Of a stretch of 60,454 nt of DNA, positions 1-60,454 are shown one piece after another (within the stretch, counting starts at the first letter, position 1; each line of letters opens with the position of its first letter). Source of the stretch: Actinomycetota bacterium (GTDB taxonomy: Bacteria > Actinomycetota > Aquicultoria > Aquicultorales > Aquicultoraceae); assembly GCA_018333515.1 (NCBI GenBank), contig JAGXSZ010000012.1:1-60454 (forward strand), read 5' to 3'. The notes beneath the pieces are model-generated. The model was not told where the DNA came from, did no database searches, and saw nothing but the letters and a program-made list of their open reading frames with translations. Made by a program: the position numbers and the translations under genes.

Positions 1-433
1 TTAATTCCTGGCGCCAAATCTCGATATCTTTGTTGGCTGCCTCTAATTGCTTTTGCGAAAGCTTCTTCGCGTTATTCTTCATGAAGGCAGAGCGCCCTTT
101 AAGAGCAGGTGCATCATCGGCTTTAGCATAATTTAAACGATATTCTCTCTCGGTATGAAATACTGCTGAGACCTCTGCGCCAGAACTTTCTTGAGAGACA
201 AGGGATATCTTCGTATCAAGTAGCTTCCAGTGCCTAAGATCCGTATCTTTTTTAAGATAATCGCCTAATTGTGCCTGCAGCTCTTTGACAACATCCGGGG
301 CTAGACTTGCCTTTTGGTTACTAGACGTAGTGTTAGCGGCGGCAAAAGCAGCTATCATGGGTATACTAAAAAGCAATAGCATAATAACCAGCGCTGCTAG
401 TATGCCTGTAGGTCTTCTCTTATAAGAAATCAT
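1..433 (-). CDS. Secreted protein of unknown function, C-terminus outside window
   Basis: An open frame runs from an ATG at 431-433 off the left edge, giving 144 visible residues with no stop. The start has a good ribosome binding site (GAAGGAG). Residues 1-33 form a signal peptide: a basic start (MISYKRR), a hydrophobic core (AALVIMLLLFSIPMIAAF) and an Ala-Ala cleavage region. The mature part is polar and lysine-rich, with the stretch VFHTEREYRLNYAKADD followed by a Lys/Gln-rich helix. The layout recalls the N-terminal part of secreted amidase-type proteins, but no catalytic domain is visible, so I make no functional call. Base composition is AT-richer than the purine operon, as in the rest of this accessory region. 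Confidence 0.7.
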   Translation of the reverse strand, partial: MISYKRRPTGILAALVIMLLLFSIPMIAAFAAANTTSSNQKASLAPDVVKELQAQLGDYLKKDTDLRHWKLLDTKISLVSQESSGAEVSAVFHTEREYRLNYAKADDAPALKGRSAFMKNNAKKLSQKQLEAANKDIEIWRQEL

Positions 434-970
434 ATTTTGGACTCCTTCTACTAATCGTCACAGCATTACTTGATCAGAGTTTGGGATACCATCACCGAAA
501 TTCTCTTTTCACCTCACTCTCTTTTCCCTAGACTATATAGGATGACTTGATATCCCCCTTATCCTTAAACCGTCGAGAATATATATGTGGTTAAATAGCA
601 GCTGCTCAATCGCATTATCTCGGTATATGAACAATGTAGTCGACTTTCATTGGAGTTGTTCTTATGTTCCCACCCAAAATACCATAGTGCTGTGGGCCTA
701 CGCGTACCGCCCTATCGCATGCAGTTCACATATATTGCCAACATTCGTTCTACGTTATCAGTATTGCTAACTACCTATAGGGTACTAGGCATGCTTTCGA
801 CGGGCAATAACCAAATATAACTAATAATAGCTATTGCGAGGAGGTGCTCTGTTTAATAACGCCAGGTCGCCACTGAGCCGGCTGGGCGGAGCTTTTTTGA
901 ACAGTCGGCGGTAATGCTAACTGTATGGCTTCGAAACAAGAACCAGCTGTCGATATCCAGTCAAACTGGA
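434..970. other. Intergenic, no gene supported
   Basis: AT-rich stretch upstream of both flanking genes. A 61-codon frame at 585-770 has no ribosome binding site and an implausible composition, so I do not call it. A run of six T at 892-897 follows GC-rich sequence but has no convincing stem. I see nothing else that can be supported. Confidence 0.5.
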
Positions 971-999
971 TTGACAGGCTAGCTAGTCGTTGCTATAGT
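971..999 (+). promoter_or_regulatory. Sigma-A type promoter for the LuxR-like gene
   Basis: TTGACA at 971-976, 17-bp spacer, TATAGT at 994-999: consensus-like spacing, about 60 bp upstream of the start at 1061. The ten bases CTATAGTGTG around the -10 (993-1002) recur at 1027-1036, 34 bp further on, in the predicted 5' leader. That is a direct repeat which could be a regulator site or a second -10. Confidence 0.65.
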
Positions 1000-1060
1000 G
1001 TGTCGTAGTATCATGCTAACACATGTCTATAGTGTGGTTTTAAAGGTTGGAGGGTGAACG

Positions 1061-1288
1061 ATGGAGCATCGAGTAACCGGCCGTGAGAGGCAGGTTCTAA
1101 GGCTTATCAGCCAAGGCCTCGCCAATAAAGAGATTGCGGCTCGCCTCAATCTAAGCAAACACACCATAGACAACCATTGCCGGAAGATCTTTCGAAAGCT
1201 CGATGTTGGCGATCGCTTCGCGGCGGTTGATGCCGCCAAAGATGAGGGAATCATTGCCGCCGACGGGCAAGGCGAACCAATCGTCTAG
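1061..1288 (+). CDS. Orphan LuxR-type helix-turn-helix protein
   Basis: 75 residues made up almost entirely of a GerE/LuxR DNA-binding domain: TGRERQVLRLISQGLANKEI, then the recognition helix LSKHTIDNHCRKIFRKL. There is no receiver, PAS or autoinducer domain, so it is a stand-alone DNA-binding module rather than a classical response regulator. The start has a strong site (TTGGAGGGTG, spacing about 5) and a consensus promoter lies 60 bp upstream. A second stand-alone protein of the same build is at 40451-40651. Known members of this fold bind promoters as dimers; the target here is unknown. The left neighbour diverges and the right neighbour is a purQ remnant, so context gives no function. Confidence 0.85.
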   Translation: MEHRVTGRERQVLRLISQGLANKEIAARLNLSKHTIDNHCRKIFRKLDVGDRFAAVDAAKDEGIIAADGQGEPIV

Positions 1289-1334
1289 ATTATGGTCAAT
1301 CTTACCTATCCCCACCGCAACGCTTCGCGCCCGC

Positions 1335-1580
1335 CTACAGCTCTTTCATCACATAATCGACCGCGTTTTTGAATATCGCCAGGCCATCGCCCTCGTCCGC
1401 AAGCCGCTCACGCGTCCAGCGCGGGTGCTGGGTGCGCACGACATAGTTCTCGATACCGCGTATGAAGACGCAGTTCGAGAGCGGGTTGGCCTTGAGATGG
1501 ACCCAGCGGTCCTCGAACTTGCCGGAGTCGTTGTGGGTTAGCGTGACGTCCTGGCGCATATACTCGCCGTCGAAACCGGG
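1335..1580 (-). pseudogene. purQ 3'-end remnant with in-frame internal deletion
   Basis: The minus-strand frame matches the C-terminal part of the intact PurQ at 8642-9436 nearly base for base: MRQDVTLTHNDSGKFEDRW at the start, RTQHPRWTRERL near the end. It then lacks the residues between GIE and NYV. The missing piece corresponds to exactly 222 bp (74 codons) of the intact gene, bounded there by two TTCTCG hexamers, one of which remains here. It removes the PHPE active-site motif of the glutamine amidotransferase, and the nucleophile Cys part is also absent, so the remnant cannot be an active PurQ. Homology ends abruptly near 1580 in the sequence CGAAACCGGG. Confidence 0.85.
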
Positions 1581-1762
1581 GGGAGTAGGAACTGGCCAAT
1601 GACGCCGACTTGAGAACGCGGGCTCTGCGTGATCCGGTCGCTTCGGGTTCCGCCGAGGTCAAAGCGAGAACGGCGACGGCCGCATATCCCCGTTGCGCGA
1701 TCCGAGGCCGCCTCTGCCCGGCACTTTGCTCGCCCGCGAGTTTCAAGGCCGCGACATTGTGG

Positions 1763-2378
1763 TCAAGACAATCCTTTGTGACGCCGCACATTGAGAGCCT
1801 TCCATTCGAGAAGCGGCTGGCCTTGTATGCGTCGCTGAAGGGATGCATCGCCGGTCAAAATCGTCGGGTCGATAGCCCCTCGGTCCAGCAGCAGATCCAA
1901 AAACGCCCGCTCGGAGTCCGTGAAGGGCAGGACCGCGGATAGACCTTCGCGGCATTCCCTTACAAGGCGCGCCCCGTATTCGGCTAACTCCGCTTGGACC
2001 TCGGCCGCATTGACGCGCAGCGTGGGAACCAACTGCTTGGCCAAGTCCAGCGTGTTCTTCAGGCATCCGCCTGACGGTGAAGCCCTCCCGAGCAAAGACC
2101 GCTTGAACAGCCTGCTCGACCTTAGGACGCTCGGCGAGCATGCCATCACGATCTTCGGCTCCCACGTAGTTCAGATCGATGTCGACGGAGAGCCGGGGCA
2201 CATCGAAGATGAAAAGGTTCAGGGCCGTGCCGCCCTTGAGTACCAGCTTCTCTTTGAGAAATGGGTGACTTCGCAAGGCGTCCAGCAACCCAAGCAGGTG
2301 GGCGACCTTCTCGAGCACATCCGGTCTGAAACCCGTCGCTCCCGCTTCGGCAGCCAGCTTCTCGGGGGAGATTTTCAT
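1763..2378 (-). pseudogene. Broken AbiEii-type nucleotidyltransferase toxin
   Basis: The frame begins at an ATG at 2376-2378 with a GGGGGAGGT site, overlapping the last 4 bases of the AbiEi-like gene. The N-terminal half is a clear AbiEii/DUF1814 nucleotidyltransferase: LVLKGGTALNLFIFDVPRLS and SVDIDLNYVG carry the GG and DxD motifs. After about residue 100 (MPEEHAG) the frame is lost. The C-terminal part (AAEVQAELAEYGARLVREC to NVRRHKGLS) continues in another frame down to a stop at 1763. The expected middle of the family, which includes the KLxALxxR-like region, is missing. Frameshift plus central deletion make it non-functional. Intact AbiEii poisons growth by modifying nucleic acid; here only the antitoxin partner looks intact. 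Confidence 0.8.
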
Positions 2379-3190
2379 AGTACCTCCCCCCACACCCGTT
2401 CGAGCACTTCCTTGGGAACCACCAAGTTCCATTCCGACACGAGGCGACCGGATGTCCGCTTGGCGCGGTCCAGATAATGCGGTTGTCGCGGGAGCAGGTC
2501 GTGAAGCGCCTTGAGATGACGGTCCTCCACCATCAAAGTTTCACGGTGCTGGTCGAGAAAGAACCCCACCTTCGCCCCGGTGGTCGCATTTCCGAGCAGG
2601 AGCGCGTACTCCACGATCTTGTCGAGATCGAAGAATTCGACGGATTCCAGCGACCGCCAGATTTCCTCCCAGCTTCCCGAGAGGTCGGGACGATTCAGGA
2701 CATCGACCAAGGTCCGTTCCAGACTCGTAACCCTCAGCTCCTGACCGGCGCGCTCCGCGGTCGAAACGCCGAAATGCTCCTTCCCCACACGGAGAAGAGC
2801 CTGGGGAAACTTCGTCCCCCGGAAAACATGGGAGCGGAACGTCAGGGGGCCGAGCGGGCGAGACGCCGAATAGGTGAAGTATTCCTGTACCGAGTAAGCC
2901 CTCCCGTGAAATTCAAGCGCCGTATGATGCGACAGGATCGCATCCACGGTCAGCTTCGCGGCTACGAGAAATGGGTCGACCGAAAACGAATCGGTGTCGG
3001 CTCCTGCCGGGATTACGGCATACAACCCGCGCCGCGCCCGGACGACCCGTCCGGCCTTCTGGTGGTACGCCAGGAGCGCCTCCTGCGCCCGCCCGCCGAC
3101 TTCACCATGGGACGACAGATGCTTGGCCAACTCCCCTCCGGTGAAAACCGGGTGCTTTCGGAAAAACTCATCATGTTTCATCGTCGGCAT
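2375..3190 (-). CDS. AbiEi-type antitoxin / transcriptional autorepressor
   Basis: 271 residues. The N-terminus (about 1-60) is a winged helix: FTGGELAKHLSSHGEVGGRA followed by a basic wing, RVVRARRGLYAVIP, as in the AbiEi antitoxin_4 domain. The rest matches the AbiEi effector region (AILSHHTALEFHGRAYSV, LERTLVDVLNRPDLSG). The start may be the ATG at 3190 or the next one at 3181 (MKHDEFF). The gene lies just upstream of, and overlaps by 4 bp, the broken AbiEii gene, the standard AbiE order. In this type IV system the antitoxin does not bind the toxin directly but represses its own operon through inverted repeats; a matching repeat is at 3210-3232. It is intact while its toxin is destroyed. 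Confidence 0.85.
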   Translation of the reverse strand: MPTMKHDEFFRKHPVFTGGELAKHLSSHGEVGGRAQEALLAYHQKAGRVVRARRGLYAVIPAGADTDSFSVDPFLVAAKLTVDAILSHHTALEFHGRAYSVQEYFTYSASRPLGPLTFRSHVFRGTKFPQALLRVGKEHFGVSTAERAGQELRVTSLERTLVDVLNRPDLSGSWEEIWRSLESVEFFDLDKIVEYALLLGNATTGAKVGFFLDQHRETLMVEDRHLKALHDLLPRQPHYLDRAKRTSGRLVSEWNLVVPKEVLERVWGEVL

Positions 3191-3209
3191 CCTTGACTTA
3201 GTTTCGCGT

Positions 3210-3232
3210 TACCCATAGTAATATTATGGGTA
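3210..3232. promoter_or_regulatory. Candidate AbiEi operator (inverted repeat)
   Basis: TACCCATA (3210-3217) and TATGGGTA (3225-3232) are perfect 8-bp arms with a 7-bp AT spacer, about 20 bp upstream of the abiEi start. AbiEi proteins are known to bind inverted repeats in their own promoter. The assignment here is inference from position and symmetry. Confidence 0.5.
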
Positions 3233-3519
3233 TTGAGTTCAAAAGTCAAGCGCTAAGCTTGGGTTTCTTGACTACCCAACAAGGGCAAGTTTCCGCGCAG
3301 TTCGGAGTGCCTGGAAAACCGGTAAACTCAAATCTGATTATATATGACCGCAAAAGCGATTCCTACCGGCCGCAAATTATGGGCCGGGCGATCACTGGAC
3401 CCGCAAGGGGTATAGCTCTGGAGGAATTTCCCGTCGTGCGGATCACCTGGGAGAAGTGGAAAAGCGAACATCCGGACACGCTGGTTTTGTCCCGCGATAC
3501 CGGTTTTTTCCGTAATTAG
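3226..3519 (+). pseudogene. DUF3179 protein fragment
   Basis: From about 3300 the frame reads FGVPGKPVNSNLIIYDRKSD, then GRAITGPARG, ITWEKWKSEHPDTLVLSRDTG, ending at a stop at 3519. This is the central part of DUF3179 proteins, which are normally about 300 residues or more, exported, and usually continue past the RDTG motif. The ATG at 3226 lies inside the AbiEi operator-like repeat and has no ribosome binding site, so it is not a real start. Both ends are missing. I read it as a decayed gene piece in the accessory region. Confidence 0.65.
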
Positions 3520-3630
3520 CACTACAGCGAAAGATCTATTCATAACTCTACCAACGCAAATCTTTCCATAGCTCTTTTCCGATGAGAAAGATACGCTATC
3601 ATGTTCCGTTTGAGATGGTACATTATTTCA

Positions 3631-4030
3631 TCAAGTGTCCTGCGATATATTCGCTTGTCCCCCGTTAGAGATGCTGCAACCAAACGTTTGGCCTGCGGCA
3701 TAGTCAACGTCACCGTTTTTTTTAAACCGGATACGTAAAATCAAGGTGAAAAGGCGAGCCATCATCACGAACAGCATATGCCTGTGCCAAGCTTTGCAGG
3801 AACGGGTTTCGTAGTGTCCCATGCCCAAATGGCTTTTGCATTCTTCAAAGCACTGTTCAATTGGCCAACGCATGGTAGCCACGCGGTGCAACACTTCTAC
3901 CGGGGTGTTACCAGGAGCATCGCAGAGCGAGTACTTGATCCTACCGTTGGCATAGCGACGGATATATAACCATACCGGCTCTCCTGCCACCACATAATTC
4001 CCATACTTGGTGGAGCTGGAACAAGAAACG
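3631..4030 (-). pseudogene. IS701-type transposase, C-terminal remnant
   Basis: The reading frame from about 4030 down to a stop at 3631 gives YGNYVVAGEPVWLYIRRYAN, then RVATMRWPIEQCFEECKSHL and HYETRSCKAWHRHM. WPIEQCFEECK is the YREK-like C-terminal signature holding the catalytic Glu of DDE transposases of the IS701/IS4 group. The N-terminal two thirds, with both catalytic Asp residues, is absent, and upstream sequence is open only in another frame. It marks an old insertion at the left border of the iron-transport operon. Confidence 0.8.
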
Positions 4031-4199
4031 CAGTAAACAAACTCTTAAAAGACCATTTCAGCCTAGAGAAGCACCTGGCGAGAACGTTAGCGGGCTTAAA
4101 GTCGCGAATAGCTACCATAATTACCGGTCTTACTATTGACTTCCCGGAGAAAAAGGCTATACTCTAAGTAATTGAGATTGCGTCTCGTTCTCATAGTGT

Positions 4200-4214
4200 T
4201 GACAATAATTATCA
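4200..4214. promoter_or_regulatory. Fur-type iron box over the -35 of the iron transporter operon
   Basis: The minus strand reads TGATAATTATTGTCA, which matches the 7-1-7 Fur box TGATAATnATTATCA at all but one defined position. It overlaps a TTGACA at 4199-4204. A -10 would lie near 4222-4230 (TTCGAT at 17 bp or GATTAT at 20 bp), so this part is weak. Just upstream, TGAGATTGCGTCTCGTTCTCA (4173-4193) is a second partly symmetrical element. Repression by iron-loaded Fur would block transcription of the three transport genes that follow. Confidence 0.65.
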
Positions 4215-4312
4215 ATGTCATTTCGATTATCCGAGGGGGTGATAACGATTTACAACTTGGAGGATGAATTTCTTAAACATTAATTCAAACAATTTAGAGA
4301 GGTGGAGAAAGA

Positions 4313-5722
4313 GTGAAGGCAGCATTGTTCGAAAGTAAGGGCAGCGTAAAAAAATTAATGGCGGTGTTGTTGGTTTTTGGTTTTATATTGGGTGCTTTCC
4401 CCATGGTTCCGGGGCAAGCTACAGCTGATGCCAAAGCAAACACTAAAGTGAGTATCGACGGAAAGACTGTAAAATTTGATGTAGCTCCCAGAGTAATTCG
4501 AGGCACCATGATGGTTCCCTTACGGGGTGCTACGGAAAACCTGGGCGGTAAAGCTACCTGGGATAAAAAGACCCGTACCATAACGGCGACCAAAGATAGC
4601 GTTGTATTAAAAATGACCGTTGGAAGCAAAGTTGCTTACATAAGTGGAAAGAAAACCGCTTTAACGGTTGCCCCTATAATAGTACGTGGCCACACCCTAG
4701 TACCCCTGCGTTTTATCAGTGAAGGTTTTGGTTATCAAGTACATTGGAGCGGCGCCACTAAAACCATGACCATTAGTAAAAAGGGCACCCCGGGGGGAGT
4801 AGTTAATATCTATACCTCCCGCCATTATGGAGTAGAACCGGTATTTGCCGAGTTCACTAAAGAAACGGGCATCAGAGTACGCTTCACCTCTGGTCCCGAT
4901 GCTTTGTTGCGGGAGCGGATTAAGGCTGAAGGCAAAAACACCCCTGCTGACATTTATATGACCGTAGATGCCGGTAACCTTTGGTTAGCCGCTCAGGATG
5001 GTCTATTACAATCGGTTAACAGTTCAGTCCTTAAAAAGAATATCCCTGAAAACCTACGAGATGACAAAGACCGTTGGTTTGGTTTAACCAAGCGGGTTCG
5101 GACTATCATGTATAACCCTAAAAAAGTTAAAGCATCAGAGTTATCCACTTACGAAGATCTAGCTAATCCTGAGTGGAAGGGCAGGCTAATTTTGCGTCCA
5201 GGCACCCATGTTTATACCCAATCTTTAGTGGCAAATTTAATTGCTACTTACGGACCTGAAAGGGCTGAAAAGATCGTTAAAGGCTGGATGGCAAATGAAC
5301 CAAAATTCATTGACAGTGACAGCCGTATCTTAGAGACCCTGGCAGCTGGTGGCGGAGATGTTGCTATCACTAACCACTATTACTTAGGTCGCTTGCTGGA
5401 AAAGGATCCTTCCTTCCCAATCAAAGTACTATGGGCTGAGCAAGACAGAAAAGGAGTTCATGCCAATATCAGTGGCGCCGGTGTGACAACCCATGCTGAT
5501 AATAAGGAAAATGCCATCCGTTTATTAGAATGGTTAAGTGGTGCTAAGGGACAAAAATTATTTGCTGATACTAATCATGAGTATCCAACTAATCCTAAGC
5601 TTGCTCCCCATTCTATCATTGCAAAGTTTGGCGGTTTCAAAGAGGATAGTGTAGATAAAAGTGAGTTTGGTCGCCTACAAGCAGATGCTGTTAAATTATT
5701 AGAAAAAGTCGGCTATAAATAA
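4313..5722 (+). CDS. Ferric iron ABC transporter binding protein with copper-amine-oxidase-type N-terminal domain
   Basis: 469 residues, starting at GTG with a GAGAGGTGG site. Residues 1-40 are a signal peptide (LMAVLLVFGFILGAFPMV). Residues about 42-155 are a copper amine oxidase N-terminal-like domain with two repeats: KVSIDGKTVKFDVAP, MMVPLRGATENLGGKATWD, then HTLVPLRFISEGFGYQVHW. This domain is common as a surface stalk in Firmicutes. From about residue 160 (VVNIYTSRHYGVEPVFAEF) it is a FutA/FbpA-type periplasmic iron-binding protein. The conserved core includes TSGPDALLRERIKAEG, GLTKRVRTIMYNP and the C-terminal PTNP segment. The first gene of a three-gene operon whose next genes are the permease and ATPase, under a Fur box. 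The fusion is unusual, and the composition points to transfer from a Firmicute-like donor. Confidence 0.85.
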   Translation: MKAALFESKGSVKKLMAVLLVFGFILGAFPMVPGQATADAKANTKVSIDGKTVKFDVAPRVIRGTMMVPLRGATENLGGKATWDKKTRTITATKDSVVLKMTVGSKVAYISGKKTALTVAPIIVRGHTLVPLRFISEGFGYQVHWSGATKTMTISKKGTPGGVVNIYTSRHYGVEPVFAEFTKETGIRVRFTSGPDALLRERIKAEGKNTPADIYMTVDAGNLWLAAQDGLLQSVNSSVLKKNIPENLRDDKDRWFGLTKRVRTIMYNPKKVKASELSTYEDLANPEWKGRLILRPGTHVYTQSLVANLIATYGPERAEKIVKGWMANEPKFIDSDSRILETLAAGGGDVAITNHYYLGRLLEKDPSFPIKVLWAEQDRKGVHANISGAGVTTHADNKENAIRLLEWLSGAKGQKLFADTNHEYPTNPKLAPHSIIAKFGGFKEDSVDKSEFGRLQADAVKLLEKVGYK

Positions 5723-5728
5723 AATTAG

Positions 5729-7390
5729 ATGAGAATTTATACATCGGTAGTCAATAAATTTCTACCAGGGCTGGGGAGGCTACTAAGCCTCCCTGCCCTT
5801 CCCTTTCTGATTGCCGCTTTGATAATTGCACCCATTTTAGTTGTTACTTCCGCTCTTCTAACACCTACATGGGACATATGGCAACACCTTTGGGAAAATC
5901 TCTTACCTGAAATGGTACGCAATACAGCTCTGCTCTTAATAGGAGTAGGGGTGGGAACTTTTGTTATAGGCACTAGTATGGCATGGCTGGTGGTGGCGTA
6001 TCGCTTCCCCGGCCAATCTGTATTTGAATGGTTGTTACTTTTACCTTTAGTAATTCCCACTTATATCATGGGCTTTATTTATATGTCCACTTTCGATTAT
6101 GCCGGTCCGGTGCAGACCTTTTTGCGTCAGTGGCTGGGTAGCTCAGACTGGTTCCCGGAGATCCGCTCAGGGGCGGGAGCCGTTTTAGTGATGACCTTGG
6201 CCCTTTATCCCTATGTCTACATGTTGGCCAAAGCAGGATTTCAGGGGCTGTCCTCCACTGCTTACGAAGCGGCCCGGGTTGCGGGCTTTGGACTAGGTAA
6301 ATTCTTTCTACGGATTGGCATCCCTCTTATTAGGCCTGCTATAGCCGGGGGGGTGTCCTTGGCGCTAATGGAGGCTTTGGCTGATTTTGCCACAGTGCGG
6401 TATTTCAACTTTCCTACCCTTTCAGAGGGAGTGATGAAGGTCTGGGTTGGCATGATGGATCTGGGAACGGCCCGGGAATTGGCGGGGTTATTGGCTATGG
6501 TGGCCTTGGCATTAATCTTGTTTGAACTGGCACTAAGGGGACGGTCGCGCTATTACCAGACGGGAGGTAAATCGCCGGGGATACCCCGAACCCAACTGGT
6601 TGGATGGCGAAAATGGGCGGCGACAGCTTTATGTACATTGGTGGTGGCTATGGCTTTTGGTCTACCCATAATACAACTGGTGTTGTGGGCATCGGAAGAA
6701 ATTACCGCCATGCCTGAAGGAACCTTAGAGGTTTATATGGGCTTGATTTTAAATAGTCTCTTACTGGCCGGTTTGGCAGCCTTATTTGCCGTGATCGGCG
6801 CTTTAATAATGGCCAGCGGTGTGCGTATCGGTGGCGGAAAATTGGCTAAATTCCTGGCTCGGATATCCACCATAGGTTATGCGATGCCGGGGGCCGTCAT
6901 TGCGGTAGGGATTATAATAACAGTAACCACTCTGGATCATGGGCTTAATCGCTTGCTGGAGAAATATTGGGATGCGGGTTTTGGGCTGTTGATAACCGGC
7001 TCAATCGCCGGGCTGGTCTATGGTTATGTGGTGCGCTATATGGCTGTTGCATATAACAGTATAGATGTGAGTATGGAGAAGTTGACCCCTAATCTTACCT
7101 TGGCTGCCCGGATTTTGCGGGCCGGTAAGTGGCGGATTATGTGGCGGATTCACTTGCCCTTGGCGGCACCTGGAATTTTCGCCGGGGCGGCCTTGGTTTT
7201 TGTGGACGTAATGAAGGAATTACCTATTACCGTTATGCTGCGACCCTTTGGATATGACACCCTGGCGGTTTGGGTCTGGCAAATGGCCGCGGAATCCATG
7301 TGGGCCAGTACTGCTATACCTGCCCTAACTATCGTGCTGGTGGGCTTGATACCAGTAATTTATCTGACACGGATCACAGCCGGTAAATAA
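5729..7390 (+). CDS. Ferric iron ABC transporter permease, fused two-domain type
   Basis: 553 residues, about 12 hydrophobic helices, arranged as two binding-protein-dependent permease domains in tandem, as in FbpB/HitB/AfuB. Each half has an EAA-type cytoplasmic loop: TAYEAARVAGFGLGKFFLRI in the first and LTLAARILRAGKWRIMWRIH in the second, both followed by a proline. It starts 6 bp after the binding-protein stop, with only a weak ribosome binding site, so translation is probably coupled. It would form the membrane channel that passes Fe3+ from the binding protein, powered by the ATPase encoded next. AT-richer than the purine genes that follow. Confidence 0.9.
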   Translation: MRIYTSVVNKFLPGLGRLLSLPALPFLIAALIIAPILVVTSALLTPTWDIWQHLWENLLPEMVRNTALLLIGVGVGTFVIGTSMAWLVVAYRFPGQSVFEWLLLLPLVIPTYIMGFIYMSTFDYAGPVQTFLRQWLGSSDWFPEIRSGAGAVLVMTLALYPYVYMLAKAGFQGLSSTAYEAARVAGFGLGKFFLRIGIPLIRPAIAGGVSLALMEALADFATVRYFNFPTLSEGVMKVWVGMMDLGTARELAGLLAMVALALILFELALRGRSRYYQTGGKSPGIPRTQLVGWRKWAATALCTLVVAMAFGLPIIQLVLWASEEITAMPEGTLEVYMGLILNSLLLAGLAALFAVIGALIMASGVRIGGGKLAKFLARISTIGYAMPGAVIAVGIIITVTTLDHGLNRLLEKYWDAGFGLLITGSIAGLVYGYVVRYMAVAYNSIDVSMEKLTPNLTLAARILRAGKWRIMWRIHLPLAAPGIFAGAALVFVDVMKELPITVMLRPFGYDTLAVWVWQMAAESMWASTAIPALTIVLVGLIPVIYLTRITAGK

Positions 7391-7418
7391 GATGACTTAC
7401 TTTTGTACAGGAGGATAG

Positions 7419-8477
7419 ATGGTGGTTGTTGAGAATAATGGTACTCCACGGGTGGAATTACATAATGTATCACGGTTTTTCGGAGACGTTAAGGCCGTCA
7501 ACAATGTTACATTCAGCATCAAGGAAGGGGAGTTCTTCTCCTTGCTTGGCCCCTCTGGGTGTGGTAAGACTACCACCCTTAGATTGATTGCGGGACTAGA
7601 TCGTCCTGACGACGGGACCGTTACTATCGGTCAGGAAGTAGTGGCAAGGGGGCAGGTTTGGGTAGGGCCGGAGAAACGGGGTATTGGTGTAGTTTTTCAG
7701 GATTATGCTTTATTTCCCCATATGACGGTGGAACAAAACATAGCCTTCGGTTTAGATGGCCTATCTAAGGAAAAGGTTCGCAAAAAAATTGAGGAAATGT
7801 TGACAGTGGTGGGGTTGGTAGGTCTTGGAAAGCGTTATCCTCATGAGTTATCCGGCGGACAGTCTCAGAGGGTGGCGTTGGCCAGATCCCTTGCCCCGTT
7901 GCCCAAAGTAATCCTTTTGGATGAGCCCTTTTCCAATCTCGATGCCGACCTGCGGGAAGAATTGCGTAATGAAACAAGGCAAATTCTTAAGGAAAGAGGT
8001 GCGACCACCATTTTGGTCACCCATGACCAGGAAGAGGCTTTTTCCCTGTCGGATCGGGTGGGGGTACTTAATAATGGCGGATTGGAACAGATAGGCACCC
8101 CGGCGGAAATCTATCATCAGCCCAGTACTCGTTTTGTGGCCGATTTTGTGGGTAAAGCAGATTTCGTGGCTGGTTCGGTAGAGGGGGGAGTGGTAATCTC
8201 CGATATCGGGTCCTTTCCGCTAAACGGAGAACAACTAGCTGAAAACAAAGTCGTAGAGTTAATGATTCGACCGGATGACGTTGACTTCGTGGAGGATGTG
8301 GGCGGTAACGCTACCATCATGGAGGCTCGTTTTCTGGGGGCGTCCATACTGTATGTACTGCAGCTTAATAGCGGGAAGGTGCTTCATTCTCTTAAACCCT
8401 CCACTAAAGCTATTCCTACCGGAGCTAAGGTGCGGATTATGGTTGATGCGGCTCATATCGTACTTTTTACTTGTTAA
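7419..8477 (+). CDS. Ferric iron ABC transporter ATP-binding protein
   Basis: 352 residues. Walker A is GPSGCGKTT (about 44-52), the signature is LSGGQSQRVAL, Walker B is VILLDEPFSNLD and the switch His is in LVTHDQEE. The C-terminal 110 residues form the TOBE-type domain of the FbpC/PotA group (MIRPDDVDF). An AGGAGG site precedes the ATG. It ends the iron operon; the encoded ATPase dimer would drive the permease. Just downstream an inverted repeat and a composition change mark the border with the purine operon. Confidence 0.9.
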   Translation: MVVVENNGTPRVELHNVSRFFGDVKAVNNVTFSIKEGEFFSLLGPSGCGKTTTLRLIAGLDRPDDGTVTIGQEVVARGQVWVGPEKRGIGVVFQDYALFPHMTVEQNIAFGLDGLSKEKVRKKIEEMLTVVGLVGLGKRYPHELSGGQSQRVALARSLAPLPKVILLDEPFSNLDADLREELRNETRQILKERGATTILVTHDQEEAFSLSDRVGVLNNGGLEQIGTPAEIYHQPSTRFVADFVGKADFVAGSVEGGVVISDIGSFPLNGEQLAENKVVELMIRPDDVDFVEDVGGNATIMEARFLGASILYVLQLNSGKVLHSLKPSTKAIPTGAKVRIMVDAAHIVLFTC

Positions 8478-8481
8478 GCGT

Positions 8482-8536
8482 ACTACTGTAGGACAACCGG
8501 CGTTTTTCTAAGCCTAAATTTTTACCGGACAGTAGT
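8482..8536. repeat. Inverted repeat at right border of the iron island
   Basis: ACTACTGT at 8482-8489 and ACAGTAGT at 8529-8536 are perfect 8-bp arms around a 39-base T-rich loop. It could be a transcription terminator after the ABC genes or, more likely from the sequence (CTACTGTCCGG on the minus strand), remains of insertion-sequence ends matching the transposase remnant on the other side. Confidence 0.45.
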
Positions 8537-8641
8537 GCGCATTACGTCTGATGCGAATAATTCTGCGACGATTGTAGCTTGAAAATAAAATCATCAAGCA
8601 CCATAACCCAGTAGCTTGTCGCTGTAGCTAGCATGTAGCTC

Positions 8642-9436
8642 TTACAGCTCTCTTTGCACATAATCGACCGCGTTTTTGAATATCGCCAGGCCGTCCCCTT
8701 CGTCTGAGAGCCGCTCGCGGGTCCAGCGCGGGTGCTGGGTGCGCATGACATAGTTCTCGGGGTGCGGCATCATGCCGAAGACGCGCCCCGTCTCATCACA
8801 GATGCCGGCGATGTGCTCGACCGAGCCGTTGGGGTTGATTGGATAGCCGCCATGCGCGCCGTGCTCGTCGACATACTCGACGGCCACCTGCCCGTTTTGC
8901 CGCAGACGCGCGAGCGCCGCGTCGTCTTTGGGGATGAACTTGCCCTCACCGTGGCAGATAGGCACGTAGATGACCTTCTCGATACCGCGCGTGAAGACGC
9001 ATTTCGATTGCGGGTTGGCCTTGAGATGGACCCAGCGGTCCTCGAACTTGCCGGAGTCGTTGTGGGTTAGCGTGACGTCCTGGCGCATGTAGTCGCCGTC
9101 GAAACCGGGAAGAATCCCGAGCTTGACCATCACCTGAAACCCGTTGCAGACGCCGAGAACGAGCTTGCCGTCCCCGACGAACTCCAGCAGGTCGTTCTTG
9201 AGCTTGTATTTTAGCTTATTCGCCAAGACCTTTCCCGAAGCGATATCGTCGCCGAACGAGAAGCCGCCCGGCAACATCAATATCTGGTAATCTTTGAGCT
9301 TCTTCCTGCCGTCGACGAGGTCGTTTATGTGGACGCGCTCGGCGTCGCCTCCCGCCAGCATAAACGCGTTCCGCGCGTCGCCATCGCGGTTGATGCCCGC
9401 CGCCAGAAGAACGAGTACTCTAGGTTTTTCACTCAT
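8642..9436 (-). CDS. purQ: Phosphoribosylformylglycinamidine synthase, glutaminase subunit
   Basis: 264 residues from the ATG at 9434-9436 (MSEKPRVLVLLAAGINRDGD), which has an AGGTGGT site. A longer frame to 9466 would overlap purL and lacks a site. It is the class I glutamine amidotransferase subunit: PGGFSFGDDIASG, the nucleophile Cys in LGVCNGFQVM and the His/Glu pair in MMPHPENY. It hydrolyses glutamine and passes ammonia to PurL for the fourth step of purine synthesis. It is the longer PurQ form (about 265 residues), not the 220-residue Bacillus type. The last gene of the purD-purB-purSL-purQ operon, starting 5 bases after the purL stop. A diverged partial copy lies at 1335-1580. Confidence 0.95.
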   Translation of the reverse strand: MSEKPRVLVLLAAGINRDGDARNAFMLAGGDAERVHINDLVDGRKKLKDYQILMLPGGFSFGDDIASGKVLANKLKYKLKNDLLEFVGDGKLVLGVCNGFQVMVKLGILPGFDGDYMRQDVTLTHNDSGKFEDRWVHLKANPQSKCVFTRGIEKVIYVPICHGEGKFIPKDDAALARLRQNGQVAVEYVDEHGAHGGYPINPNGSVEHIAGICDETGRVFGMMPHPENYVMRTQHPRWTRERLSDEGDGLAIFKNAVDYVQREL

Positions 9437-9441
9437 TTGTA

Positions 9442-12417
9442 TCACCACCTGAGAGGCGCTTGCCACGCCTCTTTTAGCTCGTCATTGCCTGCATCTATTA
9501 GGGTGGCGCCGTCCGCGCCCGTTATTGTTATCTTGCTGTCGCCGGTGACCTCCCCGACCGCCGTCGGCGCGTTGCCGGCTAGGGCCGCCTCAAAAGCCGC
9601 CCGGTTGTCTTGCGAAACCGTCACCACAAAGCGGCTGTTCGACTCGGAGAATAGCAGTACTTCATCGGGGAGCTCGCCTAAGGCCGGCGCCTGCGAGATA
9701 TCGATGCGCATTCCCAGGCCGCCCGCGAACGCCGACTCGGCCGCCGCTGCGGCGATGCCGCCCTCGGAGCAATCGTGGCACGAAGCCACCAGCCCTTCCC
9801 GCATCGCGCTGTGGAGCGCCCGGTAGAGCGCGAGCGCGCTCGCGGTATCGACCGCGGGCACGTTTCGCCCTTTATGGCCGTTTAGCATATAGTAGTGCGA
9901 GCCGCCCAGTTCGTCCTTGGTTAATCCGAGCACGTAAACCACATCGCCGGGGGCTTTCGCGTCCATCGTGACCGCGCGCTCGACATCGGGGACGATGCCG
10001 ATGGCCGAAATCAATAAGGTCGGCGGGATGGCGATGGTCTTATCCCCCAGTTTATATTCGTTGTGAAAGCTGTCTTTGCCCGATATGAACGGCGTCCCCA
10101 GGCCGACCGCAGTGTCGTAGCAGGCCTTATTCGCCCGCACCAGTTGCGCGAGCTTGTGGTCGCCATCGGGGTTGGTATCCGAAAGAATCGGGTTGCCCCA
10201 GCAGAAGTTATCTAAAATCGCCACCCGGTCGGGGTCGCCCCCCACCGCGACGATATTTCGAACCGCCTCGTCGATTGCGGAGGCCGCCATCGCGTAGGTG
10301 TCGATCTCGCCGTACTTGGGGTTGATGCCGTTGGCCACCGCGATGCCGCGCGTCGAGTCGATGCGCGGGCGGATGACAGCCGCGTCGGAGGGGCCGTCAT
10401 TGGCGATACCGACCAGCGGCTTGACGACGCTACCGCCTTGAACCTCGTGGTCGTACTGGCGAATCACCCACTCCTTGGAGCAGACATTGTAGCTGCCCAG
10501 GATCTTTTTGAGCGCCCCGGTGAGCGAGGCGGAATCGCCGCCCTTGAGCGCCGGCTCGGCTTCGGCCTGCGGGCGCCATGCCGCGGTAAGTTGCAGGCCC
10601 GGCAGCCCCTCGTGGACGAATTCGCTGTTTAGATATAGAACGGTCTTGCCGTCGTATTTTACGTGGATTTTTCCCGAATCGGTAAAGGTGCCGATTACCG
10701 TCGCCTCGACATCACGGCGCTCGCACAACTTGAGAAACGCGTCGATATCCTCGGGCGGGACCGCCAGCGTCATCCGCTCTTGCGACTCGGAGACCCACAA
10801 TTCCCAGGGATGAAGGCCCGCGTACTTGAGCGGCGCTTTCTCGAGGTCGACCTCGCAACCGCCGCTGAACTCGCTCATCTCGCCGACCGATGACGAGAGC
10901 CCGCCGGCCCCGTTGTCGGTAATCGCCCGGTAGAGCCCGAGTTCCCGCGCCTCTTTGAGCGCGTCCTGCATCTTGCGCTGGACGATTGGCGCGCCTATCT
11001 GCACCGCCGCCGATGAAGTCCCCTCGTCGAGCGCGACCGATGAGAAGGTCGCCCCGTGGATACCGTCCTTGCCGATGCGTCCGCCGACCATCACGATGAG
11101 GTCGCCCGGCTCGACATGTTTTTCGTGCGACGGCTTGCCGTTGATGACCTTCTTCATGAAGCCGCCGGTACCGCAATAGACCAGCGGGTTGTATACATAT
11201 GCCTCATCGAAGAGGATAGCCCCGTTGACGGTGGGGATGCCGATTTTGTTACCGCCGTCTTCAACCCCCTTGCGCACGCCTTTGAAGATGCGCTTCGGGT
11301 GGAGGACGCTCGGCGGGAGCTTCTCGTACGGGAAGTCCGGCGGCCCGAAACAGAAGACGTCGGTGTTGAATATCAGCTCCGAGCCGATGCCGGTCCCCAT
11401 CGGGTCGCGATTGACCCCGACGATACCGGTGATGGCGCCGCCGTACGGGTCGAGCGCCGACGGATGGTTGTGCGTCTCGACTTTAAAGACCATATTGTAA
11501 TCGTCATCGAAGGTGACGACACCGGCGTTATCGACGAAGACCGAGACCAGCCAATCCTTTTTGGTGCGCGCTATCTCTTCGGTCGCCCGGCGAATGTATT
11601 GCTTGAAGAGGCTCGCGATGCGCTCGGTCGAGCCCTCCTCGGTGTATTCTATGTTGGCGTTGAATATCTTATGCTTGCAGTGCTCGCTCCAGGTCTGGGC
11701 GAGCATCTCGAGTTCGACATCGGTCGGGCGGGCGCTCAACCCGACGCGTTCGCGCTCGGCGGTCAATGCGTCGTCTTTGAAATAATCGCGAATGAGGCGC
11801 ATCTCCTCGAGGTTGAGAGAGAGAACGCCTTGGCGGCTTATCTCGATGAGTTCCTCGTCGGAGACATCGAGGTCGACCTCGGCGACGACGGGTTTGAACT
11901 CCGCCGGTTGCGCGGGGCCCGCGACATACTCGGCGGTCGCCTGGATATCCGCGCCGGCACCCCAAATCTGGAAGTGCTCGATGAGCGAGTTTGCGAGCAA
12001 CCCGAGACAGATGCGCCTGGCGTCGTCCTCGGTAAGGTTCCCGTTGAGTAAATAGAGCTTAGAGGTATGGACCGCTTCCCCTTCGGGATATTCTATTGAT
12101 AGCAAGTCCTCGATTCCTTCGACCGCGGTCGCGCCGACGTTGTCGGTGACGCCGGGTTTGTAGCCGACTTCGATAGCGACCGTAAAGGGCTTGCCGGTGT
12201 TTTCGTTGATATGGTAGGTCTGGGTGATGGGGTCGGTAAGCAAATCCCGCGCGACCGCTTCCGCCTGCTCGCGTGAGAGGCGCGCGCTGATAGTATATAC
12301 ATCTATAGTCTGAACCGACTCGACGTCGATTCGCAAATCCTCGATTATCTGTTTCTTGACCGAGTTCCCGAGGGCATCGGTGATGCCGGGCTTAAGTGCG
12401 ACTTCTACCCGCCACAT
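9442..12417 (-). CDS. purL: Phosphoribosylformylglycinamidine synthase, PurS-PurS-PurL fusion
   Basis: 991 residues. Residues 1-78 (WRVEVALKPGITDALG) and about 79-165 (FTVAIEVGYKPGVTDNVG) are two PurS-like domains in tandem. A linker leads into the PurL catalytic part from about 190 (LNLEEMRLIRDYF). That part contains the conserved ETHNHPSALDPYGGA and GGNKIGIPTVNGAI segments and two AIRS-type halves. With PurQ it converts FGAR to FGAM using ATP and ammonia. In Bacillus PurS is a separate small protein; here no free purS is seen, so the fused copies presumably take its role of bridging PurL and PurQ. It lies 300 bp downstream of purB, with purQ directly after it. Confidence 0.95.
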   Translation of the reverse strand: MWRVEVALKPGITDALGNSVKKQIIEDLRIDVESVQTIDVYTISARLSREQAEAVARDLLTDPITQTYHINENTGKPFTVAIEVGYKPGVTDNVGATAVEGIEDLLSIEYPEGEAVHTSKLYLLNGNLTEDDARRICLGLLANSLIEHFQIWGAGADIQATAEYVAGPAQPAEFKPVVAEVDLDVSDEELIEISRQGVLSLNLEEMRLIRDYFKDDALTAERERVGLSARPTDVELEMLAQTWSEHCKHKIFNANIEYTEEGSTERIASLFKQYIRRATEEIARTKKDWLVSVFVDNAGVVTFDDDYNMVFKVETHNHPSALDPYGGAITGIVGVNRDPMGTGIGSELIFNTDVFCFGPPDFPYEKLPPSVLHPKRIFKGVRKGVEDGGNKIGIPTVNGAILFDEAYVYNPLVYCGTGGFMKKVINGKPSHEKHVEPGDLIVMVGGRIGKDGIHGATFSSVALDEGTSSAAVQIGAPIVQRKMQDALKEARELGLYRAITDNGAGGLSSSVGEMSEFSGGCEVDLEKAPLKYAGLHPWELWVSESQERMTLAVPPEDIDAFLKLCERRDVEATVIGTFTDSGKIHVKYDGKTVLYLNSEFVHEGLPGLQLTAAWRPQAEAEPALKGGDSASLTGALKKILGSYNVCSKEWVIRQYDHEVQGGSVVKPLVGIANDGPSDAAVIRPRIDSTRGIAVANGINPKYGEIDTYAMAASAIDEAVRNIVAVGGDPDRVAILDNFCWGNPILSDTNPDGDHKLAQLVRANKACYDTAVGLGTPFISGKDSFHNEYKLGDKTIAIPPTLLISAIGIVPDVERAVTMDAKAPGDVVYVLGLTKDELGGSHYYMLNGHKGRNVPAVDTASALALYRALHSAMREGLVASCHDCSEGGIAAAAAESAFAGGLGMRIDISQAPALGELPDEVLLFSESNSRFVVTVSQDNRAAFEAALAGNAPTAVGEVTGDSKITITGADGATLIDAGNDELKEAWQAPLRW

Positions 12418-12717
12418 TTAGCTACTGACACCTGCCTTTGCGGCCGCTCTCACGCCCGCTATGCATGCCGGCCGCATGCGTGCCGCAGGTGAACCCGCCG
12501 CCCGCCTCGACCTATCTATTATTTGCTGAGATTTGGCTATCACGTGCCCTCCTAAAACTCGGTATCGTCCCGGCCTGTTACGCAACTCAATATTATACAC
12601 AAGTTTTTGTGCAAGTTTACTGACAAGCCGGCGCTTTTACAAATGAAATGCGGCTTACTCAAGCCTGGGGTCAGGTCTTTATTTTTTATTATTGCTTCGC
12701 GTGCGCAGCACGCTCGA
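12418..12717. other. Gap between purB and purL with two hairpins
   Basis: No gene. Directly at the purB stop are two back-to-back hairpins: CTCGAC/GTCGAG (12713-12729) and GCGTGC/GCACGC (12699-12713). On the minus strand they are followed by A-rich, not T-rich, sequence, so they are not classical terminators. Further on is GGGGTCAGGTCTT (12667-12679), which resembles a short motif often seen in dispersed intergenic repeats. Whether purL is read through from purB is unclear. Confidence 0.4.
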
Positions 12718-14019
12718 CTAATCGTCGAGCCTCTCCAAGCGCTTGAAGACGGTCTCCACATTGCGCAAGAAATAATCGGTGCTGAAAAGCTCGTCGAGTT
12801 CCTCGTCGGGGATGAGCTTCGCGACCTCCGCATCGGCTTTGAGCAAACCCTTAAGTTCGCCCTCGCCCCGCCACGTCGCCATGGCGTTGCGCTGGACCAA
12901 CTGGTAGGCCTCCTCGCGCGTTATACCCTTGTCGACGAGCGCGAGCAGGACGCGGGATGAGTAGATGAGCCCGCCCGTTATGTCGAGATTCTTCCGCATG
13001 TTTTCCGGGTAGACGAGAAGGCCTTCGATGAGCCATTTGAGCTTGCCGAGCATATAGTCGAGGAGCATGGTGCTGTCGGGGATGATGATGCGCTCGACCG
13101 ATGAATGCGAGATGTCGCGCTCGTGCCAGAGCGCCACGTTCTCCAGCGCCACCAGCGCGTTTGCGCGCAAGACGCGCGCCTGGCCGGCCAGGCGCTCGGC
13201 GATAATCGGGTTGCGCTTGTGCGGCATAGCCGAGGAGCCCTTCTGGCCTTTGGCAAAGGGTTCCTCGACCTCGCGCGTCTCCGTCTTCTGCAGGGCGCGC
13301 ACCTCGACGGCAATTTTTTCGATGGTCGCCGCGCAAATTGCGAGCGCTGTCATGTATTCGGCGTGCCGGTCGCGCTGGAGCACCTGGGTGGAGACGGGCG
13401 CCGGGGTGAGGCCGAGCCGCTCGCAGACAAACTCCTCGACCCACGGGTCGATATTAGAGTAGGTGCCGACCGCCCCGGAGAGTTTCCCGACCGAGATGGC
13501 CGCTTTGGCGCGCTCCAGGCGGTTGAGGTTGCGGTGCATCTCAAACGCCCAGTTGGCGAATTTGAGGCCGAAGGTCATCGGCTCGGCCTGGATGCCGTGG
13601 GTGCGCCCCACGCATACCAGGTCTTTATACTCTAAAGCCTTGGCTTTTAAAAGGTTGACGATTTCGCGCACATCCTCGATGAGAATGTCGACGGCCTCTT
13701 TCATCTGGACCGCCAGGCCGGTATCGACGACGTCGGATGAGGTCAGCCCGTAGTGGACGTAGCGCGACGCCGGGCCGACGTTTTCGGCGACGTTGGTTAG
13801 AAACGCGATGACGTCGTGGTGGGTCTCCGCCTCGATTACCCCGATGCGCTCGACCGAGAAAGCCGCCTTATCCTTTATCTCCCGGAGGGCGTCCTCCGGG
13901 ACTACGCCCAGCTTCACATGGGCTTCGGTGGCGAGAATCTCAATCTCCAGCCATTTGTCGAACTTATTCCTTAATTCCCATATGGCTCTCATCCGCGGCC
14001 GCGAATATCTCTCTATCAT
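12718..14019 (-). CDS. purB: Adenylosuccinate lyase
   Basis: 433 residues, the usual length. The fumarase/aspartase superfamily signature GSSAMPHKRNP is present, as are the conserved RTHGIQAEPMTFG (active-site His) and YVHYGLTSSDVVDT. It carries out two purine steps: cleavage of SAICAR to AICAR and of adenylosuccinate to AMP, releasing fumarate. It is the second gene of the purine operon, 129 bp downstream of purD. The start MIERYSRPRMRAIW is standard for the short bacterial form. Confidence 0.96.
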   Translation of the reverse strand: MIERYSRPRMRAIWELRNKFDKWLEIEILATEAHVKLGVVPEDALREIKDKAAFSVERIGVIEAETHHDVIAFLTNVAENVGPASRYVHYGLTSSDVVDTGLAVQMKEAVDILIEDVREIVNLLKAKALEYKDLVCVGRTHGIQAEPMTFGLKFANWAFEMHRNLNRLERAKAAISVGKLSGAVGTYSNIDPWVEEFVCERLGLTPAPVSTQVLQRDRHAEYMTALAICAATIEKIAVEVRALQKTETREVEEPFAKGQKGSSAMPHKRNPIIAERLAGQARVLRANALVALENVALWHERDISHSSVERIIIPDSTMLLDYMLGKLKWLIEGLLVYPENMRKNLDITGGLIYSSRVLLALVDKGITREEAYQLVQRNAMATWRGEGELKGLLKADAEVAKLIPDEELDELFSTDYFLRNVETVFKRLERLDD

Positions 14020-14148
14020 TTACAAACCACTCCTTTGCCGTCGGTTAATCGTATGGAAACCCATCGCGGGCGAGAAGGCCCGCAATGAACTGATATCTAT
14101 ATAGACGCCGCGCCTGGAAGAGCACGCGGCAAACATCTCTGCTCAACT

Positions 14149-15423
14149 CTATCCCATATCGACAGCGCGGAGCGCGATGTCTTTGCGGTAATGCATGCCC
14201 TCAAAATTGATCTTCTCAATCGCCGCGTACGCGCGCTCGCGCGCCTGCGCGAAGTCCGTCCCCAGCGCGCTCACATTGAGCACCCTGCCCCCGGCAGTCA
14301 CAATTTTGCCCTCGCTCAGCTTAGTCCCCGCGTGGAAGACGGCGACGCCCTCCATCGCCGATGCCTCATCGAGGCCGGTTATCTCAAAACCGGTCTCATA
14401 ATCGCTCGGATAACCGCCGGAGGCCAGGACTACGGTCGCGCAGACCTCGTCCTTCCATTTCAGCTTGACGCGAGAGATATCGCCCTCGGCGACCGCGAGC
14501 ATCGGCTCGATGATGTCGCTTTCGAGGCGCGGCAGAATCGCCTGCGTCTCGGGGTCGCCGAAGCGCGCGTTGAACTCGAGAACCCTCGGCCCGGTCTTTG
14601 TTAGCATCAAGCCGGCGTAGATAACACCCCGGTATTCGATGCCCTCGGCGGACAAGCCCGCTATCATCGGCTTCAAAACCAACTCCACGATATCCTCATA
14701 GAGTTCAGCGGTAACGATCGGGACTGGCGAGTACGAGCCCATGCCTCCGGTATTTAAGCCCTCGTCGCCATCGTAAGCGCGCTTGTAATCCTGCGCCGGG
14801 ACCATCGGCATCACGTTTTTTCCATCACTAAATGCAAGCACCGAAAGCTCCGACCCCTCCATGTATTCTTCGATGACCACTTGGTCGCCCGCCGCTCCGA
14901 ATTGCCCCTTGACCAGGCAGCTCCTAACCGCGTCCTCAGCCTCCGCCAGCGTCTTCGCTATAAAGACCCCTTTGCCCGCGGCCAGACCGTCGGCTTTGAC
15001 GACATAGGGGGCGTCGAGCGTTGCGAGATACGCGGCGGCTTCGCCATAGTCCGTAAAGAGCTTGGCGGCGGCGGTCGGCACGCCGTATTTTTCCATGATG
15101 TCCTTGGCGAAGATCTTGCTCCCCTCGAGCTGAGCCGCTTTCGCGCTCGGCCCGAATACTTTGAGCCCGCGGGCGGCAAAGACATCGGTTATCCCGGCGA
15201 CAAGCGGAACCTCGGGGCCGACGACCGTCAAGCCTATCGCCTGGGCTTGAGCGAAATCGGCGAGCGCATTGAAATCGGATGGGTCGATTGGAACGTCCGT
15301 TGCCTCGCGCGCGATTCCGCCGTTTCCCGGCACGCAGAAGACCTCGTCCACCATCGGGCTCTGTTTTATCTTCCATACCAGGGCATGCTCGCGCCCCCCG
15401 CTCCCAATCACCAGTACTTTCAA
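14149..15423 (-). CDS. purD: Phosphoribosylamine-glycine ligase
   Basis: 424 residues from a TTG at 15421-15423 that has a GGGGGC site at proper spacing and starts exactly at the conserved KVLVIGSGGREHALVWK. An upstream ATG at 15453 would add ten residues not typical of the family. It is an ATP-grasp enzyme, with VKADGLAAGKGV as the ATP-grasp core and LEFNARFGDPETQ as the metal-binding Glu/Asn motif. It joins glycine to phosphoribosylamine in the second step of IMP synthesis. It is the first gene of the minus-strand purine operon. Confidence 0.95.
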   Translation of the reverse strand: MKVLVIGSGGREHALVWKIKQSPMVDEVFCVPGNGGIAREATDVPIDPSDFNALADFAQAQAIGLTVVGPEVPLVAGITDVFAARGLKVFGPSAKAAQLEGSKIFAKDIMEKYGVPTAAAKLFTDYGEAAAYLATLDAPYVVKADGLAAGKGVFIAKTLAEAEDAVRSCLVKGQFGAAGDQVVIEEYMEGSELSVLAFSDGKNVMPMVPAQDYKRAYDGDEGLNTGGMGSYSPVPIVTAELYEDIVELVLKPMIAGLSAEGIEYRGVIYAGLMLTKTGPRVLEFNARFGDPETQAILPRLESDIIEPMLAVAEGDISRVKLKWKDEVCATVVLASGGYPSDYETGFEITGLDEASAMEGVAVFHAGTKLSEGKIVTAGGRVLNVSALGTDFAQARERAYAAIEKINFEGMHYRKDIALRAVDMG

Positions 15424-15887
15424 TGCTTGCCCCCTATCGTCTATCTGCGACATCGATTCAATCGATCATTCATGCATTCATTCTTCCAAAACGGTTTACG
15501 TGCCTCAATCCTCGCCACCGGTATTATTCGAAATGCTCCACACCAAAGCATCACCACAGCGATACCCATATACTTTATGCGCGGTCCGCGAATACAAAAA
15601 CTTGAATACATAAAAAGCTGGGTCATCTGGTTCGATTATAAATTCTTGTTCGCGCGTGGAGCATGCGCATCAGAATTTCCGGTCTCAGGCTTTGTACACT
15701 CTACCAATTCTACGCAAAACCGGTTTTAGCTGCAAGAAGCATAAATCCGGGATGAGCGCTTCTATCCGCCTAGAGGATGACCCTTTTCGACCGCTTGCAT
15801 GATTAAAAAAACGCTCAATAAGGGTAGAATTTTTGTATGGTAGATGCGATAGTGGCATTATCGATTAAAAAACGTGAGGTTGAGACT
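15424..15887. other. Divergent intergenic region
   Basis: Lies between purD (minus) and the secreted-protein gene (plus). A TATAAT on the minus strand at 15635-15640 could be the -10 of the purine operon, but no -35 is convincing. No gene, repeat or obvious PurR-like site is seen. Confidence 0.35.
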
Positions 15888-16448
15888 TTGAGAATTAAAG
15901 CAACGCTCGTACTGTTGCCGGTAATCTTGTTCACGCTGCTTCTGGCGCCGCTCGCGGTGTACGCCGACACCGAGACGGCCGCCGGTACGCCGCCGGAATT
16001 CGAAAATATCGGACTCCTCAAAGACGGTAAGGTTATCGTGACCGAGCCCGGTGCCGCGACTCGGGCGACCGTCAAGCCCCCGGCCACGAGCAGCACCAAA
16101 ATCCTGCGCGACGGCACGGTGGTCTCTCCTGCCACGACCGTTCCCGCCACGCCTAAACCCGCAAAAGCCGCCGCCAAGACCGCCACGACCGGCAATACGG
16201 CAAAGAACTCATCCGCGCCGGTTTCGACGACTAAGGACGCCGCCGTGACAACACAAAGCTCAGTCGCTACCGTGACCAGCCACAACAATACCGTTGTCGT
16301 CAAAGGAGCGCGCGTCGGCAACCCCGCCGTCGCTTCCAAAGAGAACCTGCCGCTCACCGTTATGGACCTAAAGCCCTACTTCGCCATCGCGATTCTGTTG
16401 ATTATCATCGGCAGGACCACCTACACGAAGGCCATCCCTCACGCCTAG
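15888..16448 (+). CDS. Secreted Thr/Pro/Ala-rich protein with C-terminal membrane anchor
   Basis: 186 residues, read from a TTG at 15888 with a GTGAGGTTGA site. This puts the signal peptide (MRIKATLVLLPVILFTLLLA) right at the start, whereas the longer frame would bury it. After cleavage near AVYADT the chain has two short similar segments: LLKDGKVIVTEPG and ILRDGTVVSPAT. A low-complexity Pro/Thr/Ala/Lys region follows, then LPLTV, a hydrophobic helix (YFAIAILLIIIG) and a short tail with Arg and Lys. The last part resembles a cell-wall sorting signal, although the usual Gly is Val. A sortase gene lies 5.6 kb downstream in the same orientation. No domain is recognised; a surface or stalk role is inference. 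Confidence 0.75.
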   Translation: MRIKATLVLLPVILFTLLLAPLAVYADTETAAGTPPEFENIGLLKDGKVIVTEPGAATRATVKPPATSSTKILRDGTVVSPATTVPATPKPAKAAAKTATTGNTAKNSSAPVSTTKDAAVTTQSSVATVTSHNNTVVVKGARVGNPAVASKENLPLTVMDLKPYFAIAILLIIIGRTTYTKAIPHA

Positions 16449-16474
16449 CGCTTGCGCAATACGCAAGGTACGGT

Positions 16475-16502
16475 TTGCTTAACGCGCGCCGCAACTTATA
16501 AT
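16475..16502 (+). promoter_or_regulatory. Promoter upstream of a structured leader
   Basis: TTGCTT at 16475-16480, 16-bp spacer, TATAAT at 16497-16502. Transcription from near 16509 would run through the structured region described next and on to the glycosyltransferase gene. Confidence 0.55.
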
Positions 16503-16543
16503 AAACATTGAAGAATACGTAATATTGCCGGCTTAGTCACCGG

Positions 16544-16666
16544 GCGCCTACCATGTTAGACATCTTTCCGATATGGGAATATTTCTAACATCGAAAGCCG
16601 TAAGTCCGGCCCCTAATGCGGGGTTCGATTTTGCGGATAGAAGACGGTGGCGCTAACAGGTAGCGC
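16544..16666 (+). ncRNA. Candidate structured RNA leader, class unknown
   Basis: A closing stem pairs GCGCC-u-ACC (16544-16552) with GGTGGCGC (16647-16654). Inside are an 8-bp stem ATGTTAGA/TCTAACAT (16553-16560 with 16584-16591) capped by an inner TTCC/GGAA, a CCCC/GGGG hairpin (16610-16623), and possible CCGT/ACGG and TCCG/CGGA pairings. A competing hairpin GCGCTA/TAGCGC (16650-16666) uses the 3' strand of the closing stem, which would allow a two-state switch. I could not match it to a known riboswitch consensus. Read by eye, so the fold is a hypothesis. Confidence 0.4.
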
Positions 16667-16670
16667 ATAG

Positions 16671-16679
16671 TGCTATAAT
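16671..16679 (+). promoter_or_regulatory. Extended -10 promoter element
   Basis: TGCTATAAT is a perfect extended -10 (TGnTATAAT), about 58 bp upstream of the glycosyltransferase start. No -35 is evident, as is usual for this promoter type. Confidence 0.45.
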
Positions 16680-16736
16680 GCGCCGGCGCCGAAAGCGCGA
16701 GTCACCGCCGAACGAGAAGGATGTGTCAACGCTCTT

Positions 16737-17510
16737 ATGGAAAATGTTGTCCGGGCGAATGAGTTCGCAGATGCGGGAGGCCGCGCTTTAGCCCAGCCGG
16801 TCGCATCGATAATCATCCCGATCCATAACGAAGAGTCGTTCTTGGCCGGGGCGCTGGCGGAACTCCAGGCCGGCTTGGAGAAGACAGGCGTAGCATACGA
16901 GCTGATTCTGTGCGAAAACGGCAGCACCGATAAGACCCGCGAGCTGGCGTTTTCGCTAGCCGACGAGACACCGCACACCCGCCTGCTGACCACGGATTCG
17001 CCGGATTACGGGGGCGCCATGAAGCTGGGTGTCCTCGCCGCGAACGGGCCGCACATCATCGTCTTCGACATCGATTACTTTAGTGTGCGATTTATGAATG
17101 AGGCTCTTGCTCTGCTCGAAAATTACGATGTAGTGCTCGCCTCTAAACTCGCGCCCGGGACCGAGGATAAACGGGGACTGGCGCGCCAGACCATAACACG
17201 AGGCTTCAGCCTGATCCTTAAGCTGCTATTTAACACAAAGCTGAGCGACACGCACGGGATGAAGGCTTTCCGTCGCAGGAAAATCGAGGCGCTGGCGCTC
17301 CAAAGCCGCATGTCGAAGGACCTTTTCGATACGGAACTCGTATTGCGCGCCGAGCGGAGCGGACTCAAGATAAAAGAGATGCCCATCGTTATAGAGGAAA
17401 AGCGCGCCGCCCGCTCCAGTATTCTCAAAAGGATTCCGCGAACCGTCTTCGGCCTGCTTAGATTGCGCTATTTCTTTACTATCGAGAGCCGGCGCGAACG
17501 CCGCGCGTAG
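16737..17510 (+). CDS. Family 2 glycosyltransferase
   Basis: 257 residues with a GT-A fold: VASIIIPIHNEESFLAGAL at the N-terminus, LCENGSTDKTRELA, the DxD-type metal motif in VFDIDYF, and the acceptor-side SDTHGMKAFRRRKI. It resembles dolichyl-phosphate-mannose-synthase-like enzymes that load a sugar on a lipid carrier, without the C-terminal membrane domain. The ribosome binding site (GAAGGA) is 13 bases away, rather far. The next two genes encode large membrane proteins of the kind that use lipid-linked sugars, so together they may build a surface glycan. Donor and acceptor cannot be read from the sequence. Confidence 0.88.
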   Translation: MENVVRANEFADAGGRALAQPVASIIIPIHNEESFLAGALAELQAGLEKTGVAYELILCENGSTDKTRELAFSLADETPHTRLLTTDSPDYGGAMKLGVLAANGPHIIVFDIDYFSVRFMNEALALLENYDVVLASKLAPGTEDKRGLARQTITRGFSLILKLLFNTKLSDTHGMKAFRRRKIEALALQSRMSKDLFDTELVLRAERSGLKIKEMPIVIEEKRAARSSILKRIPRTVFGLLRLRYFFTIESRRERRA

Positions 17511-17547
17511 AGCGCGTTTACCAGACTTCTCTATATAAGAGGGGGCA

Positions 17548-19764
17548 ATTATCGATACCTTTACGCGGAAAGATACGAAATCGAAGGCGTCGCTCTATGT
17601 CACCGCGATAAGTTTCGCGGTCATCTACCTGACACTGCTCTCCTTTTTCAGGCCGGAGCTTATCCTTTCGCCGACAACGACCGCGGGCGGCGACACCGGC
17701 GCGCATCATTACGTCGCCGACTACTTGATAAACCACCTGTTGCCGCAAGGCAAGATAACGGGTTGGTCGCCCGGCTGGTATGCCGGCTTCCCCATGCTCC
17801 ATTTCTATTTCCCCTTCCCGTTTATGATAATCGCGCTGCTCAACGTATTCATGCAATACGAGGTCGCGTTCAAGCTCGGCACGATTCTCGGGGTATTCCT
17901 CTTGCCGGCGATGACATACGGGGCCTTTCGGGTGTTGGGGTTCAGGTTCCCGCTGCCTATTATGGCCGCGGCATTCAGCCTCCCGTTCCTCTTTATGGAG
18001 AGCTATTCTATCTACGGAGCCAATATTTTGAGTACGCTCGCGGGGGAATTCGGCTACAGCCTCAGTTTCTCGCTGACCATTCTCTTCTTCGCGCTCCTCT
18101 ACCGCGACGTAAAGGAGCAGCGCTTTCGGGTCTCGACCGGCGTCCTCCTCGGCATCATCACCCTCTCGCACCTGGTCACGACGATTATGATAGTCATCAT
18201 GTCGACGTATTATATCTTCAGCAGGTTGAACTTGAAGCGTTTCGGCATCTTAGCCGGCGTCTTCGGGCTCGGTTTTGTCTTGAGTTCGTTCTGGGGCCTC
18301 CCGTTTGTGGCGAAACTCCAGTATACGGCACACATGCAGTGGGACCAATTGAGCGGGCTAAACGAACTCATCCCGGAGCCATTGCGTCTTTTCTTCCCGC
18401 TGACCATAATCGGGGTCGTCGGCGCCCTCGCCAAACGAGATGAGCGCGTCTACTTTTTGCTCTGGAGTCTCATCGTCTCAGCGTCGCTCTTCTTCCTGCT
18501 TCCAGCGGGGCGCATCTGGAACGGGCGGCTCCTCCCCTTCTTCTATTTCTTCTCGTTCGTCTGGGCCGCCTATGGGCTCTGGTTCTTGCGCAAAGTCCTC
18601 GCCCAACTCTTATATGATTATGTCCTCATACCTAAACGCCACTCCGACTATATCCTCGGCGCGCTCGCGGCGGCTATCGCGGCTGTTGCGGTATTCGGCG
18701 TCGGCAACCGGGTTGCCGACGACTGGATTGAGTGGAACTACTCCGGCTATGAAGGGAAAGCGCAGTGGTCGAGCTACAACGAGATAAACGAATATATCAA
18801 AGGCCTGCCTCCGGGCCGGGTGATGATAGAGCACGCCAATGCCATAGACAGATTCGGCACCCCGCGCGCTTTCGAACTCTTGCCCTATTTCGCGAACCAC
18901 CCGACAATGGAGGGAACGCTCATGGAGGCCTCGCTTACGGCGCCTTTTCACTTCGTCAACCAATCCGAGCTGTCTAAAGAGCCGAGCCACGCAATTTTAG
19001 GCGTCAATTACCCGCCGCTCAACGTGGCCGACGGCATCAGACACCTTAAGGTCTACAACATCCCCTATTTCCTGGCCATATCGGACGAGGTAAAGAGCGA
19101 AGCCGACAAAATCGACGACCTGGAGCTATTAAAGAAATTCAAAGTAAAAGGCACCGATATGGAGTTCGCCCTCTACGAAACCGAGACCGAGGGGTATGTA
19201 ACGATTCCCGAATACCAACCGCTTTTGGCGGAGACGACCAACTGGCGCCAGACCGCGCTCGAGTGGTACGCGCGACCTGAGCTGCTGGATACACCGCTCA
19301 TCGAGCTGGACCACGCCAAAGAGCTTAAAGGCAAGTATAAAATGGTCGGAGCCGCGACGGACAAGATGGTAAGCAAACGCATTGATACCGGTGGGCGGGT
19401 CAGCAACGTACAAATCAAAGACGACGAGCTTACTTTCTCGACAACCGCCATCGGTGTGCCCCATTGGATAAAGATTTCATACTTTCCGAACTGGAAGGTT
19501 TCCGGCGCCGACGGGCCGTATTTGGCGTCGCCTTCACTGATGATGGTGATTCCGAAGCAAAAGAATGTCCGCCTCTACTATGGAAGCACCTTTGTAGATG
19601 TCTTCGCGGCGTGGTTCGGGGCGCTCGGCTGGTGCGCGGTCCTCGCTTACGGCTTGCGGTTTGCCTGGCGGCGTTTCGCGGTGCGGGCGAGCGCTTCGGT
19701 CCGCCTCGGTGACGGGCTTGCCGGCGCCGAACTCCAAGGCGAAGCGGAAAGGAGCAATATCTAG
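17548..19764 (+). CDS. Large membrane protein, 6-PTP synthase-related family (glycosyltransferase-like)
   Basis: About 738 residues. The conserved beginning GGDTGAHHYVADYLINHLLP, preceded by a first membrane helix (ISFAVIYLTLLSFF), is encoded upstream of the first ordinary start (TTG 17725), so the gene must begin earlier. The frame is closed by TAA at 17536-17538, and the codons after it contain no ATG, GTG or TTG. ATT at 17548 or ATC at 17551, behind GAGGGGG, are the best candidates. The protein has about ten membrane helices, then an extracytoplasmic domain and a final helix near the C-terminus. The DTGAH motif and following GWSPGWYAGFPMLHFYFP fit the PTPS-related family of integral membrane proteins, which look like GT-C type transferases. 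Biochemical role unknown. Confidence 0.8.
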   Translation: MIDTFTRKDTKSKASLYVTAISFAVIYLTLLSFFRPELILSPTTTAGGDTGAHHYVADYLINHLLPQGKITGWSPGWYAGFPMLHFYFPFPFMIIALLNVFMQYEVAFKLGTILGVFLLPAMTYGAFRVLGFRFPLPIMAAAFSLPFLFMESYSIYGANILSTLAGEFGYSLSFSLTILFFALLYRDVKEQRFRVSTGVLLGIITLSHLVTTIMIVIMSTYYIFSRLNLKRFGILAGVFGLGFVLSSFWGLPFVAKLQYTAHMQWDQLSGLNELIPEPLRLFFPLTIIGVVGALAKRDERVYFLLWSLIVSASLFFLLPAGRIWNGRLLPFFYFFSFVWAAYGLWFLRKVLAQLLYDYVLIPKRHSDYILGALAAAIAAVAVFGVGNRVADDWIEWNYSGYEGKAQWSSYNEINEYIKGLPPGRVMIEHANAIDRFGTPRAFELLPYFANHPTMEGTLMEASLTAPFHFVNQSELSKEPSHAILGVNYPPLNVADGIRHLKVYNIPYFLAISDEVKSEADKIDDLELLKKFKVKGTDMEFALYETETEGYVTIPEYQPLLAETTNWRQTALEWYARPELLDTPLIELDHAKELKGKYKMVGAATDKMVSKRIDTGGRVSNVQIKDDELTFSTTAIGVPHWIKISYFPNWKVSGADGPYLASPSLMMVIPKQKNVRLYYGSTFVDVFAAWFGALGWCAVLAYGLRFAWRRFAVRASASVRLGDGLAGAELQGEAERSNI

Positions 19765-21921
19765 GTGTCGCTATATCGCGTCCTCGACGGCGAATTTGAG
19801 AAAGTCGCAGCGTCCGGTTGGCCGGAGCAGCTCAAGGAGCTGGTCATAGAGAAGCTGGTAGAAGGAGATGGGCTCCTCCCGGAGCGGCTCCTCGTCATCG
19901 ACGGCTGGGGGGCTCCGGAGGGCGCGACAGGCCTCATCGCCCTAGACCGGCAAGGCTCACTCGTGGTGCTGCTCATCGCCGACTCCACGACATCGCCACA
20001 AGCGATAGAGGCCGCATCCGCGCTCGCATGGAACCTGCGGTATACTTCCTTCGTCGAGTTGGACGCGGTATACGCGAAATACCTTGCCCAAAAGAGCCGG
20101 CTCGGCAGCGAGCTGGCTAAATCACATGCCGAATTCTATGCGCAGGGTAACGTCCTCGACAGAGGGCTCTTCAATCAGAACCAGCGCGTGCTGGTGCTGG
20201 CGCCCGAATACCCCGAGCCGACCCTGGACGCTATGCGCTGGCGCAGGCTAGAGCTGCAAATAGACGCTTATTCGCTCGCCTTCATCGATGCCGGGCCCGA
20301 CATTAGCCTAGCGCGGATCGAGCCGGTAAACCTTATCGGCGCGGGCCGTATAGCGACCTTCTTCTCGCTCATCTTTAAAGCTCCCGCGGCCGTCATCGGG
20401 CGACTCGCCTCAGGAGCGCTCGATTCCGATGAGAAAAAAGACGAGCCCGGCGATGCGGGCGGCGTTGAAGCGGAGAGTCTCCCAAACGAACGCCCGTCCA
20501 GGTATGCGAAGCAGACCTATGAATACGCGGCGCTCGGCGCAATGATGCTCTTATACATAGCCACCTTTTCGTTCTTGACGGTTCGCATGCACAACAACTT
20601 CAGCACCTACGGATTCGACCTCGGCATATTCGACCAGGGAATCTGGCTCCTTAGCCGGCTCAAGGAACCGTTCATCACCGTGCGCGGCCTTCACCTCTTC
20701 GGCGAGCACCTCTCATTCAACCTGCTGCTGGTAGCCCCGCTCTATAAAATCTGGCCCGACGTCCGTCTCTTGCTGGTTTTACAGACCATGGTACTGGCTA
20801 TCGGCGCGCTCCCGGTCTACCTGCTGGCAAAGGAGCGGCTTAAGAACGGGATCCTGTCATTGGCCATGGCGGCATCGTACCTGCTCTATCCGGCGCTCCA
20901 ATGGCTCAATCACGACCAGTTCCACCCGGACGCGCTGGCGACACCCGCCTTGCTCTTCGCATTTTACCTCGCTAAAAAACGGCGTTATACACTCTTCGCG
21001 GTCAGCGCTCTCGTCGCGGTGCTCGCAAAGGAAGATGTCGCGCTCGTAATGATTATGATGGGACTATACCTCGCGGTCACCGACAACCGCACGGTCGGGT
21101 TTGCAACCTCCCTGGCGTCACTCGCCTGGTTTGTGGTCGGTATAAAATACATTCTTCCCGCGTTTAACGGGACAAGCCTCTTCTATGCCCAAAATTTTTC
21201 CAGGCTCGGCTCGACGCTGGGAGAGGTCGCCATCAATACCCTGACCAAACCCGGCCTCATCTTGCCCATCATAATACAAGAGAGCAATCTCATATATTTC
21301 ACACAACTGCTGGCACCGGTCGCGTTTTCACCGCTAGCCAGTATCGAGGTCTTGCTCATATCGCTCCCCGCGCTCTTCTCCAACGCCGTAAGCCGGCAGG
21401 GCTATATGCACAATATCGAGTATCACTACACCGCGACCATCATCCCGTTCGTCTTCGCCGGGGCGATTCTCGCCATCGAAAAACTCGCGCTTAAGAAGAG
21501 AGAAGCGGTCGTTGTGGCCGCCCTGCTCGTCGCGGTGGCGCTGACGTCGAACTTCTTCTGGAGCCCATCGCCGATATCGAGCCGACACCAGCGGGCTTTC
21601 GTCGTCATCGACGAGGCGAGACGCGCTTCTATGGAGAGGGCCGTCGCATTAATACCGGATGACGCCGTGGTCAGCGCGTCCTACGTCTTCGTGCCGCACC
21701 TGACGCACCGCGAAAAGATATATGAGTTCCCGAATCCTTACGCCGCGGTCAACTGGGGCGTAAACGGCGAAAACCCGGCCGATAAGAATACTATAGACTT
21801 TGTTATCGTAGATTTTTCCCAGCTCGGTTCCGACCAGCGGAAAATCGTAAGCACGCTGCGCAACACCGCATTTACGCAGGTCTTTAGTAGAAATGATATT
21901 TTGGTTTTAAAACGGGATTAG
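19765..21921 (+). CDS. DUF2079 membrane protein with N-terminal nuclease-fold-like domain
   Basis: 718 residues from a GTG directly after the preceding stop, with a GGAG site. Residues about 245-718 are a polytopic DUF2079 protein: STYGFDLGIFDQGIWLLSR, then GEHLSFNLLLVAPLYKIWP and NHDQFHPDALATPALLFAFY, followed by many helices. DUF2079 proteins look like GT-C glycosyltransferases. Residues 1-130 are soluble, and GLIALDRQGSLVVLLIAD followed by a helix with AASALAWNL resembles the core of PD-(D/E)XK folds such as NucS. Here the expected ExK is replaced by LIAD, so nuclease activity is unlikely. The fusion is unusual; the function of the soluble part is unknown. Confidence 0.75.
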   Translation: MSLYRVLDGEFEKVAASGWPEQLKELVIEKLVEGDGLLPERLLVIDGWGAPEGATGLIALDRQGSLVVLLIADSTTSPQAIEAASALAWNLRYTSFVELDAVYAKYLAQKSRLGSELAKSHAEFYAQGNVLDRGLFNQNQRVLVLAPEYPEPTLDAMRWRRLELQIDAYSLAFIDAGPDISLARIEPVNLIGAGRIATFFSLIFKAPAAVIGRLASGALDSDEKKDEPGDAGGVEAESLPNERPSRYAKQTYEYAALGAMMLLYIATFSFLTVRMHNNFSTYGFDLGIFDQGIWLLSRLKEPFITVRGLHLFGEHLSFNLLLVAPLYKIWPDVRLLLVLQTMVLAIGALPVYLLAKERLKNGILSLAMAASYLLYPALQWLNHDQFHPDALATPALLFAFYLAKKRRYTLFAVSALVAVLAKEDVALVMIMMGLYLAVTDNRTVGFATSLASLAWFVVGIKYILPAFNGTSLFYAQNFSRLGSTLGEVAINTLTKPGLILPIIIQESNLIYFTQLLAPVAFSPLASIEVLLISLPALFSNAVSRQGYMHNIEYHYTATIIPFVFAGAILAIEKLALKKREAVVVAALLVAVALTSNFFWSPSPISSRHQRAFVVIDEARRASMERAVALIPDDAVVSASYVFVPHLTHREKIYEFPNPYAAVNWGVNGENPADKNTIDFVIVDFSQLGSDQRKIVSTLRNTAFTQVFSRNDILVLKRD

Positions 21922-22048
21922 GCATGAAGCTCGGCGACGAGTTCAAGACGCTGCCGGCGCGGAGCTGCGGGAAGCGTTGCGTACCCGGCGTCGAGTTCGT
22001 GTTAAGCGCTGGACGTAAGACGCATAGGATAGATTTGAGGTTGAAAGA

Positions 22049-22804
22049 ATGGCTGCCGGCAAAAGGGCGATGATTTATAGGATAGTGGGACTCTCGCTCA
22101 TAGCGGTCGGCGCCTATATCCTGCTGCAAATCGCCTTCACGGATGTATATACGGGCTATAAACAGCGGCAACTCCAGAACGATTGGGATAAGGCCGCTGC
22201 CGGCGTCTCCGAGGAGCAGGAGTGCGCACCCGCTCTCTTGTCGTCGATAGAGGATTCGCCGACGATCGAGCGCGCGGCGGCGACCCTGGACGAAACAGAG
22301 GAGTCGCAAGAGGCGATCGGCGAAGCGAAGAAATCCCGGTCGGCGGAGACCGTTGCCGAAGAGAAAGCCGCGCCGCCCACGACCAAAGCGCGTCAAAAAT
22401 TCAAGGAGAAGGAGCCGTTTGCCCGCATCGTCATCCCCAAAATCGACCTCGACGCCATCGTCGTCGAAGGCGTCGGCGCGGAGGCCTTAAAGCTGGGGCC
22501 GGGTCATATGGAGGAGACCGCCCACCCCGGTGAGCACGGCAACATGGTCATCTCCGGGCACCGCGTCACCTATAGCAGGCCCTTTTTCTACCTGGATGAG
22601 CTTGTCAAAGGCGATCTGATCCTCGTCAGCGACGCCACCGAGCAGCACGCCTACTATGTGGTCGAGACCAAAGTCGTTAAGCCGACCGAAATCAGCGTCA
22701 TCGAGCCGACCGAAGACCGGACTTTGACCCTTACCACCTGCAATCCCCGGTTTTCCGCAAAGACCAGGCTTATCATCGTGGCGAAGATGCGCGACGGTGA
22801 GTAG
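22049..22804 (+). CDS. Sortase, class E-like
   Basis: 251 residues. An N-terminal membrane anchor (IYRIVGLSLIAVGAYILLQI) and a charged Ala/Glu-rich linker (about 45-125) precede the sortase barrel. Active-site residues are all visible: His in NMVISGHRVTYS, Cys in LTLTTCNPRF and Arg in AKTRLIIV. The order and spacing fit the actinobacterial class E group. It would attach surface proteins to the wall after cutting a sorting motif. Genes just upstream encode glycan-type membrane proteins and a secreted protein with an LPLT-helix-tail end at 15888-16448, a possible but unproven substrate. It converges with purA. Confidence 0.9.
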   Translation: MAAGKRAMIYRIVGLSLIAVGAYILLQIAFTDVYTGYKQRQLQNDWDKAAAGVSEEQECAPALLSSIEDSPTIERAAATLDETEESQEAIGEAKKSRSAETVAEEKAAPPTTKARQKFKEKEPFARIVIPKIDLDAIVVEGVGAEALKLGPGHMEETAHPGEHGNMVISGHRVTYSRPFFYLDELVKGDLILVSDATEQHAYYVVETKVVKPTEISVIEPTEDRTLTLTTCNPRFSAKTRLIIVAKMRDGE

Positions 22805-22807
22805 CGA

Positions 22808-24079
22808 TTATCGCAATATGGTCTGTTCGCGGCTCGGCCCGACCGAAATCATCGTTATGGGCGCCCCGATAAGCTCCTGAAGCCGGTCGACATAAGCGCG
22901 GGCCGCTTTGGGAAGCGCGTCGTACGTGACGATACCGCTGATATCCGTATTCCAGCCCTCGACCTCTTCATAGATAGGCTTCGCGCCGTGGAAGACCGTC
23001 TGATGGTAGGGCATATAGTCATATACCTTGCCCTCGTATTCATAGCCTACGCAAATCTTTAAGGTCTCAAAGGGCGAGAGCACATCGAGTTTGGTCAAGG
23101 CGATTTCGGTCAACCCGTTGATTTTGGCGGTGTATTTAAGAATGACTGCGTCGAACCAGCCGCAGCGCCGCGCGCGACCCGTCGTCGTGCCGAACTCGAC
23201 GCCCACCTTGCGCATCAACTCTCCGGTATCATCCTCGAGTTCCGTCGGGAAGGGGCCCGCGCCGACGCGCGTCGTGTAGGCCTTGGCGATTCCGATGATG
23301 CGTTTGACCCTGAGCGGGCTTACACCCGCGCCGACGCACGCCCCGCCCGCTATAGGCGAAGACGAGGTCACAAAAGGATAGGTTCCGTAATCGAGATCGA
23401 GCATCATCCCCTGCGCGCCCTCTAGTAAGACGTTCTTGCCCTCGTCGAGCGAGTCGTTTATGATGCGGCTCGCATCGCCGATGATGCCGTTGAGCCGCTC
23501 GGCGTATCCCTTGTACTCATCGACGATTTCGTCGACATCGAGAGGTTCCGTGTCGTAGATTTTCGTAAGCACCTGGTTCTTAAAGGTCAGCGCGACCTCG
23601 AGCTTCTCGCGGAATATCTTCATATCGAGCAGGTCTTGTACCCGCAGACCGACGCGCGACGCTTTGTCGGTATAGGCCGGACCGATGCCCAAGCCGGTCG
23701 TGCCGATTTTATACGAGCCGAGTTTTAGCTCGGACGCCTGGTCGAGCAACCGGTGGTAGGGCATTATAAGATGGGCATTCGCGCTTAGCACCAGGTTGGG
23801 ACGATCGATTCCCAACTCCGCGACCTCATCGAGTTCCTTGATGAGCGCTTTGGGGTCGATGACCAAGCCCGATGCTATAACGCAAATAATGTTGGAGTGA
23901 AGAATGCCCGAGGGCAAAAGATGGAGCTTGAGTTCGTGACCGTCGGCGATGACGGTATGGCCGGCGTTGTGACCTCCCTGATAGCGTACTACGAGGTCCA
24001 TCTCGTTGGCCAGCCAATCGGTGACCTTTCCTTTTCCTTCATCTCCCCACTGTGTCCCCATGAGAATTGTCGCAGGCAT
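22808..24079 (-). CDS. purA: Adenylosuccinate synthetase
   Basis: 423 residues, normal length. It starts with the GTP-binding motif MPATILMGTQWGDEGKGK. The IMP site segment HNAGHTVI and the C-terminal TTTGRARRCGWFDAV (Arg contacts to aspartate and IMP) are present. It joins aspartate to IMP using GTP, the first step from IMP to AMP. PurB, encoded 9 kb away, completes this branch. Its ATG overlaps by one base the stop of the upstream FAD dehydrogenase, so the two are translationally coupled. Confidence 0.96.
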   Translation of the reverse strand: MPATILMGTQWGDEGKGKVTDWLANEMDLVVRYQGGHNAGHTVIADGHELKLHLLPSGILHSNIICVIASGLVIDPKALIKELDEVAELGIDRPNLVLSANAHLIMPYHRLLDQASELKLGSYKIGTTGLGIGPAYTDKASRVGLRVQDLLDMKIFREKLEVALTFKNQVLTKIYDTEPLDVDEIVDEYKGYAERLNGIIGDASRIINDSLDEGKNVLLEGAQGMMLDLDYGTYPFVTSSSPIAGGACVGAGVSPLRVKRIIGIAKAYTTRVGAGPFPTELEDDTGELMRKVGVEFGTTTGRARRCGWFDAVILKYTAKINGLTEIALTKLDVLSPFETLKICVGYEYEGKVYDYMPYHQTVFHGAKPIYEEVEGWNTDISGIVTYDALPKAARAYVDRLQELIGAPITMISVGPSREQTILR

Positions 24080-25464
24080 TATTTCCTCCCAGCTAACGAG
24101 TCAAGTATTGCGCGAGCCGCGACGATTCCGCTGGCCGAGGACTGAATCAAACCCCTGGTCACGCCAGCCCCGTCGCCTATCGCATAAAGATTTTCTATCT
24201 CCGTCTCGAGCGCGGACGTAAGCCGCAGCCGCGATGAGTAAAACTTTACCTCTACCCCGTAGAGGAGTGCGTTCCTGGAATTTACGCCCGGCGCCAGCTC
24301 ATCGAGCGCTTCGAGCATCTCCATTATGTCGGACAAATACCTATAAGGCAGCACAAAACTCAAGTCACCCGGTGTCGCATCGCCATAGGTCGGACGCACC
24401 GTGCCCCTGGCGATCCTCTCGGGGGTCGAACGACGCCCGTCCTTCAGGTCGCCGAGGCGTTGGACCAAGATACCGTCTCCGAGAAGGTTGGCGAGCCGCG
24501 CTATATACTTCGCGTAGGCTATCGGCTCTTTGAACGGTTCCGTAAACATCGTGCTGACCAGGAGCGCGAAATTGGTGTTCTCCGTCTTTTTTTCGGCATA
24601 GCTATGGCCGTTTACGGTTATCACGCCATCGACGGCCTCGGAGGCTACCACGCCATACGGGCAGACGCAGAACGTGCGCACCCGGTCCTCGAACGACTTC
24701 GTGTTGTAAATGAGCTTCGGCTCGTAGAGTTCTTTGGTCAGGGGCTCCATGACCGCGGCGGGAACCTCGACGCGAACCCCTATGTCAACGGCATTGTTCA
24801 CAACCGATAAACCGAGCCTTCTCGCTTCGGCGCTGAGCCAGTCGGCGCCCTCCCTGCCGGGTGCGGCTATTACATAGCGGCCCGTTATCTCCTCACCGTC
24901 GGCGGTTCGAACACCGGTTACGCGCCCATCCTCGGTCAGCAGGTTCTCGACCGGTGTTCCGGTCCTTATGTCAACGTGCGCATCGAGCCGGTCCCTCATC
25001 AACTTGATGATATCGTAAGAACGGTCGGTCCCCATGTGGCGGACTTTCATCGCAATGAGCCGCATATCGGCCAGGAGCGCCCGGCTTTGCAACTGCCTGA
25101 TATTCTCGTCGTTGGTCCCGTGGACCTCGCTCGTAGCGCCGAATTCGCGATAGACGTGGTCCGCATAGTCGATAAGACGCGCGAGTTCGTCGTCGCCGAC
25201 GTAATCTCCGAGCCATCCCCCAATCTCGGTTGAGAGAGTCAGCTTGCCGTCGCTGAACGCTCCGGCGCCGCCCCAACCCGAGGTGATACGACAAGGTTTA
25301 CAATGGGCGCATTTCCCGGTAGACCGTTCTAAGCAGTCCCGCTTTTCGACGTCGGGACCCTTCTCGAGTATCAGAACTCTGGGTTCGCCTTCCTTGGCAA
25401 GCTCTAGAGCTGCAAAGATACCGGCCGGCCCACTGCCGACTATGATGACATCATAATCCGCCAT
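24079..25464 (-). CDS. FAD-dependent dehydrogenase
   Basis: 461 residues with an N-terminal Rossmann dinucleotide-binding motif (VIIVGSGPAGIFAALELA). A cysteine-containing stretch follows (CAHCKPCRITSGWGGAGAFS), then FSDGKLTL, and a C-terminal FAD-closing motif NLYAIGDGAGVTRGL. This pattern is the widespread, mostly uncharacterised family of FAD-dependent dehydrogenases (COG2509). The Cys-x2-Cys-x2-Cys arrangement could bind a metal or cluster. The gene is coupled to purA downstream and has a consensus promoter about 200 bp upstream. The physiological substrate is not known. Confidence 0.85.
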   Translation of the reverse strand: MADYDVIIVGSGPAGIFAALELAKEGEPRVLILEKGPDVEKRDCLERSTGKCAHCKPCRITSGWGGAGAFSDGKLTLSTEIGGWLGDYVGDDELARLIDYADHVYREFGATSEVHGTNDENIRQLQSRALLADMRLIAMKVRHMGTDRSYDIIKLMRDRLDAHVDIRTGTPVENLLTEDGRVTGVRTADGEEITGRYVIAAPGREGADWLSAEARRLGLSVVNNAVDIGVRVEVPAAVMEPLTKELYEPKLIYNTKSFEDRVRTFCVCPYGVVASEAVDGVITVNGHSYAEKKTENTNFALLVSTMFTEPFKEPIAYAKYIARLANLLGDGILVQRLGDLKDGRRSTPERIARGTVRPTYGDATPGDLSFVLPYRYLSDIMEMLEALDELAPGVNSRNALLYGVEVKFYSSRLRLTSALETEIENLYAIGDGAGVTRGLIQSSASGIVAARAILDSLAGRK

Positions 25465-25671
25465 CGCTCACACCCTTACGCGCACAAAAAAACTCAAACA
25501 GAAGGCCACCCGAAGCCTCAACGCTAAAATCCCGCCGTCTATCTGAGTCCTACCGGTCCATTATTGTGCCTGCGCCTTTAGACACAGCCACCTCTCGACC
25601 TATCCCAAAGTCGCTTTCGGATAAAATCAAGCCTCGCACCAGCCACGATACTTGTGAACAAGCGCGTAACC
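25465..25671 (-). other. Long 5' leader of the FAD dehydrogenase-purA operon
   Basis: About 200 bases separate the predicted transcription start from the coding region. Near the gene the leader holds a short AGGC/GCCT stem and then a run of seven T (minus strand, near 25484-25490), a layout that could act as an attenuator. No known riboswitch was recognised and no gene is supported here. Confidence 0.35.
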
Positions 25672-25700
25672 AGCATAGCTAAACGGCCAGTCAAAGTCAA
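25672..25700 (-). promoter_or_regulatory. Promoter for the FAD dehydrogenase-purA operon
   Basis: On the minus strand TTGACT (25695-25700), a 17-bp spacer and TATGCT (25672-25677). The nearest downstream gene is the FAD dehydrogenase starting at 25464. Confidence 0.55.
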
Positions 25701-25857
25701 GAAAACCGGACTCAAAAGCCCAGCTTGGCTGTGGCGGTTTAGCCTAAGGTCGGCCGCACCGCTTTCGCCGCCGCATCATGAAAGGACGCGCGCTTGGATT
25801 GGGAAATCGCGTTTGGGATATTATTGGCGAAGATAGCGAAAGGTGAGCATTGCATTT

Positions 25858-26160
25858 TTATTTACTCTTCCATGGTTTGTTTAGATCTCGGCTGCCGTGG
25901 ATGAGGCCTAATATTATAATACGGGATTTCTCAACGTGGTAGATGATCCTGTAATCTCTTATTAAAAGCTCACGAACGCTAGAATCATCGAGTTCGGGAA
26001 CGATGCGCCCTCTCTTAGAAAACGAACTGAGCGTTTTACTGGAATCTAATATCTCTTGAACAAATGAGGTGGCATATGCGGCAGAATCCCTCGCGATATA
26101 GTTAGCGAGTGCTTCGATATCAGCAACAGCTTCTGCTGACCAGACTACTTCTCGAGCCAT
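25858..26160 (-). CDS. RelE/ParE-type toxin
   Basis: 100 residues with the ParE fold pattern: VVWSAEAVADIEALANYIA (helical N-terminus), then the beta strands RGRIVPEL, VRELLIRDYRIIYHV and RIIILGLIHGSRDL. Chromosomal ParE proteins inhibit DNA gyrase and RelE relatives cut mRNA on ribosomes. The sequence favours ParE but does not prove the target. The gene overlaps the upstream antitoxin gene by 16 bp, the usual TA layout. Confidence 0.88.
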   Translation of the reverse strand: MAREVVWSAEAVADIEALANYIARDSAAYATSFVQEILDSSKTLSSFSKRGRIVPELDDSSVRELLIRDYRIIYHVEKSRIIILGLIHGSRDLNKPWKSK

Positions 26161-26333
26161 TCCGACATCCGCGCTTCGACTTCCTGCTGTGTATGGGTGC
26201 GACCTTCTTTAGCATCATCAAGACCACGCTCGATCTTCTGCAAAACGTAAAGATGATATTGGACGTCTTCAATCGTGCAGTCATCCGGCAAGCGAGATAA
26301 AAGATCGCTGACTTCTTTTTTTACTGCGTGCAT
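26145..26333 (-). CDS. Antitoxin of the ParE-type module
   Basis: 62 residues, acidic, mostly helical: VSDLLSRLPDDCTIEDVQYH, then a second helix with Q/E-rich sequence ending in MSEWLEK. It resembles the short antitoxins that accompany ParE proteins (DCTIEDVQYHLYVL is typical). It lies upstream of the toxin and overlaps it by 16 bp. The start has a GGAGGAGGAT site. It should bind and neutralise the toxin and probably autoregulate the operon. Confidence 0.82.
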   Translation of the reverse strand: MHAVKKEVSDLLSRLPDDCTIEDVQYHLYVLQKIERGLDDAKEGRTHTQQEVEARMSEWLEK

Positions 26334-26484
26334 AATTCATCCTCCTCCTAAGTATGAATTATACCACATCAAAAGTGTGCCTGCGGCATATAAGAATCTC
26401 GGTATAATCGCAATACTCTTTTTCAGAGATGCTGGAGTATCGATCGTGTGCTTGACCGTCAATCTTTGAAAAGGAAATGCTCGC

Positions 26485-29115
26485 TTAGCTGTTCTTCGCG
26501 AGGTCGGCGAATTTGGTGTAGTGTTCGAGGAACGCGAGGCGCACGACGCCTACGGGACCGTTCCTGTGCTTGGCGACGACAATCTCTGCGGTGCCCCGTT
26601 CTTCCATGGCGTCGATATCGTCGGGGTTGCCGTAGATGTTGCGGTGGATAAACATCACGATGTCTGCGTCCTGTTCAATAGCTCCGCTGTTGTGACTAAC
26701 AACCCCATCTACCAGCCAATTTGATGGTCCTGGTACGGTCAAATCGTATGTTTCCTCTTCTCCATCCGGCTCGACGCGAACGACAGTGTCCCAGAAAAGA
26801 TCGCTGGTTGCATGTGTCCGAAGCCAATCATCATCGAGAAGTTCAGAATACTGAGCTATTATGGCTCTGGAAGGAGCATAATCGAAATAGACGCTTCCTC
26901 CATGGGTTAAGCCACGCATTCGTGCCATTGCACAACCGCTTATTCCTTGATCCGCCATTCCTTGCTTAACATGGGCAAAAATCTCCATCGGCAATGTATC
27001 TACGTTCGTATTTGGAGTTTTGTAGCGCAAATACTGGAACAGCTTATCCGCCGGCCCTACCCGTGGTCCAAAAGCTCCCACGTTCTCCAAGAAGCACAGC
27101 TGGTCATCGACACCCGATACACAAACGTTGTACCAGGGGCGTGATGTTCCTTGCTGGGCTTTCCGTATCCTTGCAACAATTCCTAATCTCAGCAGGAGGA
27201 ATGCGACATCTTCTGCTAGAAGCCTGCTAGAGGTGCTAAAGAAAACGCTAGCGCTGCCTCTCTGATTGGTCTTTCTAACATGTATTGCGCCATCCGTCGC
27301 CCAAAGATGTCTGAGCAACAGGCCGACTTGCCGATTGGATAGTTTGAACGCCTCCTGTGGGATGCGCTTCTCGTGCGACCGTTGGTTAAATACCCCGAGT
27401 TCCCTCAACCATGCGTTAACACCGGCGGGTGCCCAACGATTGCCGTTGCCGCTTATTAGAAGCTGATGCCATTGCCCTCGACCTTTATATCTTTTGACTT
27501 CGGCTCCAAATTCTTCCTCAGCCGTAAACTTTACTAAACGGCTATTATCTTCCGACGCGGTCGCATATCTCATCGGCTGACCCGAAAGATAGCTACCATC
27601 ACCAATCAGCTGACCTAACAGCGCTATGCGTTCATCCGGCCACTCAACCGTGTCAACAGGCTCCGGAATCTCGCGAGCTATGGCTAATCTATCGCCTACG
27701 GACAATTCACCTATGCGTTTCCAACCTTCCAAACCAAGCAGGCGATGTTTTTCCGTAGCACGAATCTCCCTTCCGCTTGCCAACTTCACCTTAAAAACAG
27801 GCCTCACACCAACCGACCATACCTTATCGCTTCTTGCCGAGATGATGTCGCCATCCGGTGAGATAGCGAGCACGTCTGGTTCTGTGCCGACCAGGTCTCG
27901 TATCGGGACGCGGCGTCCGTCGGTAAGAACAACTAGCGTATCTCCGGTAACGCATTCGCGCAGGTCGGAGAGTTGTGGGCGTTTGTCGCTGCGGTGCTCG
28001 ACGGCTCTTGAGAGCTGCGAGAGCGCGATGACGGGGACGCCGAGTTCCTTGGCGAGTATCTTCAAACCACGAGAAATCTCGGCAATCTCTTGCTGGCGGT
28101 TTTCAACCCGGCGGTACGACTGCATAAGCTGTAAGTAGTCGACGACGATAGCCCCCGGCGAATGGCGCGCAAAAAGGCGCCGGGCCTTGGCCCTGACCTC
28201 CATAATACCGATGCTTGGGGTGTCGTCGATGTAGATGGGCGTCTCCGCCAGCCGCCCGACCGCTCCCGAGAGCTTCGACCAGTCCTCATCCCTGAGCTGG
28301 CCGGTCCTCAAGCGGTGGCTATCGATGCGCGCCTCAGAACACATCATACGCTGGACTAGCTGCTGCCTGCTCATCTCAAGGCTGAATACGGCTACGGGCA
28401 GGTTGTCGAGGCCCATGTTCGCGGCGAGATTGAGCGCGAACGCGGTCTTGCCCATTGCGGGGCGCGCCGCTACGATGATAAGGTCGCCGGGGTGAATGCC
28501 GGCGAGAAGCTGGTCTAGGTCGGCGAAGCCCGTCGGGGTGCCGGTGATTTGTTCTTTCTTTTCGAAAAGCTGCTCGACGACCTCAAAGCCTTCTTTGAGA
28601 AGGTCTTTGATGGCGATAAACTTCTCGGCCATGCGCTTGTGGGCGATGGCGAAAATCAGGCTTTCGGCCCGGTCTATCAAGCCGTCGACGTCTTCGGGGC
28701 CTTCATAGCCGAGCGCCGCTATCTCGGTCGATACTTTGATAAGCGAGCGCAGTGTTGCGTTGCGCTCGACTATCTTAGCATAATACTTGGCGTTCGCCGC
28801 GCTCGGCACTAAGCTTACGAGCGTGTGAATATATGATTTTCCCCCGCACGACTCGAGATAGCCCTTCGACGATAGCGATTCCGCCAGGGTTATCGGGTCG
28901 ACAGGGTCTCCTTTGGCGTAGAGATCGACCGCCGTCTCAAAGACGCGCCGGTGGGCTTCGGAATAGAAGTCATCGGCTTTGATGTCCTCGAATATTTCGG
29001 CGATGGCATCGCTTGAGATAAGCATCGCGCCGAGCAACGATTGTTCCGCCTCGAGATTATGGGGCGGAACCCTGTCGAACTGCGCAAGATGATGCGGTCT
29101 ATCTGCCGCTTTCAT
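26485..29115 (-). CDS. dnaB: Replicative DNA helicase DnaB, intein-containing precursor
   Basis: The 876-residue precursor consists of extein residues 1-387 and 810-876 (454 in total, normal for DnaB) and a 422-residue intein. The N-terminal domain (HNLEAEQSLLGAMLIS) binds primase. The RecA-like motor has Walker A ARPAMGKTAFAL (about 217-228) and Walker B IVVDYLQLM. The intein splits the motif SDLRE / SGAIEQDADIV, in the conserved region after the Walker B domain. After splicing the helicase unwinds DNA ahead of the fork. It is the last gene of rpsF-ssb-rpsR-rplI-dnaB, its ATG overlapping the rplI stop by one base. That coupling of fork helicase to ribosomal proteins and SSB is a common bacterial arrangement. 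Confidence 0.95.
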   Translation of the reverse strand: MKAADRPHHLAQFDRVPPHNLEAEQSLLGAMLISSDAIAEIFEDIKADDFYSEAHRRVFETAVDLYAKGDPVDPITLAESLSSKGYLESCGGKSYIHTLVSLVPSAANAKYYAKIVERNATLRSLIKVSTEIAALGYEGPEDVDGLIDRAESLIFAIAHKRMAEKFIAIKDLLKEGFEVVEQLFEKKEQITGTPTGFADLDQLLAGIHPGDLIIVAARPAMGKTAFALNLAANMGLDNLPVAVFSLEMSRQQLVQRMMCSEARIDSHRLRTGQLRDEDWSKLSGAVGRLAETPIYIDDTPSIGIMEVRAKARRLFARHSPGAIVVDYLQLMQSYRRVENRQQEIAEISRGLKILAKELGVPVIALSQLSRAVEHRSDKRPQLSDLRECVTGDTLVVLTDGRRVPIRDLVGTEPDVLAISPDGDIISARSDKVWSVGVRPVFKVKLASGREIRATEKHRLLGLEGWKRIGELSVGDRLAIAREIPEPVDTVEWPDERIALLGQLIGDGSYLSGQPMRYATASEDNSRLVKFTAEEEFGAEVKRYKGRGQWHQLLISGNGNRWAPAGVNAWLRELGVFNQRSHEKRIPQEAFKLSNRQVGLLLRHLWATDGAIHVRKTNQRGSASVFFSTSSRLLAEDVAFLLLRLGIVARIRKAQQGTSRPWYNVCVSGVDDQLCFLENVGAFGPRVGPADKLFQYLRYKTPNTNVDTLPMEIFAHVKQGMADQGISGCAMARMRGLTHGGSVYFDYAPSRAIIAQYSELLDDDWLRTHATSDLFWDTVVRVEPDGEEETYDLTVPGPSNWLVDGVVSHNSGAIEQDADIVMFIHRNIYGNPDDIDAMEERGTAEIVVAKHRNGPVGVVRLAFLEHYTKFADLAKNS
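26689..27954 (-). mobile_element. DnaB intein with LAGLIDADG homing endonuclease
   Basis: 422 residues. The N-splice block starts with Cys in CVTGDTLVVLTDGRR, block B has ATEKH (Thr-x2-His), and the C-splice block is VVSHN followed by extein Ser, so all splicing residues are present. Two LAGLIDADG helices are visible: LLGQLIGDG (intein residues 112-120) and LLRHLWATDG (213-222), each with its acidic residue, so the endonuclease may be active. Such inteins spread by cutting intein-free dnaB alleles. Coding stays in frame throughout. Confidence 0.93.
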
Positions 29116-29570
29116 TACCCCTCTTTGGCTGAGACTACATTTATCGATACGACGGCCTCGACGCCCGGATAGATCTTTACCGTTACCGGATGCAAGCCGA
29201 GTTCTTTGATTGCGCCGGCGATATCGACTTTCTTTCTATCGACCTCGATTTTAAGCTGCGCCGTAATAGCCTCCGCGACCTCTTTCGCGGTAATCGAGCC
29301 ATAGAGCTTGCCGCCCTCGCCCGCTTTCGCTTCGACTGTGACCTCTTTATCCTTGATGCTATCCGCAAGTTCTTGCGCTTCCGAAAGCTCATGGGCTTGC
29401 CTCTTAGAGGTCGTCGCCTTCTTGTGCTCCCAGTCCTTTAGCGTTCCGGGCGTAGCCACGACGGCCATTCCCCTGGGAACGAGGTAATTCTGGGCATAGC
29501 CTCTGGCAACTTCGACCACCTCGCCGATTCTGCCGAGACCGCCCACGGTCTCTTTAAGGATTACCTTCAT
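29115..29570 (-). CDS. rplI: Ribosomal protein bL9
   Basis: 151 residues from the ATG at 29568-29570 with a GGAGGAGA site. A longer frame to 29645 is not bL9-like. The N-terminal domain KVILKETVGGLGRIGEVVEV with the ARGYAQNYLVPRGMA signature binds 23S rRNA. A long helix (EAQELADSIKD) connects to the C-terminal domain. It overlaps dnaB by one base and lies about 310 bp after rpsR, with a hairpin between. Confidence 0.96.
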   Translation of the reverse strand: MKVILKETVGGLGRIGEVVEVARGYAQNYLVPRGMAVVATPGTLKDWEHKKATTSKRQAHELSEAQELADSIKDKEVTVEAKAGEGGKLYGSITAKEVAEAITAQLKIEVDRKKVDIAGAIKELGLHPVTVKIYPGVEAVVSINVVSAKEG

Positions 29571-29881
29571 CTTCTCCTCCAACATACATTTAAAATAATT
29601 CTTAAGCGATATTTTTAAATCGAAGCCGGCACCGGGACCGCACACCCAACCATGTACGTGCTACTACTGAAACACGTTGACTACGTGCGGTTTTTAGTTC
29701 CGACTCCCCGATAATTCAAGCATTCTTGAATCTATAATCTTAGCATAAGTATACCCTCTCGTCGATTTTATCCCGCGTGCCGACGGCATTTGCTTGCGCA
29801 ACGGAAAGACATGCAAAATCTGCAAGCGACCGAGTCGCCAAACGGGGCTCTATGCTTGAGCCCCGTTCTTTGCCGCGTCTA
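29571..29881. other. Gap between rpsR and rplI
   Basis: About 310 bp without a gene. It holds the strong hairpin at 29841-29867 (listed separately). The rest, next to rplI, is AT-rich in places and could hold a second promoter for rplI-dnaB, but none is clear enough to call. Confidence 0.45.
29841..29867 (-). terminator. Hairpin terminator after rpsR
   Basis: AACGGGGCTC/GAGCCCCGTT form a perfect 10-bp stem with a 7-base loop, 15 bases after the rpsR stop. On the minus strand only three T follow at once, so it may be a partial terminator that lowers read-through into rplI and dnaB. Confidence 0.6.
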
Positions 29882-30112
29882 CTACTGCTTCTGGGAATAG
29901 GGAATGAGCGCCATTTCGCGCGCCCTCTTTATCGCAATCGACAAGTCGCGCTGGTGCTGAGCACAGGTGCCGGTCACCCTGCGCGGCCTGATTTTGCCGC
30001 GGTCGCTCATGAAGCGCCGCAACAGGTTCGTGTCTTTGAAATCGATATAATCGATTTTATCCTTACAGAAACCGCAGTACTTCCGCCTGGGTTTTCTAAC
30101 GTAATCTGCCAT
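29882..30112 (-). CDS. rpsR: Ribosomal protein bS18
   Basis: 76 residues. [19 protein letters not shown], then [20 protein letters not shown] and [15 protein letters not shown] are the bS18 signature. The three Cys plus His are those of the zinc-binding (C+) form. It pairs with bS6 in the 30S platform; rpsF is two genes upstream. Confidence 0.97.
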
Positions 30113-30127
30113 GCAAATCCTCTCCTA

Positions 30128-30547
30128 TTAAAATGGGATATCGTCGAAATCGCCTTCGCCGAGCGCTTGGAGGTCGGCCTCGGCGCTTTCGGCCATTGAT
30201 TCCTCGCCGCGACCGGCGGCCTTGTTGAGAAACTGTACCCGGTTGGCGACAACCTCCACCACGGAGCGCTTCTGGCCGTCCGGCGCCTCCCAAGAGCGCC
30301 ACCGCAGCCTGCCCTCCACAAGTACCGGTGAGCCTTTACGCAGGTGCTCGTTGCAGAGTTCGGCTTGCCGTCCCCATGCGACAACAGTAAAGTAATTCGG
30401 CTCATCGACCCAATTACCGCTATTATCCTGGTACCTGTTGTTTACGGCTATGCCGATGTTGGCGACAGCCGTCCCGCTCGGCGTAAACCTTAGTTCAGGG
30501 TCTCTTGTCAGATTCCCTATAAGAAATACTTTGTTCAAACTAGCCAT
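30128..30547 (-). CDS. ssb: Single-stranded DNA-binding protein
   Basis: 139 residues. An OB fold from residue 1 (NKVFLIGNLTRDPELRFTPSG, then FTVVAWGRQAEL) is followed by a short linker and the acidic tip GEGDFDDIPF, which recruits replication partners. The linker is short for an SSB. Between rpsF and rpsR as in many bacteria. Confidence 0.96.
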   Translation of the reverse strand: MASLNKVFLIGNLTRDPELRFTPSGTAVANIGIAVNNRYQDNSGNWVDEPNYFTVVAWGRQAELCNEHLRKGSPVLVEGRLRWRSWEAPDGQKRSVVEVVANRVQFLNKAAGRGEESMAESAEADLQALGEGDFDDIPF

Positions 30548-30555
30548 GTTTCCCC

Positions 30556-30843
30556 CTACTTTCCTTGACGGATAATCATATGACGAATGACTCCATCTGT
30601 TATCTTAAGGATACGGTCTAGCTCGCTAATGGTTTGATTTTCACCTAGAAGGTCGAAGACGGCATAAAAGCCGTCGGTGTTTTGACCAATTTGATGGGCA
30701 AGGCGGCGTTTTCCCCATTTGTTTACATTCTCGATTTTACCGCCGTTTTTTACAGCGACATCGGAAAACTTGGCGATCAAAGCATCGAGCGCATCTGTTT
30801 CCAAAGCGGGCTCGAGAATGACCATGCATTCGTAGTTCCTCAC
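30556..30843 (-). CDS. rpsF: Ribosomal protein bS6
   Basis: 95 residues from a GTG at 30841-30843 with a GGGAGGTG site. RNYECMVILEPALE, then NKWGKRRLAHQI and GFYAVFDLLGENQTISELDR are typical bS6. First gene of the operon, with a consensus promoter about 60 bp upstream and a hairpin in the leader. The bS6-bS18 dimer binds 16S rRNA and, in several bacteria, its own mRNA leader. Confidence 0.96.
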   Translation of the reverse strand: MRNYECMVILEPALETDALDALIAKFSDVAVKNGGKIENVNKWGKRRLAHQIGQNTDGFYAVFDLLGENQTISELDRILKITDGVIRHMIIRQGK

Positions 30844-30867
30844 TTTTTCACCTCCCTCGGGCTAACG

Positions 30868-30886
30868 GCTTCAGTTGAGCTGAAGC
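30868..30886 (-). promoter_or_regulatory. Leader hairpin of rpsF, possible S6:S18 autoregulatory site
   Basis: GCTTCAG/CTGAAGC stem with a 5-base loop in the 55-base leader. On the minus strand the 3' arm is followed at once by CG, making a CCG. Known S6:S18 leader motifs use a bulged CCG for binding. The match is suggestive only. Confidence 0.4.
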
Positions 30887-30905
30887 AGGAGTATGGAACC
30901 TAACA

Positions 30906-30934
30906 ATTATAGCAGCTACATGGGGGTTTAGCAA
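30906..30934 (-). promoter_or_regulatory. Promoter of the rpsF-ssb-rpsR-rplI-dnaB operon
   Basis: Minus strand TTGCTA (30929-30934), 17-bp spacer, TATAAT (30906-30911): close to sigma-A consensus. Upstream of it, 30935-31182 contains no gene I can support. Confidence 0.75.
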
Positions 30935-31182
30935 GATGCTACCCGAGCATATTTTCGAGCATATTTTCTCGAACGCAAACCATGCGACCACGAAGCATGC
31001 TTTTCGCTGTTTCCACCACGCCGGCCTATATATAAACCACTGTCGAGCGCCACAATTAATCGCTAGAATGGGCGAACTTCCATATGCCCTCCCAGACTCC
31101 CGCGGAAGGATTCGTCAAATCGCCGACATTGGCGATTTTCTCACTACGCGCGTCTTTGCGGAATCCAGGGCAGAGCCTTACA

Positions 31183-32508
31183 TTAAGCCGCGAATGCGCT
31201 TATCGCAGGCGCCTCCGTCAAAGCTGACAGCGCCGGTTTCTTAACACGCCGGGCGAAACGGAAACTCGCTATGGCGGTAAAGGTCAGCGCGAAGGCTAAG
31301 ACCAAGTCGGGGAGGAGTTTCGACTTGAATACGGCGCGCTTCGACACGGTCGAGGCGGGTGCGGTTTCGCTCGCCCGTCCGGCGGTCGCCGGAGCTGGTG
31401 GACGCGCAGCCCGCAGGTCCGCCTCTTTTGCGCTGAACGGATTTGGACCCGCTCTAGTGCTTACTGTTTGCAGCTCTGATACACGTTGAGATTTAACAGC
31501 CGCCCGGCCGACCCGAGTTGAGCCGGACAGCACTATATTCGGCAATGCTTGGGGTATGTTTTGCGGCACAACCGACCCCCGGTAACTGGATGTAGACCCG
31601 TCCGATGCGGCTTGTTCGAGCTTGCCGGCGTAAGAGACGCTTGCGCTTTTTTGTACTGCGGGAACGGAAGGAAGCACTCGAGTGCCGCCATTGATTACTT
31701 CTTGCGCAGCCTGGGTCTTTGCCGACGCTAAAGCAGCGATGTTCGACGGTAGTTCCGCCAACCGGATAGTGGTCGACGGCGCTTCGATTTGTGGCTGGCC
31801 GGGCGTACCTGTTTGCGGCGCCCGGCTAAATTGCTGCTCGGGCATGCCGGTTTGGGACGTAACACCCTGGGGCGCCGCGCCCGACGTGGTCGCGGTGGCC
31901 GCCGCGGGCAAACCCACCGCTGCCGCCACCGTTTGGACGACGGCGCTTTGCTCGACCGGAGCCTCGGTGGTGCGCGGCGCTTCAGCGCCGGCCCGGGGAC
32001 CGGTCTGCCCCGCAGCCGGCACGGGTTGGATATCCGACGCCGGCTCGGCAATGCGAGCCGTCAAATAATCCTGCGGGTTCAAATAGCGCTTGTCGTCACG
32101 GGTTGCCGTCTCGAAAAGCCCGAAGTGAAGATGGGGCTCCTCGCTCGAGGGGTCTCCATCGGCGCTCAAGGCTCCGATGACGGCACCCTTGGCTACGTTT
32201 TGGCCCTTCGCCACGCCCGCTTCGACGGGAAAGTAAGAGGTCGAATGCCCGTCGGGGTGGTCGATTGAGACGCACGGCTCGCCGCGCGGAGTCCGGCCGA
32301 CCCAATAAACGACCCCCTCTTCCGCAGCCGCTATCCGGCTGCCGACCGCCGCCGCGATATCTATTCCGCGATGCTCGCCGGGGCTGAAGGGAGTTATGAT
32401 CGCCCCGTCGGTCGGCCACGAGAGGTAAACGCCCGCCAACGCTGCCGGGGTCGGCAAAGTAAACAACAGCAATAACGCGTAGCCAAAAAAAGCATATTTT
32501 CGATTCAC
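31183..32508 (-). CDS. Secreted M23 peptidase-like protein with membrane tail
   Basis: 441 residues. Signal peptide 1-25 (YALLLLFTLPTPAALA). Residues about 28-150 are an M23/LytM domain: HRGIDIAAAVGSRI gives the first zinc ligands (His, Asp), and HLHFGLFE gives the HxH pair. The other conserved His, normally in a YxHL motif, is missing (HSTSYFPVEAG), so catalysis may be weak or lost. A 190-residue Ala/Pro/Thr-rich spacer follows, then a membrane helix (LVLAFALTFTAIASF) with a basic RRVKK stop-transfer. A wall-facing role in peptidoglycan binding or hydrolysis, or as an activator, fits. Confidence 0.82.
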   Translation of the reverse strand: MNRKYAFFGYALLLLFTLPTPAALAGVYLSWPTDGAIITPFSPGEHRGIDIAAAVGSRIAAAEEGVVYWVGRTPRGEPCVSIDHPDGHSTSYFPVEAGVAKGQNVAKGAVIGALSADGDPSSEEPHLHFGLFETATRDDKRYLNPQDYLTARIAEPASDIQPVPAAGQTGPRAGAEAPRTTEAPVEQSAVVQTVAAAVGLPAAATATTSGAAPQGVTSQTGMPEQQFSRAPQTGTPGQPQIEAPSTTIRLAELPSNIAALASAKTQAAQEVINGGTRVLPSVPAVQKSASVSYAGKLEQAASDGSTSSYRGSVVPQNIPQALPNIVLSGSTRVGRAAVKSQRVSELQTVSTRAGPNPFSAKEADLRAARPPAPATAGRASETAPASTVSKRAVFKSKLLPDLVLAFALTFTAIASFRFARRVKKPALSALTEAPAISAFAA

Positions 32509-32605
32509 AACGGCGCCCCTCCATTATATATGTGTTAGCGCTAATATGTTTTAGTGCTTTTATGTTTTAGATACTATCATGACGTTCTCGGCTGTGCAAG
32601 CCTTT

Positions 32606-33346
32606 TTAGCCGCTCTTCTCGACTTTGACGTTTACCCTAAACGCCCTGCTGTTCCCCGCTCGGTCATACGCGATAATGCGCATAATATAATCGCCCGCCG
32701 CGACCCTATTACCGACGGTGCCCACGCCGCTCCAAAGAATTCGCCTCTGCCCGGCGCCGACCGTTGGCAACTCGCTCTCATAAAGGACGGTGCCGTAAAC
32801 GGGATAGCCTCCGACTATGGGATGGACTCTCACGACGTATCTGACCGGCTCATCGGGCAAGACCAGCACTTCTGCGCGCGGCCTGCTACTGTTTATAACG
32901 CGGTTCTTGACACTATAACAGAGCTTCGGGCCAACGGTATCGACGGTAAAAGTCCATGACGTGCCGCCCTTGTTGCCGGCAAGGTCACGCGCTGAGACTA
33001 CAACCCGATGTACGCCGTCGGCAAGAATAGTTTGCGGTCGGTAAGCGGCAAAGCCGTCGACGAAGCGCGGTGCCGCTTCTGCGCCGTCTATGGTAAACGT
33101 GACGCTCTCTGTGTCGACACCGGTGCCAAACGGGTCTTCTACGATTTTTACGCGCACCTCCGGCACCGACGAATTGATAAAAGAACCCGCTATAGGGAAA
33201 AGATCGGTAATAGTCGGTCCGGAAAGGTCGGCGAGACGCTCCGGGTCGGTTTCACCCTCTATCAAGAGTCTTTTCCAGAACAGCCCGAGGGGCTCTTCGT
33301 ATGCGCTCAATCGTCCCGACAACCTCATCCATAAGTCCTCGCTCAT
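32606..33346 (-). CDS. Ig-like/FlgD-type domain protein, possibly the C-terminal part of the preceding gene
   Basis: 246 codons. From about residue 45 there are two beta-rich modules: residues 55-135 (VRVKIVEDPFGTGVD, VHRVVVSARDLAGNKGG) and 150-246 (SRPRAEVLVL, GDYIMRIIAYDRAGNSRAF). These are Ig-like folds of secreted proteins. There is no signal peptide. It overlaps the end of the zinc phospholipase C-like gene by 95 bp in another frame, and its first 35 residues look like an out-of-frame reading of that gene. A single +1 shift near 33255-33270 would join both into one secreted protein with a catalytic domain and Ig-like modules. Either a frameshift (natural or sequencing) or two overlapping genes; I favour the former. 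Confidence 0.6.
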   Translation of the reverse strand: MSEDLWMRLSGRLSAYEEPLGLFWKRLLIEGETDPERLADLSGPTITDLFPIAGSFINSSVPEVRVKIVEDPFGTGVDTESVTFTIDGAEAAPRFVDGFAAYRPQTILADGVHRVVVSARDLAGNKGGTSWTFTVDTVGPKLCYSVKNRVINSSRPRAEVLVLPDEPVRYVVRVHPIVGGYPVYGTVLYESELPTVGAGQRRILWSGVGTVGNRVAAGDYIMRIIAYDRAGNSRAFRVNVKVEKSG

Positions 33347-34523
33347 CGATGACCGAGACGTTTACGCTATAGCGACCTTCCAGCGTCTCCGTCTCGACTA
33401 TCGCTATGAGACCCTTCGCGCGGGCGCTGTCGATAATCGCATCCCAGAGAAGCGCGTCTTCTTCGCCGGCGGAGATACTGTTGGTTTGACGGCTAGCCCA
33501 ATCTTCATCCGGATTAATCGTTGCGGCCTTGAAGGCGGCTCCGCTCAAGGATAGCCCCGCCGGCACGGCCATGAGGGGCTTCTTGTAATACGGCACGACC
33601 TGGCGGGCAAAATCGGGTATGCCGCCCCGTGGCGTCGGCACATTCGTCCAGGCATAGACCGCCGTTTCGGACAGGGCCAGATTACTCTCCGCCTGCTTTT
33701 TCCGCATGGCTGTCAGAAATTTCAGCCGTTTGGCCGGGTCTGTTGCTACCGGGCTTTTCGCGTACGCGAATTGAACGAGCGCCATCTTCAAAGACCAGCG
33801 CAGCATGCGACCGCGTATGAAGGATTTGGGGAGGGTTGTTTTAAGAGTTTTTTGCTTTAATTCCCTATCGCTTGGTTTATCTTCGTCATCATCATCTATA
33901 GTGCTTTCGTGGATAGCTATAAGCCTGTAATTAAAGAGCGCCTTGTATATCTGACGGTCGTCGAAGACAAACGAGACCGATAGCGGTTGATACATGGGCC
34001 CACGCGTGATAAACGAGTATATATCGTAGAGGCACTCTCCGATAAAGTGCTTTTTCTCACCGCGAGTGCCTTTCGGGCAAATCGGGAATAGGTTGTCGCT
34101 GTGCGCGACCCAGTCGGCCGCGATGTGACCGCCCCAGCCGAGCGCCCGCGCCCGCTCTTCGTCGGAGACGGAGCCGTTTTTTCCTGAGACTTTGAGCATG
34201 AGATAACCGAAGTTGGGTTTATCCGCGACGGGTCTCGATTGGCCGGTTATCTTTGGATTGGGAGAATGGAAATAATCCGACCAATTCTGACGTCTCCCCT
34301 TTTCATCCGGGATAGAAGGGCCGCGCCCGGTCCATTCGATAATCATGTCCGGGCCGGTTCCGCTCATCCCGAAAGCCGCCGCCGGCTCGATACCGACCGA
34401 GCGGTTGATATGATAATGCGTAATCCCGCTCCAGGCCGCCGCCGTTCCGTTCAAGCAAAGGACTAGTGCCAAAGCCAGGGCTAAGACCGGGCACGCAAAA
34501 CCTCTCGTCCTATTCTTTTTCAT
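33252..34523 (-). CDS. Secreted zinc-dependent phospholipase C-like protein
   Basis: 423 residues from the ATG at 34523 (MKKNRTRG), which has a GGAG site; an ATG 15 bases earlier is also possible. Signal peptide to about residue 30 (LALALALVLCLNGTAAA). The mature chain begins WSGITHYHIN, and the N-terminal Trp and following His fit the zinc phospholipase C/S1-P1 nuclease superfamily, where the first residue binds zinc. GWGGHIAADWVAHSDNLFP supplies the further His/Asp ligands. The start overlaps the upstream lipoprotein gene by 14 bp, and the end overlaps an Ig-like frame. Likely acts outside the membrane on phospholipids or phosphoesters; the substrate is unknown. Confidence 0.75.
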   Translation of the reverse strand: MKKNRTRGFACPVLALALALVLCLNGTAAAWSGITHYHINRSVGIEPAAAFGMSGTGPDMIIEWTGRGPSIPDEKGRRQNWSDYFHSPNPKITGQSRPVADKPNFGYLMLKVSGKNGSVSDEERARALGWGGHIAADWVAHSDNLFPICPKGTRGEKKHFIGECLYDIYSFITRGPMYQPLSVSFVFDDRQIYKALFNYRLIAIHESTIDDDDEDKPSDRELKQKTLKTTLPKSFIRGRMLRWSLKMALVQFAYAKSPVATDPAKRLKFLTAMRKKQAESNLALSETAVYAWTNVPTPRGGIPDFARQVVPYYKKPLMAVPAGLSLSGAAFKAATINPDEDWASRQTNSISAGEEDALLWDAIIDSARAKGLIAIVETETLEGRYSVNVSVIDERGLMDEVVGTIERIRRAPRAVLEKTLDRG

Positions 34524-35232
34524 ACCATTCTCCATCATAGCTGGTGTTGGACAAAGGCATCTTAGACCATCCCCGCCGGTTGACGTATTTTACGCGACTG
34601 CCGGATTCCGTTGGAGGCTCTTCGAAACCCAAATATGTGGTACACCCATCCTCCGGAACATAATCGAGCGGAAAGAGCGGGGAGGACATTATCTTGATAG
34701 AGTACTCGAGAGCTAAACCAAGCTCTTCACCGCCCTTAAAGTCCGCGTAAACATAGGTATCGCTTATGTGGCCATATCCGCCGGGCAGCTCTCGAACGTT
34801 TTTTCTTGGGCTCAACATGAAATGCGGCGCAATCTGCTTCTCGGAATACGGTTCCTCGTAACCGTAGCCGCCGCCAAGATGATAGCTTTGCTTCCGAAGC
34901 TCCGGCACATAGACCTTTAGCATCATGCCATGTTCGGTATCGACGAGAGATATCTTGGAGTCTGGAAACTCTTTGACCCGATACTCCTCATAATCCCGCG
35001 TCAACGCGTCGAATATCTCCTGCGTCGGCTTGCCCTCTTTGGTCGGGAACGGCAGGTAGACCGTTACGTCCTTTAAGACTTCGCCCTTCTTCGGAGAGAT
35101 CGTAAAGCTATAGCCGAAACTGACATCCTGTTTTCGGCCGCAGCCGGCAACGAGCAAAAGCGCCGCCAGCAGAACCAAAAAGACAACCCCTGTCGCTTTA
35201 TTAAATGCTCTCTCGTCCTTCCTAAATATCAT
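34510..35232 (-). CDS. Lipoprotein of unknown function
   Basis: 240 residues. A membrane helix (GVVFLVLLAALLLVAGC) ends in the lipobox LVAGC at about residue 31, so the mature protein is lipid-anchored. The remainder is beta-rich, with no domain I recognise: DVTVYLPFPTKEGKPTQ, then a Gly/Tyr-rich loop (HLGGGYGYEEPYSE) and SSPLFPLDYVPEDGCTTYL. It overlaps the phospholipase C-like gene and probably forms one operon with it and the Ig-like frame, so a shared role at the cell surface is likely. Upstream lies the 45-bp repeat array. Confidence 0.75.
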   Translation of the reverse strand: MIFRKDERAFNKATGVVFLVLLAALLLVAGCGRKQDVSFGYSFTISPKKGEVLKDVTVYLPFPTKEGKPTQEIFDALTRDYEEYRVKEFPDSKISLVDTEHGMMLKVYVPELRKQSYHLGGGYGYEEPYSEKQIAPHFMLSPRKNVRELPGGYGHISDTYVYADFKGGEELGLALEYSIKIMSSPLFPLDYVPEDGCTTYLGFEEPPTESGSRVKYVNRRGWSKMPLSNTSYDGEWYEKE

Positions 35233-35257
35233 CCGTCACCAACCCCATCTCCTCACT

Positions 35258-35400
35258 AAACGCCTATTCGCCTTCGGCGATACATAAACCCGCTTTTTTA
35301 TTAAACACTAGTTCACCTTTGGCTAAACATAAACCCGCTTTTTCGCCAAGCGCCGACTCACGTTTGGCTATACATAAGCCCGCTTTTTCGCTAAATATCG
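35258..35400. repeat. 45-bp tandem repeat array between the PQQ and lipoprotein genes
   Basis: Two full units at 35281-35325 and 35326-35370, each starting ACATAAACCCGCTTTTT and ending TTTGGCTA, plus partial copies on both sides (35258-35280, 35371-35400). The unit length is exactly 15 codons. On the minus strand an open frame repeats KAGLC, but composition and context make a protein doubtful. The stop codon of the PQQ gene (35391-35393) falls inside the array. Confidence 0.8.
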
Positions 35401-36938
35401 GACGCCGCCCGCACCGCCGCGCCGCCCCGGTACTTCCGGCCGTCGCCGGTTTGCGCCAAGACCTGCAACGCATAATCGCCATCGGGTGCTATAAGAACAC
35501 CCTTATCCCCGAAAGCGGCCGCGAGACCCGCGTCGACCATTTCGGGAAAGTCGATAATACCGTACCACGTAACTTTATGTTCGCCGGCGTCATATTGAAC
35601 GTTATCGACCAGACGGCGGACCGGCTTGCCGTGTGAATCGAGGACGTCGACCGTAACCGTCGCCGGAGCATCGAGCATAAACGCGATGGTCGCTTGTCCG
35701 GCTTCGCAATCGTATGGATTAATAACGCCCGTGCTCGCCGTCACCGGCAGCGGCAACGGTTCGGGTTGAGTCTCGGTAAAACATGCGAGCTGCATGGTGC
35801 TCAGATTGAGCACGACCGAGTCCCCGGCAATCGCCGGCGACGGGTCGATACCGTACCAATCGCCGTAGCGCAACCCGGCCAAATACTCCCAAACCAGCTC
35901 GCCGGTCGCGGCGTTTAACACGTAAAGGCGGCCATCCGAATGGTCGAGGGCCTGTTTATGATGGTGGCTGGAGCCGACGAAGACGAAGCCGTTCGCCGGC
36001 GCGACCGATGCCCCGACAACACTGTTCTTCGAGTTAAAAGTCCACTTCGTCTGGCCGTTTTCCGCGTCTATGGCGGTAACCGTGCCCCAGTAAAGCGTCG
36101 AGCCGTCAAGCGTAATCGATGCCGTCGCCCCATAGTTATCACCGGTAAAGCGGCTCCAGACCACGGTGCCTTTTTCGCGGTCTATCCGGTAGAGCGTATA
36201 CGGAGTCGAAACATAGACCGACGTCGCGCTCAGGGTCGGCATGGAGTATGAGCCGCCATCGCCGAACGACCACTCGAAGCGCCCGTCGCGCGCGTCGAAT
36301 GCCGCGAGTTCGGAGCCGCCGACTACCACCATGCCGTCGAGAAGCGCGGGGGCCGACAACACCTTGGAGCGCTCGATACTCCAGATGCCGGCGCCGGTCG
36401 CGCCGTCTAGGGCGCACAGCCTTCCGTTCGCTGTCGTCACATACAAGCGATGCCCGTATATCGCGGGTGAATTCGGTCTGCCGCCCACATCGACCGACCA
36501 GCGAACAACGCCGTCGGCGGCGCCTAGCGCAAGCAAGCGCCCATCATCGGTTCCGGCATAGACCATCCCGTTTGCGAGCGCCGGGGTGCCGGCGACAAAT
36601 ACGTCTGGTGCGGTCCAGAGCGGTTTTCCGTTCTCCATCGATATCGCCTGGAGTTGTCCGTGGTTTATCGTCCGCGGAATAAGGTCGTAGGTGCTCCATC
36701 GCTGTCCCGCATAGACAACCCCGTCGGCTATGACCGGTCTGGTTCGCCTTTCGCCGGGCGAAGTTTGCGGCCCTTTGACCCATGTCGACTTTAACGGCGG
36801 CCTGATTCGCGCGCTTGCGTTCGAGCCGCTGCGCTGCGCGTCATACTGAAACATCGGCCAGCTCGCGGCAAGAGCGTCTGGTACGCCTGCCGCGAGGACG
36901 ATCAGTGCTGATATGGCCAAAGCCGGAAACTTCTTCAA
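35391..36938 (-). CDS. Secreted PQQ-type beta-propeller protein with FlgD-like Ig domain
   Basis: 515 residues from a TTG at 36936-36938 with an AAAGGGG site. This places the signal peptide (KKFPALAISALIVLAAGVP) at the start; upstream in-frame ATGs at 36989 and 37067 lack sites. The body is a PQQ-like WD/Trp-docking propeller: repeats such as GQLQAISMENGKPLWTA, DGRLLALGAADGVVRWSV and NGRLCALDGATGAGIWSI, each ending in W. Residues from about 405 (VINPYDCEAGQATIAFML) form a FlgD-type Ig fold, with PDGDYALQV near the end. No PQQ-binding or haem motif is visible, so it is probably a structural or binding propeller, as in BamB-like and surface proteins. Confidence 0.85.
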   Translation of the reverse strand: MKKFPALAISALIVLAAGVPDALAASWPMFQYDAQRSGSNASARIRPPLKSTWVKGPQTSPGERRTRPVIADGVVYAGQRWSTYDLIPRTINHGQLQAISMENGKPLWTAPDVFVAGTPALANGMVYAGTDDGRLLALGAADGVVRWSVDVGGRPNSPAIYGHRLYVTTANGRLCALDGATGAGIWSIERSKVLSAPALLDGMVVVGGSELAAFDARDGRFEWSFGDGGSYSMPTLSATSVYVSTPYTLYRIDREKGTVVWSRFTGDNYGATASITLDGSTLYWGTVTAIDAENGQTKWTFNSKNSVVGASVAPANGFVFVGSSHHHKQALDHSDGRLYVLNAATGELVWEYLAGLRYGDWYGIDPSPAIAGDSVVLNLSTMQLACFTETQPEPLPLPVTASTGVINPYDCEAGQATIAFMLDAPATVTVDVLDSHGKPVRRLVDNVQYDAGEHKVTWYGIIDFPEMVDAGLAAAFGDKGVLIAPDGDYALQVLAQTGDGRKYRGGAAVRAASDI

Positions 36939-37259
36939 CAGGAGCGCCCCTTTCAATAGTAAATCTTTTGCACCAATGTTCTTTTGCATAAATACGCCAA
37001 AGCAGACGCGATTCCTTCTAAGTCGAGAAAAATTTTTATCCCGCGCGAAAATCGCGGGTATCCTCACCGACGGGCGGGCGTCCCCGCAGCAAAATGCCCC
37101 CTTAAACCATTTATACTAATAATTTCATATGACGTTTAGCGGTTTCACAAAAGCATTATCCCCGCTCAAATAGGTTAAAGGTATTATTTGTAGCAACCGA
37201 TAGGAGTCCTGAGTATCCAAACCCCCGAATTATTGGTAGTAATTGAAGGAGTGAGCCGA

Positions 37260-37451
37260 GTGAACTGCTGGGAGATGAAAAAGTGCGGACGGAACTTATC
37301 GAACGATTGTCCCGCCTATCCGGCTAATGGCCGTGAATGCTGGCGGGTCGCCGGGACGATGTGCGGCGGAAAAGTGCAGGGCACCTTCGCGCAAAAATTA
37401 GCCAGTTGCATAGAATGTGATTTTTATAGGTTGGTTAAGGGGCAATCTTAG
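37260..37451 (+). CDS. Small two-CW domain protein
   Basis: 63 residues from the GTG at 37260, with a GAAGGAG site at good spacing; a GTG at 37251 and a TTG at 37233 are alternatives. NCWEMKKCGRN, then CPAYPANGRECWRVAGTMCG and CIECDFYRLVKG hold seven Cys in the spacing of the two-CW domain. This domain is found alone and in chemoreceptor-like proteins, mainly in anaerobes. It probably binds a metal; its role is unknown. Confidence 0.75.
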   Translation: MNCWEMKKCGRNLSNDCPAYPANGRECWRVAGTMCGGKVQGTFAQKLASCIECDFYRLVKGQS

Positions 37452-37556
37452 CGAGAACAGTTCGCCCCGGAATACGCTCGCGAACACTCATGTTGGAAAC
37501 GATCGGACGTGAAAACCTTTGCCCGCGCAGCTATACGGCGAGCCGCAGGGCTAACA

Positions 37557-37790
37557 CTACCCCTCGACGGACCCCGGGTCGGCGGTATCTTGCGTTTGCG
37601 CGCGCTCGATAAAACCGCGAAACCGGCGGTCGAAATCGTACCTGATCAGGCGCACTTTGCGCCCGCAGCCACGGCAGGTAAGCCCGATATCCATACCGAG
37701 CCTGGTAATCTCCCACTCGTTGACCCCGCAGGGGTGCTGTTTCTTGAGCGTAACTATGTCGCCGACGTTTATCCTGACTATCTCAACCAT
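37557..37790 (-). CDS. DUF951 protein
   Basis: 77 residues: VEIVRINVGDIVTLKKQHPC, then NEWEITRLGMDIGLTCRGCG and KVRLIRYDFDRRFRGFI. This is the DUF951 family, small proteins with a Cys-x2-Cys that are widespread in Firmicutes and Actinobacteria, often near chromosome-partition or translation genes. The Asp/Gln-rich tail is extra. Function is not established. Confidence 0.88.
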   Translation of the reverse strand: MVEIVRINVGDIVTLKKQHPCGVNEWEITRLGMDIGLTCRGCGRKVRLIRYDFDRRFRGFIERAQTQDTADPGSVEG

Positions 37791-37869
37791 TGTATTCCCC
37801 GAGAATTATCATACAACGCGGCGGGAGTAAAATGAAGTTTTGTCGCGCCTCTGCCTTCGCCTTTTGCCA

Positions 37870-37898
37870 TTGTCATAAAGGTAGGTTTGGTTTAAAGT
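37870..37898 (+). promoter_or_regulatory. Promoter for the ACT/UPF0210 genes
   Basis: TTGTCA (37870-37875), 17-bp spacer, TAAAGT (37893-37898), about 115 bp upstream of the ACT-domain gene. Confidence 0.45.
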
Positions 37899-38012
37899 AG
37901 CTTATACCGAGCGGCATCACGGATCGCTGCGTTTGCGACGGTCCGGCATCACCGCAACAACAACAGCAGCCGAATGAATATATGCGCCGCCGGCTATCTT
38001 AGGGAGGCAAGG

Positions 38013-38288
38013 ATGAAGAGCAGGGCTATCGTTACGGTGTTGGGACAAGACCGCGTAGGCATAGTCGCGGGCGTCAGCCGGGTGCTCGCCGAGAACAACG
38101 TCAACATCGACGATATCAGCCAGACCATCATGCAAGACTTCTTTACGATGATAATGCTGGTCACGATCGATGAAAACGAGATATCCATCGGCGACCTGCA
38201 GGATAAACTGAGCGCGGTCGGCGACGAACTCGGGCTGAAGATAACCGTCCGGCACGAAGATATCTTCCGATTCATGCACAGGGTTTAG
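38013..38288 (+). CDS. ACT domain protein
   Basis: 91 residues from the ATG at 38013 with a GGGAGGCAAGG site. KSRAIVTVLGQDRVGIVAGV, then ENNVNIDDISQTIMQDFFTM is a single ACT domain of the UPF0237 type, close to the regulatory half of GcvR/PhnA-like proteins. It probably binds an amino acid. It lies 12 bp upstream of a UPF0210 gene, an arrangement conserved in many bacteria and archaea, which suggests that both act together. Confidence 0.92.
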   Translation: MKSRAIVTVLGQDRVGIVAGVSRVLAENNVNIDDISQTIMQDFFTMIMLVTIDENEISIGDLQDKLSAVGDELGLKITVRHEDIFRFMHRV

Positions 38289-38300
38289 GGGGCGGCGCGG

Positions 38301-39662
38301 ATGTTGATTCATCCTGAGGAAATACGCGAAACAATTGAGATGATACAAGAGCAGACGCTCGATATTAGGACCGTTACCATGGGTATCAGCTTGCGCGACT
38401 GCTGCGACCCCGACGGCGACAGGCTCCTGAAGAATATATTCGACAAAATCATCTCCTCCGCCGGAAACCTTGTAGCGGTCGCGAAATCGCTGCAGAATAA
38501 ATACGGCATACCCATCGTCAACAAGCGGGTCTCGGTCTCGGCGATATCGGCGATAGCCGAATCGAGCGACCTCGAAGACTACACCCCCATAGCTAAAGTC
38601 TTGGATAGGGCGGCCAGGGAGATAGGCGTCGATTTTATAGGCGGCTTCACCGCGCTCGTCCACAAAGGAGAGACACCGGGCGACACGCGCCTCATCGCCT
38701 CCATCCCGAAAGCGCTCTCGACGACCGAGCGCCTCTGCTCGTCGATTAATGTCGCCTCCAGCAAGGCCGGCATCAACATGGACGCGGTCTTGAAGATGTC
38801 CGTAGTCATCAAAGAGACGGCGGAGCTGACCCGCGAGCGCGACGGTATCGGCTGCGGCAAGCTGGTCGTCTTCGCGAACATCCCCGAGGACAACCCCTTC
38901 ATGGCCGGCGCTTACCACGGCTTCGGCGAGCCCGACCGGGTGATAAATGTCGGCATCAGCGGCCCCGGTGTGGTGCGGGCGATGCTCGCCAAGTACCCCG
39001 ACGTCGACCTCATGAAGGTGGCCGAGCTTATCAAACAGACCGCCTTTAAAATAACCCGGATGGGAGAGCTTATCGGGCGCGAATCGGCGGCGCTCCTCGG
39101 CGCGACGCAAGGCGTGGTCGACCTCTCGCTCGCCCCTACCCCGACGCCTGGCGACAGCGTCGCGCAAATAATCGAGGCGATGGGCGTCGAGCGCTGCGGC
39201 GCACCCGGAACGACAGCCGCGCTCGCGCTCTTAAACGACGCCGTCAAAAAAGGCGGGGCGATGGCGACCTCGTCGACGGGCGGGCTATCGGGCGCGTTCA
39301 TCCCGGTCAGCGAGGATTTGGCGATGGCCGAAGCGGTTGCGGTCGGCGCTTTGAATATCGAGAAACTCGAGGCGATGACAGCGGTCTGCTCGGTCGGCTT
39401 GGATATGGTCGTCATCCCCGGCGACACGCCGGTCGAGACGATTGCCGGCATCATCGCCGACCAGATGGCGATAGCGGTCGTAAACCACAAGGCGGCGGGG
39501 GTACGCATCATCCCGGCACCGGGCAAAGCGGCGGGCGAAACGGTAGACTACGGCGGCCTTCTGGGCAGCGCCCCGGTCATGCGGGTAAGCGAGTTCTCCT
39601 CGGCGGGGTTTGTGCGGCGCGGGGGTCGGATTCCGGCTCCGCTGACTAGTCTTAATAATTAA
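38301..39662 (+). CDS. UPF0210/DUF711 protein
   Basis: 453 residues, full length. [20 protein letters not shown], then [13 protein letters not shown] and [15 protein letters not shown] are characteristic of UPF0210. The structure known for this family is related to glycyl-radical (pyruvate formate-lyase-like) barrels, but no activating enzyme or Gly-radical motif is seen, so I make no claim of radical chemistry. Paired with the ACT protein upstream. Product likely cytoplasmic. Confidence 0.92.
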
Positions 39663-39753
39663 GACAGCGAGTGCGCCCATACCGTCGTTAAACTATTCGA
39701 AATAGCACACTGCTGGTGTATCATAATAGAATAGTCGGTCAATCTTTGGTGGG

Positions 39754-40029
39754 GTGAATTGTTTCATGCAGATCAGAAAAGAAGAAATTCCAATCATAAA
39801 ATCAGGACTTGAAATGAAAAAGAAGACTTTAAACTTCAAACTGAAGCAATATAAAGAACGCTTAAAGAGATTTGAAGAAAAGTATAACATGTCTACCCGT
39901 GAATTCCTGAAGAAATACAATGCAGGCGAACTTGGAGATGAGGCGTACCTTCTTGAGTGGGAATACCTCGCCGACGCAGCCAATTTAACGAAACAGGAGC
40001 TTAAAGAAGTAGAGAAAATTAGTCTATGA
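39754..40029 (+). CDS. TumA-like antitoxin
   Basis: 91 residues, strongly charged and helical (KKKTLNFKLKQYKERLKRFE, then a C-terminal helix). The start may be the ATG at 39754 or the one at 39766 (MQIRKEE). It overlaps the next gene by 4 bases (ATGA). The low-GC composition differs from both neighbours. Small coiled-coil proteins of this kind accompany TumE toxins, so the antitoxin role is inferred from the pairing. Confidence 0.7.
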   Translation: MNCFMQIRKEEIPIIKSGLEMKKKTLNFKLKQYKERLKRFEEKYNMSTREFLKKYNAGELGDEAYLLEWEYLADAANLTKQELKEVEKISL

Positions 40030-40388
40030 GAGCCTACTTTCTTCAAGTCCAGGAAAAATTGTCGGAGATTGCCCCGATAATCTCAACCGTTGAAATTGAT
40101 TTTGAAGAAGATGAGCTTTTAGGAATTGAGTCCATCAAGGGAAGACTGAGTTTTATCGATGGATCGGTCCTTGATTTTTCAGAAATGCTGCTATTAGACA
40201 GGCGCCGCTATCGTTTCCATTACATGGATGCAAAGAATAAGCTCATCGTTCGCTGGGATAATGTGCCCCACTATCGCCACCTGCCAACATTTCCATCTCA
40301 CAAACATGTATCCATTGAGGTGGAATCAGCAGAGCCCATAAGCCTTATTGACGCATTAAATGAAATCGCTCTCATGGTTAAGATTTAG
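40026..40388 (+). CDS. TumE-family (DUF6516) toxin
   Basis: 120 residues: GRLSFIDGSVLDFSEMLLLD, then RYRFHYMDAKNKLIVRWDN and PTFPSHKHVSIE. This DGS...YHYMDxxxxLxxRWDNxPHH..LPTFPHHKH pattern is typical of the DUF6516/TumE toxin family. TumE-type toxins inhibit growth; the molecular target is poorly known. Overlaps its antitoxin by 4 bp. Confidence 0.82.
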   Translation: MRAYFLQVQEKLSEIAPIISTVEIDFEEDELLGIESIKGRLSFIDGSVLDFSEMLLLDRRRYRFHYMDAKNKLIVRWDNVPHYRHLPTFPSHKHVSIEVESAEPISLIDALNEIALMVKI

Positions 40389-40450
40389 CGAAAAGAAGAG
40401 GGCGCTTCGGTCACGTGGCTGGTTGTTGCTCTTCCGGCTTAATACTCACA

Positions 40451-40651
40451 TTAATCAAAGAAGCCGTTTTTCTTTGCCAACGCAATCGCCTCAAAGCGAT
40501 CCTTCACGTCGAGCTTGGCAAAAACCTTCTTCAGATGGTTGTTTATTGTGTGTATGCTTCGGTCGAGTTCGTGCGCGATTTCTTTGTTTGTCAGGCCTTC
40601 GCAGATCAATCCTAGGATTTGCTTTTCACGCCCGGTTATGCGATTCGCCAT
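40451..40651 (-). CDS. Orphan LuxR-type helix-turn-helix protein
   Basis: 66 residues, a bare GerE/LuxR domain: ITGREKQILGLICEGLTNKE, then LDRSIHTINNHLKKVFAKL. Start ATG with a GAGAGGGG site. It is similar in length and sequence to the protein at 1061-1288, so the genome carries at least two such free-standing domains. No sensor gene is adjacent; the target is unknown. Confidence 0.85.
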   Translation of the reverse strand: MANRITGREKQILGLICEGLTNKEIAHELDRSIHTINNHLKKVFAKLDVKDRFEAIALAKKNGFFD

Positions 40652-40883
40652 AATCGTAGCCCCTCTCGACCGTCATTATGTATATCGCTCAAAGGATAGG
40701 GCATTAAGCCTTCAGGGTTTGAAACATAATTATAGCAGTAGTTGCCGGAATTGCACAAGCTTTTCGTCGTATGTTGGCTGAGTTATATATAAGAAAAGCT
40801 GCGGCTCAAGCTCCCGCAGCTTCTCAGTACAAATCGCTATATAGCTGTGTCGTTGGCGCCGTTGTTCGTTGGATTCGCGGGCG

Positions 40884-41177
40884 CTATGCTATGCGCTCGG
40901 CCTCCTCGGCGATTTCCTCGCCCTTCTTCCGTGCTATCGACCGGACGCTCTCCATCGCCCCGGATGCCCGCTCGCCGATGCGGCCTCGCATCTCGGAGCC
41001 GCTCGATGGAGCCGTCATCATGCCAAAGAGCACTCCCATCGTAAAGGATGAGACGGAGACGAGCGCGAACATCAGAAGATTCCTGTCGCGCGCCAAGCCC
41101 AGCAGCTCCTGGGCGCGCTCCCGGAGTTGCTCCCCGGCGTTCATAGGCGACCTTCTCAAGAGCCGTAATTGTGCCAT
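40884..41177 (-). CDS. YtxH-like single-pass membrane protein
   Basis: 97 residues with a GGGGGAAG site. One membrane helix (LLMFALVSVSSFTMGVLFGM) is preceded by a basic segment. The C-terminal amphipathic, Ala/Glu/Arg-rich helix (RSIARKKGEEIAEEAER) is as in YtxH/general stress proteins. Overlapping frames on the same strand are shadows. Possible stress role by family only. Confidence 0.7.
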   Translation of the reverse strand: MAQLRLLRRSPMNAGEQLRERAQELLGLARDRNLLMFALVSVSSFTMGVLFGMMTAPSSGSEMRGRIGERASGAMESVRSIARKKGEEIAEEAERIA

Positions 41178-41243
41178 GCGGTCTTCCCCCTTTCATGAAG
41201 CCAATACAGATGGTATCTTCCCAATACCGGGGCCGGATAAACG

Positions 41244-41267
41244 AAAGAGCCCGGCGGCGGGCTCTTT
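41244..41267. terminator. Terminator after nfnB
   Basis: AAAGAGCCCG/CGGGCTCTTT, a perfect 10-bp stem with a 4-base loop, 29 bases after the nfnB stop. T-rich on both ends, so it can serve both strands. Confidence 0.75.
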
Positions 41268-41295
41268 GCGCTTTATGCTTTTCTAAACAGGCCTT

Positions 41296-42735
41296 TTACT
41301 TCTTGACCTTGCTCGTCAAATACTCGTGGATGGCGTTTGCCGCTGTGCGACCCGCGCCGGCTGCGAGGATGACCGTCGCCGCGCCGGTGACGATATCGCC
41401 GCCCGCGTAAACGCCCGGCTTCGAGGTCGCGCCGTTCTCATCCGCTGTGATATAGCCCCACTTGTTGAGTTCCAGGTCGGGGGTCGAATCCGGGATAATC
41501 GGATTCGATTTGGTGCCGATAGACATGACGACGGTATCGACCTCGAGGATATACTCCGAACCGGGGATCTCGACCGGGCGACGCCTGCCGGACTCATCCG
41601 GCTCACCGAGTTCCATCTTGACGCACTTCATGCCGCGAACCCAGCCGCCTTCGCCGACAATTTCGGTCGGGTTGTTGAGAAGCCTAAAGTCGATACCCTC
41701 CTCTATCGCGTGGTGGACCTCTTCGGCGCGCGCGGGAAGCTCCTCCATCGAGCGTCGATATACGAGGTATACCTTCTCGGCGCCGAGGCGCAGAGCGGTT
41801 CTCGCCGCATCCATGGCGACATTTCCGCCGCCGACGACCGCGACGTGCCGGCCTTTCTGGATGGGCGTATCGTACTCCGGGAAGAGGTAAGCTTTCATCA
41901 GGTTGGTCCTGGTCAAGAACTCATTTGCCGAGTAAACACCGTTTAGGTTCTCGCCGGGGATATTCATAAACATCGGCAGGCCCGCGCCGGAGCCGATAAA
42001 GACCGCGTCGAAGTCGGCGAGCAGCTCATCGATGGTGCTCATCTTGCCGACGACCGCGTTGACCTTTAGGTCTACCCCAAGCGCCTTGATACCGTCGACC
42101 TCGGATTGAACGATTGCTTTCGGAAGCCTGAACTCCGGGATACCGTAGACGAGCACGCCGCCGGCTTTGTGGAGCGCCTCAAGGATGGTGACCTTGTGGC
42201 CCATCTTCGCGAGGTCGGCCGCGACGACGAGGCCGGCCGGGCCGGAGCCGACGACCGCGACCTTGAAACCGGAAGGCTTAGGTGCTACCACTTCGCCGTT
42301 GTTGCTTCCGCCATGCTCGCGCTCGTAATCGGCGACGAAGCGCTCGAGGCGACCGATGGCGACCGCTTCGTTCTTCTTTATCAGCGTGCAAAGCGCCTCG
42401 CACTGGCTCTCCTGCGGGCAAACCCTGCCGCAGACCGCCGGAAGCGGATTTTTCGTCTTGATCTCCTTGGCCGCGCCGATAAAATCGCCTTCCTTGACCT
42501 TTTTGATAAACTCCGATATCGGCACCTCGACCGGGCAGCCGGCGACACACGGCTGCTTCGCGCAGAACAGACAGCGGTTCGCCTCGCGCATCGCGTCTTC
42601 GGCGCTATAGCCCAGGGTGACTTCTTCAAAGTTTCCGCCGCGCGCTTTCGCATCCTGCTCAGGCATACCTGTGCGCGACTTGCGCAGCTCTTTCAATTCT
42701 TCTTTTGTATATTCCGGTATCTTAATCTCCGCCAT
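41296..42735 (-). CDS. nfnB: NfnB-type large subunit (NADPH-dependent, GltA-like)
   Basis: 479 residues. The N-terminal cluster domain has RCLFCAKQPCVAGCPVEVP and CGRVCPQESQCEALC (two 4Fe-4S sites). The FAD-binding motif is VAVVGSGPAGLVVAADLA, and the NADPH-binding motif VAVVGGGNVAMDAARTALRL is followed by YLVYRRS. The family is shared by glutamate synthase small subunit (GltD/GltA). Because the gene directly follows an NfnA-type subunit and no glutamate synthase large subunit is near, electron-bifurcating transhydrogenase NfnAB is the better reading. NfnAB couples NADH and reduced ferredoxin to NADP+ reduction in anaerobes. The Cys content is intact. Confidence 0.85.
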   Translation of the reverse strand: MAEIKIPEYTKEELKELRKSRTGMPEQDAKARGGNFEEVTLGYSAEDAMREANRCLFCAKQPCVAGCPVEVPISEFIKKVKEGDFIGAAKEIKTKNPLPAVCGRVCPQESQCEALCTLIKKNEAVAIGRLERFVADYEREHGGSNNGEVVAPKPSGFKVAVVGSGPAGLVVAADLAKMGHKVTILEALHKAGGVLVYGIPEFRLPKAIVQSEVDGIKALGVDLKVNAVVGKMSTIDELLADFDAVFIGSGAGLPMFMNIPGENLNGVYSANEFLTRTNLMKAYLFPEYDTPIQKGRHVAVVGGGNVAMDAARTALRLGAEKVYLVYRRSMEELPARAEEVHHAIEEGIDFRLLNNPTEIVGEGGWVRGMKCVKMELGEPDESGRRRPVEIPGSEYILEVDTVVMSIGTKSNPIIPDSTPDLELNKWGYITADENGATSKPGVYAGGDIVTGAATVILAAGAGRTAANAIHEYLTSKVKK

Positions 42736-42748
42736 TTCCTGCCTCTCC

Positions 42749-43588
42749 TTACTTCACACTCGGGACACAATTGCACTGGTAGTTCTCCATAGCGACCTTT
42801 TCCTCATTGAGATAGGTGCGCTGTCTGGACATCAATAGATCCCAATCGACCTGGTGGCCGTCGAAATCCGGTCCATCGGTGCAGCCGAACATCGTCTTGC
42901 CGCCGACCGATACGCGGCAGGCGCCGCACATGCCGGTGCCGTCGACCATAATCGGGTTGAGGCTGACGAATGTCTTGACGTTGTAGGGCTGTGTCGTAAG
43001 GGAGACGAACTTCATCATGATGGCCGGGCCGATGGCCATGACCCAATCGACGCCGTTCTTCTCTATCTCATCTTTAAGGACTTCGGTGACGAGGCCTTTG
43101 TGGCCCTTGCTGCCGTCGTCGGTGCTGACTAAAACCCGGTCGCTAAACTCGCCGAGTTCTTTCTCGTAAATAAGAAGGTCGGCCGAGCGCGCGCCGATTA
43201 TCGATGTTACCGTGTTCCCGGCCGTTTTAAGCGCTTTGCCGATAGGATACATCGGCGCCGCACCGAAACCGCCGCCGACCAGGGCTACGCGCCCATAATT
43301 CTCGATGGGGGTGGAATGACCCATCGGGCCCGCCACGTCGAGAACCTCGTCGCCGACATTTAGTGCGGCAAATTTCGAAGAGGTAACGCCGACCGTCATA
43401 ACGATAAGCCCAAGGGTTCCTTCTTCGGGATTGATGGCCGCGAGTGAAAGCGGAATCCGTTCTCCGTGGTCATCCACGCGGATGACCACGAACTGGCCCG
43501 CCTTGGCCGATTTGGCGATCTCCGGTGCCGAAATCTTAGCGGTGACCAGGTCGGATCGCAGAACTTGTTTTTCTAGAATCTTAGCCAA
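42749..43588 (-). CDS. nfnA: NfnA-type small subunit (ferredoxin-NADP reductase fold)
   Basis: 279 residues. An N-terminal FAD domain (HGERIPLSLAAIN) and an NAD-binding domain (RVALVGGGFGAAPMYPIGKA) are followed by the 2Fe-2S loop GTGMCGACRVSVGG with a further Cys in GCTDGPDFDG. This is the sulfide dehydrogenase/PyrK-like family. It lies 13 bp upstream of nfnB with a consensus promoter in front. It would bind NADH and pass electrons to ferredoxin within NfnAB. Confidence 0.87.
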   Translation of the reverse strand: MAKILEKQVLRSDLVTAKISAPEIAKSAKAGQFVVIRVDDHGERIPLSLAAINPEEGTLGLIVMTVGVTSSKFAALNVGDEVLDVAGPMGHSTPIENYGRVALVGGGFGAAPMYPIGKALKTAGNTVTSIIGARSADLLIYEKELGEFSDRVLVSTDDGSKGHKGLVTEVLKDEIEKNGVDWVMAIGPAIMMKFVSLTTQPYNVKTFVSLNPIMVDGTGMCGACRVSVGGKTMFGCTDGPDFDGHQVDWDLLMSRQRTYLNEEKVAMENYQCNCVPSVK

Positions 43589-43667
43589 TTTGCTCTCCTC
43601 TCCAATGATGCAAAAAAAACACAGAAACTCTGTAACGCTTGTAACTGCTATAGCAAAAGTACCTTAC

Positions 43668-43696
43668 ATCTTAGCTTTGCCGGTAAAAGTTGTCAA
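43668..43696 (-). promoter_or_regulatory. Promoter of nfnAB
   Basis: Minus strand TTGACA (43691-43696), 17-bp spacer, TAAGAT (43668-43673). Close to consensus, about 80 bp upstream of nfnA. Confidence 0.7.
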
Positions 43697-43876
43697 GATT
43701 TTGTCAAGCTTCTTAATCGGTGTTCGCAAAGCTCAACACCATAGTCGCAGCAATATCACGGAAGTTCGAGCGAAGACTAAAAAGGGTCCGCGCCTCCGGC
43801 GAAACCCTATCGACGATTTTCTGTTACCGGTAGGCTATTTTACCCTTGCCGACGGGACTTTTACGCGACCGGCACC

Positions 43877-44893
43877 CTACCCCGAAGCAACCTTCGCTTG
43901 TTTGTCGGACGATGGGTGCACCAACGGCTTGGCGTTTTCCGTGCCCTCCAGTTCCCATTTGCCGCACCGTCCGCCCCAGCAGGCGAGCGTCTTGCCTTCG
44001 GCCTGTATCTTAACGATTTCGCAATTATTCTCGCAGCCCTTGCAGTGAAAACTGCGCGTCTGATACTCGGCGGCCGAAACCGAGAACCCGTTGAAGTTGG
44101 TCGCGCCGTCACGCACGGCGGCTTTGGCCAACAACGCCGCCCCTATAGCGCCCATCACGTGGTGGTGCTCGGGAATGACGACCTCCATCTGGAGCGCCTC
44201 TTCGAACGCGCGCTTCATGCCGGCGTTCGCCGCGACCCCGCCCTGAAAGACGATGGGCGCGGCCAACTCCTTGCCTTTAGCGAGGTTGTTGAGGTAATTG
44301 CGGACCAGCGCCTGGCAGAGACCGTAGACGATATCCTCCATGCGATAGCCTATCTGCTGCTTGTGAATCATATCCGACTCGGCGAAGACCGAGCAACGCC
44401 CGGCTATCTGGCACGGGACGGCCGCTTTGAGCGCGTGCCCTCCGAACTCTTCGATAGGGATGCCGAGGCGCGCCGACTGGTGGTCCAGGAACGAGCCTGT
44501 CCCCGCCGCGCAGACGGTGTTCATCGCGAAATCGACGACGATTCCGTCGCGGAGCAAGATGATTTTCGAATCCTGTCCGCCAATCTCAAGGACCGTGCGC
44601 ACCTGCGGCGCCACATGGGAGGCGGCGATGGCGTGCGCGGTAATCTCGTTCTTTATGATGTCCGCGCCGATGATGACGCCGCTTAAGTAACGGGCGCTCC
44701 CCGTCGTGCCGACCCCGGCTATCTCGACAGCGTGCGCCAAATCGCTCTCAAGCTCTTTTATCCCCTCTTGCACGGCGTTTATCGGCCGCCCTTGCGTCCG
44801 GCGATAGATGAGGCTTACCACCTCACCCCGCTCGTCCAATACCACCAGGTTCGTGCTGACCGAACCAACGTCTACGCCCAAAAAACCCCTCAT
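43877..44893 (-). CDS. 2-hydroxyacyl-CoA dehydratase activase-like ASKHA ATPase
   Basis: 338 residues from the ATG at 44891-44893, 9 bases after GGAGG; a longer frame starts at 44914. The actin-like ATPase core has GVDVGSVSTNLVVLDERG and LEIGGQDSKII. The Cys of NTVCAAGTGSFLDHQ and of GRCSVFAESD bind the 4Fe-4S cluster shared by the dimer. The C-terminal extension has four further Cys (CKGCENNCEIVKI, CWGGRCGKWEL), possibly a second metal site. Activases of this family hydrolyse ATP to push an electron into a dehydratase or reductase. The two partners that follow are DUF2229/HgdB-like, so this is the three-part system of unknown substrate found in many anaerobes. Confidence 0.88.
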   Translation of the reverse strand: MRGFLGVDVGSVSTNLVVLDERGEVVSLIYRRTQGRPINAVQEGIKELESDLAHAVEIAGVGTTGSARYLSGVIIGADIIKNEITAHAIAASHVAPQVRTVLEIGGQDSKIILLRDGIVVDFAMNTVCAAGTGSFLDHQSARLGIPIEEFGGHALKAAVPCQIAGRCSVFAESDMIHKQQIGYRMEDIVYGLCQALVRNYLNNLAKGKELAAPIVFQGGVAANAGMKRAFEEALQMEVVIPEHHHVMGAIGAALLAKAAVRDGATNFNGFSVSAAEYQTRSFHCKGCENNCEIVKIQAEGKTLACWGGRCGKWELEGTENAKPLVHPSSDKQAKVASG

Positions 44894-44956
44894 GCCATAC
44901 ATCCTCCGAATCAAGTTATCAGTATATCAGTAGCCGGCTATAGGTGTTATTGCTAA

Positions 44957-44981
44957 CGTGGCTCAGGACTTTAGCCCTGAC
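44957..44981 (-). repeat. Dispersed short repeat, copy 1
   Basis: Minus strand GTCAGGGCTAAAGTCCTGAG then CCACG. The same element occurs at 53841-53865 with two changes. Self-complementary around GGGCTAAAGYCC. Confidence 0.55.
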
Positions 44982-44988
44982 TGCCCGC

Positions 44989-46104
44989 TTACCGCACGCT
45001 CCCGACCGCTTCTAGCGACTTTCTTTCTTTGTATGCTTTCTTACTTGCGAGAAGGTCGATGAAGGCTTCGATGCGCGTGAGCACGCCGGCTTTACCCGTC
45101 TGCTCATCGATGACGAGCGAGAGGGTCGGGATGTCGAAATCCTTGCTTATCCGCGGCAAAATCGATTTCGCTATGATGTCGGGCATACAGGTAAACGGGA
45201 AGAGGTGGAGTACCCCGTCGAAGCCCTCCTTCGCGAATATGACGGTATGCCCGACGCTCGGCAGGCCTTCGCCGCCCACAAAGTGGTTGAGGTACGGCTT
45301 CGCCGCGCGGGCCACCTCGTCGTTGCTAATCCCCGAGACCTGGTTTTCCTTCGAGGGACTTATCCAGTCGGTCAGGTAGACCGCCCGCTCCAGAGATATG
45401 CCCATGTGCCCGAGGTGCTCTTCGATGTCGAAATTGACGAAGGGCTCAAGGAGCACATAAAACTCGCCGATGACGCCCATCTTCACGCACGGCCGCTCCA
45501 TATCTTTTTCGACGGCCTCCAGAATGGCGAAGGCCGCCGCCCTGGCCGCCTCTATCTCGTCTTCGCTTATAGCGGGGCGCATCGTCTCGAGCGCCTGCTT
45601 GTATGCTTTGGTCGTGGCGCCGCGCGCGGCCTCGTACGCCCGGTACTTGAGCGCATACTTCTCGAGTTCGTCCAAGATGCGCGCTTTGCGAAACGACACC
45701 TTTATCAGACGCCAAATCTCATAGATAGATTTGCCCGGCGCCAAAACCTTGAGCGTATCGACGAATTGTTTGAGGCCCGCAGGCGGCGGCTCTAAGACGA
45801 CCATGTCGAACTTAAAGCCGGCGTCGCGCAGGACACACTTTTGTATCTCGGCGTAGTAGCCGAACCGGCAAGGCCCGATGCCGCCGGCCATCAAGAGCGT
45901 GTCCGCTCCCACACCCAGCGCTTCGATAAAATTGCCGATGGTTATTTTAAGCGGCAGGCAGGCAAACTCGGGCGCGTAGCCCACACCCAACTGCAACGTT
46001 TTAATCGTCGTCTTCGGGGGGACGATATAATCGAGTCCCGAGCGGTCGAAGACATCCGAGAGGACCATCTCCAATTTTCCCATATGGGGAAAGGTAACTA
46101 TCAT
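44989..46104 (-). CDS. HgdB/DUF2229-like partner of the activase
   Basis: 371 residues: CLPLKITIGNFIEALGVGAD, GGIGPCRFGYYAEIQKCVL and FTCMPDIIAKSILPRI. Cys residues in the first, second and third blocks could hold a 4Fe-4S cluster, as in HgdB. The C-terminus (SLVIDEQTGKAGVLTRIEAF) is nearly the same as that of the next gene upstream. The family belongs to the 2-hydroxyglutaryl-CoA dehydratase D-component group, but no CoA-substrate dehydratase subunit pair is present. It starts directly after the preceding gene's stop. Confidence 0.82.
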   Translation of the reverse strand: MIVTFPHMGKLEMVLSDVFDRSGLDYIVPPKTTIKTLQLGVGYAPEFACLPLKITIGNFIEALGVGADTLLMAGGIGPCRFGYYAEIQKCVLRDAGFKFDMVVLEPPPAGLKQFVDTLKVLAPGKSIYEIWRLIKVSFRKARILDELEKYALKYRAYEAARGATTKAYKQALETMRPAISEDEIEAARAAAFAILEAVEKDMERPCVKMGVIGEFYVLLEPFVNFDIEEHLGHMGISLERAVYLTDWISPSKENQVSGISNDEVARAAKPYLNHFVGGEGLPSVGHTVIFAKEGFDGVLHLFPFTCMPDIIAKSILPRISKDFDIPTLSLVIDEQTGKAGVLTRIEAFIDLLASKKAYKERKSLEAVGSVR

Positions 46105-47061
46105 CTATTGCCGCCTCCATCTGAGCATGTCCACAAAAGCCTCGACCCTGGTTATCATGCCGGCTTCGCCGCTGTGCTCGTCGACGACGAGCGACATTAG
46201 CGGCATGCCGCCCTTGCGCCTCACCTCGCTCTCGAGCAACGTCTGGATGAGCGAGTCGGGCCCGCAGGCGAACGAGAGCACATAAATTATACCGTCGACC
46301 GATTTGGTGTTGAGCCAATGAAACACCGAGCCGACGACCTCTCGCTCGTATGACCAGAAGAGCCGTTTCGGCAACTTGCCCGCCTCGCGGTGGAGAAGAG
46401 CGGGCGAGAGCATATCGGTCGTGACGACATCGACATCCCACTGGCGCAGTTTCTTGATGAGATTGAGACTGGTATAAGGGTCGTAGATGTTATAAGGGTG
46501 ACCGGCGATACCGATACGCAGGCTGCCCCCGGATGGCGCCGCCGCCTCTCCGGCCATCGCCTCCACCGGCGTCAGGCCGGCTTCGAGACGCCTTTCATAG
46601 GCCTTCTGCGCCGCGATACCCGAACCCCAAGCCCTGATTATGCGCATCTTGCGGCGCGTAAATGTCTTCCCGAAAGCAAGGATAGCCTCGTAACGCTTGC
46701 GCCGGCTCAGCCTGCTATTGAAGACCGGGTCGAGGATGTCCGGGAGCGACCCGTCGACGGAGCGCGCCAAATCGGGCAGGCCCAAGAACTTCGGGCAGGT
46801 ATAAGCCCGCTTCTCAACGCTTACGACACGCGGCACAAAGAGCGCGTCCGCCTTGTCTTTCAAGTCGACGAGATGCCCGAAGAAGACCTTGACCGGCAGG
46901 CACAGCTCGTTTTCTCCGAGCGATGTGCCGGTATTTATCATCTTCTTCGTGGTCGAACCGGAGACCACTACCTCCGCCCCGAGCCCTTCCAGGAAAGTGG
47001 ACCAAAGCGGGTAATATTTGTAATAGAGAAGCGCCTGCGCTATACCCACGGTGGCACCCAT
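46105..47061 (-). CDS. DUF2229 activase-associated protein
   Basis: 318 residues from the ATG at 47059-47061, 10 bases after GGAGGG. It opens with GATVGIAQALLYYKYYPLW, then ENELCLPVKVFFGHLVDL and EKRAYTCPKFLGLPDLA, the DUF2229 pattern, and FACGPDSLIQTLLESEV. It ends in SLVVDEHSGEAGMITRVEAF, the same terminal motif as the next gene. The paralogous ends suggest a heterodimer with the 44989-46104 product, activated by the ASKHA ATPase. It is the first gene of this three-gene operon. Substrate unknown. Confidence 0.82.
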   Translation of the reverse strand: MGATVGIAQALLYYKYYPLWSTFLEGLGAEVVVSGSTTKKMINTGTSLGENELCLPVKVFFGHLVDLKDKADALFVPRVVSVEKRAYTCPKFLGLPDLARSVDGSLPDILDPVFNSRLSRRKRYEAILAFGKTFTRRKMRIIRAWGSGIAAQKAYERRLEAGLTPVEAMAGEAAAPSGGSLRIGIAGHPYNIYDPYTSLNLIKKLRQWDVDVVTTDMLSPALLHREAGKLPKRLFWSYEREVVGSVFHWLNTKSVDGIIYVLSFACGPDSLIQTLLESEVRRKGGMPLMSLVVDEHSGEAGMITRVEAFVDMLRWRRQ

Positions 47062-47417
47062 GTGCTGATTACCCTCCAACCGTCAAAATCACAAATTTCT
47101 TATTTTTTTGTACTACGATTATTCAACCACTATATACCCGATTCCTGCTCGTTCTGACAAATTCTCTCCCGACCTCCGCGATGCCGCAACCTGACTTCTC
47201 CGCAGTCAAAAATATGACGAATCCAAGGGTCGGTTTTTGAGCGATCTGGAAAAGTAGCCGCTGATTGGCCGGATAATAGACGCGAAACTTGCGCCGGTCA
47301 CTTCCTGTTAAACGACAAACCCCGCGGATTAATCCGCGGGGTTTGTCGTTGATTATTCCGTCGCCGCAAGCAGGTATTGCCAAAGGCTTTTATTGCGCCC
47401 GCTATCTAGCCGCGCGA
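47062..47417. other. Gap between the anti-sigma-like gene and the activase operon
   Basis: About 355 bp without a gene. It holds the perfect palindrome at 47311-47350 (listed separately). Next to the DUF2229 gene, minus-strand TTGAAT and TAAGAA 18 bp apart are a weak promoter candidate. Confidence 0.4.
47311..47350. terminator. Perfect 40-bp palindrome, strong terminator
   Basis: AACGACAAACCCCGCGGATT is followed at once by its exact reverse complement (20-bp arms, no spacer). It lies 68 bp after the anti-sigma-like gene and upstream of the activase operon. The GC core with A/T flanks fits a bidirectional terminator of the heat-shock/sigma transcript. Confidence 0.7.
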
Positions 47418-48881
47418 CTACTCTCGGGCTTCATTTTCTATTTCGGTATCGCCGACTTCCTCGTTATTGTCTTCGACTGCGGGAGCGGCCGGGGTCGGCT
47501 GGGTCGGCTTGTCGCCAGACCTTTTATCGTCTTCCGCGTCATCGGCATCCTCGCGCTTAACGTCTTTACCGTCGGTCGCAGGCTCATCGTCTTCATCCTT
47601 CGAAGAATCGCCGGTTTGCCTGTCGTCCGCCTTACCCTCGATTACGTCATCGAACGTATCGAGTGTCGGGTCCGCTTTAATCGCCTCTTTAAGCTTTGCC
47701 AACGCGTCGGCCTCAGAGAGCCCGTCTTCTTTTATGTCTATCATCGCCGATACTATGGTGGTCAGCTCTTCCAGGCCGATATCGGCTTTTATCGCTTCCC
47801 TAAGCGTCGCCATAGCTACATTTCCGGCTATCCCCGCTTCGTGCATATCGATTAACGCCGCGGTGATCGTACTGAACTCCTCTAAAAACTTTTCTTTATC
47901 GAGACCGAGTTCCTTATCCAGATTGAGCAGCGCCGGATAATTCTCAGAAGATATCCCCGCTTCGTGCATATCGATTAACGCCGCCGTTATGGTGGTTAAC
48001 TCCTCCAGGCCCGGGTCGGCTTTGAGCGCGCCTTTCAATGCGTCCACAATAACCGACTCCGCAATCCCGGCCTCGGCCATATCGATCGCCGCGGCCACTA
48101 TCGTCTCGAATTCCTCATGAAGCTTTTCCGGCTCGACGCCCGCGTTTTTGCTCTCGCCAATCAAAACCAGCAAGGCCTCGACGCTCTTGGGCGATATCCC
48201 CGCTTCGATTAAATCGGCATAATCTTCAGGAAGCAGCCCCTTCGCACTCGCGGCCTCGTACAGCTCGTTGCTGATGACAACACTTACCACGTTAGCAGCC
48301 ATGCCGCTCGCGGCTAACGCGTCCTCCGCGGCCTCGCCCGCAACATCGGCCACATCGCCCAAATCACTCAGTCCATCCGCTTCAGGGTCATTCGCAGGAC
48401 GTAAGGCTATAACTACCTCCGCATCGCGCACCAAAAACCCCTCCGAAACGAGCGCGTCAATGATTCCGCCCAACGCTTTTTTCAAATCCGCATCCGCCAC
48501 GTCGAGCTTGGCCAGCAGCTTGCTTCCATCTTCATTGAGACCCTCAATCCCGATTACTGTGTTATTCTTGTCGAGCGCGAGCTGCAACGACGGATTGACC
48601 TGCAGTGTTAGATACGCGCTCGTCTGCTCGCCGGTGAAGAAGGGTATTACCCCGGCGACCGCAAACAACAACACGAGAGCGGGTACGATCACTATCAACT
48701 TGGATTTCATGCTTATCACTCTCCTAAATCTCCTGAAGGGCGCCGATAGGGCACCCCCTTGTCTTTTCTGGAGACAACCCGAGCTGAGTAACGCCCTTCT
48801 CAGATTTTGCCTGTGAGCCGGCGCATCGAGTTCGGGAAGGTCCAGGCTTTCCAGTTTTTCGATAATGTCTTTCTTTTCCAC
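47418..48881 (-). CDS. RsgI-like membrane anti-sigma factor with helical repeats
   Basis: 487 residues. Residues 1-57 are cytoplasmic (DIIEKLESLDLPELDAPAHR). A membrane helix spans about 60-82 (LIVIVPALVLLFAVAGVIPF). Residues 88-180 (YLTLQVNPSLQLALDKNN) fit the RsgI middle domain. About four repeats of 38-40 residues follow between 250 and 415, of the form EELTTITAALIDMHEAGI. The last 70 residues are a very acidic Asp/Glu/Lys tail. The sigma factor gene directly upstream (58 bp) is the likely partner, held by the cytoplasmic part until an outside signal acts on the repeats. Extracellular ligand unknown. Confidence 0.78.
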   Translation of the reverse strand: MEKKDIIEKLESLDLPELDAPAHRQNLRRALLSSGCLQKRQGGALSAPFRRFRRVISMKSKLIVIVPALVLLFAVAGVIPFFTGEQTSAYLTLQVNPSLQLALDKNNTVIGIEGLNEDGSKLLAKLDVADADLKKALGGIIDALVSEGFLVRDAEVVIALRPANDPEADGLSDLGDVADVAGEAAEDALAASGMAANVVSVVISNELYEAASAKGLLPEDYADLIEAGISPKSVEALLVLIGESKNAGVEPEKLHEEFETIVAAAIDMAEAGIAESVIVDALKGALKADPGLEELTTITAALIDMHEAGISSENYPALLNLDKELGLDKEKFLEEFSTITAALIDMHEAGIAGNVAMATLREAIKADIGLEELTTIVSAMIDIKEDGLSEADALAKLKEAIKADPTLDTFDDVIEGKADDRQTGDSSKDEDDEPATDGKDVKREDADDAEDDKRSGDKPTQPTPAAPAVEDNNEEVGDTEIENEARE

Positions 48882-48939
48882 TTAAATCGCCCTTCCTGTA
48901 CGTATAACGCCTTACTCCGCAAAAGGTTGCAAAATATCC

Positions 48940-49560
48940 CTACTTATCCATAGATTTTCTTAATCTTTCTAAGCCCCGATGGAGCAGCGACTTTACCGTA
49001 CCTTCGGATTTTCCCAGAATGCTTCCGATTTCTTTAATCCGTTTCGCTTCAAAGAAACGGAGCACGATGACTTCTTGGTATTTGAACGGCAATTCGCTGA
49101 TCTTTTTCCGACACGCAAGGAACTCTTCGTAGCGGTTTAGGGCATCTTGGACTTCGATAAACTCCGCCTCCAGGTCATAGCCGGAATCGAGCGCGAGTCC
49201 CTCCGCCTCCAGCAAATAATCGAGCGAGGCCGTCTTGTACGTGCCCTTCCTGAAGTAGCTTCTCGCTTCGTTGGTCGCGATTTTGTAGAGCCATGCGGAA
49301 AACGATAGGCCTCTCCATTCAAATCTCTTAAGGCCTTTCATCGCCTTATAAAACGTCTCGGCGGTTATGTCTTGCGCAAGTTCTATATCTCCCGTCATTC
49401 TAAGGATATAGTTGAAAATGCTTGAATAATACGCGTCGTACAGCCGCCCGAACGCCGCGGGGTCGCTCTGTGCTTGCTCTATTAAATCCTCTTCATCGGC
49501 AAAATCTGCCTCGTCTGCGAATATCACGGGCCTGCGGCAATCCTTCCCGCTAAGACTCAT
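48940..49560 (-). CDS. ECF-type sigma-70 factor
   Basis: 206 residues from the ATG at 49558-49560; a ribosome binding site is weak. Region 2 is FGRLYDAYYSSIFNYILRMT then AQDITAETFYKAMKGLKRFE. Region 4 is ELPFKYQEVIVLRFFEAKRI then LGKSEGTVKSLLHRGLERL. There is no region 3, as in ECF (group 4) factors. It lies 22 bp downstream of clpB and upstream of the membrane anti-sigma-like gene, so it may be transcribed with the heat-shock operon and released by an envelope signal. Confidence 0.9.
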   Translation of the reverse strand: MSLSGKDCRRPVIFADEADFADEEDLIEQAQSDPAAFGRLYDAYYSSIFNYILRMTGDIELAQDITAETFYKAMKGLKRFEWRGLSFSAWLYKIATNEARSYFRKGTYKTASLDYLLEAEGLALDSGYDLEAEFIEVQDALNRYEEFLACRKKISELPFKYQEVIVLRFFEAKRIKEIGSILGKSEGTVKSLLHRGLERLRKSMDK

Positions 49561-49582
49561 AGTATGAATAAGTAGGCCGCTC

Positions 49583-52174
<2,592 letters not shown>

Positions 52175-52198
52175 CTTCTTTCACCTTCTTGCATGCGC

Positions 52199-52582
52199 TT
52201 AGCACTTCTCTTTGCGGAGCACGATCTTGCCCCGGCGCATCGGCACGAGGGCGCTCTGCCGTATCTTGCCGAGTTCTTCGTCGAGCGCGCCCCGGAGCTT
52301 GGCGGTCTGCTTCTCGAGCGCCTCCATAAGCCCCTGCAGTTCTTCAATCTCGTCTTGGAGTTCGAATATCTTGACGACCCCGGCTAGGTTTACGCCGAGT
52401 CCCTGGGTGAGCATCTGTATTAGCTTTAAGCGGTCGACATCGCGCTGCGAGTACAACCTCGTCGAACCCTGGGTACGCTTCGGGTCGATAAGTTTCTTCC
52501 GTTCGTAAATGCGGAGCGTCTGCGGGTGCATCCCCGCGAGTTTCGCCGCCACGCTTATCATATAAACCGGCTCGTCGTACAT
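52199..52582 (-). CDS. hspR: Heat-shock repressor HspR (MerR family)
   Basis: 127 residues. MerR-type winged helix: [40 protein letters not shown], followed by a helical dimerisation part ([17 protein letters not shown]) and a basic tail. HspR binds the HAIR element and, with DnaK as co-repressor, limits transcription of its own operon. It lies between dnaJ and clpB. A degenerate HAIR-like site overlaps the dnaK promoter at 56397-56417. Confidence 0.94.
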
Positions 52583-52678
52583 CTTCTCTCCTTAGGGGAC
52601 GTTGTTTCCAGTGCGTCCTAACTTCCCACTCCAAATATCATTGAACAATCGCACGGCCCTTAGGTCTCGCGATTCGCG

Positions 52679-53797
52679 TTACTCTTTAAAATTCTTCCTC
52701 GGGTCTTCCTTGCGGGCATCGGCAAACCTCACGAGCAGCTCTTTTTCGGCTCCCGAGAGTTCTGTCGGCACGGTTATGCGGACCTTGGCGAGCATATCGC
52801 CCCGGCCCGTCCCTTTAAGCTTGGGCGCTCCTTTGCCGCGGAGGCGGAAGGTCCGGCCCTCCTGGGTACCGGCGGGAATCTTCAAGGAGACGCTACCGTC
52901 GACGGTGGGCGCCTCGATACTAGCTCCGAGGGCCGCTTCGGTAAAGGTAATCGGGAGGTCGAGCTGGATGTCGCTGCCGTTCCTGATGAAATAGGGGTGT
53001 TTGGCGACCTTGGCGACGACATAGAGGTCGCCGTGGGGCCCGCCGTTCAAGCCGGCTTGCCCTTTGCCTTTGAACCTGAGCTTGCTGCCGTCGGCGACAC
53101 CGGCCGGGATCTTTATCGTCTCACTCTTCTGTGCGCGTATGCGGCCGTTGCCCCGGCAAGCCGCGCAGGGTCTCTCGACTATGCTTCCCTGGCCGCCGCA
53201 ATTCGGGCACGCCCGACTGATACTGAAGATACCCTGGTCGTCCGCGACCACGCCGCGTCCGCCGCACGCCGCGCAGGCAACCCTCCCCGAGCCGGATGCC
53301 GCGCCTGTCCCGCCACACGACGAACAGGTCTCTTCCCTGTCGACCGAGAGCGTAACGGTCTTACCCTTAAGCGCCTCGTCGAAGGTGAGGCTTACGTTAT
53401 ACGTTATATCGGAGCCTTTGGTCCGCGTCTGCTGCGGCCTCGCTCCACCGCGCCCGACGCCCGCGCCGCCCCCGAAAAGGTCGAAGAGGTCGCCGAAGCC
53501 GTTAAACGAGAATCCCTGGTCAGCGCCACCGGCAGTGCTCCGTCCGCCACCCGGGCCGGGGCCGCCGAAATAGCGCCCCATCTCGTCGTATTCCTTGCGC
53601 TTTTTCGCGTCTTTAAGAACCTCATAGGCCTCGCTTATTTCTTTGAACTTCTCTTCCGTCGTCGAATCGCTCTTGTTCGCGTCGGGATGATATTTCCGCG
53701 CGAGCTTGCGGTACGCATCTTTTATCTCTTTCCGCGTCGCATTCTTGCTCACCCCGAGAACCGCGTAGTAATCCTTATATGTCCTGCTCGAACTCAT
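52679..53797 (-). CDS. dnaJ: Co-chaperone DnaJ
   Basis: 372 residues. A J domain ([20 protein letters not shown] with HPD in YHPDANKS), a Gly/Phe-rich stretch, and four CxxCxGxG zinc motifs: [32 protein letters not shown]. Two C-terminal beta domains follow. It stimulates DnaK ATPase and hands over unfolded clients. An overlap-free 97-bp gap separates it from hspR; 102 bp upstream is grpE, with a short dispersed repeat between. Confidence 0.95.
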
Positions 53798-53840
53798 CCG
53801 CCATCACCATTATCAGCTGTCAGGAATTAGCTATCAGATT

Positions 53841-53865
53841 GTCAGGGCTAAAGCCCTGAGCTACG
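53841..53865 (+). repeat. Dispersed short repeat, copy 2
   Basis: GTCAGGGCTAAAGCCCTGAG then CTACG in the grpE-dnaJ gap; the first copy is at 44957-44981 on the minus strand. CAGGGCT/AGCCCTG forms a 7-bp stem with a 2-base centre. Confidence 0.55.
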
Positions 53866-53899
53866 AGTGCTAGCCGCACCCTCGTTCCGCACCCGCTTT

Positions 53900-54487
53900 C
53901 TACTTTGCGACTTTTACCATCGCCGGGCGCAACAGCCTTCCCTTCAGCTCATAGCCCTTCTGTAGAACTTCAATCACCGTATTCTCGGCGTGCCCTTCGC
54001 TTTCGACCTGCAGGACGGCCTCGTGCCGCTCGGGGTCGAACTCCCGGCCCAAGGGGTCGATGACTTCGACACACTCCTTCGCCAGCAACGCGTTGAGCTG
54101 CGTATAGATAAGCTCAAAGCCTTCGGTCAAGCTCGCGCTCGATGCTCCGGCTTCCGCCGCGTGAAGCGCCCGCTCGATATTGTCGATGAGCGGCAGCAGC
54201 TCCCGCATTACGGTCTGCGTCGCATACTGGACAATCTGTTCTTGCTCCCGCAGCATCCGCTTGCGATAATTGTCCATCTCAGCCTGGACCCGCTTGGCCA
54301 TATCCAAGTATTCCGCCGCGTCCGCCTCTTTCCGACTCAAGCGCTCTTTCAAATCCTCATAGCTCTCGCCCGGCGCGCCCTCCGGCCCGGCTTCTTCGCC
54401 GTCCACTGCGTCGACCTCTGCCGATACCGGCTCCGCCGGGTCGTCGCCAAATCCATTCCGGTTTTTATCCCCTGTCAAAACTATCAC
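53900..54487 (-). CDS. grpE: Nucleotide exchange factor GrpE
   Basis: 195 residues with a GTG start at 54487; a TTG at 54478 has a better GAGGTGA site, so the first three residues may not exist. An acidic N-terminus, a long coiled-coil helix (EYLDMAKRVQAEMDNYRKRM), then the C-terminal beta domain (VIEVLQKGYELKGRLLRPAM, the GrpE signature). It releases ADP from DnaK. It lies 35 bp after dnaK. Confidence 0.95.
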   Translation of the reverse strand: MIVLTGDKNRNGFGDDPAEPVSAEVDAVDGEEAGPEGAPGESYEDLKERLSRKEADAAEYLDMAKRVQAEMDNYRKRMLREQEQIVQYATQTVMRELLPLIDNIERALHAAEAGASSASLTEGFELIYTQLNALLAKECVEVIDPLGREFDPERHEAVLQVESEGHAENTVIEVLQKGYELKGRLLRPAMVKVAK

Positions 54488-54521
54488 CTCAAACGCCGGG
54501 AAGGAATTTTCCTCCCCCGTC

Positions 54522-56354
54522 TTACTTCGCTTCGCCTTCTTCGTCGACTACTTCGAAATCGGCATCGACGACGTCCTCAGCCTCGCCCGCGGCTTCATCG
54601 CCCGCGCCCGGAGCCGCCTGCTGTTGCTGCTCGTATACGGCCTGGCCGATTTTGTACGATTGCTCAAGCAACACTTCGTGCGCCTTCTTTATCTGCTCGA
54701 CGTCGGAGCCCTTAAGCGCCTCTTTCGCGTCGGCTACCGCTTTCTCGATCGCCTCTTTGTCGGCGTCGGTCAGCTTCTCGCCCACATCTTTGAGCGTGCG
54801 CTCGGTCGTGTATACCAGGTTATCCGCATTGTTTCGCACCTCGGCTTCTTCGCGGCGCTTGCGGTCTTCTTCCGCGTGCGACTTGGACTCGTCGACCATC
54901 CGGTCTATCTCATCCTTGTTGAGCGCGGTGGCGCCGGTAACCGTGATGCGCTGCTCTTTGCCGGTGCCCAAATCTTTCGCCGAGACGTTGACTATGCCGT
55001 TGGCGTCGATGTCGAAAGCGACCTCGACCTGCGGCACGCCTCGCGGCGCCGGCGGCATGTCCACCAGATGGAACCGCCCTAAGGTCTTATTGTAGGCCGC
55101 CATCTCGCGCTCGCCCTGGAGTACGTGTATCTCAACGCTCGTCTGTCCGTCGGCGGCGGTCGTAAATATCTCGCTTTTTCGCGTCGGAATCGTCGTGTTT
55201 CTCTCGATAAGCTTCGTGAAGACGCCCCCGAGCGTCTCGATTCCGAGCGAGAGCGGGGTGACGTCGAGGAGAAGAATGTCTTTTACCTCTCCCATGAGCA
55301 CGCCGGCCTGGATGGCCGCGCCGGCCGCTACTACCTCGTCCGGGTTGACGCCCATGTGCGGGTCTTTGCCGGTATACTCCTTTACCATCTCCTGTACCGC
55401 CGGCATCCTGGTGGAGCCGCCGACGAGGATGACGTGATCGATGTCGTCGGCGCTTACGCCGGCGTCTTTCATCGCCTGCTGAACCGGCTTACGGCACCGG
55501 TCGAGATAGTCGGTCGTCATCCGCTGGAACTCAGTGCGAGTCAGCGACATCTCGAGGTGCTTCGGCCCTTCGGCGTCGGCTGTGATAAACGGGAGATTTA
55601 TGTTGGTCGAAAGCGTCGTGGACAGCTCCATCTTCGCCTTCTCCGCCGTCTCCTTGAGGCGCTGAAGCGCCATCTTGTCGTTGCGTAAATCGATACCGTA
55701 TTTCGACTTGAAGTCGTCGGCCATCCAGTCGATTACCTTCTGGTCCCAATCGTCGCCGCCGAGATGGTTGTCGCCCGCGGTCGCCCGCACCTCGAAAACA
55801 CCGTCGCCGATGTCGAGAATTGAGACGTCGAAGGTACCCCCACCCAGGTCGAAGATGAGAATCGTCTGGTCATGCTCTTTGTCGAGACCGTACGCGAGCG
55901 CGGCGGCCGTCGGCTCGTTGATAATACGTAAGACCTCGAGACCCGCTATCTTGCCGGCGTCTTTCGTCGCCTGGCGCTGCGCGTCCTCGAAGTAAGCGGG
56001 AACCGTGATGACCGCCTGGGTAATCTTCTCGCCGAGATACGCCTCCGCGTCCCTCTTGAATTTCCGCAAAATGAAGGCGGATATCTGCTGCGGCGTATAA
56101 TCCTTACCGTCGATATCTATCTTCCAGTCGGTGCCCATATGGCGCTTGACCGATGCGATAGTCCGCTCCGGATTTGTAATCGCCTGGCGTTTGGCAACCT
56201 CGCCGGTGAGCACCTCGCCGGTCTTGGAAAACGCGATGACCGAAGGCGTGACCCTCCCGCCTTCCGCGTTGGCTATTACCTTCGGCTCACCAACCTCGAG
56301 AATCGCCATACATGAATTTGTCGTTCCAAGATCGATACCTAAAGCTTTTGGCAT
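54522..56354 (-). CDS. dnaK: Chaperone DnaK (Hsp70)
   Basis: 610 residues from the ATG at 56352-56354 with an AGGAGTG site; a longer frame begins at 56363. The ATPase domain has [38 protein letters not shown] and [17 protein letters not shown]. The substrate domain begins at [13 protein letters not shown]. The C-terminal Ala/Gly/Glu tail ends in an acidic segment. It is the first gene of the operon dnaK-grpE-dnaJ-hspR-clpB, which continues to a sigma factor and an anti-sigma-like gene. Confidence 0.97.
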
Positions 56355-56387
56355 AAAAAACACTCCTATCGCTATATTTTTGTCATA

Positions 56388-56416
56388 AGTATAAAATCTA
56401 AGTCTGGTATTGTCAA
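56388..56416 (-). promoter_or_regulatory. Promoter of the dnaK operon, with weak HAIR-like site
   Basis: Minus strand TTGACA (56411-56416), exactly 17 bp, TATACT (56388-56393). Over the -35 lies CTTGACA-n7-ACTTAGA (56397-56417), which has the 7-n7-7 layout of the HspR site CTTGAGT-n7-ACTCAAG but matches only 9 of 14 positions. No CIRCE element is seen. Confidence 0.65.
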
Positions 56417-56549
56417 GATTTATGACGGCGACCTTATTATAGTTATCGGCTGACCTTTGAGGCCTTTAATTATTTTTTGATTTATTCTTGCGGCGACGCA
56501 ACTCGGCGGTTCGCAGTAAATAATCGCCAAATTCTCTTTGTCAAATCAC

Positions 56550-56578
56550 TTTACAAGCGGCTAGCAGTCATGTATAAG
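56550..56578 (+). promoter_or_regulatory. Promoter of the ferredoxin gene
   Basis: TTTACA (56550-56555), 17-bp spacer, TATAAG (56573-56578), 44 bp upstream of the start. Confidence 0.65.
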
Positions 56579-56622
56579 ATTTATTGTGTAGCGTACGGCC
56601 TATTTATTAGGGAGGAATTATA

Positions 56623-56805
56623 ATGTCAAAACCATTAATCGATGTCGATGAGTGCTCCGGCTGCGGAACCTGCATAGACAGCTGCCCGAACGATGTGTTC
56701 GAACTCGTCGACGACATCGCAAAAGCTACCGATGCGGATAGCTGCGACGGCTGCAAGGCTTGCGAAGAAGAATGCGCGATGGAAGCCATCACCATAGAGG
56801 ACTAA
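56623..56805 (+). CDS. Ferredoxin, 2[4Fe-4S] type
   Basis: 60 residues. Two cluster motifs: CSGCGTCIDSCPNDVF and CDGCKACEEECAMEAI, giving eight Cys in the classical arrangement; the second lacks the usual Pro after the last Cys. Acidic, cytoplasmic. Start ATG with a GGGAGGAATT site. It likely carries low-potential electrons to systems such as NfnAB or the activase. Own promoter and terminator, so monocistronic. Confidence 0.95.
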   Translation: MSKPLIDVDECSGCGTCIDSCPNDVFELVDDIAKATDADSCDGCKACEEECAMEAITIED

Positions 56806-56827
56806 GCTATTATCCTAAGACCTGAAA

Positions 56828-56856
56828 ACGCCGGACGCGGGTTTGGCGTCTTTTTT
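56828..56856 (+). terminator. Terminator of the ferredoxin gene
   Basis: ACGCC/GGCGT stem (56828-56832 with 56845-56849), then C and six T (56851-56856), 23 bp after the ferredoxin stop. Confidence 0.7.
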
Positions 56857-57127
56857 GTATACAAGAAAATAGGCTCCCCCTAAACCGGCTACCCACGCTC
56901 GGTCGAGTCTTCGCTTTTATGTTAGCGCGCTCGACATCGACGACAAAAGGTCTGGTGCCGCGCCAAGAACAAAACAAAGTTTTGCTCTTGGCGCGTTTAT
57001 CTGGTAAAAATATTATTAAGCGACGGTTTGTGCTTCGCTTTTGCGTGAGACGTTTTTCGCCCTCGACATGACGCTTCAGCGCCACAAAGCTTAAGCCGAA
57101 CACGGATAGAGGAATGGGGGGCTTTGA
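56857..57127. other. Gap before the KaiC-like operon, with a long hairpin
   Basis: No gene. At 56960-56994 GCGCCAAG/CTTGGCGC and CAAAAC/GTTTTG form a 14-bp stem with one small internal loop and a 3-base cap, followed by GTTTAT. It may end transcription from upstream or act in the leader of the next gene. No clear sigma-A promoter for the KaiC-like gene is seen. Confidence 0.45.
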
Positions 57128-57904
57128 TTGAAAAAAATACTAAGCGGTATTCCGGGGTTGGATGATTTGCTCGATGGGGGGCTGTACGAGAGAAGCTCGA
57201 CCGTCATTGCGGGCCCTCCGGGTACCGGGAAGACGACCTTTGCGACGCAATTCATATACCAGGGCGCGGCCGCGCTCGACGAAGCGGGTATATTTATAAC
57301 ATTCGAGGAATTCCCGGAGATCATCTATCGCGACGCCATGAATTTCGGCTGGGATTTGAAGGAGCAAGAGGCGGCCGGAAAGCTAAGAATAATCTTCACG
57401 TCACCCGCGGTTCTCAAAAGCGAACTCGAGAAAGAAAACGGCCTAGTCGATAGATTGGTCGCCGAAATCGGCGCTAAACGCATAGTCATCGACTCGGTCA
57501 CGCTGATGGAGCAGATAAGCCGCGATACCATCGAACTCAGGCAACTCTTTAATAGCCTTATAAACGGCCTAAAGCGACTAGGGCTGACGACGGTATTGAC
57601 GAGCGAAGTCCCGCTCCTCTTCGGCCACGAGAACACATTCGAGACGAGCATAGGTTTTGTCGTCGACAACATACTATTTTTACGTTACGTTGAGATAGAG
57701 AGCGAGCTTGAGACCGCTCTGACTATCTTGAAGGTGCGCGGGAGCAAACACGCTAAAGATATCCGCAAATATGAAATCGCGGAGAACGGGGTGACCATCG
57801 AGGCCAAGTTCTCGGGCCACCAGGGAATCCTGACCGGATTCCCATCGAGAATGATCAGCGGAAAGACGCTCCTTGAGGAAGGCCTTATCCGCAAAAAAAG
57901 GTAA
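57128..57904 (+). CDS. KaiC/RadA-like RecA-superfamily ATPase
   Basis: 258 residues from a TTG with a GGGGGG site. It starts SGIPGLDDLLDGGLYERSST, the typical KaiC/RadA opening. Walker A is AGPPGTGKTTFATQF and Walker B is RIVIDSVTLM. It has a single RecA domain, unlike the two of cyanobacterial KaiC, and no C-terminal dimer tail like that of KaiC. Single-domain relatives are common in archaea and act in signal transduction. The next three genes follow closely (5 bp, 1-bp overlap, 14 bp) on the same strand: two small membrane proteins and a winged-helix protein. A roadblock protein follows 131 bp later. Function not known. Confidence 0.85.
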   Translation: MKKILSGIPGLDDLLDGGLYERSSTVIAGPPGTGKTTFATQFIYQGAAALDEAGIFITFEEFPEIIYRDAMNFGWDLKEQEAAGKLRIIFTSPAVLKSELEKENGLVDRLVAEIGAKRIVIDSVTLMEQISRDTIELRQLFNSLINGLKRLGLTTVLTSEVPLLFGHENTFETSIGFVVDNILFLRYVEIESELETALTILKVRGSKHAKDIRKYEIAENGVTIEAKFSGHQGILTGFPSRMISGKTLLEEGLIRKKR

Positions 57905-57909
57905 TCGAG

Positions 57910-58221
57910 ATGAGCTTTATCGTAGCAGTCGAAACACTCAACTTCATCCTGGCGAGTCTGGCGGCTCTGATATCCCTGGGAATCTTGCGAAAGGTGGCCG
58001 GCAACCTCGCCGCGAGCTGGCGATACGCGGTGGTAGCCTTCCAAATACTCGCGATGGCGACGCTCTTTGCCGTCATCAACGAATTGGGGGTCATCTCGAT
58101 AGCGGGTGTCGGCTCGGACCTGTTGAGAAACACCGCGCATTTCGTCTTCATCATACTCGCCTTCTTCGGGCTGCTCCGTAATTACCAACTAATACGGAAT
58201 TTGACCGAGCGTGATTCGTAA
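57910..58221 (+). CDS. Small membrane protein with LAASWR motif (1)
   Basis: 103 residues, three membrane helices (about 4-24, 37-60, 70-92). After the first helix comes RKVAGNLAASWRYAVVAF. The chain ends in LRNYQLIRNLTERDS. The same layout (RK..G[ND]LAASWR and a final LxRxYxLxxxL) recurs in the next gene, so the two are paralogues and could form a heterodimeric membrane sensor. It starts 5 bp after the KaiC-like stop. No family name is known to me. Confidence 0.75.
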   Translation: MSFIVAVETLNFILASLAALISLGILRKVAGNLAASWRYAVVAFQILAMATLFAVINELGVISIAGVGSDLLRNTAHFVFIILAFFGLLRNYQLIRNLTERDS

Positions 58222-58616
58222 TGACAGTCGTCGACCTTCTCGCCATAGTCGTGGCCGTAACCGGCCTCGCGGCGGCCGTCATCGCGCGAAAAATCTGGCT
58301 CATGGTCGAAGGCGACCTGGCGGCGAGCTGGCGATGGTTGCTGCCGAGCGTGCCGGTCTATGCCGTCTCTTATACCATCCTTATCATACATAATTTTATG
58401 AGAAAATTCGGTACGCCCGACCCCGTGCTGAGCATCGATTTTGAATTAAACATCCTGGAAAAGCAGTCGCTGTTCAGCATGCAAGTGTGGGAGCCGATAA
58501 TACTGGTGTTGCGAAACATGCAGGTACTGGTGGAAATGGTATTCCTGGTGCTGGTCATAGTCGGCCTCGCCAGACAGTACCGGCTGTTTCAAAAGCTTGC
58601 TGAAAAGCAAGGCTAG
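58221..58616 (+). CDS. Small membrane protein with LAASWR motif (2)
   Basis: 131 residues, three membrane helices. The first helix leads to RKIWLMVEGDLAASWRWLLP. A longer loop than in the paralogue follows (about 57-88, KFGTPDPVLSIDFELNIL). The last helix (VEMVFLVLVIVGLARQYRL) ends in a basic tail. The ATG overlaps the previous stop by one base, so the two are made together. The extra loop is the main difference. Possible sensor or docking partner for the ATPase; inference only. Confidence 0.75.
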   Translation: MTVVDLLAIVVAVTGLAAAVIARKIWLMVEGDLAASWRWLLPSVPVYAVSYTILIIHNFMRKFGTPDPVLSIDFELNILEKQSLFSMQVWEPIILVLRNMQVLVEMVFLVLVIVGLARQYRLFQKLAEKQG

Positions 58617-58630
58617 ATTGAGGAAATCGA

Positions 58631-58999
58631 ATGAATAGAAAGATAGCTAAGTTCGTTAAAAGCTTAAACGAGAAGACAAAACCCATTGTGCTTGAGATAC
58701 TGGAATCGCCGACCAAGTGGAATCTCATCCAGTTTTACAAAGCCAACCCCTTTTCCATACACACGCCGCGAGGCCTTGCCAACATCATCGGACGCAAACC
58801 ATCCGCGGTGTCGAAAGAGGTCGAGTGCCTGGCGCGAGCCGGTGTGCTCAAAAAAATATCGGACAACGAAGACCTGTCGGCCATTTATTCGTACGACCCT
58901 GAAAAAGTCATGGTCAAGATAGTAGACTCTTTGGTCGGAATGTGCGGCGAATCGCGTGAGACAATCCAAGAGCTTATCGAGGCCATTAAAAAGTCCTAG
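58631..58999 (+). CDS. Winged-helix transcriptional regulator
   Basis: 122 residues. A winged helix between about 25 and 90: NLIQFYKANPFSIHTPRGLA, NIIGRKPSAVSKEVECLARA, GVLKKISDNEDLSAIYSYD. It is ArsR/MarR-like in outline, with no metal-binding Cys. A C-terminal helix could dimerise. Start ATG 14 bp after the second membrane gene. Likely the transcriptional output, or a regulator, of the KaiC-like module. Confidence 0.75.
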   Translation: MNRKIAKFVKSLNEKTKPIVLEILESPTKWNLIQFYKANPFSIHTPRGLANIIGRKPSAVSKEVECLARAGVLKKISDNEDLSAIYSYDPEKVMVKIVDSLVGMCGESRETIQELIEAIKKS

Positions 59000-59059
59000 C
59001 CGCGCTCACACAGCTAGACCCGTAACCGTAACAGCCGTAGCAACGTCCCCCACTTACAC

Positions 59060-59088
59060 TTGGCAATCCTGAAGAATGCCTGTAAACT
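59060..59088 (+). promoter_or_regulatory. Promoter of the roadblock gene
   Basis: TTGGCA (59060-59065), 17-bp spacer, TAAACT (59083-59088), 42 bp upstream of the TTG start. Confidence 0.45.
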
Positions 59089-59130
59089 ATTGTCAATAAT
59101 ATGTGGCGCGCATTTCTTGGGAGGTTCGTC

Positions 59131-59862
59131 TTGGACGAAAAGGACTTTGCGGAATTGATATCGGTGTTCTTGAAAGGCAGCGAACAGGGCAAGGACGCCG
59201 CGGAGAAGGAGAAGGGGTCGGCGGATGACGCGTTCGACCCGGAATCGTCTTCAAACGAAGCAGAGGTTCGCAAGAACATCATCGAAGCACTAGCCGAACG
59301 AATAAAAGAATCCCAGGAAGCGGAAGAAGTAGCGGTAAACGCCCGGTCCGAAGCCGCGACAATGGCGCCGAACACCGGGATAAGCTACGAGGCGGCAGGG
59401 GTCGAAAACCCCCCGGAGACCCCCGGAGAAGAGACGCCGGAGGTCGAAGAGGAGCTTATCACAAAAGAAGAGGTAGACCAGCTCCTCAGCAAAGAAGAGC
59501 CGGCCGAAATAGTCACCCTGCAGCAAATATTGCACCGCTTCACCGCGCTCGACGGCGTAATCGCCGCGCTCTTGGTCACCCGCGACGGCTTTGTCGTAGA
59601 CTACGCCTCCAACATCGAATTCGAACTCGACATGGTAAGCGCGGTCGTCGCGACCGGTTTCGGCATGCTCGATAGAGTCGGCTCCGAACTCGAGCGGGGC
59701 GCGCTCTCGACCGCCATGCTCGAATACGAGGAGGGCACGGTCGTCATCTCACCGCTCGTCCCCGATATCGCGCTGGTAATCATCGCATCCCAATGGACGA
59801 CACTCGGGCGCATCCGCTGGGAGATAAAGAAGTACGGCGACGAGTTGATAGCCAATCTCTAA
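59131..59862 (+). CDS. Roadblock/LC7 domain protein with long acidic linker
   Basis: 243 residues from a TTG at 59131 with GGGAGG at good spacing; an in-frame ATG at 59101 lacks a site. Residues 1-15 form a short helix (DEKDFAELISVFL). Residues 20-130 are an acidic, low-complexity linker. The C-terminal 110 residues (LQQILHRFTALDGVIAALLV, VTRDGFVVDYASN, VVISPLVPDIALVIIAS) are a roadblock/LC7 fold. Such proteins regulate small MglA-type GTPases. No GTPase gene is seen before the window edge; the next reading frame is interrupted by the OMEGA element. It follows the KaiC-like operon on the same strand. Confidence 0.85.
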   Translation: MDEKDFAELISVFLKGSEQGKDAAEKEKGSADDAFDPESSSNEAEVRKNIIEALAERIKESQEAEEVAVNARSEAATMAPNTGISYEAAGVENPPETPGEETPEVEEELITKEEVDQLLSKEEPAEIVTLQQILHRFTALDGVIAALLVTRDGFVVDYASNIEFELDMVSAVVATGFGMLDRVGSELERGALSTAMLEYEEGTVVISPLVPDIALVIIASQWTTLGRIRWEIKKYGDELIANL

Positions 59863-60006
59863 GCGCTTTGTCCCACTGCTTATGCGACGCCGCTCTGCGG
59901 GTCGCCTGGCCTTTAGACATTGCGGCGACTCGTTTTGTTCCATCCCGGCACCTGGCGTTCGCCCCGGCTTTTTAAGAGCGGGCTTCTGTGCTATTCTTTC
60001 ATCGTA
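59863..60006. other. Gap after the roadblock gene with a GC hairpin
   Basis: GCGAC-g-CCGC / GCGG-GTCGC (59884-59905) folds into a strong stem with a 3-base loop and one bulge. No T-run follows, so termination is uncertain. A TATTCT at 59992-59997 lies just before the next ATG. Confidence 0.4.
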
Positions 60007-60090
60007 ATGACGTTAGAACTGAGGATGGGATACGAGCTGGTCGAGAGCCTCGCCGCCATAAAGGAACAAAACGGGAGATTGATCGTCTAA
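60007..60090 (+). pseudogene. Short frame interrupted by the OMEGA element
   Basis: ATG at 60007 opens MTLELRMGYELVESLAAIKE followed by QNGRLIV, then a stop TAA at 60088-60090 at the predicted left end of the OMEGA element. It reads like the start of a real protein cut by the insertion. No ribosome binding site is seen; TATTCT at 59992 would allow a leaderless start. Product unknown. Confidence 0.4.
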
Positions 60091-60375
60091 GTCAACCACC
60101 CCGCCCTAAAGGGCGGAGCTTGTGAAAGCAAGCTTAAGTTGACCAGGGAGAGTGAGATGTGAACTACATCGAACTCCGTTACCAACGGGTCGTTAAGACG
60201 CACCAGCGAATGCTTCCTCAGTTCGCTGCTCTGCAAGACCCGGATCATGCTGGCGAAAGGTAAAGCGCCGAAGGTTCGGGTCGCTGCTGACAAGCAGGAG
60301 CCGGTTGGTGACATTCCCGAGGGGAGACGCCTCGCAAGGGGCGCGTCACAGGGCTCGTAAGGGCTGAACAAAAGG
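60091..60375 (+). ncRNA. Omega-RNA (OMEGA/HEARO) scaffold of an IscB-type element
   Basis: About 285 bases directly upstream of the IscB-like gene. The 5' end folds as a multibranch: GTCAAC (60091-60096) with GTTGAC (60138-60143). This encloses CCGCCC-TAAA-GGGCGG (60101-60116) and AGCTTG/CAAGCT (60117-60134). Further stems are CCGTT/AACGG (60176-60188) and GCGAA/TTCGC (60206-60226). Position, length and the CCGCCCTAAAGGGCGG opening fit known IscB omega-RNAs (HEARO). In this class the guide is the sequence 5' of the scaffold, here about 60075-60090, derived from the flanking DNA at the insertion site. The 3' limit is approximate. Confidence 0.75.
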
Positions 60376-60383
60376 AGTTTTCG

Positions 60384-60454
60384 ATGGCAGTGTTTGTTTT
60401 GGATCGCAGAAAGAAGCCGCTGATGCCGTGCAGCGAGAAACGTGCTCGCCTGTT
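60384..60454 (+). CDS. iscB: IscB/IsrB RNA-guided nuclease, N-terminus only
   Basis: The first 23 codons of a gene that runs off the right edge. ATG at 60384 with AAAGGAG seven bases before. MAVFVLDRRKKPLMPCSEKR then ARL is the PLMP/RRXRR N-terminal domain of IscB, the transposon-encoded ancestor of Cas9. IscB has split RuvC and an HNH domain and cuts DNA guided by omega-RNA. IsrB has the same N-terminus but no HNH, so the two cannot be told apart from the visible part. The upstream structured RNA supports the call. Confidence 0.85.
   Translation, partial: MAVFVLDRRKKPLMPCSEKRARL

Follow-up and report, generated by a model that had tools for sequence, protein, structure and literature searches.

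IscB elements of a large HEARO-associated subfamily are inserted between the Shine-Dalgarno (SD) sequence of a host gene and its ATGA start codon. This is the rule for the wider subfamily around the element described here. IscB, a small RNA-guided nuclease, belongs to the family that gave rise to Cas9, and a docking rule would help to explain why its host elements persist. We give a probability of about 0.5 to the reading that a large IscB/HEARO subfamily specialises in docking between the ribosome-binding site and ATGA. The start codon would then be the target-adjacent motif (TAM) and the ribosome-binding site the guide, while the right end of the element would re-supply initiation, making insertion nearly harmless even before essential genes. 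The element that led to this rule is itself a normal member of the IscB family, and the start-codon rule is the part worth following.

The window, i.e. the whole stretch of DNA analysed, is contig C12 (60,454 bases) of a genome assembled in 40 contigs and 2.33 Mb. The left part of an IscB element, about 1.7 kb long in total, occupies the final 364 bases (Table 1). A first-pass annotation had described a structured RNA with a GTCAAC/GTTGAC stem and a CCGCCCTAAAGGGCGG hairpin leading into an ORF that starts MAVFVLDRRKKPLMPCSEKR, and had read this arrangement as that of an IscB nuclease. All of these parts are present, and the HEARO score and folding z-score place them beyond chance. The covariance model that the annotation had proposed, HEARO (Rfam RF02033), matched the window over its full length (model positions 1-211; 102.8 bits, E 4.5e-20, gathering score 83). 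A second copy of the element, at the left end of contig C33, scored 99.2 bits, also above the gathering score. The folding z-score of the omega-RNA was -4.1, and 0/200 shuffles were equally stable. GTCAAC pairs with GTTGAC as the closing stem in both the HEARO alignment and the fold. The 23 visible residues of the following ORF match positions 1-20 of the Pfam profile RRXRR (25.3 bits, cut-off 25) and positions 1-21 of NCBIfam guided_IscB, as expected of the proposed layout. Judged from sequence, this is very probably an OMEGA element of the HEARO/IscB kind, comprising an omega-RNA scaffold, iscB and a palindromic right end in about 1.7 kb, with no transposase of its own and with predicted activity.

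Table 1. Features of the IscB element and its left flank in the window.
Feature	Position	Strand	Basis or remark
ECF sigma-factor gene remnant, 28 codons with stop	60007..60090	+	native 3' end over the last ~18 codons
Native Shine-Dalgarno GGGAG of next gene	60073-60077	+	comparison with sister-species DNA
Predicted guide, about 16-20 nt directly 5' of omega-RNA scaffold	60071..60090	+	abuts HEARO model position 1
Omega-RNA (HEARO) scaffold	60091..60332	+	Rfam RF02033; 60091 is also the element left end (empty sites)
Closing stem, 5' arm GTCAAC	60091..60096	+	3' arm GTTGAC at 60138-60143; HEARO alignment, fold
Hairpin CCGCCCTAAAGGGCGG	60101..60116	+	sequence, fold; one base differs in second copy
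iscB Shine-Dalgarno AAGGAG	60372..60377	+	sequence
iscB, first 23 codons (RRXRR/PLMP N-terminus), ORF starting MAVFVLDRRKKPLMPCSEKR	60384..60454	+	Pfam RRXRR, NCBIfam guided_IscB; start codon ATG at 60384, gene cut by contig end

The genome carries two copies of the element, one at the right end of C12 and one at the left end of C33. They differ at a few bases, then share about 100 identical bases and end at the same base. The window contig breaks inside iscB because the genome has a second copy, which breaks at this same base, and the contig stop is an assembly break within a repeat. No contig overlapped the iscB break in the continuing direction among all 80 contig ends. The contigs of the assembly are at least 3171 bases long, and a short linking contig would therefore be absent. 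The missing iscB link is a contig below this floor of about 3 kb, not missing biology.

The far side of the break was recovered at the right end of contig C7, which encodes the IscB C-terminus (bases 77432 down to about 76760) and the right end of the element. The expected continuation of the ORF is thus found there, and it aligns with 470-aa relatives from immediately behind their HNH domain up to their final residue. This fragment, which contains the C-terminal RuvC-III part and the target-motif region, is 66-68% identical to full-length IscB relatives and matches guided_IscB positions 234-314 (E 1.8e-21, 75-78 bits). The curated NCBIfam cut-off of 175 bits applies to whole proteins, of which only fragments are assembled here; full-length relatives score 445-453. 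The right flank of the second copy is contig C28, which begins in comEC directly after its ATG.

The annotation had allowed for either IscB or IsrB. An IsrB, in which omega-RNA and RuvC parts occur without HNH and the enzyme is a nickase, is highly unlikely here. Its related omega-RNAs and NTGA/NTGG motifs (PMC9581776) would suit the element, and the HNH region falls inside the assembly gap, so that IscB is favoured rather than proved. However, the close full-length relatives are all 470-aa IscB proteins, with an HNH domain at 198-253 that is present in the two closest tested, and the visible C-terminal fragment opens with the final positions of HNH (K-KG). The size of the gap also argues for IscB. 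The assembled 364 + 673 bases, compared with 1702-1705 nt in the closest relatives, leave about 0.67 kb (RuvC-II, HNH), as needed for the missing ~224 residues.

The exact boundaries of the element are known because sister species carry both sites empty. Site 1, the junction of a sigma-factor and an anti-sigma-factor gene, is uninterrupted in three sister species of the same genus (GGGAGATTGAGCGTCTAA^ATGAACGAGATG), where a full sigma-factor gene ending in ...SLAAIKEQNGRLSV* directly precedes the anti-sigma gene. The occupied site reads GGGAGATTGATCGTCTAA|GTCAACC in the window and ...CGCGCAAACCG|ATGAACGGGATG in C7. Site 2, between comEA and comEC, is empty in one sister species (GAGATATCGGTCGA^ATGAAAAGG) and reads GAGATATCGGTCGA|GTCAACC when occupied; on its right, C28 starts within comEC, just past the ATG. 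In short form the empty sites are GTCTAA^ATGAACG and GTCGA^ATGAAAAG. The element is therefore exactly GTCAAC...AACCG, starting at 60091; bases 60075-60090, with which the range given in the first-pass annotation begins and which it had read as the likely guide, are flanking gene and thus guide. No target duplication occurs at site 1, the only site at which both junctions are seen. The ends are of IS200/IS605 type, with a right-end hairpin CTCGGCATGAATGCCGGGG, and both copies are followed directly on the right by the ATGA start codon of the next gene, an anti-sigma factor at site 1 and comEC at site 2.

The 5' flank, which is the predicted guide, together with ATGA reconstitutes the empty target at both sites. 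A guide drawn from the flanking gene and matching the uninterrupted allele had been proposed for the window copy, and the sister-species alleles bear this out. Neither target is intact in the element's own genome with 3 mismatches allowed. Sister species have the site 1 target with 1 mismatch and the site 2 target with 1-2 mismatches, in each case followed by ATGA. HEARO was found in no other of the 60 genomes searched (its own and 59 relatives). The two copies and their empty sites in sister species make a clean case, in a genus otherwise without the element among the genomes searched. At site 1 only about 18 native 3' codons of the upstream ECF sigma-factor gene are left, while the anti-sigma gene persists in shortened form (window 60007-60090; C7, locus L119). 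A DUF4349 gene, upstream of the sigma gene in sister species, is missing here; deletion or misassembly are both possible.

These comparisons also bear on whether the element is a decayed, immobile relic, that is, a HEARO RNA and a broken iscB left from an old insertion. No cognate TnpA was found, IS200-like TnpA occurs in the genome as broken copies, and the gap may hide frameshifts. Against this, the visible ~364 nt are almost the same in the two copies, which collapse in assembly. The reading frame is open at both recovered ends, the HEARO RNA keeps an intact fold, and neither insertion is present in sister species. Together these observations point to recent activity, and a relic is unlikely.

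ATGA or GTGA was reportedly given as the integration motif in the HEARO discovery paper of 2009. To examine the insertion sites more widely, 80 related loci were collected from public genomes and their right ends were anchored by the conserved palindrome, independently of ATGA. ATGA lies within 13 nt of the right end in 51/53 anchored loci, compared with a background of 7.9% for ATGA/GTGA in 16-nt windows. The ATG opens an ORF of at least 100 aa in 42/51 cases (background 31%), and about 18% of the relatives' ATGA sites start no such ORF. In ten cases the encoded protein aligns with a curated family from about residue 1 onward, and the right-end ATG is therefore the true start. These families are dapA, cobA, galE, alaS, smpB, moeB, homoserine dehydrogenase, an rRNA methyltransferase, a glycosyltransferase-like protein and L-serine ammonia-lyase. 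Among 18 plasmid-borne copies that had been annotated independently, an annotated gene starts exactly at the right end in 10; two of these 10 come from related plasmids and share one site.

The flanks were rejoined for 33 relatives with a HEARO start. An SD-like motif occurs in the 18 nt before ATGA in 24/35 sites (the 33 relatives and the two sites of this genome); 2000 shuffles gave a mean of 9.9 and a maximum of 17. SD motif and ORF occur together in 22/33, as opposed to 5.7% of 1087 background ATGA sites (P 4.5e-20), for sites that are not a random sample and elements that are not independent in element sequence, though their insertion sites differ.

Several individual loci deserve mention. 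In Marinobacter gelidimuriae (L183) the element stands immediately ahead of smpB and of the tmRNA gene that comes next, in a translation-rescue locus. In a Chroococcidiopsis plasmid (L233) ATGG replaces ATGA at the right end; it is the annotated start codon with GGAGG just before it, and may be compared with the NTGG motif of some IsrB. Vreelandella massiliensis (L171) has a broken right-end stem (GCGAGA vs TCCCGC) and no gene behind ATGA (ORF of 2 aa), being one of few loci for each. A search of a viral collection with a single protein gave 7 loci. Two large viral contigs from IMG/VR, of 100 and 155 kb (L215 and L218), encode IscB 55% identical to the query, and L215 has a HEARO match of 120 bits. 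IscB elements also ride on large phages.

Three arrangements of the right end were observed. In the first, the iscB reading frame extends across the right end and terminates on ATGA (TGA of ATGA, or TG|A), so that stop and start codons overlap. Followed through C7, the copy in the window belongs to this type. In the second, found in actinobacterial and some cyanobacterial copies, GGAGG lies within about 10 nt before the ATG. In the third, found in Proteobacterial, Nitrospirae and related copies, AGGAG is followed after 1-3 nt by the first arm of a 5-8 bp stem; the second arm finishes 7-11 nt upstream of the ATG, and the hairpins of the right end are looped out. The arms of this stem covary (GCGGGA/TCCCGC, GCGAGAA/TTCTCGC, GCGCATT/AATGCGC, GGGAAAC/GTTTCCC). 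A stem of at least 6 bp forms in 24/31 distinct arm pairs, whereas 1000 arm swaps yielded a mean of 14.1 and never exceeded 20. The pair probability of the stem is at least 0.75 in 15/19 loci tested. Conservation of iscB coding was considered as the cause of the conserved AGGAG but is not sufficient by itself, since iscB stops before AGGAG in several loci. We hypothesise that the right end re-supplies translation of the displaced gene. In the window's own copy the relay stem has 5 bp, lies 3.5 kcal/mol above the best fold and has a pair probability of 0.016; therefore only the stop-start overlap supports continued translation there.

Start-codon docking could instead reflect the survival of harmless insertions rather than targeting. 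Transposase and nuclease would need ATGA, intragenic insertions would be lost, and the right ends would be transposase-binding structures without a role in translation. We consider this a serious possibility, a little short of an even chance. IS200/IS605 ends carry hairpins that TnpA recognises as single-stranded DNA, and the right-end stems could equally serve such binding. The stem that would relay the SD belongs to a palindromic end of this type, and it is weak in the window's own copy. Survivorship does not readily account for the spacing of AGGAG, stem and ATG in most relatives, in some of which iscB has already stopped, nor for the covariation of the stem arms. GGAGG directly before the ATG in actinobacterial and cyanobacterial copies also speaks against it, as do the essential genes alaS and smpB directly behind an element.

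The mode of movement was approached through the transposase. The first-pass annotation had suggested a homing or peel-and-paste life style and a search for a TnpA of the IS200/IS605 family. No TnpA is present in the recovered ~1037 nt of the element or in its flanks, and the ~0.67 kb still missing corresponds to iscB. Elsewhere the genome does contain several Y1-transposase matches, including an IS200-like repeat whose copies are broken, and TnpA occurs somewhere in 21/23 genomes carrying related IscB elements. The element is not an autonomous member of IS200/IS605 and may be a non-autonomous one. HEARO genes are rarely beside TnpA (PMC9755519), and an element without its own TnpA fits this published rarity. 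We infer that the element is moved by a Y1 (TnpA) transposase supplied in trans, and peel-and-paste could only operate in this way. The IS200-like TnpA repeat was considered as a mobiliser and rejected, since it has a disrupted reading frame and ends unlike those of the IscB element. This repeat, in at least two copies, is split over contig ends C9R/C38L and C24L/C32R and has CCCCCGGCTCTGCCGGGGG-type ends. A multicopy group II intron is likewise found at contig ends (C14R, C36L and C38R), its maturase C-terminus and intron 3' end lying at different places.

In the mechanism that we propose, the omega-RNA would carry the 5' flank as guide, and IscB would recognise ATGA as the target-adjacent motif and cut the empty allele. 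Repair would then copy the element back or into relatives, while TnpA would move it in trans. The right end would keep the displaced gene translated by the iscB stop on ATGA, by its own GGAGG, or by AGGAG relayed through the short stem. An ATGA motif is plausible for the window IscB because its IsrB relatives have NTGA/NTGG motifs, as determined by assay (PMC9581776). Docking with a replacement ribosome-binding signal would explain how these elements land beside essential genes. If this is true, host tolerance is explained, insertion sites follow an exact rule and the natural function can be tested with simple reporters in laboratory strains. A partial literature search returned no paper linking the HEARO/IscB motif to downstream start codons or the guide to a ribosome-binding site, and no description of a ribosome-binding signal in the right end of an IscB element.

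The closest known systems are the HEARO RNA (RF02033)/IscB OMEGA systems (PMC9755519), for which guides from the flank are already known. The window element shares with them the omega-RNA fold and its position 5' of iscB, the RRXRR/PLMP N-terminus, the RuvC C-terminal part, the 5'-flank guide and the absence of an adjacent TnpA; in itself it shows no essential difference. The IsrB OMEGA nickase (PMC9581776) is alike in its large omega-RNA and in a target motif, NTGA/NTGG, close to the ATGA seen here. IsrB lacks HNH, whereas the visible C-terminus of the window protein and its relatives belong to the type of IscB that carries HNH. IS200/IS605 elements with TnpB also have palindromic ends, no target duplication, a TAM that equals the insertion motif and a guide from the flank. 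They differ in the nuclease, and the window element has its guide RNA 5' of the nuclease gene and no TnpA. IStrons (PMC4227781) are similar in being mobile elements that make their own insertion harmless to the host gene. However, IStrons use self-splicing introns and lie mostly inside genes (58%) (PMC4227781), whereas the elements described here are proposed to land before the start codon and to re-supply initiation.
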